Below, piece by piece: positions 1 through 64,000 of a stretch of 64,000 nucleotides of DNA (the first letter of the stretch is position 1; the number at the start of each line of letters is the position of its first letter). A program made the translations under genes and the position numbers. Source of the stretch: Oceanidesulfovibrio marinus (GTDB lineage: Bacteria; Desulfobacterota; Desulfovibrionia; Desulfovibrionales; Desulfovibrionaceae); assembly GCF_013085545.1 (NCBI RefSeq), contig NZ_CP039543.1:930001-994000 (forward strand). Direction: 5' to 3'. Below the pieces are notes generated by a model that was not told the origin of the DNA, made no database searches, and saw only the letters and a program-made list of their open reading frames with translations.

Positions 1-239
1 TCGGCCACGTAGGTGCCGCTGCCTACCTTGCTGATGATCAGGCCCTGGTTGGTGAGCACGCGGATGGCCTCGCGCACAGAGTTTCGCGACACGCCAAAGG
101 CCTCGGCAAGACGCCGCTCTGCCGGCAGCCTGTCGCCGGGAGCCAGCTCGCCCGAGGCGAGCATAACGCGGATGCGCCTCGCTACCTCGGCAGATACCGA
201 GTGCGTGGCGGACACGGGGGGAATGGTTAATGACGTCAT
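1..239 (-). CDS. GntR-family transcriptional regulator (N-terminal part, cut by window edge)
   Basis: Only the first 79 or so residues are inside the window. They form a GntR-type winged helix: a helix containing EVARRIRVMLASG, then LAPGDRLPAERRLAE, the recognition region FGVSRNSVREAIRVL and the wing GLIISKVGSGTYV. The spacing and the SRNSVREA core fit the FadR subfamily, whose effector domain would lie beyond position 1. The ATG at 239 follows a GAGAGG ribosome site. Inverted TTGGT/ACCAA repeats directly upstream suggest autoregulation. The ligand cannot be judged from this fragment. Confidence 0.85.
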   Translation of the reverse strand, partial: MTSLTIPPVSATHSVSAEVARRIRVMLASGELAPGDRLPAERRLAEAFGVSRNSVREAIRVLTNQGLIISKVGSGTYVA

Positions 240-259
240 GAAAAGCCCTCTCACTCAAA

Positions 260-295
260 TTGGTAGGGCCAAAATACCAAAAGTACCAATTTGGT
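260..295. promoter_or_regulatory. Candidate GntR operator, repeated TTGGT/ACCAA half-sites
   Basis: Just upstream of the GntR gene lie TTGGTA (260-265) and TACCAA (275-280) as an inverted repeat, followed by the perfect 11-bp palindrome ACCAATTTGGT (285-295). FadR-type GntR proteins typically bind short palindromes of the TGGTnnnACCA kind. Position and form fit an autoregulatory operator. Binding is inferred. Confidence 0.5.
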
Positions 296-402
296 CAAGA
301 GGGAGGAGAGTCGTAAAAAGGAATAATCCGTGCGCGAGCAGAAAAGCATCCGCAGTCGCGCAACATCATTTTGAATGTTCTGGTATTAATCTGAAAATAC
401 AA

Positions 403-431
403 ACCAAAAAGCAGCCGGAAATCCAGGCTGC
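403..431 (-). terminator. Rho-independent terminator after the diguanylate cyclase gene
   Basis: Read on the minus strand, a GCAGCC/GGCTGC stem (411-416 with 426-431) is followed by a run of T. It lies about 40 bases past the stop codon of the minus-strand cyclase gene. Confidence 0.7.
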
Positions 432-471
432 TCTTCATCGCACGTACTCGAAATCAGGATGGGTACACAGG

Positions 472-1683
472 TTACGACTGCTCCTCATAGATCTGGATCT
501 GATTTTTCCCATTCTTCTTGCTGCGGTACAGAGCCTGGTCAACATAGCTCACAAGCTCGCCCGAAGACACGGACCTGCTCGAATTGACTGAAGCGACACC
601 TATGCTCAGGGTGATCGCGTCAGATACTGTGGATGCCTTATGCGGGATAGCCAGCGAGTCGATAGCCTTCTGAATACCGCCCGCCACCGTCTCAGCGCCG
701 TGCAGATCCGTATTGGGCAGCAGCATGATAAACTCTTCGCCGCCGTAGCGCGCCGCAATATCCGAAACACGCCTGCACGATTTCTTGAATACTGCAGCGA
801 CTTCCCTGAGACAATCATCACCGGCCTGATGGCCATACGTATCGTTGTATTGCTTGAAGCAATCAACATCCGCCATAACCAATGAAATCGGTAACGAGCT
901 TCGCTGCAAGCGCTTTATCTCAAGCTCTAGCTTGGTATCAAAGTATCTTCTGTTGAATATGCTTGTGACACCGTCAACATTGGCCAGCGCTTCTATCCGC
1001 TTATTTGCAGCGCTCAGGTCATTTTCCATACGATGTGTATTCAAAATCAAAAAAGAATATCCGCTTGCTATTGCTGCCAGAATTGACATGGAAATAGCAA
1101 TACCCTGGAATATTTCTGTGTTATTAAACAAAGATACATGGTCATGCAATGAGACAACTACAACGCGGAACAACAGCCCAAAAATTGAAAAGATTATTGA
1201 CGCCACAATGAGCCAATCCTGCTCTCCCAGCACTGGAGGAATATATTTTATTGCGATGACGAGCGCTTCAAAGAAGAAAAACGCCATGATCAGGCAGAAG
1301 CAAACAATCCTGACTCGCAAGCTGGGTTCAATATATGTGGCCCACAGGAGCACCAATGTAAAAAAGAAGAGGACGACAGAGTTAACAACCCGAACTCTGT
1401 TTGGCACGTCTACAAAAGCGATCAGCCCTTTTGTAAACATGAGCGGCAACAAGAGGAGCAGGAAGTTACCGAGAATTATAGAGATGAAATCAGGAACGAT
1501 CCCGCGCAGGGAGATCACAACACCACCAAGCCCGGCGCTCACAACGCCGCCTGTCCAGTAATGGAATCCCGGGTATGTACGTCGTGCAATGGAAAAATAT
1601 GTCATGACACCAGCGAGAATCAGACTGCTCACGGCGCCGAACATCAACATCGTACGCACATTCAACAATTCGAAGACCATCAT
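472..1683 (-). CDS. Membrane-bound diguanylate cyclase (7TM-GGDEF)
   Basis: The C-terminal 170 residues are a GGDEF domain that should make cyclic di-GMP from two GTP. The active site reads RYGGEEF, and an RVSD motif five residues upstream is an intact inhibitory I-site, so product feedback is expected. The N-terminal half has about seven hydrophobic helices and no recognised sensor family. I chose the paired ATG codons at 1683/1680; the reading frame also extends to a TTG at 1719. Codon use is visibly richer in A and T than in the neighbours, and the gene sits near a tRNA gene, so lateral origin is possible. The signal it senses is unknown. Confidence 0.88.
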   Translation of the reverse strand: MMVFELLNVRTMLMFGAVSSLILAGVMTYFSIARRTYPGFHYWTGGVVSAGLGGVVISLRGIVPDFISIILGNFLLLLLPLMFTKGLIAFVDVPNRVRVVNSVVLFFFTLVLLWATYIEPSLRVRIVCFCLIMAFFFFEALVIAIKYIPPVLGEQDWLIVASIIFSIFGLLFRVVVVSLHDHVSLFNNTEIFQGIAISMSILAAIASGYSFLILNTHRMENDLSAANKRIEALANVDGVTSIFNRRYFDTKLELEIKRLQRSSLPISLVMADVDCFKQYNDTYGHQAGDDCLREVAAVFKKSCRRVSDIAARYGGEEFIMLLPNTDLHGAETVAGGIQKAIDSLAIPHKASTVSDAITLSIGVASVNSSRSVSSGELVSYVDQALYRSKKNGKNQIQIYEEQS

Positions 1684-1970
1684 CCTGGACCACTTAACCC
1701 TGTATACATAGCCGTTCAATGACGGCGTTATGGCAGCACAAACTATGCGGCGCAGTTCCGATCTGGCAGGAACGCCTTACCGACTCCACAGCACATCCAA
1801 CTTCCGTGCCATAGACAGATCACCCACAAAGGAGTCAGCTTTCACGTTCTGAAGAAAAGATGGGCAACAGCCCAGGAGAACTTCGAATACCTTTGATGCT
1901 CCGATTCTTCAACGCCCTCGTAAAAGAGCGTCACCGAAAACATCGCATGGCTGGCGTCGCTTGGCATCCT
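1684..1970. other. Intergenic stretch with no supported gene
   Basis: Between the cyclase start and the tRNA terminator I see no convincing gene. A 41-codon minus-strand frame (1842-1967) exists but begins immediately after the tRNA terminator and lacks a spaced ribosome site. A promoter for the cyclase gene probably lies here, but no clear -35/-10 pair stood out. Confidence 0.4.
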
Positions 1971-2011
1971 AAAAAAACAGGGGACCAGCCAAATGTTTGG
2001 CTAGCCCCCTG
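1971..2011 (-). terminator. Terminator after tRNA-Arg
   Basis: On the minus strand a long interrupted stem (CAGGGG...CAGCCAAA with TTTGGCT...CCCCTG) is followed by seven T. It begins about 17 bases past the CCA end of the tRNA. Confidence 0.8.
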
Positions 2012-2027
2012 AACTGCTTGCAAGATA

Positions 2028-2104
2028 TGGTGACCCCGGCAGGATTCGAACCTGCGGCACCAGGATTAGGAATCCTGTGCTCTATCCTACTGAGCTACGG
2101 GGCC
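2028..2104 (-). tRNA. tRNA-Arg, anticodon CCT
   Basis: This is a 77-base cloverleaf including an encoded CCA end. The acceptor arm GGCCCCG pairs with CGGGGTC with one G-T wobble. The D arm reads GTAGCTCAGTAGGATAGAGC, the anticodon stem CAGGA/TCCTG encloses the loop TTCCTAA (anticodon CCT, reading AGG), and the T arm contains GGTTCGAATCC. A strong terminator follows. tRNA genes of this kind are common integration sites, but I see no integrase or duplicated 3' end in the window. Confidence 0.96.
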
Positions 2105-2349
2105 ACGCGATTGGATGGTGGCGGACAGGCGGCGCTGTCTTGCGGCTGCCGCCGCTGGTCCTGAACAGGTTTGCGCCCTGCTCCATCCGCCCTTCCCGGC
2201 ATTGCGTGCCGGGAAAGTCGCCTTTCGTATATCAGCCTGGGCCGGCGGGTCAAGAGATTGCCTGCGAATCGTTGCTTCCCAAGAGCGATTCAGCTACTCT
2301 GATGTGCTTCGATTCCCATGCGCGAATACCCCACCAAGGAGTTTGTTTC

Positions 2350-3789
2350 ATGATACGCGCCGCCGTAGCCCACACCGTGTGCGCCCTGTTCGCACTCATC
2401 TTGCTTGCCGCGCCTGCCCGCGCCGAGCTTCCCGAGTTCACCACGCTTGCAGAGAGCACCGGCCCGGCCGTGGTCAACATCGCCACCGTGAAGACGGTCA
2501 ATACATCGGAGCAGCTCAAGGACTTCTTCCAGTTCCACGACCGCGATGGCCGCTTCGACGACTTTTTCGACCAGTTCGAGCGCTTTTTCGGTGACCGGTT
2601 CCGCGGTGGCGAGCGTCAGGAGCGCTCCCTGGGCTCCGGCTTCATCATTTCCCCGGACGGCTTCATCGCCACCAACAACCACGTGGTCGAAGGCGCCGAC
2701 GAGGTGAAGGTGAACCTGCAGTTCAAGGGCAAGGAAGAATCCTACGACGCCACCGTGGTGGGACGCGACCAGGAGACCGACCTGGCCGTGCTCAAGATCG
2801 ACACCGAGCACGAGCTGCCCACCCTGCAGTGGGGCGACTCGGACATCATGAAGATCGGCCAGTGGGTGGTGGCCATCGGCAACCCCTTTGGCCTGGACCA
2901 CTCCGTCACGGCCGGCATCATCTCGGCCAAGGGCCGCGTCATCGGCTCCGGCCCCTTTGACGACTTCATCCAGACCGACGCCTCCATCAACCCCGGCAAC
3001 TCTGGCGGCCCCCTGCTCAACATGCAGGGCGAGGTCATCGGCATCAACTCGGCTATCGTGGCCTCGGGCCAGGGCATCGGCTTCGCCATCCCCTCCAACA
3101 TGGCCCGCCGCGTCATTGCGCAGATCCGGACCGGCAAGCCCATGCAGCGCGGCTGGATCGGCGTCACCATCCAGGATGTGGACGAGAACACGGCCAAGGC
3201 CCTGGACATGGATGAGGCCTCCGGCGCCCTGATCTCTTCCGTAATGGAAGGCGAGCCGGCGGCCAATGCCGGCATGAAGACCGGCGACGTGATCAAGGCC
3301 GTGAACGGCAAGGAGGTCGCAGACGCGTCCGAGCTGCTCAAGGCCATTGCCGCGCTCAAACCGGGCGAAAAGGCCGAGCTCACGGTGTGGCGCAAGGGCG
3401 ACACGCTGAACCTCACCGTCACCCTGGGCCAGCGCGACGCCGAGCGCATCGCCGGCGGACTGGACAACAACCAGCCAGGGGACCAAACTGCGCCGGCCGA
3501 GGCCGAAGCTTACGGCCTGACCCTGCAGCCTGTGCCGGACCAGATGGCCAGCCAGCTCGGCATCGCCAAGAATCTGGGCCTGCTGGTGACCGACGTACAG
3601 GACGCCACACCGGCCATGAACGCCGAGATCCAGCCCGGCGACGTGATTCTGGAGGTCAACCAGAAGCCGATCTCCACCGTGGACAAGTTCAACGCAATTC
3701 TGGATAGCGAGGGCAAGGACAAAGGCGTGGTCCTGCTCCTGCTCAACCGGCAGGGACGCAACCTCTTCCGCTCCATGGTTGTGGAGTAA
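2350..3789 (+). CDS. degP: Do/DegP-family periplasmic serine endoprotease
   Basis: This is a 479-residue HtrA-family protease and chaperone acting on misfolded envelope proteins. After a signal peptide (cleavage likely after APARA) comes a trypsin-like domain with the full triad: His in NNHVVEG, Asp in [10 protein letters not shown] and Ser in [10 protein letters not shown]. Two PDZ domains follow, at roughly residues 265-355 and 385-475, for substrate binding and cage assembly. The start at 2350 is set by AAGGAG nine bases upstream and by the signal peptide; the open frame upstream has no ribosome site. It is followed after 50 bases by hslU, giving a protein-quality-control pair. Confidence 0.95.
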
Positions 3790-3839
3790 AGACCAGACGT
3801 CCCAAAAACGCACACACGCTTCGACAAGGACGAATGCAC

Positions 3840-5273
<1,434 letters not shown>

Positions 5274-5321
5274 CTATTGAAGAAAGAGACGGCATTGAAA
5301 GACAAGCATCCGGAGGCCGAA

Positions 5322-6215
5322 ATGGTGGCTCATGACAAAGGCACGCGCGTTGCCAAGCTCCTCATGGAAAGCCTCCCGTTCATCCGCAATTTCCACGGAC
5401 AGTCCGTAGTCATCAAGTACGGCGGCCACGCCATGAAGGACGAGGTGCTCAAGGAAGCGTTCGCCAAGTCCATCGTGATGCTCAAGTACATCGGCGTGAA
5501 CCCCGTCATCGTGCACGGCGGCGGCCCCCAGATTGGCAAGCTCCTGGAGCAGCTCAATATCCAGTGCTCGTTCCGCGAGGGCATGCGCGTGACCGACGAG
5601 GCCACCATGGACGTTGTGGAGATGGTCCTCGGCGGCAAGGTCAACAAGGAGATCGTCAATCTCCTCAACCTGCACGGTGGCAAGGCCGTGGGCCTCTCCG
5701 GCACGGACGGCTGGTGCGTGCGCTGCCGCCAGCTGGAGATGGCCGTGTCCCGCGACAACGCCCCGCCGGAGATCATCGACCTGGGCCGCGTGGGCGAGGT
5801 GACGCACATCGAAACCAGCCTCATCTACTCCCTGGAGCGCGAAGGCTTCATCCCGGTCATCGCGCCTATCGGCGTGGATACCAACGGTCGTACCTACAAC
5901 ATCAATGCCGACTCCGTGGCCGGAGCCGTGGCCGCCGCCCTGGGCGCCAAGCGCCTCATCCTGCTTACGGATGTGGCCGGCATCCTGGACAAAACCGGCG
6001 CGCTCATCTCCTCCATGTCCATGGCCGCCGCAGCCATGGCCATCGGCGACGGTACCGTGCAGGGCGGCATGATCCCCAAGGTGAAATGCTGCCTGGAAGC
6101 CCTGGACGCCGGCGTGGAGAAAGCCCAGATCATCGACGGCCGCACCGAGAACTCTGTGCTGCTGGAGCTGTTCACCCAAAAAGGCATTGGTACGGAGATC
6201 GTCCGTAAAGGGTAA
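5322..6215 (+). CDS. argB: Acetylglutamate kinase
   Basis: ArgB phosphorylates N-acetyl-L-glutamate with ATP, the second step of arginine synthesis. The 297-residue amino acid kinase fold shows VIKYGGHAM near the N-terminus, [11 protein letters not shown] for substrate binding, [17 protein letters not shown] and [12 protein letters not shown]. The ATG at 5322 has GGAGG five bases upstream and gives the family's usual length; a TTG 45 bases earlier has no such site. It begins 48 bases after hslU and is probably cotranscribed with degP and hslU. Confidence 0.96.
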
Positions 6216-6235
6216 GCCCCGAGATTCGCCTCCGG

Positions 6236-6290
6236 GGTCAAGGGGCCATTGGCCCCTTGCTGGGAGCCTGAGGACGGCGTCCCTCAGAAT
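6236..6290. repeat. Paired palindromes after argB, member of an intergenic repeat group
   Basis: Two hairpins lie back to back: CAAGGGGCC/GGCCCCTTG, and a second built on CTGAGG...CCTCAG around GACGGCGTC. Similar pairs occur at 11661-11870. They may act as transcript 3' ends for argB, though no T run follows. They look like dispersed palindromic units of the REP kind, seen here in only two places. Confidence 0.5.
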
Positions 6291-6330
6291 CCCGAAAAAC
6301 CCTAATGTCATGACTTTTTCTCGGCCGGCG

Positions 6331-6360
6331 TTGCGGGAAACCTGATTCCTGGTGTATGTT
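6331..6360 (+). promoter_or_regulatory. Candidate sigma-70 promoter for the yqjD-like operon
   Basis: TTGCGG (6331-6336) and TATGTT (6355-6360) are separated by 18 bases and stand about 77 bases before the first gene of the three-gene set. The hexamers are imperfect. Confidence 0.35.
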
Positions 6361-6436
6361 GGTGTGTGTGGAGTTTGTAGCCGACGCCAACAGGACGCGT
6401 GACAAGCGTGTCCCCAATACACGAAGGAGAGTTCCC

Positions 6437-6742
6437 ATGCCCCATATGGAAGAAACCAATAAGGCCAAGGAACGGATCAACAAGGATTTCAAGCTGCTTG
6501 TGGACGATGCCCATGCCCTGCTGAAGGCCACGGCAGACGACACGGACAAGATTACCAAGGAAGCGCGCGACAAGCTCGCCGAACGGCTGAGCGAGTACCG
6601 GGAGCGATACTCCTACGTGGAGGACGCCATTGTCGGCCGCGCCGAGCAGGTGGACCATTTCGTCAAGGACAAGCCCTACCAGGCCATGGGCGCGGCTCTC
6701 GGCGTAGGCCTGCTCGTGGGCTGGCTCTTCTCCCGCAAGTAG
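6437..6742 (+). CDS. YqjD/ElaB-like DUF883 family membrane-anchored protein
   Basis: This 101-residue protein has an amphipathic, charged helical body (KAKERINKDFKLLVDDAHALL), a DKPYQAMGAALGVGLLVGWLF segment that forms one C-terminal membrane helix, and an SRK end. This matches the ElaB/YqjD/DUF883 family, whose E. coli members are stationary-phase inner-membrane proteins that associate with ribosomes. The ATG at 6437 follows AAGGAGAG. The next two genes match YqjE and YqjK, so the E. coli yqjDEK gene order is preserved. Confidence 0.85.
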   Translation: MPHMEETNKAKERINKDFKLLVDDAHALLKATADDTDKITKEARDKLAERLSEYRERYSYVEDAIVGRAEQVDHFVKDKPYQAMGAALGVGLLVGWLFSRK

Positions 6743-6751
6743 GGTTCGAGA

Positions 6752-7141
6752 ATGCCAGGACCTTTCGAATCCGCCCTGTCCTCCATCCTGGAAGCGCCGG
6801 AGCACGCCAGACGCGCCGTGCGGATCATCCTCGCCCTGGGCAGAAACCGTCTGGAGCTCGTCGGCGTGGAGGCGCGGGAGGAATCGCTGCTTTTGCTGCG
6901 GCTGCTCATCCTGGCGGCCGCAGCCTTCCTCTTTCTGGCGCTGGCCGTTGTGGTCGGCACATTCACCGTCATCTACGCCGTGGGGCCGGAGCATAGGCTC
7001 ACGGCCCTGGTCTGCGCCACGGCGCTCTTCGCCATCATCGGCGTCATTCTGGTGCTTGTGACCCGCATGAAAGTGCGCAACGCCAAGCCCCCATTTTCCC
7101 AGACCGTGGCCGAGCTGCGCAAGGACGAGGACTGCCTGTGA
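6752..7141 (+). CDS. YqjE-like phage-holin-superfamily membrane protein
   Basis: The 129-residue protein has two strongly hydrophobic segments, one around LLLRLLILAAAAFLFLALAV and one around ALVCATALFAIIGVILVLV, flanked by charged cytoplasmic ends. This is the arrangement of the YqjE/holin-X group that accompanies DUF883 proteins. It starts nine bases after the previous stop and its own stop overlaps the next start. Its molecular role is unknown; inner-membrane placement is clear from the helices. Confidence 0.75.
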   Translation: MPGPFESALSSILEAPEHARRAVRIILALGRNRLELVGVEAREESLLLLRLLILAAAAFLFLALAVVVGTFTVIYAVGPEHRLTALVCATALFAIIGVILVLVTRMKVRNAKPPFSQTVAELRKDEDCL

Positions 7142-7326
7142 GTGGAAAAATGACACCGCTGGCCCGCAAGAAAGCGCTGCTGCTGGCCGAAGGCGCCCTG
7201 CTCCGCGCAGAAGCCGTGCATGAGGTGCATCAGGTGAAAGTCGGGTTGTCGATCATAGCACGATTGCTGTCCACCGGCGCAACGATACTGGGTCTCACAC
7301 GGCGCCGTCCGCGGCCACTCCGCTAA
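7138..7326 (+). CDS. Small basic protein, YqjK-like
   Basis: A 62-residue basic protein with the end TRRRPRPLR. Its GTG start overlaps the TGA of the yqjE-like gene (GTGA), so translation is probably coupled. The core ARKKALLLAEGALLRAE resembles YqjK-type proteins that complete the yqjDEK set. Assignment rests mainly on context. Confidence 0.6.
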   Translation: MSGKMTPLARKKALLLAEGALLRAEAVHEVHQVKVGLSIIARLLSTGATILGLTRRRPRPLR

Positions 7327-7484
7327 CTGGCCAGACGCGGGAGCCGTAAGGGGCAATCCTCGCGAGCATCCCGGCGAGCTCTGGCTGATGATTTTCGCCA
7401 GGCATGAGCACCCGACTCTGCTGCGCTGCAGTCCTGGCCTTGTAGCTTTCTGCTGAAACGTCTGATGCATGCTGGAGGGCGTTT

Positions 7485-8984
7485 ATGTGGCGGAATCCGA
7501 CATTCATCTGCGCCATGAGCCTGACCCTGGCGGTAGTGGCCTGGGGAATGGTGGACACTCTGGGGCTTGCGGCGTGGGCCAGCTCCACCGTGGATCTGCT
7601 GTTCCGCAGCCGGGGCTGGTTCGTGATGCTGACCACCACGTTCCTGCTGCTGGGAGCGATTATCCTGGCTGCCGGACGCGCGGGCCGCATCCGCCTTGGG
7701 GCCGAAGATGAACGCCCCGAGTTCTCCACCTTTTCCTGGCTGGTGATGATGTTCGCCGCCGGCATGGGGGTGGGGCTGCTGTTCTACGGCGTGGCGGAGC
7801 CGGTGGGCCATTTCCTGTTCTTCCGCAACTACCAGAACGCTCCAGAGGCCGCCTCGTCGGCCCTGTCCCTCACCGTGTTCCATTGGGGGCTGCACGCCTG
7901 GGCCATATACGGCTCCTGCGGCCTCGTCATAGCCTATTTCGGCTTCCGCAAAAACGCCCCCCAACTCCTCAGCTCCCCACTGCGCCACGTGTACGGCGAG
8001 AATGTATGGACGCGCGGTATCGGGTTCATTTTCGACGCCCTGGCGGTCTACGCCACGGCCATCGGCCTGGCAGGCTCCATGGCCATGGGTGTTTTTCAGG
8101 TGCAAAGCGGTGTGGCCCGGATGCTGGGACTGGGAGAGACCGGCCTGGGCTTGGCCCTTGGAGTCTTCGTTGTGCTTTGCCTGGCCTCGTTCCTGCCCCT
8201 GGTGCGCGATCTGGGATCGGGCATGGCCAAGCTTTCTTCTCTGGCCATACTCCTCACCGTAGGACTCATGCTCTACCTGCTGTTGGCCGGGCCCACGGGC
8301 TTTATCATGAGCAGCGTTACTGAAATGCTGGGAAATTACGCCAGCCAGGTGCTGCCACACGGCTTGCAGACCTACGTCTTCTGGGAAGAGAACGTGCTCA
8401 AGTACTTCTCGGACTGGACCCTGAACTACATGGTCTGGTGGCTGGCCTGGGCTCCCTTTGTGGGAGTCTTTATCGCGCGCATCTCGCGAGGCCGTACCAT
8501 CCGCGAGTTCCTTACCGGCGTGCTGCTCGCTCCCACAGGCTTTTCCCTGGTCTGGTTCGGCGTGTTGGGCAGCGCTGGCTTTTACGAGGCATATTTCGAG
8601 CGTTTCGATCCGCAAATCGTGGTGCGCGACGTCAACGCCGCCACCTTCGCCCTTCTGGAGAGCTTTCCCCTGGCCTGGCTCACCTCTGCGGCCACCATCG
8701 CCGCAGCTTTCCTCTTCATCGTCACCAGCGTGGTGAGCGCCGCCTATGTGCTGGCCATGTTCTCCAGCCGTGGCGACGCGGACCCGCCCACTTCCATGAA
8801 GCTGACCTGGGGCGTTATCCTGGCGGCCCTGGGCCTGGTGATGATCGTTACCGGCAGCGTGGACGCCGTGCGGGCCATTATCGCCCTGTCCGCCAATCCC
8901 TTCATCTTCATCGTACTGACGCTTTTTGTGTGCCTGCTGCGGGCGCTGCGGCGCGACATGAACCACCACGGGGAGGAATCATGA
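7485..8984 (+). CDS. BCCT-family (betaine/carnitine/choline) transporter
   Basis: A 499-residue secondary transporter with about twelve membrane helices. Family signatures are GMGVGLLFYGVAEP in the third helix region and the WWLAWAPFVGVFIARISRGR segment that follows the substrate-binding helix. Such proteins import trimethylammonium compounds driven by Na+ or H+ gradients, for osmoprotection or as carbon/methyl sources; the substrate here cannot be told from sequence. The N-terminus is short, and no long cytoplasmic C-terminal osmosensing tail like that of BetP is visible. GGAGGG precedes the ATG. The stop overlaps the start of a 28-codon membrane microprotein gene. Confidence 0.92.
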   Translation: MWRNPTFICAMSLTLAVVAWGMVDTLGLAAWASSTVDLLFRSRGWFVMLTTTFLLLGAIILAAGRAGRIRLGAEDERPEFSTFSWLVMMFAAGMGVGLLFYGVAEPVGHFLFFRNYQNAPEAASSALSLTVFHWGLHAWAIYGSCGLVIAYFGFRKNAPQLLSSPLRHVYGENVWTRGIGFIFDALAVYATAIGLAGSMAMGVFQVQSGVARMLGLGETGLGLALGVFVVLCLASFLPLVRDLGSGMAKLSSLAILLTVGLMLYLLLAGPTGFIMSSVTEMLGNYASQVLPHGLQTYVFWEENVLKYFSDWTLNYMVWWLAWAPFVGVFIARISRGRTIREFLTGVLLAPTGFSLVWFGVLGSAGFYEAYFERFDPQIVVRDVNAATFALLESFPLAWLTSAATIAAAFLFIVTSVVSAAYVLAMFSSRGDADPPTSMKLTWGVILAALGLVMIVTGSVDAVRAIIALSANPFIFIVLTLFVCLLRALRRDMNHHGEES

Positions 8985-9067
8985 ACGGAGTGCTCGACAC
9001 CCTGCTCAATGCAGGCGTCTTCGCCTTTATCGGGCTCCTGCTCTGGCTGTACTTCAAGCCGTCCTGA
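8981..9067 (+). CDS. 28-residue single-helix membrane microprotein coupled to the BCCT gene
   Basis: This small frame begins at ATGA, overlapping the transporter stop, with GGGGAGG four bases upstream of its ATG. It encodes 28 residues: a short polar start (MNGVLDTLLN), one hydrophobic helix (GVFAFIGLLLWLYF) and a KPS end. The strong ribosome site, the stop-start overlap and the clean transmembrane pattern argue for a real product. By analogy with small subunits such as KdpF it could stabilise or modulate the transporter, but this is inference. Confidence 0.6.
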   Translation: MNGVLDTLLNAGVFAFIGLLLWLYFKPS

Positions 9068-9083
9068 CCCTGGCGTGGGGCGT

Positions 9084-9104
9084 TCCGGACGTATTCAGTC
9101 CGGA
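9084..9104 (+). terminator. Hairpin after the BCCT/microprotein genes
   Basis: A 7-bp stem TCCGGAC/GTCCGGA encloses a 7-base loop 16 bases after the microprotein stop. No T run follows, so it may be a weak terminator or a 3' stabiliser. Confidence 0.35.
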
Positions 9105-9145
9105 GCAAATCTACGAGTCACAGTCTGGACCATGCCCGGTGAGGT

Positions 9146-9176
9146 AAAAACGAAAAAGGCCCGGCATTGCCGGGCC
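9146..9176 (-). terminator. Terminator after pyrR
   Basis: On the minus strand the stem GGCCCGGC/GCCGGGCC with an AAT loop is followed by TTTTTCGTTTTT, a standard intrinsic terminator for pyrR. Confidence 0.85.
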
Positions 9177-9205
9177 CATGTCGATCAGGGGAAAGGGATG
9201 GGAGA

Positions 9206-9739
9206 TTACGCCACGAGACAGACCCGGTCCTCGCCGTCGCGCTCGTTCACGTAGACGTTCACATGCTCGCCGCGCTGGGTGGGCACGTGCTCGCCCACGT
9301 AGTTGGCCTCGATGGGCAGCTCGCGGTTGCCGCGGTCCACAAGGACCAGAAGCTCCACCTTGCGCGGCCGGCCGTAGTCCAGAATCGCCTCTAGCGCGGC
9401 GCGGATGGTCCGGCCGGTAAACAGCACGTCATCCACCAGCAGAATCTCGCGGTCCTCGATGGAGAACGGGATGTCGGTCTGGCTGATGGTCGGTTGCACG
9501 GCCAGACTGGTCCAGTCGTCGCGGTAGAGGTTGATGTCGAGGCGGCCCAGATTGAGGTCGCATCCGGCCTTGGCGTCCACAATGGCCTTGAGCCGCCGCG
9601 CGATGTCCACGCCCCGGCGCTGGATGCCCATGAGCACCAGATTCTCGCAGCCCTTATGCGCCGCGACGACCTCGTCGGCAAGCCTGGTCAGCACCGTCTC
9701 CATGTCGGCAGCGCTGAGAATATCCTTGCAGTCCTGCAT
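9206..9739 (-). CDS. pyrR: Bifunctional pyr operon regulator / uracil phosphoribosyltransferase PyrR
   Basis: The 177-residue protein carries the PRPP-binding signature ILLVDDVLFTGRTIRAAL, the family motifs LMGIQRRGVDIARRL and LYRDDWT, and a RPRKVELLVLVDRG segment. PyrR has weak uracil phosphoribosyltransferase activity and in Gram-positives binds pyr leader RNA as an attenuator. The gene stands alone here with its own terminator; no pyrimidine gene or attenuator is adjacent, so any RNA target must lie elsewhere. Its role may be mainly enzymatic in this lineage. Confidence 0.93.
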   Translation of the reverse strand: MQDCKDILSAADMETVLTRLADEVVAAHKGCENLVLMGIQRRGVDIARRLKAIVDAKAGCDLNLGRLDINLYRDDWTSLAVQPTISQTDIPFSIEDREILLVDDVLFTGRTIRAALEAILDYGRPRKVELLVLVDRGNRELPIEANYVGEHVPTQRGEHVNVYVNERDGEDRVCLVA

Positions 9740-9921
9740 GGCATACCCGTCCTTGATTCGCTCCGTATCCGTGAGAAATCGGCAAAATATTCATATAGTG
9801 GATTGCGCCGCTCAAGTAAATCCATTCTCCAGAAGGTTTTAATACATTGATATTGCAATAGATTCAACAAGGCACTCTGCCCGCATCCTTGTGGAAAGTC
9901 GTTCGTTTTTGGAGCCTGCCA

Positions 9922-9950
9922 TTGACAGCCTCTTTGTCGACCATTACGTT
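9922..9950 (+). promoter_or_regulatory. Sigma-70-like promoter of the Cys-type HesB gene
   Basis: TTGACA (9922-9927) and TACGTT (9945-9950) are 17 bases apart. The ATG lies 36 bases after the -10 element, behind CACGGAGG. Confidence 0.6.
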
Positions 9951-9985
9951 CTCCAATACTTCAAAATCACAGCACGGAGGTTTTC

Positions 9986-10327
9986 ATGGTCAATATTTCC
10001 GAGAACGCCATCAACGAGTTAAAAGCGTACTTTGAAGATAAGGATAAAAGCCCCATCCGCGTGTATCTCGCGCCCGGCGGTTGCTCCGGCCCCAGAATGG
10101 CCCTCGCCCTGGACCAAGCCAACGAGAACGACGAGGTTGTCGAGCACGACGGCTTCACTTTCGTGGTTGAGAAAGAGCTCTACGAGCAGGCCAAGCCCAT
10201 CAGCATCGACATCAGCTACATGGGCTTCACCGTGGACTCCGCCCTGCCCCTGGGCGGTGGTTCCTGTGGCTCCAGCTGCGGCTCCGGCGGTTGCGGCACC
10301 GACAGCTCCGGTGGTTGCTGCTGCTAA
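9986..10327 (+). CDS. HesB/IscA-like iron-sulfur protein, cysteine form
   Basis: A 113-residue protein of the HesB/IscA superfamily, whose members bind Fe or Fe-S clusters through conserved cysteines. Cys33 lies in the loop PGGCSGPRMALALD; the C-terminus is a glycine-cysteine tail (GGGSCGSSCGSGGCG, ending CCC) richer in Cys than classical IscA. FVVEKELYEQAKPISIDISYMG is the family core. It is a close paralog of the next gene, which has UGA at codon 33. The gene has its own promoter and terminator, so each copy appears independently expressed. Exact client proteins are unknown. Confidence 0.88.
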   Translation: MVNISENAINELKAYFEDKDKSPIRVYLAPGGCSGPRMALALDQANENDEVVEHDGFTFVVEKELYEQAKPISIDISYMGFTVDSALPLGGGSCGSSCGSGGCGTDSSGGCCC

Positions 10328-10351
10328 CTACCGGCAATCTGGCATAGACCC

Positions 10352-10386
10352 AAAGCCCTCGGCCTCTCCGGCCGGGGGCTTTTTCG
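10352..10386 (+). terminator. Terminator after the Cys-type HesB gene
   Basis: AAGCCCTCGGCC pairs with CCGGCCGGGGGCTT, with a mismatch in the stem, followed by TTTTTCG. Confidence 0.8.
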
Positions 10387-10538
10387 TTTCATGCATCGCG
10401 CATCATGCCGCAAGAAGCAGCGCCGCCCATTCTCCCCCGGTCTTCATCGTATGGCAGAGGGCAATAGCCAGTATAGATTAAACCAATAAATGAAATAGCT
10501 TCGACTTTTTGGAGTGAATAAAATAATTTCTTCCTGAT

Positions 10539-10565
10539 GTTCACGAACCTGCCGAATTCGTGTAC
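10539..10565. promoter_or_regulatory. Inverted repeat upstream of the UGA-containing HesB gene
   Basis: The 9-base arms GTTCACGAA and TTCGTGTAC match at 8 of 9 positions as an inverted repeat across a 9-base spacer. It lies about 60 bases before the -35 element, a place an activator could bind. No known regulator site is recognised. Confidence 0.3.
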
Positions 10566-10625
10566 AATATCTTTTTGGTGTGGAATTGCAGACCTGAAGA
10601 TCGTTACCAATTTTGGACAATTCAA

Positions 10626-10654
10626 TTGACATCCATCTATCCGGTCCTTAGGTC
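10626..10654 (+). promoter_or_regulatory. Candidate promoter of the UGA-containing HesB gene
   Basis: A consensus TTGACA (10626-10631) is followed after 17 bases by TAGGTC (10649-10654). The arrangement parallels the promoter of the upstream paralog. Confidence 0.5.
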
Positions 10655-10693
10655 TACCTCTCCGACCAGGTAAACATTTGCACGGAGGATTCA

Positions 10694-11011
10694 ATGGTCA
10701 ACGTTTCCGACAACGCCATGAAGGAGTTGGAGGCTTACTTCGCCGACAAGGAGAAGAGCCCCATCCGCGTATACCTCTCTCCCGGCGGCTGATCCGGCCC
10801 CCGGCTGGCATTGGCTCTGGATGAGCCAAACGATAACGACGAGGTCATCGAGTTAAACGGCTTCAAGTTCGTGGTCGAAAAAGACCTGCTCGAAAAAGCA
10901 AAACCCATCAGCATCGATCTCTCCTACATGGGCTTCACAGTGGACTCCGCCCTGCAGCTCGGCGGCGGTTCCTGCAGCACCAGCTGCGGCTCTGGCGGCT
11001 GCGGCGGCTAG
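10694..11011 (+). CDS. HesB-like selenoprotein (in-frame UGA = selenocysteine 33)
   Basis: Read through the TGA at 10790-10792, this is a 105-residue protein colinear with the upstream HesB-like gene: MVNVSDNAMKELEAYF, then YLSPGG-U-SGPRLALALDE, the core KPISIDLSYMGFTVDSAL and a Gly-Cys tail. The TGA falls exactly at the Cys33 codon of the paralog. After it the reading frame, residue identity and GC-rich third positions all continue to a normal TAG. A SECIS-like hairpin starts 18 bases after the TGA. HesB-like selenoproteins are a known family in selenocysteine-decoding bacteria. Without readthrough only a 32-residue fragment would form. The selenocysteine machinery (selA, selB, selC) is not in the window. 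Confidence 0.88.
10811..10829 (+). promoter_or_regulatory. Candidate bacterial SECIS element
   Basis: TTGGCT (10811-10816) pairs perfectly with AGCCAA (10824-10829) around the loop CTGGATG. The loop GG lies about 27 bases after the UGA, within the distance typical of bacterial SECIS elements, which require a small apical loop with G residues for SelB binding. The corresponding region of the Cys paralog (around 10103-10125) does not form this stem. Confidence 0.75.
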
Positions 11012-11036
11012 CCCTGGACATACGACTCATGTACGC

Positions 11037-11071
11037 AAATCCCCCGACCCTGCCTGGGCCGGGGGATTTTT
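11037..11071 (+). terminator. Terminator after the HesB selenoprotein gene
   Basis: AAATCCCCCG and CGGGGGATTT pair around a GC-rich loop and are followed by TTTT. Confidence 0.85.
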
Positions 11072-11136
11072 ACTTTGAATCGCCGATGCGCCGCCGGTTC
11101 CAGGTAGAACCTCCGGCGCCGCTCTCGCAACAGGGA

Positions 11137-11643
11137 TCATGCCCCGCGCTTTGCGGCGGCTAGGTCAAGCTGCAGATACGCCACGCCTTCGATGGGGTTG
11201 TCATAATAGGATGATATCTCCACAAACCCCAGGTTCATGTACAGCCTGGTGGCCGCGCCCATGACCTTCGGTATGGTGTCCAGCCGCATATACCGGTACC
11301 CGATGTCCCGCGCCGCCTCGATGGCGCACTCGGCCAGTCGCCTGCCCAGGCCGCAGCCCCGCGCCTCTGGCGCGATGTACAACCGCTTCATCTCGCAGCA
11401 GCCCAGATCGCAGGGCCGCACGCCCACGCAGCCGATGGCCTCGCCGGTCTCCTCGTCCCGCGCCAGAAACAGCCGCCCCTCCGGCGGCGCGTACTTGCCC
11501 GGCATCGAGGCCAGCTCGTCCTCGAAGTTCTGAAAGCACAGGTCGAACCCCAACCCGGCCGCATACGTGCGGAACAACCCGCGCACAACGTCCATGTCCG
11601 CATCGCTCTCAGCCTGGGTGATGTGTATCTCTCGCTTGTCCAT
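11137..11643 (-). CDS. GNAT-family N-acetyltransferase
   Basis: A 168-residue single-domain acetyltransferase. The acetyl-CoA pyrophosphate loop is seen in EARGCGLGRRLAECAIEAA after the beta strand CEMKRLYIAP, and the C-terminal part TRLYMNLGFVEISSYYDNP is characteristic of the fold. The acceptor substrate cannot be told from sequence. The ATG at 11643 gives the usual domain length; the frame stays open far upstream through repeat DNA that is unlikely to be coding. Confidence 0.85.
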   Translation of the reverse strand: MDKREIHITQAESDADMDVVRGLFRTYAAGLGFDLCFQNFEDELASMPGKYAPPEGRLFLARDEETGEAIGCVGVRPCDLGCCEMKRLYIAPEARGCGLGRRLAECAIEAARDIGYRYMRLDTIPKVMGAATRLYMNLGFVEISSYYDNPIEGVAYLQLDLAAAKRGA

Positions 11644-11660
11644 TTTGCTATCAATCCTGG

Positions 11661-11870
11661 TTTCAAGGGGCGCTGTCCCTTGGCACCTCGCAAGGGGCCA
11701 CTTGCCTCTTAACCCCGTTCTGGGGTCCACGATTCTCCAGGGCAGGAGAGTCGGGCCGGTAGCAACGCGAACCGACCAGAGGTGAGCCCCAGCACGGGGC
11801 GAATCAGGGGAATTGAATTCCCCTGGCAAGGGGGCGTGGGGGACAGCGTCCCCCAGCCGCCGGAAGCACT
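11661..11870. repeat. Cluster of GC-rich palindromes related to those after argB
   Basis: The gap between the GNAT gene and the PaaK-like gene is filled with palindromic units: CAAGGGG...CCCTTG, GCAAGGGGCC, CCCCGTTCTGGGG, AGGGGAATTGAATTCCCCT, and GGGGGACAGCGTCCCCC. The pairing of a CAAGGGG hairpin with a (G)GGACNGCGTCC hairpin matches 6236-6290. I see no coding potential here; it looks like dispersed intergenic repeat DNA. Confidence 0.55.
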
Positions 11871-11883
11871 CATATTTTCAAAA

Positions 11884-13146
11884 TCAATACGTCCGCTCAT
11901 CGCGGACACGCGGCGCGTCCGAGGGGAGTTCATCGGGGTCGCGCACGATCTCCACGTCCGGCCGCAGCTTGCACAGCGCCTGGAACCGGACCTGGAACGC
12001 CTCCGGGTCCACAGTGCCCTCGGGGTGAAAGAGCCGCATCACCACAGTCTCGCGGCCGCCGGCGTTGCCCAGCATGAGCTGCCAGCGGGTAACGCCCTCG
12101 AACCGCGCCACGACCTCCTGTATTTGGTGCGGATAGAGGAACTGGCCTTTGACCTTGGTGGTGTCGTCGGCGCGGCCCAGGATGCCAGCCAGCCGCGGCG
12201 AGGTGCGGCCGCAGGGGCAGACGTCGTCCACGATTCTGGACAGATCGCCGGTGGCCAGACGGAGCAGCGGATACGCCCGTGTGAACGGCGTGACCACAAC
12301 CTCGCCTATCTCTCCGGGAGGTACGGGCCTGCCAGTGGCCGAGTCGCAGATCTCCACCCAGCAGCGCGGGGAGACGTGCATGCCGGTCAGCTCGCGGCAC
12401 TCATAGGCGGCGCAGCCCAGATCGGCCGTGCCGTAGCCTTGACGCACGCGCATGCCGAAAGCGTCCTCCAGCTCCTGGCGCAGGCTCTCGGGCAACCGCT
12501 CCGCCGCCACAAAGGCAACGTCGAGCCGAAAGTCCTTGCGCGGGTCCAGCCCCTTGGACACGGCCTTGTCCTTGATCACCTTGAGATAGCTGGCCATGCC
12601 CACGAACCCGGTCACCGGCAGCCGGGTCATCAGGTCTATCTGCACGTCAGTGTTGCCCGGTCCGGCAGGCACCACGGCGCAGCCCAGCTCGCGCAGAGGC
12701 TCCTCCAGCATCAGGCCGGCCGGAGTCAGATGGTAGCCGAAGGTCATCTGCACCAGGTCGCGGGCGCGGAAACCGGCGGCATGGAACGCCGCGGCCCAGC
12801 CCCAGTAGTCCTGCTCCCGGCCCTCGGGGTCGAAGATGGGCCCGGGCGACATGTAGATGCGCGAGAGCGCGCCGGGCTCCACGGCCAGCAGGTGCGCCAG
12901 CCCCTTTTCCTGTTGCAGGGAGATGAGCTGCTTCTTGGACAGGATGGGCAGTTTCGCGAAATCCTCAGGCGTGCGGATGTCGTCCGGCGTCAGGCCAGCC
13001 GCCTCCATGCGCCCGCGGGACTCGGCCGAGTCGGCCCAGGCAAGGCCAATGACCTCGCGGCAGCGCTCCCACTTGGCCGCGTCGCGGCGTTCGGCCGGCA
13101 GACATTCCACATCGCTCCAACAGCTTTCCTCACGTGTGATGGCCAC
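11884..13146 (-). CDS. PaaK-like adenylate-forming enzyme (phenylacetate-CoA ligase family)
   Basis: A 420-residue protein of the acyl-adenylating superfamily, closest in layout to PaaK: an N-terminal SWxDVE-like start, LPILSKKQLISLQ, YGTADLGCAAYEC for the aryl/adenylate region, LATGDLSRI with the conserved TGD, and GRADDTTKVKGQFLYPHQIQEV near the C-terminal hinge. The phosphate-binding loop, normally SSGTTGKPT, is replaced by MSPGPIFDPEG, so ATP handling may differ from true CoA ligases. A CPCGR motif suggests a structural metal knuckle. It lies 40 bases downstream of the CgeB-like gene. Substrate unknown. Confidence 0.8.
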   Translation of the reverse strand: MAITREESCWSDVECLPAERRDAAKWERCREVIGLAWADSAESRGRMEAAGLTPDDIRTPEDFAKLPILSKKQLISLQQEKGLAHLLAVEPGALSRIYMSPGPIFDPEGREQDYWGWAAAFHAAGFRARDLVQMTFGYHLTPAGLMLEEPLRELGCAVVPAGPGNTDVQIDLMTRLPVTGFVGMASYLKVIKDKAVSKGLDPRKDFRLDVAFVAAERLPESLRQELEDAFGMRVRQGYGTADLGCAAYECRELTGMHVSPRCWVEICDSATGRPVPPGEIGEVVVTPFTRAYPLLRLATGDLSRIVDDVCPCGRTSPRLAGILGRADDTTKVKGQFLYPHQIQEVVARFEGVTRWQLMLGNAGGRETVVMRLFHPEGTVDPEAFQVRFQALCKLRPDVEIVRDPDELPSDAPRVRDERTY

Positions 13147-13185
13147 GGCCCGCTCCTTGTCTGAAGTTGCTATAGTTGCAGCACG

Positions 13186-14487
13186 TTATGACTTCGCTTG
13201 CTCAGACATTCCGTATTGCTTCTGCCACTCGTCCAAAAAGAGGATGGCTGTTTCCACGCTGGAAAGCGCGCCCTGCTGCTGCCGCAGCCGCCAGACCAGG
13301 TCCTTGAAGGAAGCGTCCTTGGAGAGCTGGAGGCGTTCCAGCAGCGCGAGCACGTCGCCGCGCATGGACTCCGGCAGGGCCTGCGACCACGCTTCGAGCT
13401 GGGCGTCGCGTGATCCGGCAAGGCGACCTGGAAAACGCTCGTCGATGAAGGCGAGCAGCGTCTGCATCCGCGCCGTGTAGGTGTGCTCGGCCATGGCGCG
13501 GCGGCGCGCCTTGTCGGCCATGGCGATGCGCTCCTCGGGGTGGGTCAGGTAGTGGTCGATGGCCGCGAGAAGCGACTCCATGTCCGTGAAGGTGGCGAGC
13601 TCATCCTCGGCAAAGCATTCGTCCAGCAGGGAGCGGCGGTCCACGAGCTGGAATGCGCCACAGCAGGCGAGCTCGAAGGTCCGCGGATTGACAAAGTCCC
13701 CCTGCCCCACGGGCGGGTCCACGCGCACGCTGGAGTGCAGGTTCAGGTTGATCTTGCTCGCCGCGAAAACCTTGATGGCTTCTTCCGGCTCGATGCGCTC
13801 GCCGGCGCGTTGCAGCCGCGTGGCCAGGAGCGGGTCACCCTCCCAGTCGCTGCCCCAGATCTTGAAGTCGTAGCGCAGGAGCTGGCGGAAAGCGACGCGG
13901 CGGTTGGGGTAGCCGGCCCCGAGAAAGGAGATGTCCGCGCCGAACTTGCGCCGCTCCACGCTGTCCAGCGCCAGCGGCCGATGGAAGGACGCCAGCCCGG
14001 CCAGGGGCAGGTAGAGCGCGTTCTGCACGCCGATCGCGGAAAGCTGGGAAAGGAAGGGCTCCTTCTGGATCACGGCAAAGACATCGTACAGCGGGGCGAA
14101 CCCTTTCCAGTAGGTGAAGAGCTCGAAGTCCTCCACAAACCACATGGCCGTAAGCACGCCGTCGCGGCGAAGCCGTGTCAGTGCCTGGCGCGAGAGCGGC
14201 GCCTGGGCCGGGGCGAGCACTAGGTCCGGCTCAAAGGCCTCCGCCTGGGCCAGCACGGCCTGGGAGACGATCTGCAGAAACGAGCTCTCCAGCGCGCCCA
14301 AACGGTCGGAGCCGATGCGCAGCGACTTGAGCGCGTTAAAGGATCCGTTGAAGGATGGGCCCTCGAAGACCTCCACCACATGGCCCAGCTCGCGCAGGGC
14401 AGCCACGGCGTAGCGGCCCACGGTGAGCGAGCCGCCGTACAGCGGCTGGACGACGAGGATTCGAAGTGGTGTTGCTGAAACGCTCAT
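13186..14487 (-). CDS. CgeB-like glycosyltransferase family protein
   Basis: The 433-residue protein begins with a Rossmann-type strand (RILVVQPLYGG) and RYAVAALRELGHVVEVFEG, has WFVEDFELFTYWKGFAPLYDVF in the middle and a C-terminal donor-site region FVNPRTFELACCGAFQLVD. This matches the CgeB/Glyco_trans_1_2 group (spore maturation protein CgeB-like), common in Desulfovibrio surface-sugar loci. A sugar acceptor cannot be named. The last 80 residues are charged and helical. It is flanked by a GT9 enzyme and an adenylate-forming enzyme on the same strand. Confidence 0.8.
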   Translation of the reverse strand: MSVSATPLRILVVQPLYGGSLTVGRYAVAALRELGHVVEVFEGPSFNGSFNALKSLRIGSDRLGALESSFLQIVSQAVLAQAEAFEPDLVLAPAQAPLSRQALTRLRRDGVLTAMWFVEDFELFTYWKGFAPLYDVFAVIQKEPFLSQLSAIGVQNALYLPLAGLASFHRPLALDSVERRKFGADISFLGAGYPNRRVAFRQLLRYDFKIWGSDWEGDPLLATRLQRAGERIEPEEAIKVFAASKINLNLHSSVRVDPPVGQGDFVNPRTFELACCGAFQLVDRRSLLDECFAEDELATFTDMESLLAAIDHYLTHPEERIAMADKARRRAMAEHTYTARMQTLLAFIDERFPGRLAGSRDAQLEAWSQALPESMRGDVLALLERLQLSKDASFKDLVWRLRQQQGALSSVETAILFLDEWQKQYGMSEQAKS

Positions 14488-14597
14488 TGTTCTCCTTCAT
14501 TGCCTGTTGGGGCCCATCCGAAAGGTTGTTTGAAACAACGTTGGGTTACGTGCTGTATTATTGAAGAAAAGCAACCTGCGGATGATTCAGCAGCCGC

Positions 14598-15899
14598 CTA
14601 CGCTCTGTCGCGCCACGGCGGCAGCATCCAGTCCTGTTCGCGGAACATGAGCCGCGTGAGCTGATCGTTCAGGGGCGGCGCGTCCGATTTCAGAACCACG
14701 CCGCGCAGCATGGCGATTTCCCGGTGCAGGGCGGCGCGCTCCGCCGCGTACGGGTCCTGGCCGGCAAGTACGTCGTAAGTCTGGCCGAACCCGTCCTGCG
14801 AGCCGCGCAGCAGAAGCAGCGATTCGGGCAGCTCATCGCCGCGCACCTCCCTGCCCGCCGCCGCAGCGGCCACATTCTTCAGAAACTTCGGTGCGGTAAA
14901 GGGCTCCAGACAGGTCAGCTCGTTGGGACACTCCTGCGCCTCCAGACATGGCGCGCACGGCGGCGCGCTCTGCCAGACGAGGTGGCCGGTGCCGTACGGG
15001 CCGGTCTCCCAAGCCCAGGCCGAGGACAAAAAGCAGGCCATGACCGGCGTGCCCAGGGCCGCGGCAAGATGCATGGTGCCCGTGTCCGGGGTGAGCACCA
15101 AGTCCAGCCCGCGCAGGAAGCTCGCAAGGCCGGCAAGGTCCATGGAGCCGGTGCGGTCCTCCACGCGCTGGGCCAGCCGTGGCGATGCCGCGCGCAGAAA
15201 CGCCTTGGCCAGTGGCTTTTCGGCGTTCGTGCCCAGGAGATACGCTTTGGCGCCGTCCTGCCCGCTGCGGGAGGTAGCGCCTTCCAGCGCGGCAGCGGCT
15301 ATGGGGGCCAGCACCTCTGCCGGCAGGGACCTCCTGGAGTGCCGGCCGGCCAGCACCACGCCCAATCCGCCCGAATTGCCCGGTTCACGTGTTTCAGGTG
15401 ATTCGAGCACTGCTCCGGGAAATACCGCCTCGGGCGCGATGGGGTTCTCGGCAAAGTGAGCCCAAAGATCCACGAGGTTGCACGGGGCCTGCGGCCTGCG
15501 GCTGGAAAGACGAAAGCCCACCTCCGGCCACGGGTCCTTGAGCCGCTGGCCCGCGTGGGTGAAGTAGCCGTGCACCACGTCCTCGTCGAACATGGACGCC
15601 AGGGCGAAGTTCAGGCCCGAGAAGTTGAGATTGTAGACCGCATCCGGCTCTGCCGCGCGAATGGCCTCGAAGGCCGCGGCGTTGGCCGCAAGGAGCTCGC
15701 CGGGGGACTGCCGTCCACCGTGGGCGCGCACGGGATGGATGGTCGCTTCGGGATAGAGAATCCCGGCAAGACCGGCCAGGGAGGCGTCGCACGCAAGGTG
15801 CACGCTCGCGCCAGGACCGGACAGGCTGCGCATGAGACGCGCGGTCTGCACAAGGTCGCCGAACCGGGCAAGCTGGATGACGAGGCTGGTGAATGGCAT
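14598..15899 (-). CDS. Glycosyltransferase family 9 (heptosyltransferase-like)
   Basis: A 433-residue GT9 protein, the family that adds heptose to lipopolysaccharide inner core. The N-terminus VIQLARFGDLVQTARLMRSL is the acceptor-side signature, and TPDTGTMHLAAALGTPVMACF is the nucleotide-sugar motif of the C-terminal domain. A four-Cys stretch (CAPCLEAQECPNELTC) follows, as in many deltaproteobacterial members. The ATG at 15899 aligns with the family; the frame extends to 15947 without a better ribosome site. Roughly 70 extra C-terminal residues are not part of the core fold. Confidence 0.85.
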   Translation of the reverse strand: MPFTSLVIQLARFGDLVQTARLMRSLSGPGASVHLACDASLAGLAGILYPEATIHPVRAHGGRQSPGELLAANAAAFEAIRAAEPDAVYNLNFSGLNFALASMFDEDVVHGYFTHAGQRLKDPWPEVGFRLSSRRPQAPCNLVDLWAHFAENPIAPEAVFPGAVLESPETREPGNSGGLGVVLAGRHSRRSLPAEVLAPIAAAALEGATSRSGQDGAKAYLLGTNAEKPLAKAFLRAASPRLAQRVEDRTGSMDLAGLASFLRGLDLVLTPDTGTMHLAAALGTPVMACFLSSAWAWETGPYGTGHLVWQSAPPCAPCLEAQECPNELTCLEPFTAPKFLKNVAAAAAGREVRGDELPESLLLLRGSQDGFGQTYDVLAGQDPYAAERAALHREIAMLRGVVLKSDAPPLNDQLTRLMFREQDWMLPPWRDRA

Positions 15900-16063
15900 G
15901 GCTACTGGGCTCTGGTTTTGGCGACGGATTCGGATATTGCCACGCATCCTTACGGCTATCCGGCCGCCATGCTCCGTGTTTATGGGCCGAGGGGCTCGCA
16001 GAAGTCAACACGCCGGCGCGAGGGAGAAAGGCCATACCGGCTGTTTCAGAGCCATGCCATAAG

Positions 16064-16096
16064 AAGAGGCGGCCCGGGCAACCCGAACCGCCTCTT
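16064..16096. terminator. Bidirectional terminator hairpin downstream of the lipoprotein genes
   Basis: AAGAGGCGG (16064-16072) pairs with CCGCCTCTT (16088-16096) around a GC-rich loop. It sits just after the minus-strand lipoprotein genes and before the GT9 gene. Confidence 0.7.
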
Positions 16097-16119
16097 TGGA
16101 TAATCCGGAGTAGAAGAGA

Positions 16120-16578
16120 TTACCAGCTACCGCCGGAGCTGCCGCCCACGCCACTTGAACCTCCACTGCCGCCGTCCGGGCTTCGCTGCATTTCGTCCAG
16201 ATCACGCTCCATGTCCCGCAGCTTCTTTTTCTGCTGATTGATCTTTTCCTTCAACTTTTCCACTTCTTGCATGGCGTCAATCGCGGCTTCTTCACATTCC
16301 TTGCTCGTACAATCGGGACGAGAGTTTTCCAACGCGTCCTTCTCGAAGAGCTCGACCATCTCCTGGTTGTTCGCGATATCTGCTTTGAGTTCCTGTATAT
16401 CCTCCTTGAGACATGCGGCAGGTTGGGATTGACACCATGCCTGTTTCTCATTCCCCTTCATGACGGCATATTGTACATCTCCAACAAAGCCGCACCCAAC
16501 AATTGGGGAACATATAAGGACAATGACGAGCGCAATGCGGCAACGAGACCATAATCCATTGGTATACAAGTAATGCAC
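16120..16578 (-). CDS. Coiled-coil lipoprotein with Cx6C and Cx4CEE motifs (paralog A)
   Basis: I do not recognise the family. The 152-residue product has a signal peptide ending in a lipobox (SPIVGC), a helical body with WCQSQPAAC and PDCTSKECEE, a long charged coiled coil (VEKLKEKINQQKKKLRDME) and a low-complexity Gly/Ser tail ending GGSW. The neighbouring gene at 16706 shares the same cysteine spacing, coiled coil and tail. The start is a GTG with AGGAGG nine bases upstream; no in-frame ATG lies near. Lipid anchoring to the envelope is inferred. Confidence 0.75.
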   Translation of the reverse strand: MHYLYTNGLWSRCRIALVIVLICSPIVGCGFVGDVQYAVMKGNEKQAWCQSQPAACLKEDIQELKADIANNQEMVELFEKDALENSRPDCTSKECEEAAIDAMQEVEKLKEKINQQKKKLRDMERDLDEMQRSPDGGSGGSSGVGGSSGGSW

Positions 16579-16705
16579 TTTCTCTTGCCTCCTATCTCTT
16601 GCGCCCAGCCAGCTCGGGCTTTCCGAGTAGATTTCGGTCTGTTCTCCCGGTCAGCTTCAGCCCTGTCTCTTTCTGGAGAACATCTTCACCGCCCGTTTGG
16701 TCCGC

Positions 16706-17155
16706 TTACCAGCTATGCCCACCACCGCTGGAGCCCCCCGAACCACCGCTGTTGGAACCGTCCTGGCTGTGCTTCATGGCTTCGAGCTTCTTCTCCATGT
16801 CCTTGAGGTCCCGCTTTCTTTGCTCGACGACTTCGCGGTAGTTTTGCAGCCGTTTCGTATGCTTGAGCAACTTCTCCTCGCAATCCGGGATGTCGCAGTC
16901 CGGCAACGCCAGAGCCTCCACCATATCCTCTTCGTCCTCTATGAGCTTCTCATCGAGGACGAGGTCTCTCTTGAGCCTGTCGATTTTGCTGTCAAGGCAT
17001 GGAATGGGATTGGCGCGGCACCTCGCATCCATGGCCTTTCTTTCATCGACCGTGACGGCGCAAGACGAAAAAAAACCTGCCGCAAGGAATAGTAGCAACA
17101 AGAAAAGCACCAAGCTCCGCATTCCAGTCATATGCATGTGCAGATATGTTTTCAT
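16706..17155 (-). CDS. Coiled-coil lipoprotein with Cx6C and Cx4CEE motifs (paralog B)
   Basis: This 149-residue protein is a diverged paralog of the next gene downstream. It has a hydrophobic signal (LVLFLLLLFLAAGFFSSC; lipid Cys about residue 32), RCRANPIPC (Cx6C), PDCDIPDCEE (Cx4CEE), a coiled coil ending QRKRDLKDMEKKLEAMKHSQDG, and a Gly/Ser tail ending GGGHSW. Two pairs of cysteines on facing helices suggest a disulfide-stapled hairpin in the periplasm. It begins ten bases after the Sel1/peptidoglycan-binding gene stop. M12 is an alternative start. Function unknown. Confidence 0.75.
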   Translation of the reverse strand: MKTYLHMHMTGMRSLVLFLLLLFLAAGFFSSCAVTVDERKAMDARCRANPIPCLDSKIDRLKRDLVLDEKLIEDEEDMVEALALPDCDIPDCEEKLLKHTKRLQNYREVVEQRKRDLKDMEKKLEAMKHSQDGSNSGGSGGSSGGGHSW

Positions 17156-17164
17156 GGCTCCCCC

Positions 17165-17938
17165 CTACTTTTCGCGTTCGGCTTTTTCCAAAGCGAACAG
17201 GATATCCATGTCGATCTTGCCGTTGCGATCCAGACCGGAGTCCTTCTGAAACTTTTTGACGGCGCCGACCGTCCGCTTGCCGGCTATCCCGTCGGCAGGA
17301 CCGGGATCATAGCCGAGCTGGGCGAGCTTCTTCTGGACCTCGGCCACAAGGGCCCTGCCTTCGAGCTCCTGTTTGGGGTGAACGACCACGACGATGGTCT
17401 TGATGTACTCCGGATCGGAAAGGCGCTGGTCTATGCCGGGATTGATGCGCCTGGCCGTGGCGTACCACCGCGCCGAGGCTTCGAAGTCCTGCACCTGCGG
17501 GAAGGCGGCATACAGCCGCCCGAGAGCCAGGGTGGCGGCCAGGTCGTTCTTGCGCGCCGCGCTGGTCAGATAGGAAACGGCTTTGTTGGTATCCACGGGA
17601 ACGCCCGTGGCTCCGCCCATGTACATGATGCCGAGGGTTCGTTCCGCAGGGGCGTAGCCCTGCCGAGCTGAGGCTTCCAGCCATGAGACGGCTTGTTGGG
17701 TGTTTTGCGGCACACCCGTGCCATCCAGATAGAGAGTGCCCAGGATGTACTGCGCCTCGGGATCGCCATAGCCTGCAGCTTTTTCATACATGGGGAGGGC
17801 CCGTTGCAGGTCCTCGTCCCCATAGTAGGCGCTGTTGGCCATGTCTCGATAGACAGTGCCTTGGATGTTTTTGCACGATGCACACGCCGCCGCGATTGCA
17901 AACACCAGAACAGTAACAACCAGACACCTGCGGATCAT
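17165..17938 (-). CDS. Sel1-repeat lipoprotein with C-terminal peptidoglycan-binding domain
   Basis: A 257-residue envelope protein. The signal peptide ends at AAAC or CASC (Cys19 or Cys22). Three Sel1-type repeats follow (GDPEAQYILGTLYLDGTGV; GYAPAERTLGIMYMGG; a degenerate third), a helical solenoid for protein contacts. The C-terminus (about residues 195-257) is a peptidoglycan-binding type 1 domain with VQKKLAQLGYDPGPADGIAGKRT and VKKFQKDSGL. It probably tethers a complex to the cell wall. The two coiled-coil lipoproteins downstream are likely partners. GGGGGG stands just before the ATG. Confidence 0.85.
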   Translation of the reverse strand: MIRRCLVVTVLVFAIAAACASCKNIQGTVYRDMANSAYYGDEDLQRALPMYEKAAGYGDPEAQYILGTLYLDGTGVPQNTQQAVSWLEASARQGYAPAERTLGIMYMGGATGVPVDTNKAVSYLTSAARKNDLAATLALGRLYAAFPQVQDFEASARWYATARRINPGIDQRLSDPEYIKTIVVVVHPKQELEGRALVAEVQKKLAQLGYDPGPADGIAGKRTVGAVKKFQKDSGLDRNGKIDMDILFALEKAEREK

Positions 17939-18237
17939 TGTCCCCCCCGCGTTGTCAGGTGTGTGTGGTGCGCCGCGTCTGCTTCAAGGAGCGACAGAAG
18001 CCGTGCAGCACAGAACGCCCCCACAGTGGTGTCCAGGCTATCCCACAGCCCTTCTTCCACGGCCAATGCGAGCAGCCCTGCTCCGGCCGGCATGACCGCC
18101 GACGGAAGCGGGATACCCGCAGCTTTGGGCACCGCCCTCTGCAACGTCTGGAGGGACGACGCCCCGCTGTCTCCCCGAAATCTGATCGTATTTTGTTGGG
18201 AATAGCAGCAGCCCCGGAACCGGGCAAGCAAAAACAT
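17935..18237 (-). CDS. Possible small protein upstream of and overlapping the Sel1 lipoprotein gene
   Basis: A frame of about 100 codons ends in TGA overlapping the ATG of the Sel1 gene (ATGA), as coupled genes do. It contains VMPAGAGLLALAVEEGLWDSL and AARLLSLLEADAAHH. I recognise no family, see no clear ribosome site at 18237, and the true start could be an internal Met. The stop-start overlap is the main argument. Confidence 0.3.
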   Translation of the reverse strand: MFLLARFRGCCYSQQNTIRFRGDSGASSLQTLQRAVPKAAGIPLPSAVMPAGAGLLALAVEEGLWDSLDTTVGAFCAARLLSLLEADAAHHTHLTTRGGQ

Positions 18238-18246
18238 GATGCAGGT

Positions 18247-18270
18247 TATACTATTACTACCTAATATAGT
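18247..18270. promoter_or_regulatory. AT-rich divergent promoter region with imperfect palindrome
   Basis: The segment around ACTATTACTACCTAATATAGT is an imperfect palindrome rich in -10-like hexamers (TATACT on plus, TATATT on minus), placed between the minus-strand lipoprotein genes and the plus-strand siroheme/heme genes. Confidence 0.35.
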
Positions 18271-18410
18271 GAAGAATCGGCAGGATAATGCGCGGAATTG
18301 TTTCACGTCACGGCATGCATATGGTCCGGCGTCTGCAATATCCCCTACCCGAAAATTCAGGTCGCCATTCCGGCCATTTGCCCCCGGCGTTTCATATGGT
18401 ATCAACGCCC

Positions 18411-19094
18411 ATGCGTTACTATCCCGCTTTTCTCGATCTCACACACGCACGTTGCCTGGTGGTGGGATACGGCGGCGTGGGCCGGCGCAAGCTGGCTACC
18501 CTCCTGGAGGCCTCGCCTGCCTCGGTGCTTGTGCTCGATCCCTCCGGCCGTGCAACCCATCCCGAGGACGCGCAGCGCTTGCTGGACGCCCCTCAAGTGG
18601 TGTATGCAAGCCGGTCGTTCGAGGAGCGTGATCTGGACGACGTGTTCCTCTGCACGGCGGCTACGCCGTCACTTGAGGAAAACGGCCGCATCGCCCGTCT
18701 CTGCCGTGATCGCGGCGTGCTCTGCAATGTGGCCGACGATCCCGACGCCGGCTCGTTCATCGTGCCGTCGCATGTGGAGCTCGAAGGATTGACCGTGGCG
18801 CTCTCCACCGGCGGACAGAGCCCGGCCCTGGCGCGGCGTCTGCGTCGCGATCTGGAGTCTTATCTTGCAGGGTACGGCGCGCTCTCCACGCTGCTGGGCC
18901 GCCTGCGGCCGCGCGTGCTGGCGCTGGGCATGGAAACACCGGTGAACACTGCGATATTCCGGGGGCTTGTGGAGTCCAATCTCAAGGACGCTCTGGCCGC
19001 CGCAGACCACGAGAAGGCGTGCGGCATATTGCGCGCACATCTGCCGGATGCCCTGCACCCGGTGCTGGAGGATCTTCTCCATGACCTTGTTTGA
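18411..19094 (+). CDS. Precorrin-2 dehydrogenase / sirohydrochlorin ferrochelatase (CysG N-domain/Met8-like)
   Basis: A 227-residue bifunctional enzyme that oxidises precorrin-2 with NAD+ and can insert iron to give siroheme. The start RYYPAFLDLTHARCLVVGYGGVGRRKLATLL is the NAD-binding signature; NVADDPDAGSFIVPSHVE and LTVALSTGGQSPALARRLRRDLE are classic SirC/Met8 motifs. It lacks the CysG methyltransferase domain. Siroheme is required by dissimilatory sulfite reductase, and sirohydrochlorin-derived heme synthesis is known in Desulfovibrio. ATG 18411 fits the family; 18396 is possible. It overlaps the next gene by 14 bases. Confidence 0.92.
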   Translation: MRYYPAFLDLTHARCLVVGYGGVGRRKLATLLEASPASVLVLDPSGRATHPEDAQRLLDAPQVVYASRSFEERDLDDVFLCTAATPSLEENGRIARLCRDRGVLCNVADDPDAGSFIVPSHVELEGLTVALSTGGQSPALARRLRRDLESYLAGYGALSTLLGRLRPRVLALGMETPVNTAIFRGLVESNLKDALAAADHEKACGILRAHLPDALHPVLEDLLHDLV

Positions 19095-19947
19095 TCTCGT
19101 CTACTTCACCATCCTTGCGCTCTACGTGCTGGGCACGCTGTTCTACATGGCCGGCGCGTTCAGCCACAGGGTGCAGCTCAAGCGGCTCGCCGGGTTCATC
19201 GCCGGAGCCGGCCTGTTGCTGCACACGCTCATTCTCATCCACTTCCTGGCGGCCACGAGCATCAGCAGCCTCTCGGTGGGCTACTTCATCAAGCTCTTCT
19301 CGTGGTGCCTGGTGGCCATCTTCTTCATCCTCTGGTGGCGCTTCAAGCTGGAGTTCCTGGCGCTCATCGCTTCGCCCATCGCCATTCTGTTGTTCATCTT
19401 CTCCTTTACGCACAAGACGGCGGCCAAAATGCCGCCCCACTTGGCCGGTCCGTTCTTCGGCCTGCACATCGGCACGCTTTTCGGCAGCATGGCGCTGCTG
19501 GCCATGGCCTTTGCCGCGGGCATCATCTTTCTCAGGCTGGAGAAGAAGATCAAAGGCAAGGCCCGGCTGTCGGAGATGGACCGCGAGATGCCGGCGCTCT
19601 CCACATTCGACCGGGTCAACTACTGGGCCGTGGTCGTGGGCTTTCCGCTCTACACCATCGGCATGCTCGCCGGCTTTGTCTTTGCCAAGCTCTCCTGGGG
19701 CCAGGTGCTCACGGGCGACCCCAAGGAGATCGTCTCCATCGTGGTCTGGCTGCTGTTCGCCGTGCTCTTCCACAACAGGCTGGCCCGCGGCTGGTGGGGC
19801 CGCCGCCCGGCGGTCTGGGCCATCGGCATCTTCACCCTGGCCATCGGCTCCATGATCGTGATCAACTTTTTCGTGCCCTCGCACCATAGCTTCCGGCCCA
19901 TTCCTTCGGTGGAAAAACCCGCACTGACCGCTCCAACGAATCCATGA
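19081..19947 (+). CDS. HemX/CcsA-like cytochrome c assembly membrane protein
   Basis: A 288-residue protein with about eight membrane helices of the CcmC/CcsA/HemX superfamily. The place where heme handlers carry WGxxWxWDPKE reads LSWGQVLTGDPKEIVS, so the tryptophan-rich part is degraded while DPKE remains. Conserved histidines are present (LHTLILIHF, FFGLHIGTLFG). Its position directly before hemA, overlapping it by four bases, matches hemX of the Bacillus hem operon, where it affects glutamyl-tRNA reductase level. A true cytochrome c ligase role is less likely. Confidence 0.8.
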   Translation: MTLFDLVYFTILALYVLGTLFYMAGAFSHRVQLKRLAGFIAGAGLLLHTLILIHFLAATSISSLSVGYFIKLFSWCLVAIFFILWWRFKLEFLALIASPIAILLFIFSFTHKTAAKMPPHLAGPFFGLHIGTLFGSMALLAMAFAAGIIFLRLEKKIKGKARLSEMDREMPALSTFDRVNYWAVVVGFPLYTIGMLAGFVFAKLSWGQVLTGDPKEIVSIVVWLLFAVLFHNRLARGWWGRRPAVWAIGIFTLAIGSMIVINFFVPSHHSFRPIPSVEKPALTAPTNP

Positions 19948-21386
19948 CGATGAACAAATCTCTGTGTCTCATTGGCCTCAACCACACCACGGCCGGTGTC
20001 GAGGTCCGCGAAGCGTTCGGTCTGGCAGACTGCCTGCCCGGGCGGCTCCTTGATACGGAATCGACGACCCGCCCCGAGGAATCGCAGCAGATCATCCCCC
20101 TGGGCGGCGCGGTCGAGGAGCTCGCCATCCTCTCCACCTGCAATCGCGTGGAGATCGTGGCCGTGGGCGACAAGAAAAGCCTGCGCCAGGAGGTGCTCTC
20201 CCGCTGGGCCGCGGCGCGCAACGCCTGCGTCAAGGATCTGGAGCCCTACGTGTACATCCACGAGGACCTGGAAGCCGTGCGCCATCTCTTCCGCGTGGCC
20301 TGCGCCCTGGACTCCATGGTGCTGGGCGAACCGCAGATCCTGGGCCAGCTCAAGGACGCCTACCGCACCGCGATCAAGGCCGGCACCACCAAGGTCATTC
20401 TCAACCGCCTGTACCACAAGGCGTTTTCCGTGGCCAAACGGGTGCGCACCGAGACGGCCGTGGGCTCCGCCGCGGTCTCCATCAGCTATGCGGCAGTGGA
20501 GCTGGCCAAGCGCATTTTCGGCGACATGTCCCGGCAGAAGGCCATGCTCATCGGCGCTGGCGAAATGGCCGAGCTGGCCGCACAGCACCTGGTCACGTCC
20601 GGCATCCAGGAAATCTTCGTTGCCAACCGCACCTTCGAGCGCGCGCGTGAGCTGGCCAAGCAGTTCGAGGGGCGCCCCATCCCCTTTGAGACGCTCTTCG
20701 ACCGCCTGCACGAGGTGGACATCGTCATCAGCTCCACGGGCTCGCCCACGGCCGTCATCCGCGCCAAGGACGTCAAGGCCGTGCTCAAAAAGCGGCGCAA
20801 CCGGCCCATGTTCTTCATCGACATCGCCGTGCCGCGGGACATCGACCCGGACGTGAACACGCTGGACTCGGTCTTCCTCTACGACATCGACGACCTCAAG
20901 GAGGTCGTGGAGGAAAATCTGGCCCAGCGTAAGGAAGAGGCTGCCAAGGCCACGGCAATCGTCTATGATGAGGCCGAAGCCTTTGCCCAGTGGCTCAAGT
21001 CCTTGGAGCTGCAGCCTACTATCGTGGACCTGCTGGACCAGAACCACGCCATTGCACGCAAGGAGCTGGCAAAGACCGAGAAGCGCCTTGTCCAGATTCT
21101 TGGGCACGATGTGGACCCGCAGATGCACGACGCTCTGGAAACGCTGGTGGATTCCGTGGTCAAGAAGATGCTCCACGAGCCCATTGTCTTCCTCAAGCGC
21201 CGCTCGGCCGAGGAGGAGTCCGCCAAGCGCTACATCGACACCATGCGCCGGATGTTCAATCTCGACGCCGACGAGATCCCTCCGGACGCCCACGCCGATC
21301 GCCGCGGTCTGGTCAGGCAGGACGACAACGGCAGTGATTTTAACGGAACCGACAATGATATCGACGAGATGAACAACGGGGAATAA
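19944..21386 (+). CDS. hemA: Glutamyl-tRNA reductase
   Basis: HemA reduces glutamyl-tRNA to glutamate-1-semialdehyde, the first committed step of tetrapyrrole synthesis. The 480-residue protein shows CLIGLNHTTAGVEVREAF, the catalytic Cys in ILSTCNRVEIV, HLFRVACALDSMVLGEPQILGQLK, the NADPH site MLIGAGEMAELAAQHL and FFIDIAVPRDIDP. A charged C-terminal tail of about 40 residues extends past the dimerisation domain. It starts at ATGA overlapping the HemX-like gene, completing a siroheme/heme operon. Confidence 0.96.
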   Translation: MTMNKSLCLIGLNHTTAGVEVREAFGLADCLPGRLLDTESTTRPEESQQIIPLGGAVEELAILSTCNRVEIVAVGDKKSLRQEVLSRWAAARNACVKDLEPYVYIHEDLEAVRHLFRVACALDSMVLGEPQILGQLKDAYRTAIKAGTTKVILNRLYHKAFSVAKRVRTETAVGSAAVSISYAAVELAKRIFGDMSRQKAMLIGAGEMAELAAQHLVTSGIQEIFVANRTFERARELAKQFEGRPIPFETLFDRLHEVDIVISSTGSPTAVIRAKDVKAVLKKRRNRPMFFIDIAVPRDIDPDVNTLDSVFLYDIDDLKEVVEENLAQRKEEAAKATAIVYDEAEAFAQWLKSLELQPTIVDLLDQNHAIARKELAKTEKRLVQILGHDVDPQMHDALETLVDSVVKKMLHEPIVFLKRRSAEEESAKRYIDTMRRMFNLDADEIPPDAHADRRGLVRQDDNGSDFNGTDNDIDEMNNGE

Positions 21387-21389
21387 CGA

Positions 21390-21725
21390 ATGCGCAGCTA
21401 CATGATAGAGGAACTGAGCCCCGAGAGCATCGAACGCATCGGCAAGAAACTTGATGACCTGAGGCTGACCGGCGCCATCGAGGGCATCTGGTGGCTGCCC
21501 ATTGCCGATGAGCACCTGACCGACGAGCAGAAGGAGCACGCCGAGAGCTGCGGCCCCCACTGCGTGGCCATCGAGATGGACGACGACCATCTGAAGATGG
21601 AGCTCCTGGTGCGCTGCCGCCGGGTCATGCGCTGCTCCTGCATTGCCTACGCCACGCCCGAACAACGCGCCTTTGCCATCGACTGGCTCGACGACCTCCT
21701 CAAGTCGCTGGACATCTCGGTCTAG
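21390..21725 (+). CDS. Conserved-looking hypothetical protein with Cys pairs
   Basis: A 111-residue acidic protein following hemA by three bases, with GGGGA before its ATG. No family recognised. It has WWLPIADEHLTDEQKEHAE, a CGPHC motif and a second RCRRVMRCSC cluster, which together could bind a metal, and an LDDLLKSLDISV helix at the end. Given its place between hemA and tilS it is probably a cytosolic protein expressed with the heme operon. Confidence 0.7.
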   Translation: MRSYMIEELSPESIERIGKKLDDLRLTGAIEGIWWLPIADEHLTDEQKEHAESCGPHCVAIEMDDDHLKMELLVRCRRVMRCSCIAYATPEQRAFAIDWLDDLLKSLDISV

Positions 21726-21738
21726 CGCCCCACCCGAT

Positions 21739-22779
21739 ATGGCCACGCCGCTCCGACTCCAGGACCTCGAACCGCGCATGGCCAAGCTCTGCCTCGCTGT
21801 GGAGGAGTTTGCGCGCGAGCCCTTTGGCTCGCCGCTGCCCCTGCCCCCGCTGCAGGAGGGCACCCTGCTTCTGGCCCTGTCCGGCGGTGTGGACTCCACG
21901 GCCCTGGCCGTGATCTTCACCTGCCTTGCGCCGCGGTTGGAGGTGGCGCTCTACGCCGCCCACCTGGATCACGGCCTGCGTGAGGACTCCGCCGAGGACG
22001 CCGCCCACGTGGTGGAGCTGTGCAACAAGCTGGACATCCCCCTGACCAGTGAGCGGCGCGATGTTGCCGCCCTGGCCGCCGAGCGCGGTATCGGGCTGGA
22101 GGAAGCCGGCCGCGAGGCCCGCGCCGATCTCATGGAGCGCGTACGCGCGGCGCACCCTATCGACATTGTTCTGCAGGGCCACCAGCTGGACGAACTGGCC
22201 GAGGACATGCTCATGCGACTCATCCGCGGCACGGGCTGGCCTGCCCTGGCCGGCATGGAGGCGTGGGACCCGCAACGCGCTCTGCTGCGTCCCCTGCTGC
22301 TCACATCCAAAAGCGAGCTCCAGGAGCTGGTCCGCTCTGTTGGGATCACCTGGCGCGAGGACGCCTCCAACAAGGACCCCGCCTACATGCGCAACCGCGT
22401 GCGCCTGGACATCCTGCCGCGAATCGCCGCCGAGAACCCGAACTTTACCGAGACGGCCGCCGGGCTCTGGAAGCTGGCCCGGCTGGATGCGTCCTACTGG
22501 AAAGAGCGCGCGGCTTCCATCCCTATACATCGGAATTCCGAGGGCGTTTCCGTAGAAACGGCGCCTCTGCGCGCTGCCCCCATGGCGCTCCGGCTGCGGG
22601 TGCTCAAAAGCGCGGTGGAAACCGCAGGCGTCGGCCAGCCCCTGCTCGAATCCCTCCTGAACCTCGACCGCGCCGTGATGGAAAAACGCACCGGCGCCGT
22701 GATTCAACTGCCAGGTTCCAAAGCAGCGCGTGTGGGAAGAAACGCGGTCCGCATAGCTCGTTCGAAAATGAGTCGTTGA
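21739..22779 (+). CDS. tilS: tRNA(Ile)-lysidine synthase TilS
   Basis: TilS converts C34 of the CAT-anticodon tRNA-Ile to lysidine, changing its identity from Met to Ile. The PP-loop LLLALSGGVDSTALAV binds ATP; AAHLDHGLREDS, GHQLDELAEDMLMRLIRG and WREDASNKDPAYMRNRVRLDILP are family motifs. At 346 residues it is between the minimal and full-length forms, with a reduced C-terminal domain. The ATG at 21739 begins 13 bases after the preceding gene. Confidence 0.95.
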   Translation: MATPLRLQDLEPRMAKLCLAVEEFAREPFGSPLPLPPLQEGTLLLALSGGVDSTALAVIFTCLAPRLEVALYAAHLDHGLREDSAEDAAHVVELCNKLDIPLTSERRDVAALAAERGIGLEEAGREARADLMERVRAAHPIDIVLQGHQLDELAEDMLMRLIRGTGWPALAGMEAWDPQRALLRPLLLTSKSELQELVRSVGITWREDASNKDPAYMRNRVRLDILPRIAAENPNFTETAAGLWKLARLDASYWKERAASIPIHRNSEGVSVETAPLRAAPMALRLRVLKSAVETAGVGQPLLESLLNLDRAVMEKRTGAVIQLPGSKAARVGRNAVRIARSKMSR

Positions 22780-22839
22780 CAGGCGTGTGGCTGGGTTGTA
22801 TCCAGCTTGTGAAAATTTCAACATGAAGGAGCGTGCTTC

Positions 22840-23511
22840 GTGAATATCCTGATTTTCGGACCCAACGGCAGCGGTAAGGGCACCCAGGGCAACCTGGTGA
22901 AGGACAAGTTCAATCTCGCTCACATCGAGTCCGGCGGTATCTTCCGCGAGCACATCGGCGGCGGCACCGAGCTCGGCAAGAAGGCCAAGGCTTTCATCGA
23001 TAAGGGCGAGCTCGTTCCTGACGATATCACCATCCCCATGGTCCTTGAGACCCTGGAGACCACCGGCAAGGACGGCTGGCTGCTGGACGGCTTCCCCCGC
23101 AACATGGTGCAGGCTCAGAAGCTGTGGGATGCGCTGCAGGAAAAGGGCATGAAGCTCGATTACGTCATCGAGATCCTGCTGCCCCGCGAAGTCGCCAAGA
23201 ACCGCATCATGGGTCGCCGCCTCTGCGAGAACAATCCGAACCACCCGAACAACATCTTCATCGACGCCATCAAGCCCGACGGCGACAATTGCCGCGTGTG
23301 CGGCGGCGCTCTGAAGACCCGCGCCGACGATCAGGACGAAGAAGCCATCAACAAGCGCCACGATATCTACTACAACACCGAGGACGGCACCCTGGCCGCC
23401 GCGTACTTCTACAAGGATCTGGCCGCCAAAGGCGAGACCAAGTACGTTGAGCTGGATGGCGAGCGCACCATCGACGAAATCAAGGAAACCCTGCTTTCCA
23501 AAGTTCAGTAG
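22840..23511 (+). CDS. adk: Adenylate kinase with metal-binding LID
   Basis: A 223-residue enzyme catalysing ATP + AMP to 2 ADP. FGPNGSGKGTQGNL is the P-loop and LLDGFPRNMVQAQ the AMP site. The LID has Cys129, His135, Cys151 and Cys154 (RRLCENNPNH, then CRVC), the spacing and numbering described for the Co/Zn/Fe-binding adenylate kinase of Desulfovibrio gigas. The start is a GTG eight bases after AAGGAG; no nearby ATG fits. A clear terminator follows. Confidence 0.97.
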   Translation: MNILIFGPNGSGKGTQGNLVKDKFNLAHIESGGIFREHIGGGTELGKKAKAFIDKGELVPDDITIPMVLETLETTGKDGWLLDGFPRNMVQAQKLWDALQEKGMKLDYVIEILLPREVAKNRIMGRRLCENNPNHPNNIFIDAIKPDGDNCRVCGGALKTRADDQDEEAINKRHDIYYNTEDGTLAAAYFYKDLAAKGETKYVELDGERTIDEIKETLLSKVQ

Positions 23512-23577
23512 CAGCCGCACCGCGGGCGTGGAGCCTGCATCGCGGCGCCGTGCGATTGTCCCATCGCGCTACTTTGA

Positions 23578-23613
23578 AAAGGCCCGACACGGTTCACCGT
23601 ATCGGGCCTTTTC
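23578..23613 (+). terminator. Terminator after adk
   Basis: AAAGGCCCGATAC-type arms (AAAGGCCCGA...TCGGGCCTTTT) pair around a nested CGGTTCACCG stem-loop. An A run upstream means it could also end transcripts of the opposite-strand nikL-like gene. Confidence 0.85.
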
Positions 23614-23751
23614 CTTTTCCCCCTGGCAGGGATGTGCGCATCGCGGACGTGCGGCAGCAGATGCGACTTCTTCATGATTCCCCCGAGTCTGAAAGCCCAC
23701 ACGGCTTCCGGAACAGCGGACGAATCCTGATTTTACAATCCATTGTACGCG

Positions 23752-24318
23752 TCAGGCGCGGCGCCTCCTGACATAAGACAACACCAAAAATATGTTGAGG
23801 ATGATGGATACTCCCAGGGTCACGCCCATCCAGCGCGGCGCTGCGGCCACCGCCGTCTGTGTGGTGGAGGCGGTCGCCATCTCCGCGCCCGTACCTGCCC
23901 CCTTTTCCGCGCCCTGAACCGCTTCAGTCCCAGCCGGGCTTCCGCCCTCCTCCACGTCCACCGTGGTTTCGGCGCGGTGTCCCATGCCGTCGTTCACCAC
24001 GATACGCCATGCTCCGTGACTATCCGGCAGAAAGGCGAACCGGCCCTGGTTGTCCGCATAGCCGTCCTGGAATGCGACGTCGTCCTTCCCCGGCGCATAG
24101 ACGGCGACCTCGGCATAGGCCATGGGCTCGCCGGTGGAGTACTTGGCGAACGCCACCACGATATCGTCGCCCATCAGCCGGGTCGTCATGGTCACGCCGT
24201 GGGCCTGGGCTCTGCCTGTCGTGCAGAGGACAAGCAGCGCCACGGCAAGGACCAGGCCGGGAGCGCTGCTCGAATCACGCTCCCGGCGTCCGGTCTGTGC
24301 GACACCCATCCGGGCCAT
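23752..24318 (-). CDS. NikL-like periplasmic nickel-uptake accessory protein
   Basis: A 188-residue exported protein. After a signal segment ending GRAQA the mature chain starts HGVTMTTRL, continues as a beta-sandwich (YSTGEPMAYAEVAVYAPG; YADNQGRFAFLPDSHGAWRIVVNDGMGHR), then an Ala/Gly/Thr linker and a C-terminal membrane helix (VTLGVSIILNIFLVLSYV) with an RRRR stop-transfer end. This resembles NikL, found with NikK beside NikMNQO-type nickel ECF transporters; none of those is present here. It directly abuts the DUF4198 gene with no spacer. Nickel would serve hydrogenases. The assignment is by domain layout. Confidence 0.65.
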   Translation of the reverse strand: MARMGVAQTGRRERDSSSAPGLVLAVALLVLCTTGRAQAHGVTMTTRLMGDDIVVAFAKYSTGEPMAYAEVAVYAPGKDDVAFQDGYADNQGRFAFLPDSHGAWRIVVNDGMGHRAETTVDVEEGGSPAGTEAVQGAEKGAGTGAEMATASTTQTAVAAAPRWMGVTLGVSIILNIFLVLSYVRRRRA

Positions 24319-25092
24319 CTAGCGATCCGCCACCGGGAAGGCGAGCGTGGAGCGCATGATGTGTTTCTCGTAATCCTTGCCCTCCACCGCGACGGCGTAC
24401 TGCACACGCACCATCCAGAAGCCGGGCGCGCTGACCTTGATCACAGCCTCGCCCTCACCATACGGCTCCGTGTAGTAGGCGTAGGAGTTCTCGGCATCGG
24501 AAAAGCCGTCGTAGGTGGCGGTCACGGCGTCCGGCGAAACCGGCTTGCCGTCAAACAGAATCTGCACGCGGAAGGAATCGCCGGGCTTGAGGGTCAGTGG
24601 ATTGTCCAGAGGCATGATCTCCAACGCGTCGCCCACGGGCTTGTCCCAGCCGTCAGTCTTGCCCTCCACGGGCAGCAGCGTCTTGCTGAACTTCTCGTAC
24701 ATCCGCGCCTCCACCACGTTGTCCAGCTCGCCGCGGCCGCCGCGCTTCATGCCCTTGGTAGTCAGCGACCAGACCTCGCCCTTGCGATGGCCGCGCAGAA
24801 CGGCCGCAGCGCCGCCTTCCAGAGTCACGGCGCCGTCAAATGTTCCGAACACGTCGTTACCGGTAAGCGGCACGTCCTTGCCAAGATAGCTGGCCGCCAC
24901 GAGGTCCGGGTTCTCCAGCTCGGCGCTCTTCATGAAGACATGGGAGGAAACAATGCGGAACGGCAGCTTCTGCTCGGCCTTGTAGGCATGCCACTGCTGG
25001 GGCACGAGAATGAACTCGTGGGCGGAAGCCGGCACAGCGAACAGGAGTGTGAGCAGGATAAAAGCAAGAATGCAAGACGTGCGTGCGAACAT
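24319..25092 (-). CDS. DUF4198 (NikK-like) periplasmic protein
   Basis: A 257-residue secreted protein: signal peptide ending VPASA, mature start HEFILVPQQWHAY, then beta-rich DUF4198 sequence including LEIMPLDNPLTLKPGDSFRVQILFDGKPV and FWMVRVQYAV. DUF4198 proteins (NikK) accompany nickel/cobalt ECF transporters and are thought to bind metal in the periplasm. It is cotranscribed with the NikL-like gene. The mature N-terminal histidine is notable. The promoter region holds a GTAAC/GTTAC inverted repeat. Confidence 0.75.
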   Translation of the reverse strand: MFARTSCILAFILLTLLFAVPASAHEFILVPQQWHAYKAEQKLPFRIVSSHVFMKSAELENPDLVAASYLGKDVPLTGNDVFGTFDGAVTLEGGAAAVLRGHRKGEVWSLTTKGMKRGGRGELDNVVEARMYEKFSKTLLPVEGKTDGWDKPVGDALEIMPLDNPLTLKPGDSFRVQILFDGKPVSPDAVTATYDGFSDAENSYAYYTEPYGEGEAVIKVSAPGFWMVRVQYAVAVEGKDYEKHIMRSTLAFPVADR

Positions 25093-25108
25093 GTATTTTC
25101 TCCTATTT

Positions 25109-25135
25109 GTGTAACGAATGTTTATTTCGTGTTAC
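25109..25135. promoter_or_regulatory. Candidate operator upstream of the NikK-like gene
   Basis: GTAAC (25111-25115) and GTTAC (25131-25135) form an inverted repeat within GTGTAAC...GTGTTAC, 17 bases before the ATG. The half-sites resemble GTGTTAC/GTAACAC sites reported for Desulfovibrio NikR, but orientation and spacing are not exact, so the regulator is uncertain. Confidence 0.35.
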
Positions 25136-25379
25136 CATATGCAGAAGAAAAAACGCCACGTCAAGCAATAATGTAACAAAATCGGCTCGTGCGCGACCAC
25201 GGCTGGATGCACCGGAAGCGTTGGGCGCCACCAGGATCTCAAAAAATAATCTCTAACAAATCAGCGAGAAAAAGCGGACGATGAGACGGAGGACAAAGTG
25301 GCCAAGGGCGGGACACAGCGCGTAGGAGCACCCTGCCCTGCACAACACCGTGCTACGACATCAACGATTGAGCAGCGTG

Positions 25380-26825
25380 TTACTTGCGCCAGAACTCAGG
25401 CACAAAGAGGATGATGACCGTGTAGATTTCCAGCCGGCCCAGCAGCATGTCGAAGGCGAGCACCCACTTGCCCATCATGGGGATGTGCGCGTAGTTCTCG
25501 GCCGGCCCCACCGTGCCCAGGCCCGGACCGATGTTGCCGATACACGCCGCCACCGAGGCGAAGGACGTGAGCACGTCCATGCCCAGGGCGGCCATCACAA
25601 AGGCCGAGAGCACATACAGGAGCAGGTAGAGGATGAAGAATCCCACCACGCCGGAGAGCACATCCGGCGGCACGAGCCTGCCGCCCAGCTTGACGCGTTT
25701 CACGGCCCGCGGATGCACCAACTGCAGCAGCTCGTGATAGCCCTGCTTGAGCAGCACCAGCACGCGCATGCACTTCATGCCGCCGCCTGTGGAACCTGCC
25801 GACCCGCCCAGGAACATGAGGAAGAACAGGAGCACCTGGGCCAGGGGCAGCCAGACCTCGTAATCCGCCGTGGCATAGCCCGTTGTGGTGCAGATGGAGA
25901 CCACCTGGAAGGCGGCCATGCGTAGCGATGTCCAGACGGACTCGTAGTTGTTGTCCCAGACGCAGAAAGTAATGATGACGGTGAACAGCAGGATGACGAC
26001 GGCGTAGAAGCGGAACTCGGAGTCGCGCAAAAGGGACATGACATCGCCGCGCAACAGCCGGAAGTGCAGCGAGAAGTTCATGCCCGCCAGGAACATGAAG
26101 AGAATGATGACCCAGTCGATGTAGGCGGAGTCGTACGCCGCGATGGAAGTGTTACGCGTGGAGAAGCCGCCCGTGGCCAGGGTGCCGAAGGTGTGGCAGA
26201 TGGAGTCGAAGAGGTTCATGCCGCCGAACATCAGCAACACGGCCTGGGCCACGCTGAGCATCACGTAGACCCGCCACAGCATCACGGCCGTGTCCTTGAT
26301 GCGCGGTTTGAGCTTGTCCGGCGTGGGGCCGGGCACTTCGGCCTTGTAGAGCTGCATGCCCCCCACGCCCAGGAACGGCAAGATGGCCAGGGAGAGCACG
26401 ATGATGCCCATGCCGCCCAGCCAGTGCGTCAGGCTGCGCCACATCAGCAGACCCTTGGGCACGCTCTCGATGTCCGTCAGGGTGGATGCGCCCGTGGTGG
26501 TGAAGCCGGAGATGGACTCGAACACCGCGTCGGTGGGCGTCATCTCCCCGGCCACGATAAACGGCAGCGCACCGAACAGCCCGGCGGCGAGCCAGCCCAG
26601 CGCCACAATGGCGATGCCCTCGCGATGGCTCAGCACCGGCGCGGAGTCGTTGCGCAGGGCCAGCATGGCGAACGCGCCCAGGCCCAGAGTGATGCCGATG
26701 GAGATGATAAGCGGCACCACCGAGGAATCGCCATAGTAGATGGCGAAGCCCAGGGGGAAGAGCATGGCCAGCCCAAGACAGCATACAAGTGCGCCTATGA
26801 CGCTGAGAATGTAGGGAATCCGCAT
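25380..26825 (-). CDS. trkH: TrkH/KtrB-family potassium uptake protein
   Basis: The K+-translocating membrane subunit, 481 residues with four helix-pore-helix repeats. Selectivity-filter regions are SGFTTTGAST, FGTLATGGFST, TTTGYATADYE and the last at ACIGNIGPGLGTVGP. LTHWLGGMGIIVLSLAILPFLGVGG is the usual TrkH N-terminal signature. It works with the NAD-binding TrkA encoded just upstream (45-base gap), which gates it. The final VPEFWRK is the canonical TrkH C-terminus. Confidence 0.93.
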   Translation of the reverse strand: MRIPYILSVIGALVCCLGLAMLFPLGFAIYYGDSSVVPLIISIGITLGLGAFAMLALRNDSAPVLSHREGIAIVALGWLAAGLFGALPFIVAGEMTPTDAVFESISGFTTTGASTLTDIESVPKGLLMWRSLTHWLGGMGIIVLSLAILPFLGVGGMQLYKAEVPGPTPDKLKPRIKDTAVMLWRVYVMLSVAQAVLLMFGGMNLFDSICHTFGTLATGGFSTRNTSIAAYDSAYIDWVIILFMFLAGMNFSLHFRLLRGDVMSLLRDSEFRFYAVVILLFTVIITFCVWDNNYESVWTSLRMAAFQVVSICTTTGYATADYEVWLPLAQVLLFFLMFLGGSAGSTGGGMKCMRVLVLLKQGYHELLQLVHPRAVKRVKLGGRLVPPDVLSGVVGFFILYLLLYVLSAFVMAALGMDVLTSFASVAACIGNIGPGLGTVGPAENYAHIPMMGKWVLAFDMLLGRLEIYTVIILFVPEFWRK

Positions 26826-26870
26826 CGATCGTGCTCTGGAATTCTGCCTGGGAAGACGGGCTGAAAGGTC

Positions 26871-28274
26871 CTACACGTACTCCAGCTTCACGGCCAGCGC
26901 GTCTTCCACTTTGGACACAGCGTGACGCAATGCCAGGATGATGATGCGGTCTTCGGGAAGGATAACCGTATCGCCCGTGGGGACAATCACGCGGTCGCCG
27001 CGCACCAGGCACAGCACGATGGCGCCCTTGGGGAAGTCGATCTCCTTGAGCGGCTTGTTGACTACGCCGGACTTCTCCAGGGCGATGGCCTCCAGCGCCT
27101 CGGCCTCCTCCCCCTTGATGGACACCGTGGAGAGCACCGAGCCCTTGCGCACGTAATGAAGGATGGAGTTCACCGCGGAGAGGCGCGGGCTCACGCTGTG
27201 CTCGATGCCGATGGCGCGCACAAGCGGCAGGTAGGCTGTCTTGTTCACGCGGGTGATGGTCTTCTTGGCGCCCATGTTCTTGGACAGCAGCGAAGAGAGG
27301 ATATTGGTCTCCTCGTCACCGGTGAGCGAGACCACCAGGTCCATGGCGGCCACGTTCTCTTCGAGCAGAAAATCCTGGTCCGTACCGTCGCCCTTGAGCA
27401 CGATGGTCTTGTTCAGCACGCCGGCCAGCCACTGGCAGCGGTCCTCATCCTTGTCCACCAGCTTGACGTGGTAGCCCTTGCGCTCGAAGAGCGTGGCCAG
27501 CTTCAAGCCGATGTTGCCACCGCCGATGATCAGCACGTCGCGGATGGCCAGGTGCTCGCAGCCGAAGGCCCGGCATATTTCGGGGATATCGCGGTCCTCG
27601 GTGACCACATACAGCAGATCGCCCTGCTCGACAGTATCGCGGCCGGTGGGGATGATGAGTCGTTCGTTACGGAGAATCGCGCCGATGATCAGGCTGACGT
27701 CGCCCATCTCCTCGCGCAGCTTTATGAGCGAGAGGCCGGCATAGCGCGGCTCCTTGAGCCGCAGACCGATGAGCTTGACCTTGCCGCCCACGAACTCGCT
27801 GTACTCCAGGGCTCCCGGCACGGTGACCATGCGCTCGATGGTCTTGATGATCTCAACCTCCGGGTTGATGAGCATGGAGATGTTGAGCGTCTCGCCGGTC
27901 AGGGCATCGCGGTAGAGCGAGTACTCGTCGTTGCGGATTCGCGCCAGCTTCACCGCATCCGGATTGAGGATGTTGGCAAAGAAGCAGGCGATGATGTTGA
28001 TCTCGTCGCTGTCCGTCACGGCCAGGAAGATGTCGGCGTCTTCCACACCCGCCACGTCCAGTATCTTGGGCGAGGAGGCGGAGCCTTCGATGGTCTGGAC
28101 ATCGAGGGTATCAGCCAGACGCCGGAGCGCTGCCGGGTTCTGGTCCACCACCACGACCTGCTTGTTCTCGCTGGCCAGGCGTTTGGCAATGTGGAAACCG
28201 ACCTCGCCTGCGCCGGCGATGACAATGGTGCTTTGGGTTGCCTTGGAAGGCTCGCGTCGCCAGAATGATCGCAT
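26871..28274 (-). CDS. trkA: Trk system potassium transport regulatory protein TrkA
   Basis: A 467-residue cytoplasmic RCK protein with two tandem units, each a Rossmann domain plus TrkA-C domain. Nucleotide sites are IVIAGAGEVGFHIAKRLA (residues about 17-34) and VLIIGGGNIGLKLATLFE (about 240-257). ALEYSEFVGGKVKLIGLRL and PKGAIVLCLVRGDRVIVPTGDTV mark the TrkA-C domains. It controls K+ flux through TrkH in response to NAD(H)/ATP. GAGAGG precedes the ATG. Confidence 0.95.
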   Translation of the reverse strand: MRSFWRREPSKATQSTIVIAGAGEVGFHIAKRLASENKQVVVVDQNPAALRRLADTLDVQTIEGSASSPKILDVAGVEDADIFLAVTDSDEINIIACFFANILNPDAVKLARIRNDEYSLYRDALTGETLNISMLINPEVEIIKTIERMVTVPGALEYSEFVGGKVKLIGLRLKEPRYAGLSLIKLREEMGDVSLIIGAILRNERLIIPTGRDTVEQGDLLYVVTEDRDIPEICRAFGCEHLAIRDVLIIGGGNIGLKLATLFERKGYHVKLVDKDEDRCQWLAGVLNKTIVLKGDGTDQDFLLEENVAAMDLVVSLTGDEETNILSSLLSKNMGAKKTITRVNKTAYLPLVRAIGIEHSVSPRLSAVNSILHYVRKGSVLSTVSIKGEEAEALEAIALEKSGVVNKPLKEIDFPKGAIVLCLVRGDRVIVPTGDTVILPEDRIIILALRHAVSKVEDALAVKLEYV

Positions 28275-28340
28275 GGTTTGCCTCTCTAATCGAAAGGGCG
28301 GCAGGAATCCACCCCTGCGGCAAGTGGGCGTTTATGCGAC

Positions 28341-28381
28341 AAAAAACCCGCCGTGTTCCTATGCGGGAGGAACACGGCGGG
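28341..28381 (-). terminator. Terminator after rpsT
   Basis: On the minus strand CCCGCCGTGTTCC pairs with GGAACACGGCGGG and is followed by TTTTTT. It lies 33 bases past the rpsT stop. Confidence 0.9.
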
Positions 28382-28413
28382 TGGTATCCGAATGGAAATA
28401 CGAACAGATGAGG

Positions 28414-28686
28414 CTAGGAAGCCTCGCCGATCTTGTTCACGGCCTGGTGCAGCCGGGAGATGCGGCGGGCCGCGCCACGCCAGTGGTAGACCTTCTTGGT
28501 GGCTGCCTTGTCCAGGGCGGAAGTGGCATCCACGAGGGCCTGCTGGGCGGCTTCGCGATCGTTCTGCTCCACGGCGGTGCGTACGCGCTTGATAAGATTG
28601 CGCACACGGGTCTTCACGGCGCGGTTGCGGTCGCGGCGCTTGAGGCTCTGACGGTGACGCTTCAAAGCGGACTTGTGGTTGGCCAT
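28414..28686 (-). CDS. rpsT: 30S ribosomal protein S20
   Basis: A 90-residue basic helical protein that binds 16S r[24 protein letters not shown] and the central [12 protein letters not shown] with [10 protein letters not shown] at the end are the S20 pattern. It has its own consensus promoter and a strong terminator, so it is an independent unit after the glyS gene. Confidence 0.97.
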
Positions 28687-28777
28687 GTGTCTTTCGCTCC
28701 TTATAAATTGCCTGTCGGCTTGTCGAAATCTTCACGTGCATCAGCGGCCGAAATCAATCCCGGCCGGCAAAAAAGGA

Positions 28778-28807
28778 CACATATGTCCTGACCCACTGTT
28801 CTGTCAA
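28778..28807 (-). promoter_or_regulatory. Sigma-70 promoter of rpsT
   Basis: On the minus strand TTGACA (28802-28807) is followed after 18 bases by TATGTG (28778-28783). The -10 region overlaps the palindrome AGGACA-CATA-TGTCCT (28774-28789), which could be an operator. The promoter begins just beyond the glyS stop. Confidence 0.6.
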
Positions 28808-28825
28808 GACATTTGTTCAAAATAA

Positions 28826-30907
28826 TCACATCTGCAAGGCATTGAAGTCGGCGATCCGGCCCAGCCGGCTCACCAGCGCCTGGAGCAACTCCAGACGGTT
28901 CCGCTTCAAGGCTTCATCCTCGCACATAACCATGACGTTGTCGAAAAAGGCGTCCACGGCCGGGCGGATCTCCAGCATCAGCGCCATAAGCCCCTGATAG
29001 TCTTCCTTTTCCCACATCACATCGAATTTGGGAGACATCCGGCCCAGGGTCATGGCCAGGTTCTTCTCGGCCTCTTCCTCCAGCTTGTCCGGGTCAAACT
29101 TCCCGCTCAGCTCCATGCTCTCGGCCTGCTTGCGGATGATGTTCGCCGCGCGCTTGAAGGTGAGCACCGCGTTCTCGAAGCCGGGCTCGCTGCTGAACTC
29201 CTTGAGCGCAGCCAGACGCGCACGGGCCCCGGGCACATCGGTGTAGCCGGCCTGCAGCGCGGCCTCAACCATGAGCGTGGGGAAGTCCTGCGAGGCGAAC
29301 CAGTTCTTCTCGCGCTCGCGGAAGAACTCCAGCGCCTTGTCCAGCGCTTCCTCGCGCGGCAGCTTCCACGTGATATCGCCGTAACCGTCCAGAGCCTGCG
29401 TCAGGAAGTCGCGCAGGTCCACGCGCCAGTCGCGGTCCACCAGGATGCGGCAGATGCCCAGGACGCCGCGGCGCAGCGCAAAGGGATCGTTGGCGCCGGT
29501 GGGAATCCTGCCCAGGCCGAAGCAGCCCATTAACGTATCGGCCTTGTCGGCCATGGAGAGGATAGCGCCGCAGGTGGCTTCGGGCAGCGGGGAGTCCGGG
29601 CCGGCCGGCAGGTACTGCTCGCCCACGGCCGTGGAGACAATGGCATTCTCACCCTGCTTGTCCGCGTAGATCGCGCCCATCACGCCCTGCAGCTCCGCGA
29701 ACTCGCCCACCATCTCGGAGACAAGGTCCGTCTTGCAGATGCGCCCGGCGCGGCGGGCGTCATTTTCCTGGGACGGTTCCAGATGCTCGGCCAGCCAGCC
29801 GCACAGCGCCTCGATGCGCCGGCTCTTGTCGCCCATGGAGCCCAGCGGGCCAAGGAACACAACGTGCTCCAGCTTGTCCAGCCAGTCCGACTGCTCGGCG
29901 GCGAGGTCGGTCTTCCAGAAGAAGCGGGCGTCCTCCAGCCGGGCCTTGAGCACGCGCTCCCAACCCTTTTTCACCAGCTCTTCGTTGGTGGGGTTCAGAT
30001 TGAGCGTGGCCAGGAAATGGGGCAGCAGCTCGCCGTCGCTGTTCTGGACGCCGAAGCTCTTCTGGTGGCTCTCCATGGAGGTCAGCAGAACCTCCTTGGG
30101 CAGCTCCAGGAAGGAAGGATCAAAATCGCCGACAATGGGTACGGGCATCTCAGCAAGACCGCCCACCTCTTCGAGCAGGCTGTGGTTCCAGACCACCTGA
30201 CCGCCCACGGCCAGGGCCGCGGCCTCGCCGTGCTCCATGATCAGCTCGCGCCGCATGGAGGCGGACAGCGTGACCCGGCACTTCTCGTGGATCAGCTTCT
30301 CGTAGTCAAAGGCGCCCTTGAGCTCAAACGGTCCGGGACCGTGCACACGGTGGCCCCAGGTCTTGCGGCCGGACTCGAGCCCGGCGATGCTCAGCGGCAC
30401 CACGTCCTCGTCGAGCAGCGCCAGCAGCCAGCGCAGAGGCCGGCCGAAAGTAAACTCGCCGGAGCCCCAGTGCATCTTCTTGGGGAAGGTGAGGCCCGTG
30501 ATGCACGCCTCCAGCACCGGGGGCAAAAGCTCCATGGCAGCCACACCTCCGGTGCGCTTGGTCAGGGCCAGGTACTCGCCCTTGTCCGTGGTCACGGTGG
30601 TCAGATCCTCGACCGACATGCCCTGCCCCCTGGCAAAGCCAATGGCCGCCTTGGTGGGCTCGCCGTCCTTGAAGGCAACGGCCGCAGGCGGACCGGTCAC
30701 CAGCTCCTCGCGCTCCTCCTGCACCGCGTCCAGATCCTCCACGCGGATGGCAAGACGCCGCGGCGTTGCGTCGGCATGCACGGTTCCAAAGCCCAGACCG
30801 ATCTCGGTCAGCTTGGCCTTCATGATCTCCTTGCCCTCGTGCACGAGGGACGAGAGGAACCGCGCGGGCATCTCCTCGAAACCGATTTCAAATACCAGAC
30901 GAGACAT
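28826..30907 (-). CDS. glyS: Glycine-tRNA ligase beta subunit
   Basis: The 693-residue beta subunit of the alpha2beta2 glycyl-tRNA synthetase, involved in tRNA recognition. VFEIGFEEMPARFL opens the family; GRPLRWLLALLDEDVVPL, MESHQKSFGVQN, KADTLMGCFGLGRIPTGANDPFALRR and KRAANIIRKQ follow in order. The ATG at 30907 overlaps the glyQ stop as ATGA; sequence upstream of it belongs to glyQ. Confidence 0.96.
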   Translation of the reverse strand: MSRLVFEIGFEEMPARFLSSLVHEGKEIMKAKLTEIGLGFGTVHADATPRRLAIRVEDLDAVQEEREELVTGPPAAVAFKDGEPTKAAIGFARGQGMSVEDLTTVTTDKGEYLALTKRTGGVAAMELLPPVLEACITGLTFPKKMHWGSGEFTFGRPLRWLLALLDEDVVPLSIAGLESGRKTWGHRVHGPGPFELKGAFDYEKLIHEKCRVTLSASMRRELIMEHGEAAALAVGGQVVWNHSLLEEVGGLAEMPVPIVGDFDPSFLELPKEVLLTSMESHQKSFGVQNSDGELLPHFLATLNLNPTNEELVKKGWERVLKARLEDARFFWKTDLAAEQSDWLDKLEHVVFLGPLGSMGDKSRRIEALCGWLAEHLEPSQENDARRAGRICKTDLVSEMVGEFAELQGVMGAIYADKQGENAIVSTAVGEQYLPAGPDSPLPEATCGAILSMADKADTLMGCFGLGRIPTGANDPFALRRGVLGICRILVDRDWRVDLRDFLTQALDGYGDITWKLPREEALDKALEFFREREKNWFASQDFPTLMVEAALQAGYTDVPGARARLAALKEFSSEPGFENAVLTFKRAANIIRKQAESMELSGKFDPDKLEEEAEKNLAMTLGRMSPKFDVMWEKEDYQGLMALMLEIRPAVDAFFDNVMVMCEDEALKRNRLELLQALVSRLGRIADFNALQM

Positions 30908-31788
30908 CAGGCCACCTCCTTCTGCTCGAGCATGGGGTAGCCCAGGTCCTCGCGCTGTTGAGCCCACAGCCGCGCCACGGCGGAAGCGAGCTCGCGCACA
31001 CGCAGGATGTAGCCCATGCGCTCCGTAATGGAGATGGCGCCGCGCGCCTGGAGAAGGTTGAAGGCGTGGGACGACTTCATGGTGTAGTCATACGCAGGCA
31101 GGGCCATTCCAGCCTCGATGCAGCGGTTGGCCTCTTTCTCGTACATGTCGAACAGGCTGAGCAGCATGTCCTTGTCCGAGATCTCGAAGTTGTACGTGGA
31201 GTGCTCGATCTCGCCGCGCTGGTGCACCTGGCCGTAGGTCAGGCGATCGTTCCAGGAAAGGTCGTACACCGATTCCTTGCCCTGCAGATACATGCAGAGA
31301 CGCTCCAGGCCGTAGGTCAGCTCCACGCTCACCGGATGCAGGTCGATGCCGCCCACCTGCTGGAAGTATGTGAACTGCGTGACCTCCATGCCGTTGAGCC
31401 AGACCTCCCAGCCCAGGCCCCAGGCACCCAGGGTGGGGGATTCCCAGTCGTCCTCCACAAAGCGGATGTCGTGCTCGGCCGGGTTCACGCCCAGCGCCTG
31501 CAGGCTTTCCAGATACAGCTCCTGCACATCCACGGGCGATGGTTTCAGGATGACCTGGAACTGGTAGTAATGCTGCAGCCGGTTGGGGTTCTCGCCGTAG
31601 CGGCCGTCGGTCGGCCGCCGCGAGGGTTCCACATATGCCACACTCCAGGGTTCCGGGCCGATGACGCGCAGGAAGGTGGCCGGGTTGAACGTGCCCGCGC
31701 CAACTTCCACGTCCACGGGCTGCTGGATGATGCAGCCCTTCTTCGCCCAGAAGTTCTGGAGCGTCAGAATGACGTCTTGAAAGTGCAT
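30907..31788 (-). CDS. glyQ: Glycine-tRNA ligase alpha subunit
   Basis: The 293-residue catalytic alpha subunit, a class II synthetase core. Signatures: [62 protein letters not shown], and [14 protein letters not shown]. It charges tRNA-Gly together with GlyS, encoded immediately downstream with a 1-codon overlap. The ATG at 31788 is fixed by homology; the longer frame upstream is not family-like. Confidence 0.97.
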
Positions 31789-31823
31789 GTTCGTTGCTCG
31801 TTTTTTTTCAATATGAGTGTTCG

Positions 31824-32594
31824 CTAGACGTGCTTGTATCGTGTATTTTCCCAGGATAGGCCCAGATGGTAGCGCACCAGGGCGTCCACGGCCGCAGCGC
31901 ATTCGCGACGTGCACGCGGGGAGATCTCCAGCTGGAGCCAGGCGCTCGGTCCGGCGTCCACGACCGGACCCAGGACATACGCGCTCTCAGGGGATAGTGG
32001 CAAGGGCCTGCCGGCAGCGAATTTACGCCCGGCGCAGGCGCGGCACAGCACCCTGCCCTCCTCTACAAATAAAAAATGCGTCGTGCCGCCCTGGTCCATA
32101 TCCTGGACAAGCGGCGCGCCGCATGCGGCGCAGCGTTCGAAATCCGCCCCAAAGCCCTGCTCCCGCGACGCCCTGGCGCGGAACAGGTGGGCGAACAGCG
32201 TATCCGGCTCCGGCTCTTCCTCCAGCGCACGCAACAGGTCGCACGCCAGGGAGTACGCCTCGGGAGCGCCTTGCGATCCCGGACAGACGGCCTCCAGAAA
32301 CTTGATGCAGCGCATGGCCAGGCCAAGACGCTGCCAGTCGGAACGCAACCGTCGCGGCGCGTTCAGCAGTGAGCCTTCCTCCAGGCAGAGATACTCGCCC
32401 CTGCCGGTGGAGCGGACCCGGAAATGGACTTCGCAGAGCGCGTCCAGGCAGCCGCAGAAACGTCGTTTGGACTTGGAGCCCCCAAATGCAAAGGCCGTGA
32501 GCATGCCACGGCTGGGGGAAAGAAAGCGCACCCACAGATCGGCCTCCCGAAACGCGCCGACCTTGAGCACGAGAGCCTTTTCCGTGAACTCCAT
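31824..32594 (-). CDS. recO: DNA repair protein RecO
   Basis: A 256-residue RecFOR-pathway protein that anneals single strands and helps load RecA. The N-terminal OB fold reads [32 protein letters not shown]; the helical domain carries a zinc site from CAACGAP and CRACAGRKF. It begins ten bases after the rodZ stop and precedes glyQ, as in related genomes. Confidence 0.92.
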
Positions 32595-32604
32595 TCCGCT
32601 CCCT

Positions 32605-33702
32605 CTACTCGGGGGTCGGGGGGAATCGCAGCTCTTTCACCTCGCCCGAGCGGTACGACGTTGGAAACGGTTCGTCATTGTAGAGGAACCGGACGCCGCC
32701 GGCGTTGCCCAGACGCAGGAGCAGCGTCTTGTCAAAACGCAACGAGGCGCGCTGGCCGGCGTACAGGTAAAAGTCCTTGGGCGCGTCCTGATCGATGGTG
32801 AAGCCGATCCAGCACGGCTCCATGGCCATGATTTGCACGGACTGGCCGCCGCCGTCGGCAGGCGCGTGTACCACCACAGGCTCCGACCTGAGTGCCTGCT
32901 GGTACATGGCGTTCTTCTTCGCATCGGCTGATCCGGCCGTGGCGTTGGCTTCCTGGGATGCAGCCGTGTCGGCGCTTTCGTCTTCTGCCGCGGCCGTGGC
33001 GTTGTCGGCTTCGTCCTCCTGGGAGGACTCGATATTCCGCGCGATGTCCGCAACCTCGCTCGCCACCTCTTCACCGGGCTGCGTTGCGTTTACGATGGCG
33101 TCAACACTCTCGTCGATTGCGGCCTCGTCGGTGGTTGTTCCAGACGTGGCGTTGATGCCTGCCGGAAGCTGCGGCGCCTGCTGCGCCGTCTTCGGGGCGG
33201 GCAGAGCCGCGCCGGCGGCAGGAGCGGCCTGCTCAGCGGCCGGGGCCTCCGTCGCGTTGGATGCACTGGTGGCGTTATCCGCCTCGGGCGGCACAGCGCT
33301 TTCCAGCGACCGCCAGATGAAGTACCCGCCGCCTGCTGCCAGCAGGAGCAGCACGAGCAGGATAATGGCCTTGTTGCTGCGGCGTTGCTCGCGCTGCATG
33401 GGGTATGGAGTCACCTCGGTCAGCGGCTTGTGCCGTCGGACCTTGCTTCGCGGCGGCTCCACCCCTTCCATGGCGCTCTCCAGGCCCAGCTCCGGGTCCT
33501 CGGGATTCAAGCCGAGCACCTTGGCGTACGTCTTGAGAAAGCCTTTGACGTATACAGGATGAGGCAAGGTTTCCAGACGACCTTCCTCGATGGATTCGAG
33601 AATGTTCGGCGCTATCTTGCTACGCTGCTGCATGGCCTCCAGCGAGAGGCCCTGCCGTTGGCGTTCTTCACGCAGCTTGTTCCCAATTTCCTTTAGAGAC
33701 AT
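32605..33702 (-). CDS. rodZ: RodZ-like cell-shape protein (HTH_25 - TM - DUF4115)
   Basis: A 365-residue bitopic membrane protein that links the MreB cytoskeleton to the envelope. The cytoplasmic N-terminus is a Cro-like HTH (LKEIGNKLREERQRQGLSLEAM, then HPVYVKGFLKTYAKVLGL), followed by a basic stretch, one membrane helix (about residues 111-130), a long Ala/Asp/Asn/Thr-rich periplasmic linker and a C-terminal DUF4115 domain (MEPCWIGFTIDQD to the end). The linker holds six N-A-T sequons. ATG 33702 is the second of two adjacent Met codons and fits the family start. Confidence 0.88.
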   Translation of the reverse strand: MSLKEIGNKLREERQRQGLSLEAMQQRSKIAPNILESIEEGRLETLPHPVYVKGFLKTYAKVLGLNPEDPELGLESAMEGVEPPRSKVRRHKPLTEVTPYPMQREQRRSNKAIILLVLLLLAAGGGYFIWRSLESAVPPEADNATSASNATEAPAAEQAAPAAGAALPAPKTAQQAPQLPAGINATSGTTTDEAAIDESVDAIVNATQPGEEVASEVADIARNIESSQEDEADNATAAAEDESADTAASQEANATAGSADAKKNAMYQQALRSEPVVVHAPADGGGQSVQIMAMEPCWIGFTIDQDAPKDFYLYAGQRASLRFDKTLLLRLGNAGGVRFLYNDEPFPTSYRSGEVKELRFPPTPE

Positions 33703-33729
33703 CAAAGTTCCGTCGTTATCGCAACGCGA

Positions 33730-34830
33730 TTAAAGGTTGACGCGGATGACGGCCTTGTCGCGGAGCTGCTTCATGTAATCGCTGAAGCGCTCCTCAAGCT
33801 TTTGCTGCATCAGGCGGTTGCGAAGCTGGTCGATCTCGTCCTGGGAAAGCGAGGAAAGAACGGACTCGGGCGACGGCCCCGCACTCGCCGTGGCGGTCTC
33901 ATTGTCCTCGGGCTCAGGCTCGGGCTCCTTCTGGGGTGCGGCCTGCGCCGGGCCCTGCTTGCTCTTCAGTTGAATGAAGGCGTACTGGTCGGCCAGCCCG
34001 AACACATCGGACACCTTTCCAGGCGATGTCTTGGACACGGCCTGCTGGATGGGAGCGCCGAGCTCCGAAAGAGCGATTGTGCCGAGGGAGCCGCCCTCGG
34101 AAGCGCCCGGCCCCTGGGAGTGCTGCTTGGCCGCATCGGCAAAGCTCAGCTTGCCGGAGCTTACCGCGTTGTGCAGATCTTCGGCCTCGTCCTGCGTGCC
34201 CACGATAATGATGGAAAGCTCGACCATGGAGGACGGCTCGCTGGCAGCCGACGCATCCGGGGCCGGCGCCTCCATCATCATATCCATCGGCCCCATGCCC
34301 ATGGGCATGGAGTGCTGCTTCATCATACTGGCGTACTCGGCCAGCTCCTTGTCCGTCACCACCACGCGGTGCTGCACCATGTAGCCGATCAAACGCTGCT
34401 TGAGGAGCTGCTTGCGAACGCTTTCCGCGTACTCCTCGCGAGTCATGTTCTTAAGAGCAATCTGGCTGCGGAACTGCTCCACCGTAAGGCCGTTTCCCTC
34501 GCGGATCTTGCGGATGGCGTTTTCCAGGTCCGCCTGGGAAACCTCCAGGCCCAGCCGTTCCGCCTCCTGCTGGATGAGGATGTCGTTGATCATAGACTCC
34601 AGCATGAGCCGACGTCCCTGCTCGTGGACCTGCTCCTCCGTGTAGCCTTCGGGTATTCCTGTTTGTTTCAAACGCTCATCTATCTGAGCGTCCAGATCGC
34701 CTATGGTGATGACCTCGCCATTAACGACGGCGGCGATACCGTCAACAATCTGGGCGGCCTGGACGTGATCCGGCGCCGCCGCAATAAACACAAGCGCCGT
34801 AACGATAGCGGAAATGAGAATCTCTCTCAC
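33730..34830 (-). CDS. SurA-like periplasmic peptidyl-prolyl isomerase/chaperone
   Basis: A 366-residue exported protein. Signal peptide, then the SurA N-domain (IVDGIAAVVNGEVITIGDLDAQI; RRLMLESMINDILIQQEAERLGL), one parvulin domain (IIIVGTQDEAEDLHNAVSSGKLSFADAAKQHSQ...GGSLGTI), a Pro/Glu-rich linker and a C-terminal helix that returns to the N-domain. Only one parvulin domain is present where E. coli SurA has two. A Met-rich insert (residues about 169-186, SMPMGMGPMDMMM) sits between the N-domain and the parvulin domain. It assists outer-membrane protein folding with the neighbouring PpiC lipoprotein. Confidence 0.88.
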   Translation of the reverse strand: MREILISAIVTALVFIAAAPDHVQAAQIVDGIAAVVNGEVITIGDLDAQIDERLKQTGIPEGYTEEQVHEQGRRLMLESMINDILIQQEAERLGLEVSQADLENAIRKIREGNGLTVEQFRSQIALKNMTREEYAESVRKQLLKQRLIGYMVQHRVVVTDKELAEYASMMKQHSMPMGMGPMDMMMEAPAPDASAASEPSSMVELSIIIVGTQDEAEDLHNAVSSGKLSFADAAKQHSQGPGASEGGSLGTIALSELGAPIQQAVSKTSPGKVSDVFGLADQYAFIQLKSKQGPAQAAPQKEPEPEPEDNETATASAGPSPESVLSSLSQDEIDQLRNRLMQQKLEERFSDYMKQLRDKAVIRVNL

Positions 34831-34876
34831 CTGACTCCTCCGAATTCCGTTCCACGGGCCGTTGGTTCCGGGAGAT

Positions 34877-36010
34877 TTACTCCTGCCCGGCAGCCTCGGT
34901 CTGGTTGTCTGTCATGTTGGCGTCAATCCCGTCGGGAGTGGCGTTGACGTCGAGCTCGTCGGGAACCAGCTCCTCTTCGGGAACGGCCTGCCCGTCCTCA
35001 GTTTCGAGGGATGTTGCGTTCTCTTCCCAGTACGGAGCTTCCACCGTGGCGTTGAGATCGAGCTTGGCCAGCCCCTCCTCGTCCGACTCGCCTGGCAGCA
35101 GCAGCCGGCTGACAAGCACAGTGGCGTTGCCCAGCGACTCCTGCAGCCATTCCTCAAAGGCGGTCTGCTCTTTTTTCTCCAGCAGCATGCGCTCCACAAT
35201 GGGAAAAGCCTGGGCGGCATCCAGGGATTTTGCTGGGATGCGCTCCTCCAGGATCACGGTCTCAAAGCCGGTAGCGCTGGCCGACACAGGGCTCGCCTCG
35301 GAAGGTTGCAGTTCGTCCAGTGCCTCCCGCCAGTTGGCCGGAAGCCGGTCCTCGCGTACGGTCATCTCCTGCAGCGTGACCCGGGGAAACGCCTCTTCGA
35401 GCTGCCGTTCGTCGCTTCCCTTCAAAAAGAGCGAGGCGGCGTCCCGCACCATACGTCTGCCCGGTCCGGAGACAAGGGCAAAGCGGATGCGGGCCGGCTT
35501 GTCAAAGTCCTTCATGTGGGCCTTGTAATACGCTTCGATTTCTTCATAGTCCAGCGAGATGCGAGGGCGCAGCACCTGCTCCATGAAGACCTGCCGGGCT
35601 ATGTTGGCGCGCAGATGCTCCCGCCATGCCGCAAGGTCGATGTACTCCTCCACCAGGATCTTCTCGAACTCGCCCTTGGGGTAGTCCACGCGCACCTTGG
35701 CCTCGGCCTCGTTGACGCGGTCCTCGGGCACAGTGATGTCGCGGGCGGCCAGAGCCTGCTCCACGAGCTTCTGGACCACAAGGGTGGTGAGCACCTTGGC
35801 GTACTGGCCCTTGAGCCGGCCCACGGTGAGGTCGCTGTCGGCGGTCCAGCCAAGATGCTGGATGTCATAGGCGTCTTCCAACTCGTGCAGGTAGATGGGG
35901 GCGCCGTTCACGCGCGCCACAACGCCCTCTTCGCGCGGTTCTTCGAAGTCGCAACCGAACGCGGCTAGAAGGACGAAGACGAGGACAATGCGGAGCAATG
36001 TATGTTTCAT
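34877..36010 (-). CDS. PpiC/SurA-type peptidyl-prolyl isomerase lipoprotein
   Basis: A 377-residue lipoprotein: signal with lipobox AAFGC (Cys20), then VVARVNGAPIYLHELEDAY and helical SurA-N-like sequence, a degenerate parvulin-like region, and an unstructured acidic tail (about residues 318-377) rich in N-A-T tripeptides. Four of six N-X-T sites have Asp or Glu at -2, the strict bacterial N-glycosylation sequon. It lies 46 bases before the surA-like gene and 65 after mfd. Isomerase activity is uncertain because the parvulin core is poorly conserved. Confidence 0.8.
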   Translation of the reverse strand: MKHTLLRIVLVFVLLAAFGCDFEEPREEGVVARVNGAPIYLHELEDAYDIQHLGWTADSDLTVGRLKGQYAKVLTTLVVQKLVEQALAARDITVPEDRVNEAEAKVRVDYPKGEFEKILVEEYIDLAAWREHLRANIARQVFMEQVLRPRISLDYEEIEAYYKAHMKDFDKPARIRFALVSGPGRRMVRDAASLFLKGSDERQLEEAFPRVTLQEMTVREDRLPANWREALDELQPSEASPVSASATGFETVILEERIPAKSLDAAQAFPIVERMLLEKKEQTAFEEWLQESLGNATVLVSRLLLPGESDEEGLAKLDLNATVEAPYWEENATSLETEDGQAVPEEELVPDELDVNATPDGIDANMTDNQTEAAGQE

Positions 36011-36075
36011 GGAATATGGAGTCCGAATAGCGTGTCGCTTGGCGCGGTTTGACCGAAGAACGGACGACGCGCCGA

Positions 36076-39000
36076 TCAGGAGGTTCGGGCGGCTGCTTCA
36101 CCCGGTTGGAGAGCGGCCAGCTGCGTGCCGGCTTCCTCTAACCGGGCCTTGATATCTCCCTTTTCTTCCAGGCGCAACTCCAAGGTGGCCGGGGGCGAAA
36201 GCTTGGCGCGGCCTTCGTGCCGCACAGTCCAGGCCACAAGCTCCTCCGGAGCCACAGGTGAACCTTCTGTAAGAAACGTAAGCCGCACCATGGACTCGAA
36301 CAGCTCGGCCTTTTCCACGCCCAGGGAGCCGCACAGCGCCTTGATCTCCAGCACGGAAAGGAAGTTGATGAGCGGCGTGGGCAGCGGCCCGTAGCGGTCG
36401 CGGATCTCGGCCTGCAAATCGCGCCGCACCTCCGGGTCCCGCGCCGAGGACAGACTCTTGTAATATGTCAGCCGCTCGCCGGCGTCGGCAATGTATTCTT
36501 CGGGAATATTGGCCTCGAACCCGATAACGAGCTCTGTCTCCACTTCCTGTTGGATGGGGCCGCCCTTGAGCCGGGCCACCTCCATCTCCAGCATCTCCAG
36601 GAAGAGGTCCAGGCCGATCTTGGCGATGTGGCCGGACTGCGACTCGCCCAGGATGTTGCCAGCGCCGCGCAGGCGTAGATCCTCCATGGCCACCTGGAAG
36701 CCCGCGCCCAGGTAGTCCAGGTCCATGATCACCCGCAGCCGCTTGCGCACTGTGTCCGAGAGCCGGTCCTGATCCGGCGTGACGAAGTAGGCGTAGGCCT
36801 GCCGGTCCGAGCGGCCCACCCGTCCCCGGAGCTGGTAGAGCTGCCCCAGGCCGAACATGTGCGCCTGGTCCACCACCAGGGTGTTGGCGCGGGGGAAATC
36901 CAGGCCGGACTCGATGATGGAGGTGCAGACCAGCACATCCAGCTCGCCGTGCCAGAAGGCGTGCATGGTCTCCTCCAAAGTGCGCTCGGCCATCTGGCCG
37001 TGGGCCATGCCCACACGCGCGTCCGGCACGAGCTTGACCACGAAGTCGCGCACCTGCTCCAGCCCCTGCACGCGGTTGTGCACCCAGAACACCTGCCCCT
37101 TGCGCTCCAGCTCGGTCTTGAGGATGGCCTTGAGCATCATGGGGTCGCGGTTGAGAATCGCCGTCTCCACCGGTTTGCGATCGCGCGGCGGCGTCTCGAT
37201 AACCGAGAGCGAGCGTACGCCGGAAAGGGAAAGCTGCAGCGTGCGCGGAATGGGAGTGGCTGTCAGGGTCAGCACGTCCACCTGCTTCTTGAGCGACTTG
37301 AGCCGCTCCTTGTGCTTCACGCCGAAGCGCTGCTCCTCGTCCAGGACCAGCAGGCCCAGGCCGGGAATCTGCACGTCCTTGGAGAGCATCCTGTGCGTGC
37401 CGATGAGGATGTCCACCTGTCCACGCTTGGCTGCCTCCACGATGGTGCGCTGGGACTCCTTGGTGACAAAGCGGCTGAGCATGGCCACGTTGACCGGGAA
37501 CTCCTTCATGCGGGAGCGGAAATTCTGGTAATGCTGCTCGGCCAGCACCGTTGTGGGGCAGAGCACGGCCACCTGGCGGCCGTCCAGGGCGGCGCGGAAG
37601 GCTGCGCGCATGGCCACCTCGGTCTTGCCGAAGCCCACATCGCCGCAGACCAGCCGGTCCATGGGCTCGGGCTTCTCCATGTCCGCGAGCACGTCGTTGA
37701 TGGCGCGCTCCTGGTCCGGCGTCTCCTCGAAACCGAAGGATGCCTCGAACTCCCGGTACATCTCGTTGGGCGGATCGTAGCTGTAGCCCTTGGCGATCTT
37801 GCGGTAGGCGTACATCTCCACCAGATCCTGGGCGATCTTCTCCACGGCCTTGCGCGCTTTCTCACGCGTGCGCACCCAGCCGATGCCGCCCAGGCGGTCC
37901 AGCGAGGGGTCGATGCCTTCCGGCCCTTTGTAGCGCTGCACCAGGTTGAGCCGATCCACCGGCAGGTAGAGTTTGTCGTCGCCCTGGTAGTGGAGCAACA
38001 GGTAATCGTTGCCCACATCACCCAGGTCGAGCCGGATGAGCCCCTGGAACCGCGCCAGGCCGTACTCGCGATGCACCAGGAGGTCGCCGGCCTTGAGATC
38101 GTCGAAGCTCTTGAGACCTACGAAGTCTCGCCGCGAGGGAGCCGGCCGGCCCACGGCCCGCGGCTGGATGACGTCTTCGCCAAGGATAACGGTCTGACGC
38201 CACGGCAGGTCGGCGCCGCCGCGGAAGTCCGAGACCAGGGCGTAGAGCCCGCGCTCGTCCTGGGAGTACGCGGTGCGCGGCCGCAGCCCGTCCGCCTCGG
38301 CCAGGGAGAGAAACTTTTTGCGGGCCTGCTCCCTGGAAAACGTCAGGATAGTCTGGGCATGGCTGGCGCGAAGCTGATTGATGAGCGCCAGAAGCGCCTG
38401 CCAGGGCCGATCGCGCTCGGCGTTGTCGCGCGCTTCCTCCCCGGCGAGCACGGCCATGAGCTCGTTGAAGTTCTCCACGCGCCGCTCGGGCAGATCCACA
38501 CCTTTGCGGTCGATGCCCATGACGAGCTCTTCAAAGACCACGCTGCCGGCAGCCTCCAGCACGGCGCGCGCCTCGTTGCGGCTGCGTGCAACCACAGGCC
38601 GCAATCCACCGGCGGACACGGTCTCGCCTTCCTCGTCCTCTTCTTCGGCAAAGGCGTCGGCTCCGCCCAGGCGCTCGCGGATGGTGAGCTCCCAGCTCCA
38701 GAGCGCCTCCTCCAGCACGGTGTCCAGCACCTCGGTGGCTCCGAGCAGGAAGACGCGGTCCCTGGGCAGCCACTCCTCCAGAAAGCAGGCGTCCTCGTAG
38801 AACAGTCCGGGGTGGACGGCGCCGGGGTCATCCTCCAGGGCGATGGCAGCGGCCTTTGCCGTTGCTGCATCCAGGACCCCGTCCTTTTCCAGCCGTTCCA
38901 CGCGCTTTCTGGCGGCGCGGACCATCTCCGGGTCGGCCACGGAGGGCGTCACCGGGATAAGCGTGGCCTCGTGCAGACTCTCTTTGGCGCGCTGGGTGGC

Positions 39001-39618
39001 GGGATCGAAGAGCCGCATGTCCTCCAGGGTGTCGCCGAAGAACTCCAGCCGCAGGGGAAAGGCGTAGGACGGACAGAAGACGTCGAGGATGTCGCCGCGG
39101 CGGGAGAGCTCGCCCGGCCGGGTGACCATGCCCACGCGCTCGTAGCCCCAGGCAATGGCCTGCTCCAGCATGATATCGGTGGAAAGGTCCTCGCCCTTGA
39201 TCAGATCCAGGGTGTTGGCCTCCAGCACGGACCGCGGCGGCCACTTGGGCAGCAGGTTGTCCACGGTAAGCAGAATGCCGCGCGGCTTGTCCGACTGCGC
39301 CATGGCGTAGAGCGCGGCCATGCGCCGAGCCCACAGGGCGCGCTCGCGTCCGCCGCGGCTGTCGTCGGCAAAGGGCGAAATGGCCGCGTATCCGGGCAGC
39401 TCGATCCACGCATCCTGCCGGCCGCCGCTCTGCCCTGCCAGGGAGAGCACGGCGCGCACCTGGGCGAGCTGCTCGGTGCCGCGCACCACAACAACAGGGC
39501 TGGCGCCGGACTCCAGCAGGTGCTGGGCCACGAACGCACGACCGGCCGCGCCGCTTTTCATTACGCGGATCACGCCGCGCCTGGTGCGGGCGAATTCCTT
39601 GAGTTCTGCTGGTAGCAT
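36076..39618 (-). CDS. mfd: Transcription-repair coupling factor Mfd
   Basis: A translocase of about 1180 residues that removes stalled RNA polymerase and recruits UvrA. In order: UvrB-like N-terminal domains, the RNA polymerase-interaction domain (LKAGDLLVHREYGLARFQGL), helicase motifs with Walker A CGDVGFGKTEVAMRAAF, DEEQ box VLDEEQRFGV, TATPIPRTLQLSLSG, and the TRG motif region QLRGRVGRSDRQAYAYF, then the C-terminal autoinhibitory domain. Start chosen at ATG 39618 (MLPAELKEF); a GTG at 39651 is also in frame and neither has a good ribosome site. Confidence 0.96.
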   Translation of the reverse strand: MLPAELKEFARTRRGVIRVMKSGAAGRAFVAQHLLESGASPVVVVRGTEQLAQVRAVLSLAGQSGGRQDAWIELPGYAAISPFADDSRGGRERALWARRMAALYAMAQSDKPRGILLTVDNLLPKWPPRSVLEANTLDLIKGEDLSTDIMLEQAIAWGYERVGMVTRPGELSRRGDILDVFCPSYAFPLRLEFFGDTLEDMRLFDPATQRAKESLHEATLIPVTPSVADPEMVRAARKRVERLEKDGVLDAATAKAAAIALEDDPGAVHPGLFYEDACFLEEWLPRDRVFLLGATEVLDTVLEEALWSWELTIRERLGGADAFAEEEDEEGETVSAGGLRPVVARSRNEARAVLEAAGSVVFEELVMGIDRKGVDLPERRVENFNELMAVLAGEEARDNAERDRPWQALLALINQLRASHAQTILTFSREQARKKFLSLAEADGLRPRTAYSQDERGLYALVSDFRGGADLPWRQTVILGEDVIQPRAVGRPAPSRRDFVGLKSFDDLKAGDLLVHREYGLARFQGLIRLDLGDVGNDYLLLHYQGDDKLYLPVDRLNLVQRYKGPEGIDPSLDRLGGIGWVRTREKARKAVEKIAQDLVEMYAYRKIAKGYSYDPPNEMYREFEASFGFEETPDQERAINDVLADMEKPEPMDRLVCGDVGFGKTEVAMRAAFRAALDGRQVAVLCPTTVLAEQHYQNFRSRMKEFPVNVAMLSRFVTKESQRTIVEAAKRGQVDILIGTHRMLSKDVQIPGLGLLVLDEEQRFGVKHKERLKSLKKQVDVLTLTATPIPRTLQLSLSGVRSLSVIETPPRDRKPVETAILNRDPMMLKAILKTELERKGQVFWVHNRVQGLEQVRDFVVKLVPDARVGMAHGQMAERTLEETMHAFWHGELDVLVCTSIIESGLDFPRANTLVVDQAHMFGLGQLYQLRGRVGRSDRQAYAYFVTPDQDRLSDTVRKRLRVIMDLDYLGAGFQVAMEDLRLRGAGNILGESQSGHIAKIGLDLFLEMLEMEVARLKGGPIQQEVETELVIGFEANIPEEYIADAGERLTYYKSLSSARDPEVRRDLQAEIRDRYGPLPTPLINFLSVLEIKALCGSLGVEKAELFESMVRLTFLTEGSPVAPEELVAWTVRHEGRAKLSPPATLELRLEEKGDIKARLEEAGTQLAALQPGEAAARTS

Positions 39619-39734
39619 GGGGGTCAATGCTGAGAGTACTGCCACGAACACGGGCCGCCAACCGTCGCAACTGACGGCGGCGGCCCGGTAACCTTACGAG
39701 ACAAATGGAACGGCTCTGAAAGTACTGCGCCCGT

Positions 39735-40214
39735 CTACATGGAGACGAGCATATCGCGCTCCTCGCCGGAGAGAAGCCGATCGAGGTCGAGCAGAATCAG
39801 CAGGCGGTCTTCGAGCTTGCCCACGCCGCTGATGTACTCGGACTCGAGCCCGGCAACGACAGGCGGCGGCGGCTCCACGGTGCTGGAGGGAATACGCAGG
39901 ACCTCGGAAACGGAATCGACCACGAATCCGACGATCATGTTGTTGATCTCGATAACGATGATGCGCGTATGCTTGTCGTGATCGCGCGAGGAGAGGCCGA
40001 AGCGCTTGCGCAGGTCGATAATCGGGATGACCTTGCCGCGCAGGTTGATGACACCCTCCACGAAGTGGGGCGCGCGCGGAACCTTGGTGATCTCCATGGT
40101 CCGGATGATCTCCTGGACCTTGAGAATATCGACGCCAAACTCCTCTTCGCCGATGGAAAAGGTGACGAGCTGCATCAGCTCCGCGTCTTGCCGCTTCTGT
40201 GTTTCTTCCGCCAT
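39735..40214 (-). CDS. cheW: Chemotaxis coupling protein CheW
   Basis: A 159-residue SH3-like adaptor that bridges chemoreceptors to the kinase CheA. LVTFSIGEEEFGVDILKVQEIIR, APHFVEGVINLRGKVIPIIDLRKRFGL, and IVIEINNMIVGFVVDSVSEVLRI are family motifs. It is encoded just before mfd on the same strand, away from other classical chemotaxis genes in the window; the CheB-CheR fusion at 49.5 kb belongs to a separate set. GGGGGT precedes the ATG. Confidence 0.95.
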   Translation of the reverse strand: MAEETQKRQDAELMQLVTFSIGEEEFGVDILKVQEIIRTMEITKVPRAPHFVEGVINLRGKVIPIIDLRKRFGLSSRDHDKHTRIIVIEINNMIVGFVVDSVSEVLRIPSSTVEPPPPVVAGLESEYISGVGKLEDRLLILLDLDRLLSGEERDMLVSM

Positions 40215-40520
40215 GCATGCACCCCCTTGGAGCCATGTTCTTCGTATTCAGGAGCGCCACGGTCACAACGAAACAATCGCCTCCATAAGGGCGGTTTCGA
40301 GTGATCGCTCCAAACCCAACGGGGATGTCCCTTGCGCGACATCCGGTCCGATCGCGCTCAACATAGCCTTTCTCTTCGGCACTGGCAATCTCGTAGTCGG
40401 GATTCATTCACAAATTCAAATGGTCACACATACGCCGTAAAAATGCTCGGCTCTTCTGTTGTCATGCGCGCGGCCATCGGGTACCCTGATCCAATACCCA
40501 CGCAAAGGAGTAACAGCAGC
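40215..40520. other. Divergent intergenic region, no gene seen
   Basis: About 305 bases between cheW (minus) and the small acidic protein gene (plus). It should hold promoters for both, but I see no strong -35/-10 pair or repeat. AAAGGAG at 40504-40510 is the ribosome site of the downstream gene. Confidence 0.4.
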
Positions 40521-40757
40521 ATGGGCACATTCCACCTCGATTCCGAGGACTTATCCATAGCAGATCAGATAAAGTCCCTGTCCGACGACGAGCTTCTCGA
40601 TTTCTGGGAGGAGACACAGTACCTGGAGCGTTTTCTCGACGAGGAGCTGAGCCCGGAGTCCGTCAACTCTGTGGACTACGAGCGCATCATCCTCCTTGAG
40701 CTGCATGTACGCATGTGCATGCGCACGCTCAACTCGTCCCCCCCTTCGGGAAAGTAG
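40521..40757 (+). CDS. Small acidic hypothetical protein
   Basis: A 78-residue protein with LDSEDLSIADQIKSLSDDELLDFWEETQYLERFLDEELSPE, mainly acidic helices, and a basic, Cys-containing segment near the end (VRMCMRTLNSS). No family recognised. AAAGGAG stands ten bases before the ATG and a bidirectional terminator follows, so it appears to be a single-gene unit. Confidence 0.65.
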   Translation: MGTFHLDSEDLSIADQIKSLSDDELLDFWEETQYLERFLDEELSPESVNSVDYERIILLELHVRMCMRTLNSSPPSGK

Positions 40758-40794
40758 TTCCTGTTTCCTTTTTCCGGCCCTTTACGCCGGACGC

Positions 40795-40823
40795 AAAAAA
40801 GCCCCCGGCGACGGGGGCTTTCT
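40795..40823. terminator. Bidirectional terminator between the small acidic gene and ugd
   Basis: AAAAAAGCCCCC pairs with GGGGGCTTT around GGCGAC; an A run lies on one side and T on the other, so it can serve both convergent genes. Confidence 0.8.
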
Positions 40824-40863
40824 CATTTGTCTGAGAGCAACGTGGTTGGCTGCGCCGTGCACG

Positions 40864-42201
40864 TTACTTGCCGTCGCGACGGCCGATGCAGAAGTAGGCG
40901 AACCCGAGCTCGCCCATGATCATGGGGGAGTACAGGTTGCGGCCGTCGAAGAGCAGCGGCGCCTTGAGCATCTTCTTGATGCGGCTGAAGTCCGGGTTGC
41001 GGAACTGGTTCCACTCCGTGACCACGGCTAGGGCGTCAGCGCCTTCCAGGGCGGAATACTGCTCGTCCACGATGGTCACGCGGTCGTCGCCCTCGAAAAC
41101 CTTCTGAACGTTCTCGCCGGCCACGGGGTCGAAAGCGCGGATGCGCATGCCCTGCTCCAGCAAGGTCTCGATGATCTTCAGGGAGGCAGCCTCGCGGATG
41201 TCGTCGGTGTTGGCCTTGAAGGCCAGCCCCCACAGGGCCAGGGTCTTGCCCTGTACGCCGCCCTGAGGCTCGAAGTAGTCGATGATCTTCTGCGCAAGCA
41301 CCTGCTTCTGGCGGTCGTTCACCTCGTCCACGGCAGTGAGGAGCTGGGGCATATACTCATACTCCCGCGCGGTGTTGATCAGCGCCTTGACGTCCTTGGG
41401 GAAGCAGGAGCCGCCGTAGCCCACGCCGGGGTAGATGAAGTTGTAGCCGATGCGGTGGTCGGAGCCGATGCCCATGCGCACGTCGCGCACGTCAGCGCCC
41501 ACGCGCTCGCAGATGTTGGCCACTTCGTTGATGAACGAGATCTTGGTGGCGAGCATGCAGTTGGCGGCGTACTTGGTCATCTCGGCGCTGCGCACACCCA
41601 TGACGATGAGCTTCTCGCGGCTGCGGGCAAAAGGCGCATAAAGCACCTTGAGCAGCTCGGCCGTGCGCACGTTGTCCGTGCCCACCACCACGCGGTCCGG
41701 CTTCATCAGGTCGTTCACCGCGTCGCCTTCCTTGAGGAACTCGGGGTTGGAGACCACGTCGAACTCGATCTCCACGCCGCGCTTTTTCAGCTCTTCGGCA
41801 ACAATGGCGCGGACCTGGTCCGCAGTGCCCACCGGCACGGTGGACTTGTCCACCACAACCTTGAACTCCTGCATGTACTGGCCCACTTCGCGGGCCACCT
41901 GGTGCACGTAGCTCAGATCGCAGGAGCCGTCCGGTCGGGACGGCGTGCCCACGGTGATGAAGACGAACAGGGAATCCTTGAGCCCCTCGGCAAGATCGGT
42001 GGTGAAGGTCAACCGGCCTTCGGCGTAGTTGCGCTTCACCAGATCCTCGAGTCCGGGCTCGTAGATATGGACCTTGCCCTGCTTCAAGGTCTCGATAACA
42101 TCAGGATTAACGTCGACGCAGCTTACGTTATTGCCCATTTCGGCAAAACAGGCCGCGCTTACCAGGCCGACGTATCCGGTACCTACAATACAAACATTCA
42201 T
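40864..42201 (-). CDS. ugd: UDP-glucose 6-dehydrogenase
   Basis: A 445-residue enzyme oxidising UDP-glucose to UDP-glucuronate with two NAD+, supplying surface polysaccharide synthesis. MNVCIVGTGYVGLVSAACFAEMG is the NAD site; the catalytic Cys is in GVGYGGSCFPKDVKAL; LALWGLAFKANTDDIREAASL and a C-terminal Rossmann domain complete the family pattern. The ATG at 42201 matches the family start; a codon further upstream at 42222 is less likely. Confidence 0.95.
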   Translation of the reverse strand: MNVCIVGTGYVGLVSAACFAEMGNNVSCVDVNPDVIETLKQGKVHIYEPGLEDLVKRNYAEGRLTFTTDLAEGLKDSLFVFITVGTPSRPDGSCDLSYVHQVAREVGQYMQEFKVVVDKSTVPVGTADQVRAIVAEELKKRGVEIEFDVVSNPEFLKEGDAVNDLMKPDRVVVGTDNVRTAELLKVLYAPFARSREKLIVMGVRSAEMTKYAANCMLATKISFINEVANICERVGADVRDVRMGIGSDHRIGYNFIYPGVGYGGSCFPKDVKALINTAREYEYMPQLLTAVDEVNDRQKQVLAQKIIDYFEPQGGVQGKTLALWGLAFKANTDDIREAASLKIIETLLEQGMRIRAFDPVAGENVQKVFEGDDRVTIVDEQYSALEGADALAVVTEWNQFRNPDFSRIKKMLKAPLLFDGRNLYSPMIMGELGFAYFCIGRRDGK

Positions 42202-42405
42202 GAGCTCTTTCTCCAGTCTCACTTATTGCTTTGGGGATACGCTGAGGAGTATGCATCCCAACCTAAACTCCGAGTCTATGCCCTGAAAATTTGCGCAGGG
42301 CAAGCATGCGGTCCGGAGGAATGGAACGGACCTTGACATTCTCTGCAGCCGCGGCGAAGACACTAAAAAAACGGATACATTGCATAACCAAGGAGCATCT
42401 CTGAC

Positions 42406-43131
42406 ATGCCTACCCTCGCAGTCAACATAGACCATGTCGCCACAATTCGCCAAGCAAGGCTGGCAACTTTCCCCGATCCCTTGAAGGCCGCCCTCGTCGC
42501 CGAGGAAGCCGGCGCCCACGGCATCATCGCCCATCTGCGTGAAGACCGTCGCCACATCAACGACAATGATGTGGAGAGAATCGCCAAGGAAACCAGCACT
42601 CTGTTTCACCTGGAGATGGCCGCTACCGACGAGATGCGCAAGATCGCCCGCCGGGTGAAGCCCTACTCCGTATGCCTGGTGCCCGAAAAGCGCAAGGAGC
42701 TGACCACCGAAGGCGGCCTGGCCGTGGCCGGCCGCGTCAAGCATTTCAAGGACTACGTCGGCCCCCTGCAGGACGACGGCATCAAGATCAGCCTGTTCAT
42801 AGAGGCATCCAGCGAGCAGATCGACGCCGCGGCCGAGATCGGCGTGGAGTATGTGGAGATCCATACCGGCCATTACGCCGACGCCGAGGACTACGAAAGC
42901 CGCAAACGCGAGCTGGAGAAGATATTCGTGGGCATCGGCTACGCCCAGGATCTGGGGCTCAAGGTCAACGTGGGCCACGGTCTGGATTACGACAACATCC
43001 TGAGCTTCTCCAAGATTCCCGCGATCAACGAGTACTCCATCGGCTTCAGCATCATCGCCGAGGCGGTATTCACCGGCCTGAAGCCGGCAGTGGCCCGCAT
43101 GGCTGCGCTCGTGGCGGATTTCTCCGCATAA
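42406..43131 (+). CDS. pdxJ: Pyridoxine 5'-phosphate synthase
   Basis: A 241-residue TIM barrel that condenses 1-deoxyxylulose 5-phosphate with 3-amino-2-oxopropyl phosphate to form pyridoxine 5'-phosphate. [42 protein letters not shown] and [12 protein letters not shown] are family motifs. AAGGAG precedes the ATG. It opens a plus-strand operon with acpS, nnrD, a CBS protein, tsaE and lysC. Confidence 0.96.
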
Positions 43132-43146
43132 CCGTCCGGACAACGC

Positions 43147-43527
43147 GTGATTCTTGGACTAGGCATCGACGTCGTGGAGCTGGACCGCATCGAGCGTGCG
43201 ATCTCGCGCCACGGCCGGCGCTTTGCGGAAAAGATGCTCACCCCGTACGAGCTGGAGCATCTGCCTGAGAAGTTAAATCCGCAGATCCTCTACCTTTCTG
43301 CGCGGTTCGCCGCCAAAGAAGCCGGCTCCAAGGCGCTGGGCACAGGCTTCCGCCGCGGCGTTTCCCTGCGCACCATCGAGGTGCAGCCCATGCCTTCCGG
43401 CAAGCCGGAGCTCGCCTTTCTTGGCCCCGCCCTTGATCTCGCCAACGCCATGGGCGTAAAAAAGGCGTATGTCAGCCTTACCCACGGCCGCGATGTGGCG
43501 GCCGCCGTGGTGGTGCTGGAAGGATAG
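43147..43527 (+). CDS. acpS: Holo-[acyl-carrier-protein] synthase
   Basis: A 126-residue enzyme that transfers 4'-phosphopantetheine from CoA to acyl carrier protein. ILGLGIDVVELDRIERA carries the Mg-binding Asp and FAAKEAGSKALGTGF the second metal/CoA motif; VSLTHGRDVAAAVVVLEG ends the fold. The GTG start lies 15 bases after the pdxJ stop and agrees with the family N-terminus. Confidence 0.95.
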   Translation: MILGLGIDVVELDRIERAISRHGRRFAEKMLTPYELEHLPEKLNPQILYLSARFAAKEAGSKALGTGFRRGVSLRTIEVQPMPSGKPELAFLGPALDLANAMGVKKAYVSLTHGRDVAAAVVVLEG

Positions 43528-43568
43528 GCGCCGGATATCCGGAACGCCAAGCAGACAAGGGAAACGTG

Positions 43569-45314
43569 ATGGACACGAAGCTCGACCTGATGCGCACGCT
43601 GGAACAGCTACGCCTCGATAATCCGCTGCTCACGCCGCAGCAGATGGCCGCCTGGGACCGCTGGACCATCGATGAGTTCGGCCTGCCCGAAGAGTTACTC
43701 ATGGAGAACGCCAGCCGCGTGGCCCTGGATGTGCTGCGCGAGCGTTTTCCCCGCGTGGGCGCGCCCGGCGCTCCGGACTGCCTGGAAGGCAAGCGCGTGC
43801 TGCTGCTGGCCGGTCCGGGCAACAATGGCGGCGACGCCGTGGCCCTGGCCCGGCACCTGCTGGACAACGGTGCCGTGGTTCTGGTGCTCACAACCAAATC
43901 GCCCGAGGCGTACAAGGGCACAGCCCAAAAGCATCTGGAGTACGCGCAGAAGGCCGGGGTCCCCTTCGGTTTCATCCAGATAGCGGACTGGCTGCGGCCC
44001 ATGGATCAGCTTCCCGAGGAGTACGGCGCCGCCGACCGCGAGGGCTTCTGCGACATTATAGTAGACGGCCTGCTGGGCACCGGCTTTTCCGGCGAGCTGC
44101 GCGACGACTACAAGACGTGGGTGCAGGCCATCAATAAAATACGCGACCGCGCCTTTGTCCTGGCCATCGACGTGCCCTCCGGCCTGGACGGCACCACTGG
44201 CAAGCCAAGCCCCGTGGCCGTGCGCGCCCACGCCACCGTGACCATGGAGGCGGCCAAGACCGGCATCGCCCTGCCCGAGGCCGAGCCTTGGGTGGGCCGG
44301 CTGGAAGTACGCCGCATCGCCATTCCCCGCGCCGTTCGTTTTGCACAGCCCGTACAGCGCGCCCTGCTCACGGACGCCGTGGCTTCCCTTGTGGATACGC
44401 CGGACCCGGCCATGCACAAGGGCACGGCCGGCCGTGTCTGCATCATCGGCGGCTCCCACGGGCTCACAGGCGCGCCCGTGCTCTCGGCCATCGCGGCCCT
44501 GCGCGCCGGCGCCGGGCTCGTGACCATCGCCTGCCCCGGCGGCATCGCCTCGGAGGTGAAGAACGGCCAGCCCGAGTGCATGACCCTACCCCTGGGCGAG
44601 GGCACCGTGCTCGTCCCGGAGATGTACAGCGAGCTGGAAGAGCGAATTCCCGGCTTCGACGCCCTGCTGCTGGGCCCGGGCATGGGCCGCGACCCGGAAA
44701 GTGCCCGGCTGCTCAAGCGCGTGCTGGCCCAGGAGAACAGGCCCCCGGCCGTAGTGGACGCCGACGGCCTCTTTCATCTTTCCCAGCGCCCTTCCCTGCT
44801 GGGCATGCTGACCGACCGCGACGTGCTGACGCCCCATCCCGTGGAGATGGCCCGGCTCGTCGCGGCCGTGGACACCATGGACGAATCGTCGGCCATGGAA
44901 CGCTACACCGAGAACCGCATCGCACTGGCCGAAGGCTTTGCCGAGCGCTTCGCGCCGTGCCTCGTGCTCAAGGGCGCGGGCACGGTCGTGGCCCAGAAAC
45001 TGGCGGGAAACGACGACCCCACGAGCTTTTTGTGCCCCATCGCCTGTCCGGAGCTCGCCATCGGCGGCTCCGGCGACGTGCTGGCCGGTCTGATCGCCGC
45101 GCTTTTGGGCCGCAACGACCGGAACTCGCCCCCCTTGCCTGCGGCATGCCTCGGGGTGTATTGGCACGCTTCGACCGGTCGCATACTGGGCCGGTCGGTT
45201 CCCGGACGCGGAGCCATGGCCCGTGAAATCGCACACGCCCTGCCCCAGGCACTCAAGGAGTTGATACATGCTCACAGCCAAGGACATCATGACCACGGAC
45301 GTGGTCTCGGTTGA
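43569..45314 (+). CDS. nnrD: Bifunctional NAD(P)H-hydrate repair enzyme (epimerase + dehydratase)
   Basis: A 581-residue fusion that repairs damaged NAD(P)HX. The N-terminal YjeF/NnrE half has LLLAGPGNNGGDAVALARHL and DGLLGTGFSG; the C-terminal ribokinase-like NnrD half has HKGTAGRVCIIGGSHGLTGAP, LLLGPGMGRDPES, VLTPHPVEMARL and the ADP site IGGSGDVLAGLIAALLG. ATG 43569 is preferred over the GTG one codon earlier. Its 3' end overlaps the CBS gene by 47 bases in another frame. Confidence 0.94.
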   Translation: MDTKLDLMRTLEQLRLDNPLLTPQQMAAWDRWTIDEFGLPEELLMENASRVALDVLRERFPRVGAPGAPDCLEGKRVLLLAGPGNNGGDAVALARHLLDNGAVVLVLTTKSPEAYKGTAQKHLEYAQKAGVPFGFIQIADWLRPMDQLPEEYGAADREGFCDIIVDGLLGTGFSGELRDDYKTWVQAINKIRDRAFVLAIDVPSGLDGTTGKPSPVAVRAHATVTMEAAKTGIALPEAEPWVGRLEVRRIAIPRAVRFAQPVQRALLTDAVASLVDTPDPAMHKGTAGRVCIIGGSHGLTGAPVLSAIAALRAGAGLVTIACPGGIASEVKNGQPECMTLPLGEGTVLVPEMYSELEERIPGFDALLLGPGMGRDPESARLLKRVLAQENRPPAVVDADGLFHLSQRPSLLGMLTDRDVLTPHPVEMARLVAAVDTMDESSAMERYTENRIALAEGFAERFAPCLVLKGAGTVVAQKLAGNDDPTSFLCPIACPELAIGGSGDVLAGLIAALLGRNDRNSPPLPAACLGVYWHASTGRILGRSVPGRGAMAREIAHALPQALKELIHAHSQGHHDHGRGLG

Positions 45315-45735
45315 GCCGTCGTCCGATACCGCCGAGGCGGTCCGGCTCATGCTCGACAACCATTACAACGGCCTGCCCGTGATTGATTCAGAGGGCCGCC
45401 TCGAAGGCATCATCTGCCAAAGCGACCTCGTGGCCAAGCAGAAGCAGGTCCGCCTGCCTTCGTTTTTTACGATCCTCGATTCCATGATCCCCCTCTCCGA
45501 CCCCTCCTCCCTGGAGCGCGAGCTGCAGAAGGTGGCGTCGAGTACGGTGGACGGCGTGATGACCAGGAAGGTGGTCACAGTGACGCCGGACACGCCTCTC
45601 GACCAGGTCGCCAACCTCATGGTGGACAAGAAGCTGCACACTATCCCGGTGGTGGACGCCGGCAAACTGGTTGGCGTAATCGGCAAGGAAGACGTGCTGC
45701 GCACGCTCATGGACCGTATCGATCCGGCGTCCTAG
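45268..45735 (+). CDS. CBS-domain protein
   Basis: A 155-residue protein made of two CBS motifs: KDIMTTDVVSVEPSSDTAEAVRLMLDNHYNGLPVID and VDGVMTRKVVTVTPDTPLDQVANLMVDKKLHTIPVVD. Tandem CBS pairs bind adenosine nucleotides and act as energy sensors. No effector domain is attached, so the partner is unknown. AAGGAG is seven bases before its ATG, inside the nnrD frame. Confidence 0.92.
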   Translation: MLTAKDIMTTDVVSVEPSSDTAEAVRLMLDNHYNGLPVIDSEGRLEGIICQSDLVAKQKQVRLPSFFTILDSMIPLSDPSSLERELQKVASSTVDGVMTRKVVTVTPDTPLDQVANLMVDKKLHTIPVVDAGKLVGVIGKEDVLRTLMDRIDPAS

Positions 45736-45759
45736 GACGCGCCAATCCACCGGATATTC

Positions 45760-46317
45760 ATGGACTCCGAACCATCATCCCCCGCGTCATCGTTGCGCCT
45801 TGTTGACAGCGAGGCCACGATGGCGCTCGGCCTTGCTCTGGGGCGGGCCTGGGTCAAGCTGTGGGAGCGCGGCGCGCCGAAATGCCGCACCCTCCTCTTG
45901 ACCGGCCCCCTGGGAGCAGGCAAGACCACTCTGGTCAGGGGACTCATCCAGGCGTTGCCGGGCGGCGACGAGGCGGAAGTCTCCAGCCCGAGCTTCACCC
46001 TGGCGAACCACTACCCAACCACGCCGGAGGTAGCCCATGCGGATCTCTACCGGCTGGCGGGAACCGCCGCAGACTGGGAGATACTCGACCTTCTGGACGA
46101 ACACCCCGGTATAGTTGTTGTGGAATGGAGCGAGCTCGTTCCCGAGTCCGAGCTGCCCGAGCATCGCCTGCTCGTGTCGCTTGAACGTGTGGACGGGTCC
46201 GGCGATACGGGACGCGTCGCCCGTATCACCGCATCGACGCCGGCATGCGCGCCGCTCTGCGAGGCATGCAAAGAGGCCGTATCGGCGTTCTCACATGGCG
46301 CGGACATGCAACAGTAA
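45760..46317 (+). CDS. tsaE: tRNA threonylcarbamoyladenosine biosynthesis ATPase TsaE
   Basis: A 185-residue P-loop protein needed for t6A37 formation in tRNA, acting with TsaB and TsaD. The Walker A motif is LLTGPLGAGKTTLVRGL; SSPSFTLANHY and the HADLYRL motif with VVVEWSELVPE are diagnostic. A Cys-containing C-terminal extension of about 30 residues is not part of the core. The ribosome site is weak. Confidence 0.93.
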   Translation: MDSEPSSPASSLRLVDSEATMALGLALGRAWVKLWERGAPKCRTLLLTGPLGAGKTTLVRGLIQALPGGDEAEVSSPSFTLANHYPTTPEVAHADLYRLAGTAADWEILDLLDEHPGIVVVEWSELVPESELPEHRLLVSLERVDGSGDTGRVARITASTPACAPLCEACKEAVSAFSHGADMQQ

Positions 46318-46350
46318 TCCGCGCGAAGAATAATGAAGGAAGGCGCAGCA

Positions 46351-47580
46351 ATGCGAATCCTCGTGCAGAAGTTCGGCGGCACGTCCGTCGCCGATCTCAC
46401 GTGCATGCGGCAAGTGCAGGCAAAGGTGGAGAAGGCCCTTGCAGACGGCTACAAGGTCGTGTGCGTGCTCTCCGCCATGGCTGGCGAGACCAACCGCCTG
46501 CTTACGCTTGCCCGGGAATGGTCCTCGCGGCCGGACCCGAGCGAGCAGGACGTGCTCATCGCCACAGGCGAACAAGTTTCCGTGGCGCTTTTTACCATGC
46601 TGCTCAGGGACGCCGGCTGGAAAGCGCGCTCCGTCCTGGGCTTTCAGATGCCCATGCATACGGACAACGATTACGGCAAAGCGCGCATCATGAATATCGA
46701 TTCCGATCGGCTGAAACAGATGCTGGATGAGCACGAGGTGCTCGTGGCGGCAGGTTTCCAGGGCTGCGACGAATGCCAGCGCATCACCACGCTGGGACGC
46801 GGCGGCTCCGACACCTCCGCCGTGGCTCTGGCCGCCGCACTGGAGGCGGAGCGCTGCGAAATTTATACGGATGTGGAAGGCGTGTACACCACGGACCCCA
46901 ACCTCTGTTCCCGCGCGCGCAAGCTGGACCGCGTCGCCTATGATGAGATGCTGGAGATGGCGAGCATGGGCGCAAAGGTGCTGCAGATCCGTTCCGTCGA
47001 ATTCGCCAAGAAATACAACGTTCCCGTTCTGGTGCGGTCCACGTTCTCGGACGCCTCGGGAACTCTCGTGACCAAGGAGGATCCGTCCATGGAAGAGGTC
47101 AAGGTTTCCGGTATCGCTTACGACAAGGATCAGGCGCGGGTGACCCTGCGCGAGGTGCCGGACCGTCCCGGCGTTGCCGCCGCGATTTTCGGACCTCTGG
47201 CCGATGCGGGCATTCTCGTGGACATGATCATCCAGAACGTGAGCCGCGAAGGCAGGACGGACATGACCTTCACGGTGAGCCGCAGCGACCTGGAGCGGGC
47301 GCTGGAGATTCTCCAGTCCGTAGCCAAGGAGATCGAGGCCAACGACCTGATCCACGATCTGGGCGTGTGCAAGGTATCGGTCATCGGCGTGGGCATGCGC
47401 AACCACTCCGGCGTGGCCGGCACGGCGTTCCGCGCGCTCACGGCGGAGAACATCAACATCATGATGATCTCCACCTCCGAGATCAAGATTTCGTGCGTGA
47501 TCGAGGAGAAGTACCTGGAGCTGGCCGTGCGCACACTGCACGACGCCTTCGAGCTGGACAAGCAGTCGGCCGAGGACTAG
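46351..47580 (+). CDS. lysC: Aspartate kinase
   Basis: A 409-residue enzyme phosphorylating aspartate, the entry to lysine, threonine and methionine synthesis. ILVQKFGGTSVADL is the kinase start, ITTLGRGGSDTSAVALAAAL the substrate/ATP loop, and two ACT domains follow (ARVTLREVPDRPGVAAAIF; VSVIGVGMRNHSGVAGTAF), implying feedback by lysine and/or threonine. AAGGAAGG is seven bases before ATG 46351; the codon at 46333 is too close to the tsaE end to be favoured. Confidence 0.96.
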   Translation: MRILVQKFGGTSVADLTCMRQVQAKVEKALADGYKVVCVLSAMAGETNRLLTLAREWSSRPDPSEQDVLIATGEQVSVALFTMLLRDAGWKARSVLGFQMPMHTDNDYGKARIMNIDSDRLKQMLDEHEVLVAAGFQGCDECQRITTLGRGGSDTSAVALAAALEAERCEIYTDVEGVYTTDPNLCSRARKLDRVAYDEMLEMASMGAKVLQIRSVEFAKKYNVPVLVRSTFSDASGTLVTKEDPSMEEVKVSGIAYDKDQARVTLREVPDRPGVAAAIFGPLADAGILVDMIIQNVSREGRTDMTFTVSRSDLERALEILQSVAKEIEANDLIHDLGVCKVSVIGVGMRNHSGVAGTAFRALTAENINIMMISTSEIKISCVIEEKYLELAVRTLHDAFELDKQSAED

Positions 47581-47607
47581 CCCCGGCCGCATCGACATAT
47601 CCGAACA

Positions 47608-49503
47608 TCAGGTCCGGGGGCATCGCCCTCGGACCTGCATCGCTTCTGCCATAGCCTCCAGAATCTGCTCCCAGTTCATGGGCTTGGAGACGTAGCAGTC
47701 CATCCCCACGCTGAGAAAGAGCTCCCGGTCCTCGATGCTGGTGTGCGCCGTCATGGCCACAATAGGTATCTCCGAGTCCAGCACGCATGCCTCGCCGGAG
47801 CGGATGCGCTTTGTGGCCTCCACGCCGTCCATGCCCGGCATGCGCACGTCCATGAGCACTACGTCGAAGGTCTGGCGCGACAGGACCTCCAGGGCGTCCT
47901 TGCCGTTGCCCACCGTGACGACCTCGTGCCCTTCCCGCCTCAGAATGAGCTGGGCAAAGGCCTGGTTCACGGCATTGTCCTCGGCCAGCAGCACCGTCAA
48001 CGGCGGCAGCGACGGAGCCGTGGGCTCCTCCTTCGCCTCCGCTTCCTCGGCGGCCGGCTCCTCATTTTCCGGGGCAGGCTTCTCGCGCTCGGCAGCGAGC
48101 GCCTTCTTCGCCGCCGCGTCCGCGGCGGTGGACAGCGGCAGCGTGACCGTAAAGACGCTGCCCTCGTCCTGGGTGCTGCGCACTTCGATGACGCCGTCCA
48201 TCATCTCCACAAGGCTCTTGGCGATGGCCAGGCCGAGGCCGGTTCCCTCGAAGGAGCGGGTGAACGAGCCGTCCACCTGATAGAAGCGTTCGAAAATATT
48301 GGCGACAAGGTCATCCGGAATGCCGATGCCGGTGTCACTGACCGTAAAATGCACGAGCTCGCGCGCGCACTTGTTGAGCCGCTCATCACGGCTGACGGAT
48401 ATGGAGACGCTTCCTTGCGGCGTGAACTTGACGGCATTGGAAATGAGGTTGGTCAGCACCTGCTTGATGCGTAACGGATCGCCCACGAACTCGTCGTCCA
48501 TATCCGGTGCAATGCTCAGGTTGTAATCCAACCCTTTGGCCTGCGTCGCATTCTCGAATGTGAAGAAGCTGTCCTCCACGAGTGCGCGCAGAGAGAACTC
48601 CTGCTTTTTCAGCGTCAGCACGCCCATCTCCACCTTGGAAACGTCCAGGATGTCATTGACGATGCTCAGGAGTTCCACGGCAGAGTCCTTGACCATACGC
48701 AGGTTGGTCTCCTGCTCCGATTCCAGCTCGGAGTCGATGACCACCTGGGTGAGGCCCAGGATTCCGTTGAGGGGGGTACGCAGCTCGTGGCTCATGCGCG
48801 CCATGAACTCGCTCTTGGCCTCGTTGGCTTTTTCCGAGGCGAGCTTGGCCTGGTTCAGCAGCTCTTCGGTGCGCTTGAGGTCGGTGATGTCCTCCACCGC
48901 GGAAAGCATGAAGCGGCAGGAGCTGCTCGCGAGCCGCGCCTGCGATGGTCCCGTGACCGAATCCAGACGCTCCGCGCAGTAGGGATCGTCCACCAGCACG
49001 GAGTTCATGCGAACGATGCGCTCCTCGCCGTTGCGCAGCCTGAGCGTGAGTAGGCAGGTCTGCTGGACGCCGTCGCGGAACACGCTCTGGCGGTGCGAAT
49101 AAAACGTCTTCTGCGAGTCGCTGTGCAGATAGGTGATGAACGGCTTGTTCGTCAGGCTGCAACGGTCCATGGCCAGCAGCCCGGCGCCGGCAAGGTTCGA
49201 TTCGCTGATGAGACCGTCTTCGTCAAAGGTGAAGTAGGCGATGGGCGCGAAGTCATAGAGCCGGATGTACTTGTTGCGCGAGGCTTCCAGGCGCGACTGG
49301 GCCGAGACGAGCTCATCGTTCTGCAGCTCCAGCTCGATCTGGAACACGGTGAGCTGGTGGATGAGCTCCTTGACGTCGTCCAGGGAGGCGGACAACTCCT
49401 CGGTACTCTTTTCGTCCACCAGGGCTTCGGCCTTCCGGCGCAGCTTCTCGAAACGGCGTTCCTTGTCGCCGGTTTCCTTCTGCCTGCAGCGATCCTGCTT
49501 CAT
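47608..49503 (-). CDS. Hybrid sensor histidine kinase (PAS-HisKA-HATPase-REC)
   Basis: A 631-residue cytoplasmic kinase with no membrane segment. Order: N-terminal coiled coil; one PAS domain (IRLYDFAPIAYFTFDEDGLI); HisKA with the phosphoacceptor His in FMARMSHELRTPLNGILG; HATPase (N box VLTNLISNAVKFTPQG, G boxes DTGIGIPDD and GTGLGLAIAKSLVEMM); an Ala/Glu linker; and a receiver domain with Asp in VVLMDVRMPGMDG. It starts at ATGA on the stop of the CheB-CheR-PAS gene with GGGAGGGACGGGG upstream, so the two should be made together and act as one signalling system. Confidence 0.94.
   Translation of the reverse strand: MKQDRCRQKETGDKERRFEKLRRKAEALVDEKSTEELSASLDDVKELIHQLTVFQIELELQNDELVSAQSRLEASRNKYIRLYDFAPIAYFTFDEDGLISESNLAGAGLLAMDRCSLTNKPFITYLHSDSQKTFYSHRQSVFRDGVQQTCLLTLRLRNGEERIVRMNSVLVDDPYCAERLDSVTGPSQARLASSSCRFMLSAVEDITDLKRTEELLNQAKLASEKANEAKSEFMARMSHELRTPLNGILGLTQVVIDSELESEQETNLRMVKDSAVELLSIVNDILDVSKVEMGVLTLKKQEFSLRALVEDSFFTFENATQAKGLDYNLSIAPDMDDEFVGDPLRIKQVLTNLISNAVKFTPQGSVSISVSRDERLNKCARELVHFTVSDTGIGIPDDLVANIFERFYQVDGSFTRSFEGTGLGLAIAKSLVEMMDGVIEVRSTQDEGSVFTVTLPLSTAADAAAKKALAAEREKPAPENEEPAAEEAEAKEEPTAPSLPPLTVLLAEDNAVNQAFAQLILRREGHEVVTVGNGKDALEVLSRQTFDVVLMDVRMPGMDGVEATKRIRSGEACVLDSEIPIVAMTAHTSIEDRELFLSVGMDCYVSKPMNWEQILEAMAEAMQVRGRCPRT
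47610..47636. terminator. Hairpin between convergent lysC and the histidine kinase gene
   Basis: AGGTCCGGGGGC pairs with GCCCTCGGACCT (one G-U in RNA) around ATC, about 30 bases after the lysC stop and within the last codons of the opposite-strand kinase gene. There is no T run, so termination would be imperfect. Confidence 0.4.
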
Positions 49504-52500
49504 GCCCCGTCCCTCCCCGCGACCACGTCCCCACACCGATCCACAACACCGACAGCGTACTGGAATACGCCTTCATCGTCTCGAACCGCAGATACGGAAA
49601 TCTGAACAACAATCACATCGCCGTCCTTTCGCTCATAATGTTTTTGCATGGAGTACCGCTCCAGCTTGCCTGCCACCAACTCGCGGAAGAGGCGTATGTT
49701 CTGGCCGATGTCCTCGGGCACGGTGAGATCATGGAACGTGGCCCTGCCCAGCTCTTCGCGTGTAAACCCGGTCAACTCGCAGAAGCTTTCGTTGACCAGG
49801 AGGAAGCGGCCGCCGGAATCAATCTGGACGATGCCGACCGGCGCATGGCGGACCGTATCGCGATATCGTTTCTCGCTGAGTTCCAGAACCTGCCGGGAGT
49901 CCTTGGAGCCGGTGATGTCGCGGAAAAAGACGGACAGCCCTTTGGACAAGGCGCCGTCGTCGCCCGCATTCTGGAGATACGAGTGGGAGTGGAAAAACAC
50001 GTGGAGCTCCAGCCAGCGGTTCCACTCCGGTATGAAGACCTCGAAGCTGTCCTCGCCCCGGGATTCCAGCACATGCTCCATCCTGGTCCGCGCCTCGGTG
50101 CCCAGAAGCTCCGGGAACACGCTCCAAAGCTCCCTGCCCAGAAGATCGCGCCGGCTCTTGCCCAGCTTCTGCACGGCCTTTTCGTTGACAAAGGTGAAGC
50201 GCCACAGCCGGTCCACCTCGAAAAAGCTGTCCGTGGTGTTCTCCAGGATTTCGAGCAGACGCCGCCTGGAGTACTCCAGCATGTCGTGGGACTTCTTGCG
50301 CTCGGTCACATCCTCGGCAATCTTGAGGTAGTGGACCTCGTTGCCGTCATCATCCTGCACCGGGATGATCGTGGCGTGCTCGTAGTAGCGGCGGCCGTCC
50401 TTGCGCACGTTGAGGAACAGGCCCTCCCACTTCCTCCCGGCTGCCAGCGTTTGCCACAGGCCGGCGTAGTCCTCGTCGTCCATCTCGCCGGACCGGAGCA
50501 GCGTATGCGTCCTGCCGATCACCTCGTCGGCCGGGTAGCCCGTGACCTCCTGGAAGCGGCGGTTCACGTACTCGATGACGCCCTTGCCGTCGGTAATGGA
50601 GATGATAGACGGGCTGAGTTCCACAGCCTTGGAAAGCTTGGTCAGCTCCATGGAGTTCTGCTTGAGCGCCGTGATGTCCACAAAGCTCAGGACAACGCCG
50701 GAAACAGCCTCGGTCTCGTCGCGATACAGCTGGATGCGCAAGAGGTGCCAGGTCCCGTCCTTGAGCTGCAGCTCCTTGTCCATGGGCTGGCTGGTGGAGA
50801 GCACGCGTCGGCAGTCGTCCATGAGGACGTCGTAGGAAAAGTTGTGCGCCAGATGGGACAACGGACGGCCCAGATCGCTTTCGAGCAGATTCATGACGCC
50901 GCTGGCGGCCGGAGTGAACCTGCGGATGGTGAGATCCCCGTCGAGAAACACGGTGCCGATGTCCGTGGAGGCGAGCAGGTTGTCCATGTCGTTGTTGAGC
51001 ACGGTGAGCTCGTGGATCTTGGACTGGTACTCGGAGTTGACGGTGACGAGCTCCTCGTTGACCGATTGCAGCTCCTCGTTGGAGCTCTGCAGCTCCTCGT
51101 TGGAGGACAGAAGCTCCTCGTTGGTGGCCTGGAGCTCCTCGTTGGTCGTCTCCAGCTCCTCGATCACGGCCTGCAGGTTCTCCTTGGTGAAGTTCAGCTC
51201 GTGCTCAAGGTCCTGCATCCGGCTCGACGAGCAATCCTCCTCATCGTCGGTCGCCTGTACGCTTCCGCCCTTGGATTCAAGGCGCTGGAAAACGACCAGG
51301 AACAACAAGGTGCCGGTCCTCTCGTCCGCAAACGGCTTCATACTCACAGTGACCCGGAATTGCTCCTCCCCTTCGCCCAGGGGGATTCGGTCGTAACGCA
51401 CCATCCTGCGCTCACGCAGCGCCTTGTTGAGCCCGGTCTCCAGCGGAACAGCCAGCTCCTGGCGCACCAGCGTCGTCAGCTTCAGGTTGATGTCGCCCGC
51501 CTTGAGCTGAAGATAGTCACTCACATCGCCCGAAAGGTGCACCACCTCCAGGTTCGCATCCACCACACAGCTTGCCGGAACATACTGCTCAAAGAGATAG
51601 CTGTGGATGCTGGCCAGGCTTTCCCGCTGGCTCTCCGGCGCATCGGCCACAAAAGCCTCGCACGCGGACACCGGTTTTGGAACCTTGCGCCGCATCGTGG
51701 ACGCGGCAAAGGTCTCGGATGGCAACGACACCTGCTTGCCTCGCGAGCGGAAGATCTTCCAGCGCGAATCGTACGTATTGAAAAGATTGGTGAACGAGCC
51801 AATGGACTCGCTGGCGCCGAGAAAGAGAAAACCGTTTGCGTTCAGGCCGAAGTTGAAGTGCTGGAACACCCGCTTCTGCAAGGGCTCCTGCAGGTAGATG
51901 AGCAGGTTGCGGCACGTGATGAGGTCGATCCTGTTGAAGGGCGGATCGCGGAACACGTTGTGCTGCGCAAAGATGACCATCTCTCGGAGGTCGTTGACCA
52001 CCTGGCAGCGGTCGCCCTTGCGGATGAAGTAGCCTTGGAGCTGGTCGCGGGCGACGTCCTCCAGCACGCTTTCCGGGTACAGAGCCGCGCCGGCGAAATC
52101 CAGGGAGTCGGCATCCACATCGGTGGCGAATATCTTCACCTCGTTATGCCTGCTGTGCGTGGTCTTGTACTCCTGGAAAAGCATGGCCAGGGAGTACGCC
52201 TCCTCGCCCGTGGCGCAGCCGGCAACCCACACGCGCACCGGCTCCTCCGGTCCCTTGGCGTCGAAAATCTCGGGAATGACACGCTTCCGGATGATCTCAT
52301 ACGCCTCGGGATCACGGAAAAAACGGGTGACGCCGATGAGGAAATCCTTGCTGAGCTGGTCCTGCTCCCCCGTGTTCTGGCTGACGTAGTCCACGTAATC
52401 CGCAAGCTTCTCGATCTGCATCACGGCGAGACGCCGTTCGATGCGCCGCATTATGGTGTTCGGCTTGTACTGCGAGAAGTCCACGCCGCTTCGCGTCAGG

Positions 52501-53273
52501 AGCAGCTGAAAAATCTTGTCGAGCAGGTTGCGGTCAGCCTCGCGCGGCGCGGCGGACTCAGACTGTTTCAGCGAGTGGGGATGGGCGGCGTACCTGGCGA
52601 GCTGAGCAGGCATTTCCTCCGGCGGCAGCACGTAGTCCGCAAGGCCGGTGCCCAGGGCGTTGGCCGGCATGGCCTCGAAGTCGGCGCTTTGGACAGCCTG
52701 GACCATGACCAGGCCGCCATGCTCCTTGATGGTGCGAATGCCGCGGACACCATCGCTGCCCGTGCCGGAAAGCACGACGGCAACGGCCTTGTGTCCCACG
52801 CTCTGGGCCAGGGAGTGGAAGAAGATGTCTATGGGGTAGCTGGGGGGACGTCCCGGGTCCTTGTCGCTCAACGAAAGCCGGCCATTGAATATGGTTAACA
52901 GCTTACGCGGCGGAATCAGATAGGCCGTGTCCTGCTGGACCTGGAGGCCGTCCTCTGCCTGGACCACGGGGATGGCTGATTTTTTGGATAGCAGCTCCGC
53001 CATCAGGCTGCGATTGTCGCTCGAAAGATGCTGGACAACGACATAGGCCATGCCGCTGTCTTTGGGCACGTTCCTGAAGAACAGCTCCAACGCCTCGAAG
53101 CCGCCAGCCGATGCGCCCAACCCTACGACAGGGAAACCGGGCACGTCCGGCGATGCGTCGGGAGGTACGGCTTCGCTCTCCGCGGCGCTCGCCGTGTCAT
53201 GTGATTCCGTGCCTACGGTGCGCTGCACGCCCACGCCCTCTTCGGTCTGGCTTTCTTGTGGTTCTTCAGCCAT
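49500..53273 (-). CDS. CheB-CheR fusion protein with PAS domains
   Basis: A 1257-residue signalling protein. The CheB methylesterase domain has its triad in [13 protein letters not shown] (Ser), VVVQHLSSD (His) and [14 protein letters not shown] (Asp); there is no receiver domain before it. The CheR methyltransferase follows with [13 protein letters not shown], the SAM loop [16 protein letters not shown] and [16 protein letters not shown]. After a PAS-like region comes a seven-residue repeat coiled coil, then at least three further PAS domains. Both opposing methylation activities in one chain are typical of these fusions, whose targets are often unknown. No chemoreceptor gene is adjacent. 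Confidence 0.93.
51050..51175 (-). repeat. 21-bp tandem coding repeat for a heptad coiled coil
   Basis: About six imperfect 21-base units on the pattern AGCTCCTCGTTGG encode the repeated heptad [14 protein letters not shown] in the CheB-CheR-PAS protein. Similar NEEL repeats are a known hallmark of this fusion family and give a rigid signalling helix. Confidence 0.8.
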
Positions 53274-53408
53274 GGTGCGAAAAGACTCGTCTGATTCGCC
53301 CCTGTGTTACTGGTGTCTCGACCGCGATTTGTTCCTGGTCCCCTATCATAAAGGGGGCGCGAGACAAAGCGATTGATCCTCCGGAAAATTAATTTAGGAG
53401 GCAGCAAT

Positions 53409-54317
53409 ATGAGACTGGTTATCCTTTCTGAAAATACGCCGTCGCCTGAGGGCCTTGCCGGCGAGCACGGCCTGTCCCTCGCCGTCTACCTGGATGACGG
53501 CTCCATGTGGTTGTGGGATGCCGGCGCCAGCGGCCTGGCCGCGCAAAACGCCGCCGCCCTCCATGTGGATCTTGCGCAGGCAGTGGGCCTGGCTCTGAGC
53601 CACGGGCACTACGACCACACCGGCGGCATTGCCGCCTTTCTGGAGGCCGGCTTCGACGGCCCGATCTTCGCACATCAGGGCAGCACGACGCCGCGCTGGG
53701 CCGTCAAACCGGGAAGCGCGACCCGCCCCATTGGCTGGGAGAAGCCGGAACCGGTCCGCGGGAGGATTCGCCCTGTTGAAGGAACCACGGTTCTTGCCAC
53801 CGACGGACAGGGCAACCCCGTGCTCACCATGGTCACGGACATCCCCAGGCTGCCGGGCAATGCCGAGCATGTGGACAATTTCTTCCACGACTCGATAGGC
53901 GAGCGGCCGGACTGCGTGCTAGACGATGCCTGCCTGGTGCTGCACACGCCCAGGGGCCGCGTGCTCGTGCTGGGCTGCTGCCACAGCGGGCTGGCCAACA
54001 CCCTGGCGGCCGTAGACGCGGCAACCGCCTATGCAACACATCCGGGCTCTGCTGGCGGTCCGGCTGAAGCATCCGCTGATAACGCGGACAGCACGGCCAC
54101 ACCGGGCTTCGAGTGCGTGTTGGGCGGCCTGCACCTCATGGGCGTCACGGATGCGGACGACCCGGCCATCCTTCAGGCGCTGGACGCGCTGAAACGCTAC
54201 GGCGTGCGCTCCCTGCGGCCCGGCCACTGCACGGGCTCCCTTGCGGGACGGGTCCTGGCAGAGCGCTTCCCCGGCCCTGTCGAACTGCTGCACGTGGGCG
54301 CGGTCATCGAGCTGTAG
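53409..54317 (+). CDS. MBL-fold metallo-hydrolase
   Basis: A 302-residue beta-lactamase-fold hydrolase. The metal motif HGHYDH (His65, His67, Asp69, His70) and the late GGLHLMGVTD and RPGHCTGS segments match the subgroup annotated as dihydropterin-aminobenzene-phosphate synthase-like. A low-complexity Ala/Gly/Asp insert (about residues 215-235) interrupts the second half. The cysteine pair CCHSGLAN is at the third metal-ligand position. AGGAGG before ATG 53409 decides the start. Substrate unknown; it is divergent from the CheB-CheR gene. Confidence 0.85.
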   Translation: MRLVILSENTPSPEGLAGEHGLSLAVYLDDGSMWLWDAGASGLAAQNAAALHVDLAQAVGLALSHGHYDHTGGIAAFLEAGFDGPIFAHQGSTTPRWAVKPGSATRPIGWEKPEPVRGRIRPVEGTTVLATDGQGNPVLTMVTDIPRLPGNAEHVDNFFHDSIGERPDCVLDDACLVLHTPRGRVLVLGCCHSGLANTLAAVDAATAYATHPGSAGGPAEASADNADSTATPGFECVLGGLHLMGVTDADDPAILQALDALKRYGVRSLRPGHCTGSLAGRVLAERFPGPVELLHVGAVIEL

Positions 54318-54344
54318 CCGGCCGCCCCGGGCGTTTTTTCATGC

Positions 54345-54387
54345 AAAACGCCGCATGCCTGACAGGATAGCCAGGGATGCGGCGTTT
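54345..54387. terminator. Terminator hairpin between the MBL gene and the second diguanylate cyclase gene
   Basis: AAACGCCGCAT (from 54346) pairs with ATGCGGCGTTT (54377-54387) around an 18-base loop region, serving the two convergent genes. Confidence 0.65.
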
Positions 54388-54418
54388 GAGCTCTTCATGG
54401 GGGACGGCGAATGTGGAA

Positions 54419-55474
54419 TCAGAAGCCGCCTTCGACGTAGAGCCGGACGCGGTTGCGTCCCTGCCGCTTGGCGCTATACATGGCCTTGTCCGCTGCGTCG
54501 ACAATGCGATCCGTGAAGTTGCCGTTCCACTCCGGCAGCACTTCGGCCACGCCGGCGCTGAGCGTCAACCGGATGCCGCGCTCGATGACCCCGCCGTCGG
54601 CGTCTCGGATAACGAAGTTGTAGGCCCGGACCTTTGCCAGAACATCCTCAGCGGCGTCCATGGCGTCGTTCTGCACCACGCCGGGCAGGATGACCGCAAA
54701 CTCCTCGCCGCCGTAGCGCGCCGGGATGAAGGTGCAATCGTTCTCCTTGGCGAAGCTCTTGCCGGCCTCCCTGAGCAGCGCAGCCACGGTGATCAGGGCC
54801 TGGTCGCCGATGCGGTGGCCGTATGTATCGTTGAAGCGCTTGAAGTGGTCGATGTCGAGCATGATCAGCGAGAACGGCGTGCCCTGCTCGGTCCAGGCGC
54901 GGGCGGCCTCGGCAAGCACCTCGTCGAAGGCACGGCGGTTGGCGATGTTGGTCAGCGGGTCGGTGCGCGTCATCTCCTGCAGCAGCCGCGCATCCTGGTC
55001 CATGGCCTCGACCACTTCGCTGAACGAGTCCCTGATCTTTTCGATGATAGAGGCGGAGTCTCCCCCTTCCGTCTCGATAAGCGTGACGGTCTCATCCCCC
55101 AAGCGTTTGACGTCCTTTCTGCGTTGAATCATCAGGTCGCCGAACTCCTGCACGAGGCGCTCTGTTTTCTGCAATGCCGCCTGGAGATACATCCGGTTCG
55201 ATTGGTTCAGAATGTCATTCTTCTGCTGTATCAGGCTTTCATAGCTTTCATCGGAGTAATCCTTACTCCGAAGCGTATTGATCAGCAGATTTTGAATTCT
55301 GGCTTTCTGATCTTCGGCAAGCTGCTCGTACTCCTGCATGCCACGCATATAGAGCACAAGCGTGCGCCATCTCCCGCGTGCAGGCACACCGGCCTTGTCC
55401 ATCGTCTCACAGATTTTCTCGCCATTGCAGGAGAAGTCGCAATGGGTACGGCTGGGAGGCGTATCATGTCTCAT
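54419..55474 (-). CDS. Cytoplasmic diguanylate cyclase (GGDEF)
   Basis: A 351-residue soluble protein. The first 170 residues are helical and include a Cys-rich start (CDFSCNGEKIC) and coiled-coil sequence, with no known sensor domain. The GGDEF domain reads TDPLTNIANRRAFDEVL, MLDIDHFKRFNDTYGH and the active site RYGGEEF. The place of an I-site five residues upstream is DCTF, so product inhibition through RxxD is not expected, unlike the membrane cyclase at 0.5 kb. It has a clear promoter with an embedded palindrome. Confidence 0.9.
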   Translation of the reverse strand: MRHDTPPSRTHCDFSCNGEKICETMDKAGVPARGRWRTLVLYMRGMQEYEQLAEDQKARIQNLLINTLRSKDYSDESYESLIQQKNDILNQSNRMYLQAALQKTERLVQEFGDLMIQRRKDVKRLGDETVTLIETEGGDSASIIEKIRDSFSEVVEAMDQDARLLQEMTRTDPLTNIANRRAFDEVLAEAARAWTEQGTPFSLIMLDIDHFKRFNDTYGHRIGDQALITVAALLREAGKSFAKENDCTFIPARYGGEEFAVILPGVVQNDAMDAAEDVLAKVRAYNFVIRDADGGVIERGIRLTLSAGVAEVLPEWNGNFTDRIVDAADKAMYSAKRQGRNRVRLYVEGGF

Positions 55475-55555
55475 GATGTCCCGTTCCGGGGTTCATGCGT
55501 TCGACGATCTGCGCCATGGGGGGAAGCACGGCCGAGGATTGTCGCATCGGCCTAT

Positions 55556-55585
55556 ACAATACATGTATTACTATATTGTAGTCAA
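55556..55585 (-). promoter_or_regulatory. Promoter and palindromic operator of the soluble diguanylate cyclase gene
   Basis: On the minus strand TTGACT (55580-55585) and TATTGT (55556-55561) are 18 bases apart. The perfect 12-bp palindrome AATACATGTATT (55558-55569) overlaps the -10 element, a place where a repressor would block transcription. Confidence 0.5.
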
Positions 55586-55590
55586 CTAAA

Positions 55591-55630
55591 TAAAAAACGC
55601 GGCGCCTGTACTATACGCAGGCGCCGCGTC
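55591..55630 (-). terminator. Terminator after rpoD
   Basis: On the minus strand ACGCGGCGCCTG pairs with CAGGCGCCGCGT and is followed by TTTTTT. It ends the macromolecular-synthesis operon. Confidence 0.9.
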
Positions 55631-55656
55631 GGCAACAGACTCCACTACGTGGAGGA

Positions 55657-57415
<1,759 letters not shown>

Positions 57416-57426
<11 letters not shown>

Positions 57427-59155
57427 CATTCCTCCCTGTACCTAACGTCTGTTGCAGGGCGCGCAAATCGTCCATGGGATCGTACGCGCCGTGTGCGGCC
57501 TGCCCGCGCAGCCGCTTTTGGATTTCCTGGCGTTTGGCCTGCTCGGCCATCTCTTTGAGGCTTTCAAGCACATCCTCAAGGAGTGCCTCTTCCCTCTCCG
57601 CCAGGTGTTCCCGAGCCATGCGGCATTCCGTGAAAAAGCGCTTCTCCCCTTCGTCCATGTACGCAGTGGCGCCCTCGGGACCATAGTCGATCACCTTTTC
57701 CCAAAGGGCGCGCCCTCTGCTGGTGGCAAAGGCGCGGTCCGCTCCCCGTTCGCACAGCAATGGCACGTGCTGGGGAAAGCAGAGCGCGAAACGGAGCAGG
57801 TGCCGTTCACGCATGGCCTGACCGGATATGGCGGCGGGTTCTCCTTTCGTGAGGCGATTTTTCTTGCCTCCCCGCTTCTCGCTGTGCGAGGCGAGGGCAG
57901 GCCGCAGTGCCTCCTCGGAGAGTCCGAGGCCGTTCATGATCCGGGGCGCATAAAACGCCGCGAGCTCAGGATCGCTCAGATTATTCACAAACTGTATCGC
58001 CCATTGCACGATTTCCTTAGGGGATCGATCGCGCTGAATGGTCTCCATACAAAATTCAAGGCCGTCAGGGGCGCCTTGACGCACCGCCTCGAAGGCCTCT
58101 GTACCCTGCGTTTGCAGCAGGCTGTCCACGTCCTCTTTCACCGGAAGGATAAGCACGCGGCACTTCAGCCCTGCCGAAAGCAGCATTTCGGCGCTACGCA
58201 ACGCGGCCTGCTGGCCGGCGCGATCGCCGTCGAAAATACACTCCACCTCGGAGCAAAAACCGGTGAGCCGGCGGACCTGATCCGCCGTGAGCGCCGTACC
58301 CAGCACGCCGCACGCATTCTCGTAGCCATACTGGTGCAGGGTCAGCACATCCATGTACCCTTCCGTAAGCAGCGCCGTGCGCGAGACTGAAATCGCCCGC
58401 CGCGCGACGCTGAGGCCAAAGAGGTGCTCGCCCTTCTTGTAGATGGCCGAATCGCTTGAATTGATGTACTTCGGCTCACGATCAGAAGAGATAAGTATTC
58501 TGCCGCCAAAGGCAATGACTTTTCCTGATAAATCTTGAATCGGGAACATCAGCCGGCCGCGGAAGCGGTCGTACACCCGGCCGCGGTCGTTCTTTACAAG
58601 CAGGCCGCACTCTACGGCGTCGTTGATGTCCACTTTTCTGGACCGCAGAAAGTCGTGCAGATGCTGCCATCCCTCCGGGGCGTAGCCCAGGCCGTAGGCA
58701 GTCACCGTCTCCTTGGTCAGGCCCCGACCCTTGAGGTACTCCCGGCCTTCCTCACCGTTGGGGCCGAACAGCGTCTGGCGGTAGAACCCGGCGGCCAGCT
58801 CGTAGACGTCCAGCGCCCGGCGGCGGAACTGCCGTTTCTCCTTGGCCTTGGGATCGGCAGTCTGGGGTCCGCGCGAGAGCTCCACGCCGGCTTCCAGGGC
58901 GAGCTGCTCCAGCCCTTCCCGGAACTCCAGCCCGTGCACCCGGCAGTAGAAGTCGATCACGTCGCCGGCGGCCTGGCAGCCGAAGCAGTAGTAGAAGCCC
59001 TCCTCCTCGTTGATGGAGAAGGACGGTTTGGTCTCCTGATGAAACGGGCACGGCGCCATCCAGCGGTTGCCCACGCGGCGCACGTTGGTAAACCGTTTGA
59101 CCAGTTCGAGCAGGCTTGTCCGCGCCTTGACTTCGGCAACGTCGTCCTTGCTCAT
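57416..59155 (-). CDS. dnaG: DNA primase
   Basis: A 579-residue replicative primase. The CHC2 zinc finger reads [13 protein letters not shown]...YYCFGC (residues about 36-61), the catalytic core shows EGYMDVLTL and TOPRIM acidic motif [15 protein letters not shown], and a C-terminal helicase-binding domain follows. It overlaps rpoD by 11 bases and starts one base after the mutS2 stop, preserving the classic rpsU-dnaG-rpoD order. Confidence 0.96.
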
Positions 59156-59156
59156 G

Positions 59157-61529
59157 CTATTTGAGCTCCACCAGCGTCATACCATCGCCGCCGTGCTCCT
59201 CATCGGCCAGGTCAAAGGATGCCACGGCCGGCGAGTGTTCCAGAAAGCTGTGCACCTCACGCCGCAATGCGCCGGTGCCCTTGCCGTGCACCACCTCGAT
59301 CTGGGCCACGTTGCGCATCAGGGCGTTGTCCATCACCTTGCCCAGCTCAGCCACGGCTTCATCGCCGCGCTTGCCGCGAAGGTCCAGGCGCATGGAGCCG
59401 GCTCCGGACGCCGCCTTGCCCTGCTGTTTCGCAGATTGCTTTGCGGATTGCTGAATCGGTTGGGGCGCGGGTTGGCCGCCCTGCTCCATGGGCACGGCGT
59501 CCTCGGGCTTGGCCCACAGGGAGACGCCGCTGATGTCCACCTTGAGCAGCTTGCGCTTGGAGTCCAGCTCTTCCACCACGGCCTTCTTGGCCCAGGGGAG
59601 GTAGCGGATGGCCTGGCCTTTTTCGAAATCCTCGAAGGCCACTGCTCTCTCGGGACCGGCCTGCTCGGCCGCGCCTTCCTTGCTCGTGGTGCGGACCTTG
59701 TCCCGCGCCTCGGCAAGCTCGCGCATGGCCTGCTTGTGGCTCACCTTGCGCTCCTGCCACTCGCGCAAAATGCGGCGGGAGGCCGCGCGGACCTCCTCGA
59801 AAAGCTTGTCCTTGTCCTTCTCGAAGCGCTCCCGCAGCCGGGCCTCGCGGTCCTTGAGCTTCTTGCGCTCCTGCCTGAGTCCGGAAACCTCGGCCTCACG
59901 GTTCACGGCCAGGGCGTTGAGCCGGTCCATGATGCGCGAGGGGTCCACGCCTTCGGGCAGGTTGGGGTTGAGAATGGACTCGGCCCGAGCCAGTACGCTC
60001 TCGGGCAGGCCGTGCTCGCGTGCGGCCTCCAGCGCCTGGGACTGCCCCACCTGATCGAATGCCAGCTTGTACAGCGGCTTTTTGGTGGCGGGATCGAACA
60101 GCACCGAAGCGGCGCGCACACGATCGTCCGTGAGCGCAAAGACCTTGAGCGCCGGAAAGTGTGTGGCCGCGGCAACTGTAGCGCCGCGCTCCAACAGGTC
60201 TTCGATGACCGCCTGGGCCAGAGCGGCGCCCTGGGCCGGGTCGGTGCCGGCGCCAAACTCGTCCAGCAGCACCAGGGTCGTCTCCGTGACCGACGGCAGC
60301 AATCCGGAAAGGCGCTCGATCTGCGCAGTAAATGTGGAAACGTGGTCGGCCAGGCTCTGCTCATCGCCCATGAAGACATAGAGCCGCTCCCACAGGGGCA
60401 GCGTGGAGCCCTCGGCCGCCGGTACAGGCAGGCCGCTCATGGCCATGAGCGCGGAGAGGCCCAGCGTCTTGAGGCACACGGTCTTGCCGCCGGCGTTGCC
60501 GCCGGAGACCACAAGGCCGTGGTGCTGCTGCTCCATCACGATGTCGAGGGACGTGGCCTTGGCCCTGGGATCTGCTGCGAGCAGCGGATGGCGCACCTCG
60601 TTGAGCACGATGGGCGCGCCGGGCGCAACCTCCAGAGGCAACGCGTCAAGCTGCGCGCCCAGTCCCACCTTGGAATGGAGCACGTCCAGCCGGATGAGCA
60701 GCTCGTAGCAGGCCTTGAGCTGGTCGTACTCGTCGCGGGCAAAGGACGTAAGCAGCCGCAGGACCTCACGCTCGGCGGCGCGCTCCTCTTGGCGAATTTC
60801 CTGGGCCTGGTTGTTGATCTCCACCAGGAACAGCGGCTCGAAGTAGCACGTTTCGCCGGTCTGCGAGTAGTCGTGGATGATGCCGGGCAGTTTGGTCTTG
60901 TAGCTCGCCTTGAGCGGCAGCACGTAACGGTCCGAGGAGATCGTCACGTAGTCGTCCTGGAGATAGTTGGTCAGGTTGTTGTCCAGGACGTACGCCTTGA
61001 CCCTCTTGATGCACTGCTTGTGCACCTCGCGGATACCGGCGCGGGCGGCCATCAGCTCCGGGGAGCTCTCGTCCTTGAGATGGCCCTGCTCGCTCAGGCA
61101 GCGTCTGAGGCCGGACCAGGTTTTCTCGGGGAAGCGCACGGCCCAGGCCTCGCCGGCGAGCAACGGCCAGCGGAGATCGCGGCCGGTCTGTGCGGCGGCC
61201 TCGGGCGTGCCGAACACGTCCAGGCTCCTGCGCGCCTCGGCCAGCGTAGCCTTGAGCCCGCTGAGGTCGTCCAGATCAAGGTGCGAGCGGCCTTCCTCGA
61301 TAACATCGAAGAGGCCCTCCAGCGGCGGAAAGTCGGTGGGCTTGTGCTCGCTCTCGCCGAACCAGGCAAAGGCCTCGGCCAACACACGGTTCTCGCGCGA
61401 GACGGTCTGCACATCGGGGTATGGCCCCAGGGCAAGACACGCTTCGCGACCCGGTTCGGACATGGCGTGCTTTGCAAGCAGGCTCAGGACGCTGGGGAAT
61501 TCGAGCAGCTTCAGGGTGCGTTCGTTCAT
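59157..61529 (-). CDS. mutS2: Endonuclease MutS2
   Basis: A 790-residue MutS-like ATPase with C-terminal nuclease. Walker A is VSGGNAGGKTVCLKTLG, Walker B LVLLDEFGAGTDPAQGAAL; a coiled coil (QERKKLKDREARLRERFEKDKDK), a KOW-like segment, and an Smr domain (LDLRGKRGDEAVAEL; EVVHGKGTGALRREV) follow. MutS2 suppresses recombination and also rescues collided ribosomes in Bacillus; here it is inside the macromolecular-synthesis operon between yqeY and dnaG. Confidence 0.94.
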   Translation of the reverse strand: MNERTLKLLEFPSVLSLLAKHAMSEPGREACLALGPYPDVQTVSRENRVLAEAFAWFGESEHKPTDFPPLEGLFDVIEEGRSHLDLDDLSGLKATLAEARRSLDVFGTPEAAAQTGRDLRWPLLAGEAWAVRFPEKTWSGLRRCLSEQGHLKDESSPELMAARAGIREVHKQCIKRVKAYVLDNNLTNYLQDDYVTISSDRYVLPLKASYKTKLPGIIHDYSQTGETCYFEPLFLVEINNQAQEIRQEERAAEREVLRLLTSFARDEYDQLKACYELLIRLDVLHSKVGLGAQLDALPLEVAPGAPIVLNEVRHPLLAADPRAKATSLDIVMEQQHHGLVVSGGNAGGKTVCLKTLGLSALMAMSGLPVPAAEGSTLPLWERLYVFMGDEQSLADHVSTFTAQIERLSGLLPSVTETTLVLLDEFGAGTDPAQGAALAQAVIEDLLERGATVAAATHFPALKVFALTDDRVRAASVLFDPATKKPLYKLAFDQVGQSQALEAAREHGLPESVLARAESILNPNLPEGVDPSRIMDRLNALAVNREAEVSGLRQERKKLKDREARLRERFEKDKDKLFEEVRAASRRILREWQERKVSHKQAMRELAEARDKVRTTSKEGAAEQAGPERAVAFEDFEKGQAIRYLPWAKKAVVEELDSKRKLLKVDISGVSLWAKPEDAVPMEQGGQPAPQPIQQSAKQSAKQQGKAASGAGSMRLDLRGKRGDEAVAELGKVMDNALMRNVAQIEVVHGKGTGALRREVHSFLEHSPAVASFDLADEEHGGDGMTLVELK

Positions 61530-61579
61530 GAACGATCAACCGGGGCGCTACTCCCGGGATTTTGAGCGCCTGGAGATAT

Positions 61580-62026
61580 TCAGCCGGCCAGACGGCGGCG
61601 AACGATTTCGCTGACGACCTTGCCGTCGATGCGACCCTTGTGGGAGGCCATCACTTCCTGCATCACGCCGCCCATATCCTTCATGGAAGAGGCGCCGGTC
61701 TTCTGGATGGCTTCATCCACGGCGGCTTCGGTCTCTTCCGGGGAAAGCTGTTGCGGAAGGTACTCGCTCAGGATTTCGAGCTCCTCGCGCTCCTTGTCGG
61801 CAAGATCCTCGCGGTCGCCCTTGGTGAACTGATCCACCGATTCGTGGCGCTGCTTGGCTTCCTTGCCCAGGATAGCGATGACCTCGTCGTCGTTCGGCTC
61901 ACGGCCGAGCTCGACGTGCTTGTTCTTTGCGGCCGTTTTGAGGGCGCGCAAAACCCGAACACGGACTTCTTCCTTGGCCTTGTAGGCCGTCAGAAAGTCC
62001 TGCTCGATACGAGAAAGAAGACTCAT
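61580..62026 (-). CDS. yqeY: GatB/YqeY domain protein
   Basis: A 148-residue helical protein related to the tRNA-binding tail of GatB. MSLLSRIEQDFLTAYKAKEEVRVRVLRALKTA, EILSEYLPQQLSPEE and SSMKDMGGVMQEVMASHKGRIDGKVVSEIV are typical. Its place between rpsU and the primase genes is widely conserved. ATG 62026 is chosen by homology. Function in tRNA or amidotransferase biology is suspected, not shown. Confidence 0.92.
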   Translation of the reverse strand: MSLLSRIEQDFLTAYKAKEEVRVRVLRALKTAAKNKHVELGREPNDDEVIAILGKEAKQRHESVDQFTKGDREDLADKEREELEILSEYLPQQLSPEETEAAVDEAIQKTGASSMKDMGGVMQEVMASHKGRIDGKVVSEIVRRRLAG

Positions 62027-62134
62027 GATCCACCCCGCTGTGGAACTGGTGGAAAGGTGTGCGAGGCAGGGCAATGCGCCCCGCCGGAGAGCCGAAATGC
62101 GCCCCGGCGGAACGCCCATAGGTACAGTCGGATG

Positions 62135-62335
62135 CTAGAGGAGGTTCATCTTCCGCATCTTCTTGAGCAGCCGTTTGCGCGCAGCGGCCTTTTTCTTCTT
62201 CCGCATGACGCTGGGCTTCTCGTAATGCTGACGCTTCTTGAGCTCGGAAAGCACGCCGGCCTTCTCTACCTGCTTCTTGAAGCGGCGCAGAGCTACATCA
62301 AAATGGTCGGAATCGTCCAGAAAGACTCCGGGCAA
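62135..62335 (-). CDS. rpsU: 30S ribosomal protein S21
   Basis: A 66-residue basic protein of the small subunit platform, where it helps recognise mRNA leaders. [26 protein letters not shown] and the Lys/Arg-rich end are standard S21. I place the start at TTG 62335: the family begins M-P-G-V, and GAGGAGGTGAT, a near-complete match to the 16S rRNA tail, ends five bases before it. An upstream ATG at 62368 in the same frame would place this ribosome site inside the coding region and is rejected. Confidence 0.93.
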
Positions 62336-62437
62336 GGAAATCACCTCCTCAGTCGCGAAATGTCGCAATCATAGAAAGCGACAAAAATACCCGAACTCGC
62401 CATGACTGGCAAGGGGTTTTTTGCCGCTTCTAACTTT

Positions 62438-62472
62438 GTCCGTACCCGCTGCAGCCATGTGCGGGTACGGAC
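62438..62472. other. Perfect 12-bp stem-loop between the small membrane protein and rpsU genes
   Basis: GTCCGTACCCGC (62438-62449) pairs perfectly with GCGGGTACGGAC (62461-62472) around an 11-base loop. No T run follows on either side. It may be a terminator-like or leader structure for rpsU, or an RNA stabiliser. Confidence 0.45.
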
Positions 62473-62512
62473 CCTAAAATTTCGATCCGGCAGAACCGGA
62501 ATCGCGCTCACT

Positions 62513-62707
62513 CTAATGGTGTGCGCCGCCCTTCTTGCAGTACGTTTCCCAAACGGACTTCAGCACCACGATGCCCACGCCGGTTCCGATAAAGAACAGT
62601 GCGAGGTACAGGACGCCGAAGAACACGAAATGATCGGGCATCCACCACGGGATATCCCAGGGAAGCGCGCTATGGATCGATTCTCCGTGCTGAACCATTT
62701 GAAACAT
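62513..62707 (-). CDS. Small single-span membrane protein
   Basis: A 64-residue protein: an N-terminal periplasmic-looking segment rich in Trp and Pro (ALPWDIPWWMPDHF), one strong membrane helix (VFFGVLYLALFFIGTGVGIVVL), then a short basic tail with Cys and His (ETYCKKGGAHH). AAAGGATC precedes the ATG. I do not recognise the family; composition resembles small subunits of respiratory membrane complexes. It follows the HU gene by 18 bases on the same strand. Confidence 0.7.
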   Translation of the reverse strand: MFQMVQHGESIHSALPWDIPWWMPDHFVFFGVLYLALFFIGTGVGIVVLKSVWETYCKKGGAHH

Positions 62708-62725
62708 GGTTATGATCCTTTGGGT

Positions 62726-62998
62726 TTACTTGACGGCGTCCTTGAGGAGCTTGCCGGGCCGGAACTTGACGACCTTGGAAGCGGGGATCGTGATTTCTTG
62801 ACCGGTGCGCGGGTTGCGGCCCTTGCGCTCCTGACGAGTCTCGACAACAAACGTCCCGAAACCGGTCAGGGTCAGTTTACCTTCCTTCACCAGGGTGGAC
62901 TCCACAGCCTCGAGAAAAGCGTTCAGGGCGCGCTCTGCGTCGGCCTTGGTCAAGTTCGCTTTCTCCGCCACCTTCACTACGAGGTCAGCCTTGGTCAT
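62726..62998 (-). CDS. hup: HU-family DNA-binding protein
   Basis: A 90-residue nucleoid protein. [29 protein letters not shown] forms the dimer helices and [28 protein letters not shown] the beta arms with the intercalating Pro; [14 protein letters not shown] ends the fold. It bends DNA without strong sequence preference. No IHF-specific features are evident. Confidence 0.96.
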
Positions 62999-63150
62999 CC
63001 GCCGTCTCCTCCTCTTCGTTCTTCATACATCGAATTGTCTTCCGTACGAACGCACTGTTCGCCGGAAGGTCCTATTTCCTATAGTCCGGGGAGTTGTCTG
63101 GTTCTCAACCCGGAAGCAATGACTCCATGAACAGAATTTTCCGGCCGAAG

Positions 63151-63957
63151 TCAAGGCCGAAAACAGATGATCAGTGCATTGGCAAGGGCTTGGAAGTCCT
63201 CGGGGCGCAGATTCTCGGGCCGCATGGTGGGGCTCAGTCCACGCTCCTCGAAAAGCCTGTCCAATTCCTCGCTCCAGTACTGTTTCAATATTGATCCTAA
63301 CTGCTTGCGCCTCTTCTGAAAGCATGTGGCCAGCACACTTCCCAGGGCCCGAGCATCCACGCCGGGAGCGTTCTTCCTGCTGAACACGACCACTGCCGAA
63401 TCAATTTTCGGGCGGGGTCGAAAAACTTGCGGGCCTACGGTGAATGCGAGCTTCACGTCCATGTACGACTGTACGAAAACGCCCAGTGCCCCATAGGTTT
63501 TGGAACCGGGAGGTGCGGCCAGACGCTGCGCCACCTCCTTTTGCACCATGAAAACGCAACGCGAGGCGGCAAGCGCCCTGTGTGCGATTTCCCACATGAT
63601 CGGCGAGGCCACGTTGTACGGCAGGTTGCCGATGATCTTCCACGACAGCGCCGGGGCCAGCCGCTCCCAGGCCACGTCCATGGCGTCGATGAGCGCCACG
63701 CGCAGGCCGGGATGCCGCGCCTTGAGCACGGGCGCCAGCTCCCGGTCCTTTTCCACGGCGTAGACGGCCGCCGCATCCGACGCCGTCAGAATATCCGTCA
63801 ACGCGCCGCGGCCCGGGCCGATCTCCACCACATGGTCATCCGGCCCGATATCCAGGGCCTGCACAATACGGCGCGAGGTGTTTGGATCCACAAGAAAGTT
63901 CTGGCCCAGGCTGCGCTTTGCCGGTCCGGGCCCATTTGCGACGCTCGATGCGCTCAT
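63151..63957 (-). CDS. rsmA: 16S rRNA dimethyladenosine transferase RsmA/KsgA
   Basis: A 268-residue enzyme that dimethylates A1518 and A1519 near the 3' end of 16S rRNA. RSLGQNFLVDPN, the SAM site VVEIGPGRGALTDIL, the catalytic NLPYNVASPI, and FRPRPKIDSAVVVF are diagnostic. The ATG lies three bases after the stop of a gene that runs in from the right edge. Confidence 0.95.
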   Translation of the reverse strand: MSASSVANGPGPAKRSLGQNFLVDPNTSRRIVQALDIGPDDHVVEIGPGRGALTDILTASDAAAVYAVEKDRELAPVLKARHPGLRVALIDAMDVAWERLAPALSWKIIGNLPYNVASPIMWEIAHRALAASRCVFMVQKEVAQRLAAPPGSKTYGALGVFVQSYMDVKLAFTVGPQVFRPRPKIDSAVVVFSRKNAPGVDARALGSVLATCFQKRRKQLGSILKQYWSEELDRLFEERGLSPTMRPENLRPEDFQALANALIICFRP

Positions 63958-63960
63958 CCG

Positions 63961-64000
63961 TCACATCCTGGACGAGTCGTCTTCGGACTCCTCGACCTCG
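63961..64000 (-). CDS. C-terminal end of a gene cut by the window edge
   Basis: Read on the minus strand, the last 12 codons before a TGA at 63961-63963 are very acidic (EVEESEDDSSRM). The stop is three bases before the rsmA ATG, an operon-like spacing. The product cannot be identified. Confidence 0.4.
   Translation of the reverse strand, partial: EVEESEDDSSRM

Follow-up and report, generated by a model that had tools for sequence, protein, structure and literature searches.

The HesB-like gene at positions 10694-11011 of the window (the whole 64,000-nucleotide stretch of Oceanidesulfovibrio marinus DNA analysed here) very probably encodes a selenoprotein, an in-frame UGA being read as selenocysteine (Sec), as judged from its family and from the decoding machinery of the genome. 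The family is a known one and the fresh detail is the adjoining twin, which is coded with cysteine (Cys) at the same position.

The probable selenocysteine gene and its relatives

The features on which the reading of the gene depends are the following.

10694..11011, plus strand: putative HesB-like selenoprotein gene, 105 residues, Sec33; frame read with TGA as U; matches NF038090 and PF01521
10790..10792, plus strand: UGA codon 33, read as Sec in the motif G-G-U-S-G-P; the same codon in 49 of 49 UGA members with the loop motif
9986..10327, plus strand: Cys twin, HesB-like, 113 residues, TGC at codon 33, hairpin of the Sec type absent at this place; NF038090 126.4 bits

The initial annotation had described an in-frame TGA at 10790-10792 in an otherwise intact gene, falling on the codon of Cys33 in the neighbouring paralog and followed by 72 codons of homology without a change of frame. 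This description is borne out at each point. The frame 10694-11011 contains a single TGA, at codon 33, then 72 sense codons and a TAG stop, and the paralog has TGC at its own codon 33 within the same GG-C-SGP context. The two proteins share 68 identical residues among residues 1-90. The shortening expected from a plain ORF search is also seen, as the table-11 ORF list has only 10811-11011, with a TTG start, in that frame. The Sec gene scores 129.4 bits against the NCBI model NF038090 (IscA_HesB_Se; cut-off 85), with residues 1-96 on positions 1-101 of the 101 of the profile, and this model is over its cut-off in none of 14 control genomes. The Pfam model of the A-type carrier superfamily, PF01521, is matched at 30.5 bits (cut-off 26.3).

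Relatives were compared over 56 loci, namely 26 loci, a further 29 of the order (best matches) and the window, in which 116 family members were found. These comprise 49 Sec-type and 50 Cys-type members and 17 dropped for a missing motif, the latter being 13 third copies in loci of the UCx arrangement and one copy in each of L076, L020 (GCCGGP), L033 and L034. Identical 48-nt rows were counted once, giving 43 distinct Sec and 46 distinct Cys sequences. The two genome sets overlap (L010/L058 and L019/L068 look alike), so the loci are not all independent. A further 19 phylum loci are the best-scoring ones and not a random draw; there, the motif was missing from three Cys-type paralogs, which have GGCSGA, and the Cys-type copies of L090 and L101, which have the motif and lack the hairpin core described below, are excluded from the 46. 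With Sec and Cys forms taken together, NF038090 finds matches in 239 of 247 genomes of the order (224 over cut-off) and in 100 of 198 genomes of the phylum-wide draw (79 over cut-off).

UGA stands at codon 33 in 49 members from the 56 loci, window included, and every UGA member with the loop motif has it at that codon. Between the Sec genes of the window and of a genus-mate, dN is 0.013 and dS 0.67 before the UGA, with 0.043 and 0.36 after it. It is vanishingly improbable that the TGA is a sequencing error or a recent nonsense mutation that left a Cys-type gene as a pseudogene, a loss that might be tolerated with a Cys twin next door, since the UGA is kept in the genus-mate, in other genera and in all those 49 members, which in practice excludes an error, and since constraint extends past the UGA with the hairpin conserved alongside. 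It is also very improbable that the UGA ends translation and that the TTG at 10811 starts a separate protein of 66 residues. Such an ORF does exist under table 11, but codons 1-32 are constrained with the rest (dN 0.013 versus dS 0.67) and the predicted IscA-type fold spans the UGA. Moreover, among the 43 distinct Sec sequences the candidate start is CTG 24 times and TTG 19 times, varying as a Leu codon would.

Selenium-decoding machinery

The host genome is a single contig of 4.76 Mb, 99% complete with 2% contamination. The search for selA, selB, selC and selD proposed in the initial annotation, which took a lack of selB and tRNA-Sec to speak against a selenoprotein, found all four. The tRNA-Sec gene scores 81.8 bits (gathering 47) and is also called as tRNA-SeC by ARAGORN, a second match to the same model lying at 47.1 bits, barely above gathering. 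SelB (370.8 bits, cut-off 242), SelA (610 bits, cut-off 268) and SelD (331 bits, cut-off 125) are present as well, and SelD itself holds one TGA, in the context G-U-A-S-K as seen by eye. Among the 14 control genomes, the models for tRNA-Sec, SelB, SelA and SelD are over cut-off in 5, 2, 1 and 2, respectively. A gene that a plain ORF search shortens is now tied to a complete selenium-decoding gene set.

Three FdhA matches are over cut-off in this genome, two of which hold one TGA in the context ARI-U-HSAT. The third formate dehydrogenase (C1:1932202-1935207, L081) has, by eye, a Cys codon at the Sec site of the other two. The formate dehydrogenases are another set of Sec and Cys isoforms in the host genome.

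The SECIS-like hairpin

Downstream of the UGA codon lies a hairpin of the following kind.

10811..10829, plus strand: bacterial SECIS-like hairpin UUGGCUC-UGGAU-GAGCCAA, core at 10813-10827 (folding, conservation, pairing)

The stem scan used the apical-loop G rule and the range of UGA-to-hairpin distances of bacterial SECIS elements, and the Sec gene has a hairpin just past the UGA with a G early in its apical loop. The 6-bp stem with loop CTGGATG that had been reported 18 nt past the UGA is exact; counting the closing C-G as well makes it a stem of 7 pairs around the loop UGGAU. Folding of the UGA region, which had been suggested as a check, gives structures that beat most dinucleotide shuffles (z -2.0 and -2.4, with 6 and 2 of 200 shuffles as good), and synonymous-codon resampling of the Sec gene matches or exceeds the stem length in 1% of 500 trials.

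The core GGCTCTGGA[TC]GAG[CT]C (GGCUCUGGAYGAGYC) stands after the UGA in every one of the 43 distinct Sec sequences, and 1 of the 46 distinct Cys sequences has it after the Cys codon. Stems of at least 5 pairs with a G early in the loop occur in 43/43 Sec versus 6/46 Cys sequences, and synonymous resampling gives p <=0.05 for 36/43 and 1/46, respectively, in tests that are not independent as the sequences are related. Codon +8 is GCT in all 43 Sec sequences, whereas the other Ala codons of these genes are GCT in 61 of 494 cases. Of the 19 further Sec genes, which are the top scorers of the phylum draw, 16 retain the core exactly; L101 and L103 carry GGTTC/GAACC, where both partners have changed so that the pair persists and Ala becomes Val, and L099 deviates within the loop. 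Thus, the hairpin tracks the Sec members and, with one exception, not the Cys members.

The five core pairs are formed in 310 of 310 cells for 62 Sec sequences versus 117 of 230 for the 46 Cys sequences. Compensatory change is limited to one pair, C-G to U-A, in two sequences; one such pair is reached by 45 of 500 shuffles and two such cells by none of 500. Sliding the partners by -1 or +1 raises the number of cells changed on both sides (22), and the covariation score is 0.126 at slide -1, above the 0.114 of the structure itself, a signal that may come from pairing alternatives below the core. Covariation is weak as stand-alone proof of the hairpin because the core is nearly invariant, and it was rejected as independent proof, its signal being slight. 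An Rfam search of 9740-11140 returned five matches, all below gathering and no SECIS among them, which were taken as chance.

A looser pattern, GGCTCTGGNNGAGYC, which was widened to NN on sight of the fdhA copies, has three occurrences in the host genome, one in the Sec gene and one in each of the two UGA-containing fdhA, every time right after the Sec codon. Its reversed control occurs twice, so the count is unremarkable and the case rests on the positions of the three matches. We infer that one SelB reads all three hairpins. Overall, the selenoprotein reading of the initial annotation finds strong computational support in the machinery, the conservation of the UGA, selection past it and the Sec-linked hairpin.

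Promoters, leaders and terminators

Both genes of the pair are flanked by candidate signals of their own.

10626..10654, plus strand: probable Sec-gene promoter TTGACA-N17-TAGGTC (by eye; outside the consensus-scan matches)
10643..10670, plus strand: 28-nt block spanning the -10 and the Sec leader, with the same sequence at the Sec gene of the genus-mate
9922..9950, plus strand: probable Cys-twin promoter TTGACA-N17-TACGTT (by eye; outside the consensus-scan matches)
10352..10382, plus strand: terminator-like hairpin after the Cys twin
11048..11064, plus strand: terminator-like hairpin after the Sec gene
L011:4339-4409, L012:4345-4415, L014:4345-4415, L066:1399-1470, L069:1399-1470, L078:1401-1471: inverted repeats around the Cys-twin promoter

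A promoter consensus scan gave two matches where shuffled sequence gave 0.9 on average, and the TTGACA-N17 promoters recognized by eye are not among them. The arrangement of the Sec promoter is repeated in the genus-mate, and similar ones stand, again by eye, before many other Sec genes. The 28-nt block was not seen upstream of the Cys twin, and the DNA preceding it has diverged from the genus-mate while the block itself is identical. The terminator-like hairpin that follows the Cys twin suggests that each of the two genes has a transcript of its own. Of 7 relatives examined, 6 have inverted repeats of 14-20 nt on the two sides of the Cys promoter (AATCACCG..CGGTGATT, spaced by 31-44 nt), resembling an operator through which the Cys copy could be controlled separately. 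No such repeat was found in L015, the seventh region, and the upstream regions of both genes in the window have no inverted repeat of 10 nt or more.

The cysteine twin and the pyrR site

The site at which the pair stands is marked by a divergent neighbour.

9206..9739, minus strand: pyrR, divergent neighbour marking the conserved site; NF003549 221 bits, cut-off 138

As in the window, 46 of 55 relative loci have a divergent pyrR upstream, and a Sec gene and a Cys twin stand together beside it, in either order, in 44 of the 56. The 47 pyrR-linked loci include 32 in which Sec precedes Cys (18 UC, 13 UCx and 1 UxC) and 12, with the window, in which Cys precedes Sec; the remaining ones have Sec alone (2) or one unclassified copy (1). 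The other window neighbours were each matched in at most 8 of the 55 relative loci (flanks up to 4 kb, 1.5 kb in part of the set), so no operon partner hints at function. Elsewhere in the window, 7485-8984 encodes a transporter of the BCCT type, related to those for glycine betaine uptake but scoring under the equivalog cut-off. In 13 of the 56 loci (L011:4906-5211 and 12 similar), the Sec/Cys pair is followed by a third HesB-like copy; these copies have neither Cys nor Sec at position 33 and the tail cysteines are kept in the six seen in full.

The Cys twins seem to have arisen several times from the Sec version. The four sequences of the genus of the window form one clade (97/98.6), and a single grouping of all Cys rows is rejected (p-AU 4e-47). 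Sec and Cys must interchange 12 times on the tree, and supported branches force 6 or more of these changes; many forks are unsure, since the tree rests on 100 columns only. The Cys twin of the genus-mate (L050:2322-2369) has TGT for TGA together with a complete SECIS core and is the sole Cys member in which the core is intact. A stem as long arises in 0.2% of its synonymous resamplings, or about 9% allowing for 46 members, and dS to its Sec neighbour is near 1. This core, a fossil or converted hairpin, agrees with a duplicated Sec gene in which Sec later gave way to Cys (or with gene conversion). Remnant SECIS elements in Cys homologs are in print, including that of a Desulfitobacterium HesB-like gene (PMC1794560, in section 9 and a figure legend).

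Tandem duplication of the Sec gene and a change of the UGA to a Cys codon is the probable origin of the Cys twin. A less probable, though serious, alternative is that the Cys twins descend from one ancient gene paired with the Sec gene and that gene conversion has kept the two alike in each lineage. Short tandem genes can undergo gene conversion, the pair sits at one pyrR-linked site in most loci, and the full core of the genus-mate twin, at that dS, could be a converted patch. However, both orders occur beside pyrR, and the rejected Cys clade and the forced changes argue against a single ancient twin, although conversion would distort the tree too.

The Cys twin may be a selenium-independent counterpart, a role on which we are cautious. 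A wider scheme is put forward with similar reserve: Desulfovibrionaceae would re-create Cys twins at the pyrR site, on either side of the Sec gene, through duplication in tandem and a change of UGA to a Cys codon, each twin serving as a selenium-independent isoform; the genus-mate twin would keep the SECIS core as a fossil and the window twin would have lost it, while in one group the twin promoter would have its own inverted-repeat operator and be switched separately.

Predicted protein and decoding

At codon 33, the ribosome would meet the UGA with SelB bound to the hairpin that starts 18 nt downstream. SelB would then deliver Sec-tRNA(Sec), made by SelA with selenophosphate from SelD, and translation would run on to the UAG, steps proposed on the basis of the family and the machinery. 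The product would have an IscA-type fold with Sec at the position of IscA Cys35, and three cysteines (94, 98 and 103) in a flexible tail.

In a profile of 40 members, position 33 aligns with Cys35 of E. coli IscA (position counted by eye), which we take to be a ligand. With Sec written as C, all of these 40 have C33, G35, P36 and C98, and C94 and C103 are almost invariant. The AlphaFold2 model has a pLDDT of 83, with residues 92-105 under 50; its best matches are IscA and SufA structures, with TM 0.70/0.75 to IscA 1s98 and E 3.8e-7 to 1x0g. It is rather likely that Sec33 and the tail cysteines serve to bind an Fe-S cluster, iron or a related metal, the product acting as a specialised A-type carrier-like protein of an anaerobe. 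Its part in Fe-S metabolism is suggested by the predicted fold and the residues only.

Comparison with known systems

The Sec protein resembles IscA, ErpA and SufA in its predicted fold and in the place of its loop Cys/Sec. It differs from them in having Sec for Cys35, in the tail and in missing the equivalog cut-offs (IscA 30.6 of 150.6, ErpA 26.8 of 117 and SufA 25.1 of 136.2 bits). A C-terminal C-G-C motif is typical of canonical A-type carriers. It is found in the tails of 19 of the 46 Cys members and of none of the 43 Sec members, of which 13 have any CxC and all have at least three cysteines. As C-G-C is in no Sec tail and the equivalogs are far below cut-off, the protein is IscA-like and not a canonical IscA.

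The Sec/Cys pair in one genome is a natural experiment with two similar proteins that differ at a putative metal ligand, and comparing them could show the benefit of selenium to an Fe-S carrier-like protein. A HesB-like selenoprotein is also known from Methanococcus maripaludis, an archaeal protein with another SECIS system. According to a passage of PMC11097638 (2024), mutagenesis and 75Se labelling led to its identification, and its function is still not clear; it is of the same named kind as the Sec gene product, likened by name and not by sequence. A tandem Sec/Cys HesB pair is not mentioned in the listed titles, abstract openings or passages of the literature searched.

Within the HesB-like selenoprotein family, the Sec gene is below the cut-off of TIGR01911 (HesB_rel_seleno; 47.7 bits versus 66.35), the model cited for this family in published passages. 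It shares with the family the NF038090 match over cut-off, the hairpin past the UGA and the UxGP motif, given for HesB-like selenoproteins in a passage of PMC13188914 and present as U-S-G-P at 33-36. The initial annotation had held the class to be already known, which agrees with the NF038090 match and with the Desulfovibrio proteins in print. Indeed, HesB-like selenoproteins of D. vulgaris and D. desulfuricans are listed in Table 3 of PMC1794560, and D. vulgaris DVU_1382 is given as a TGA-containing gene of the HesB family in a passage of PMC1914089. Since such Desulfovibrio selenoproteins have been in print since 2006, the Sec gene belongs to an already known kind.
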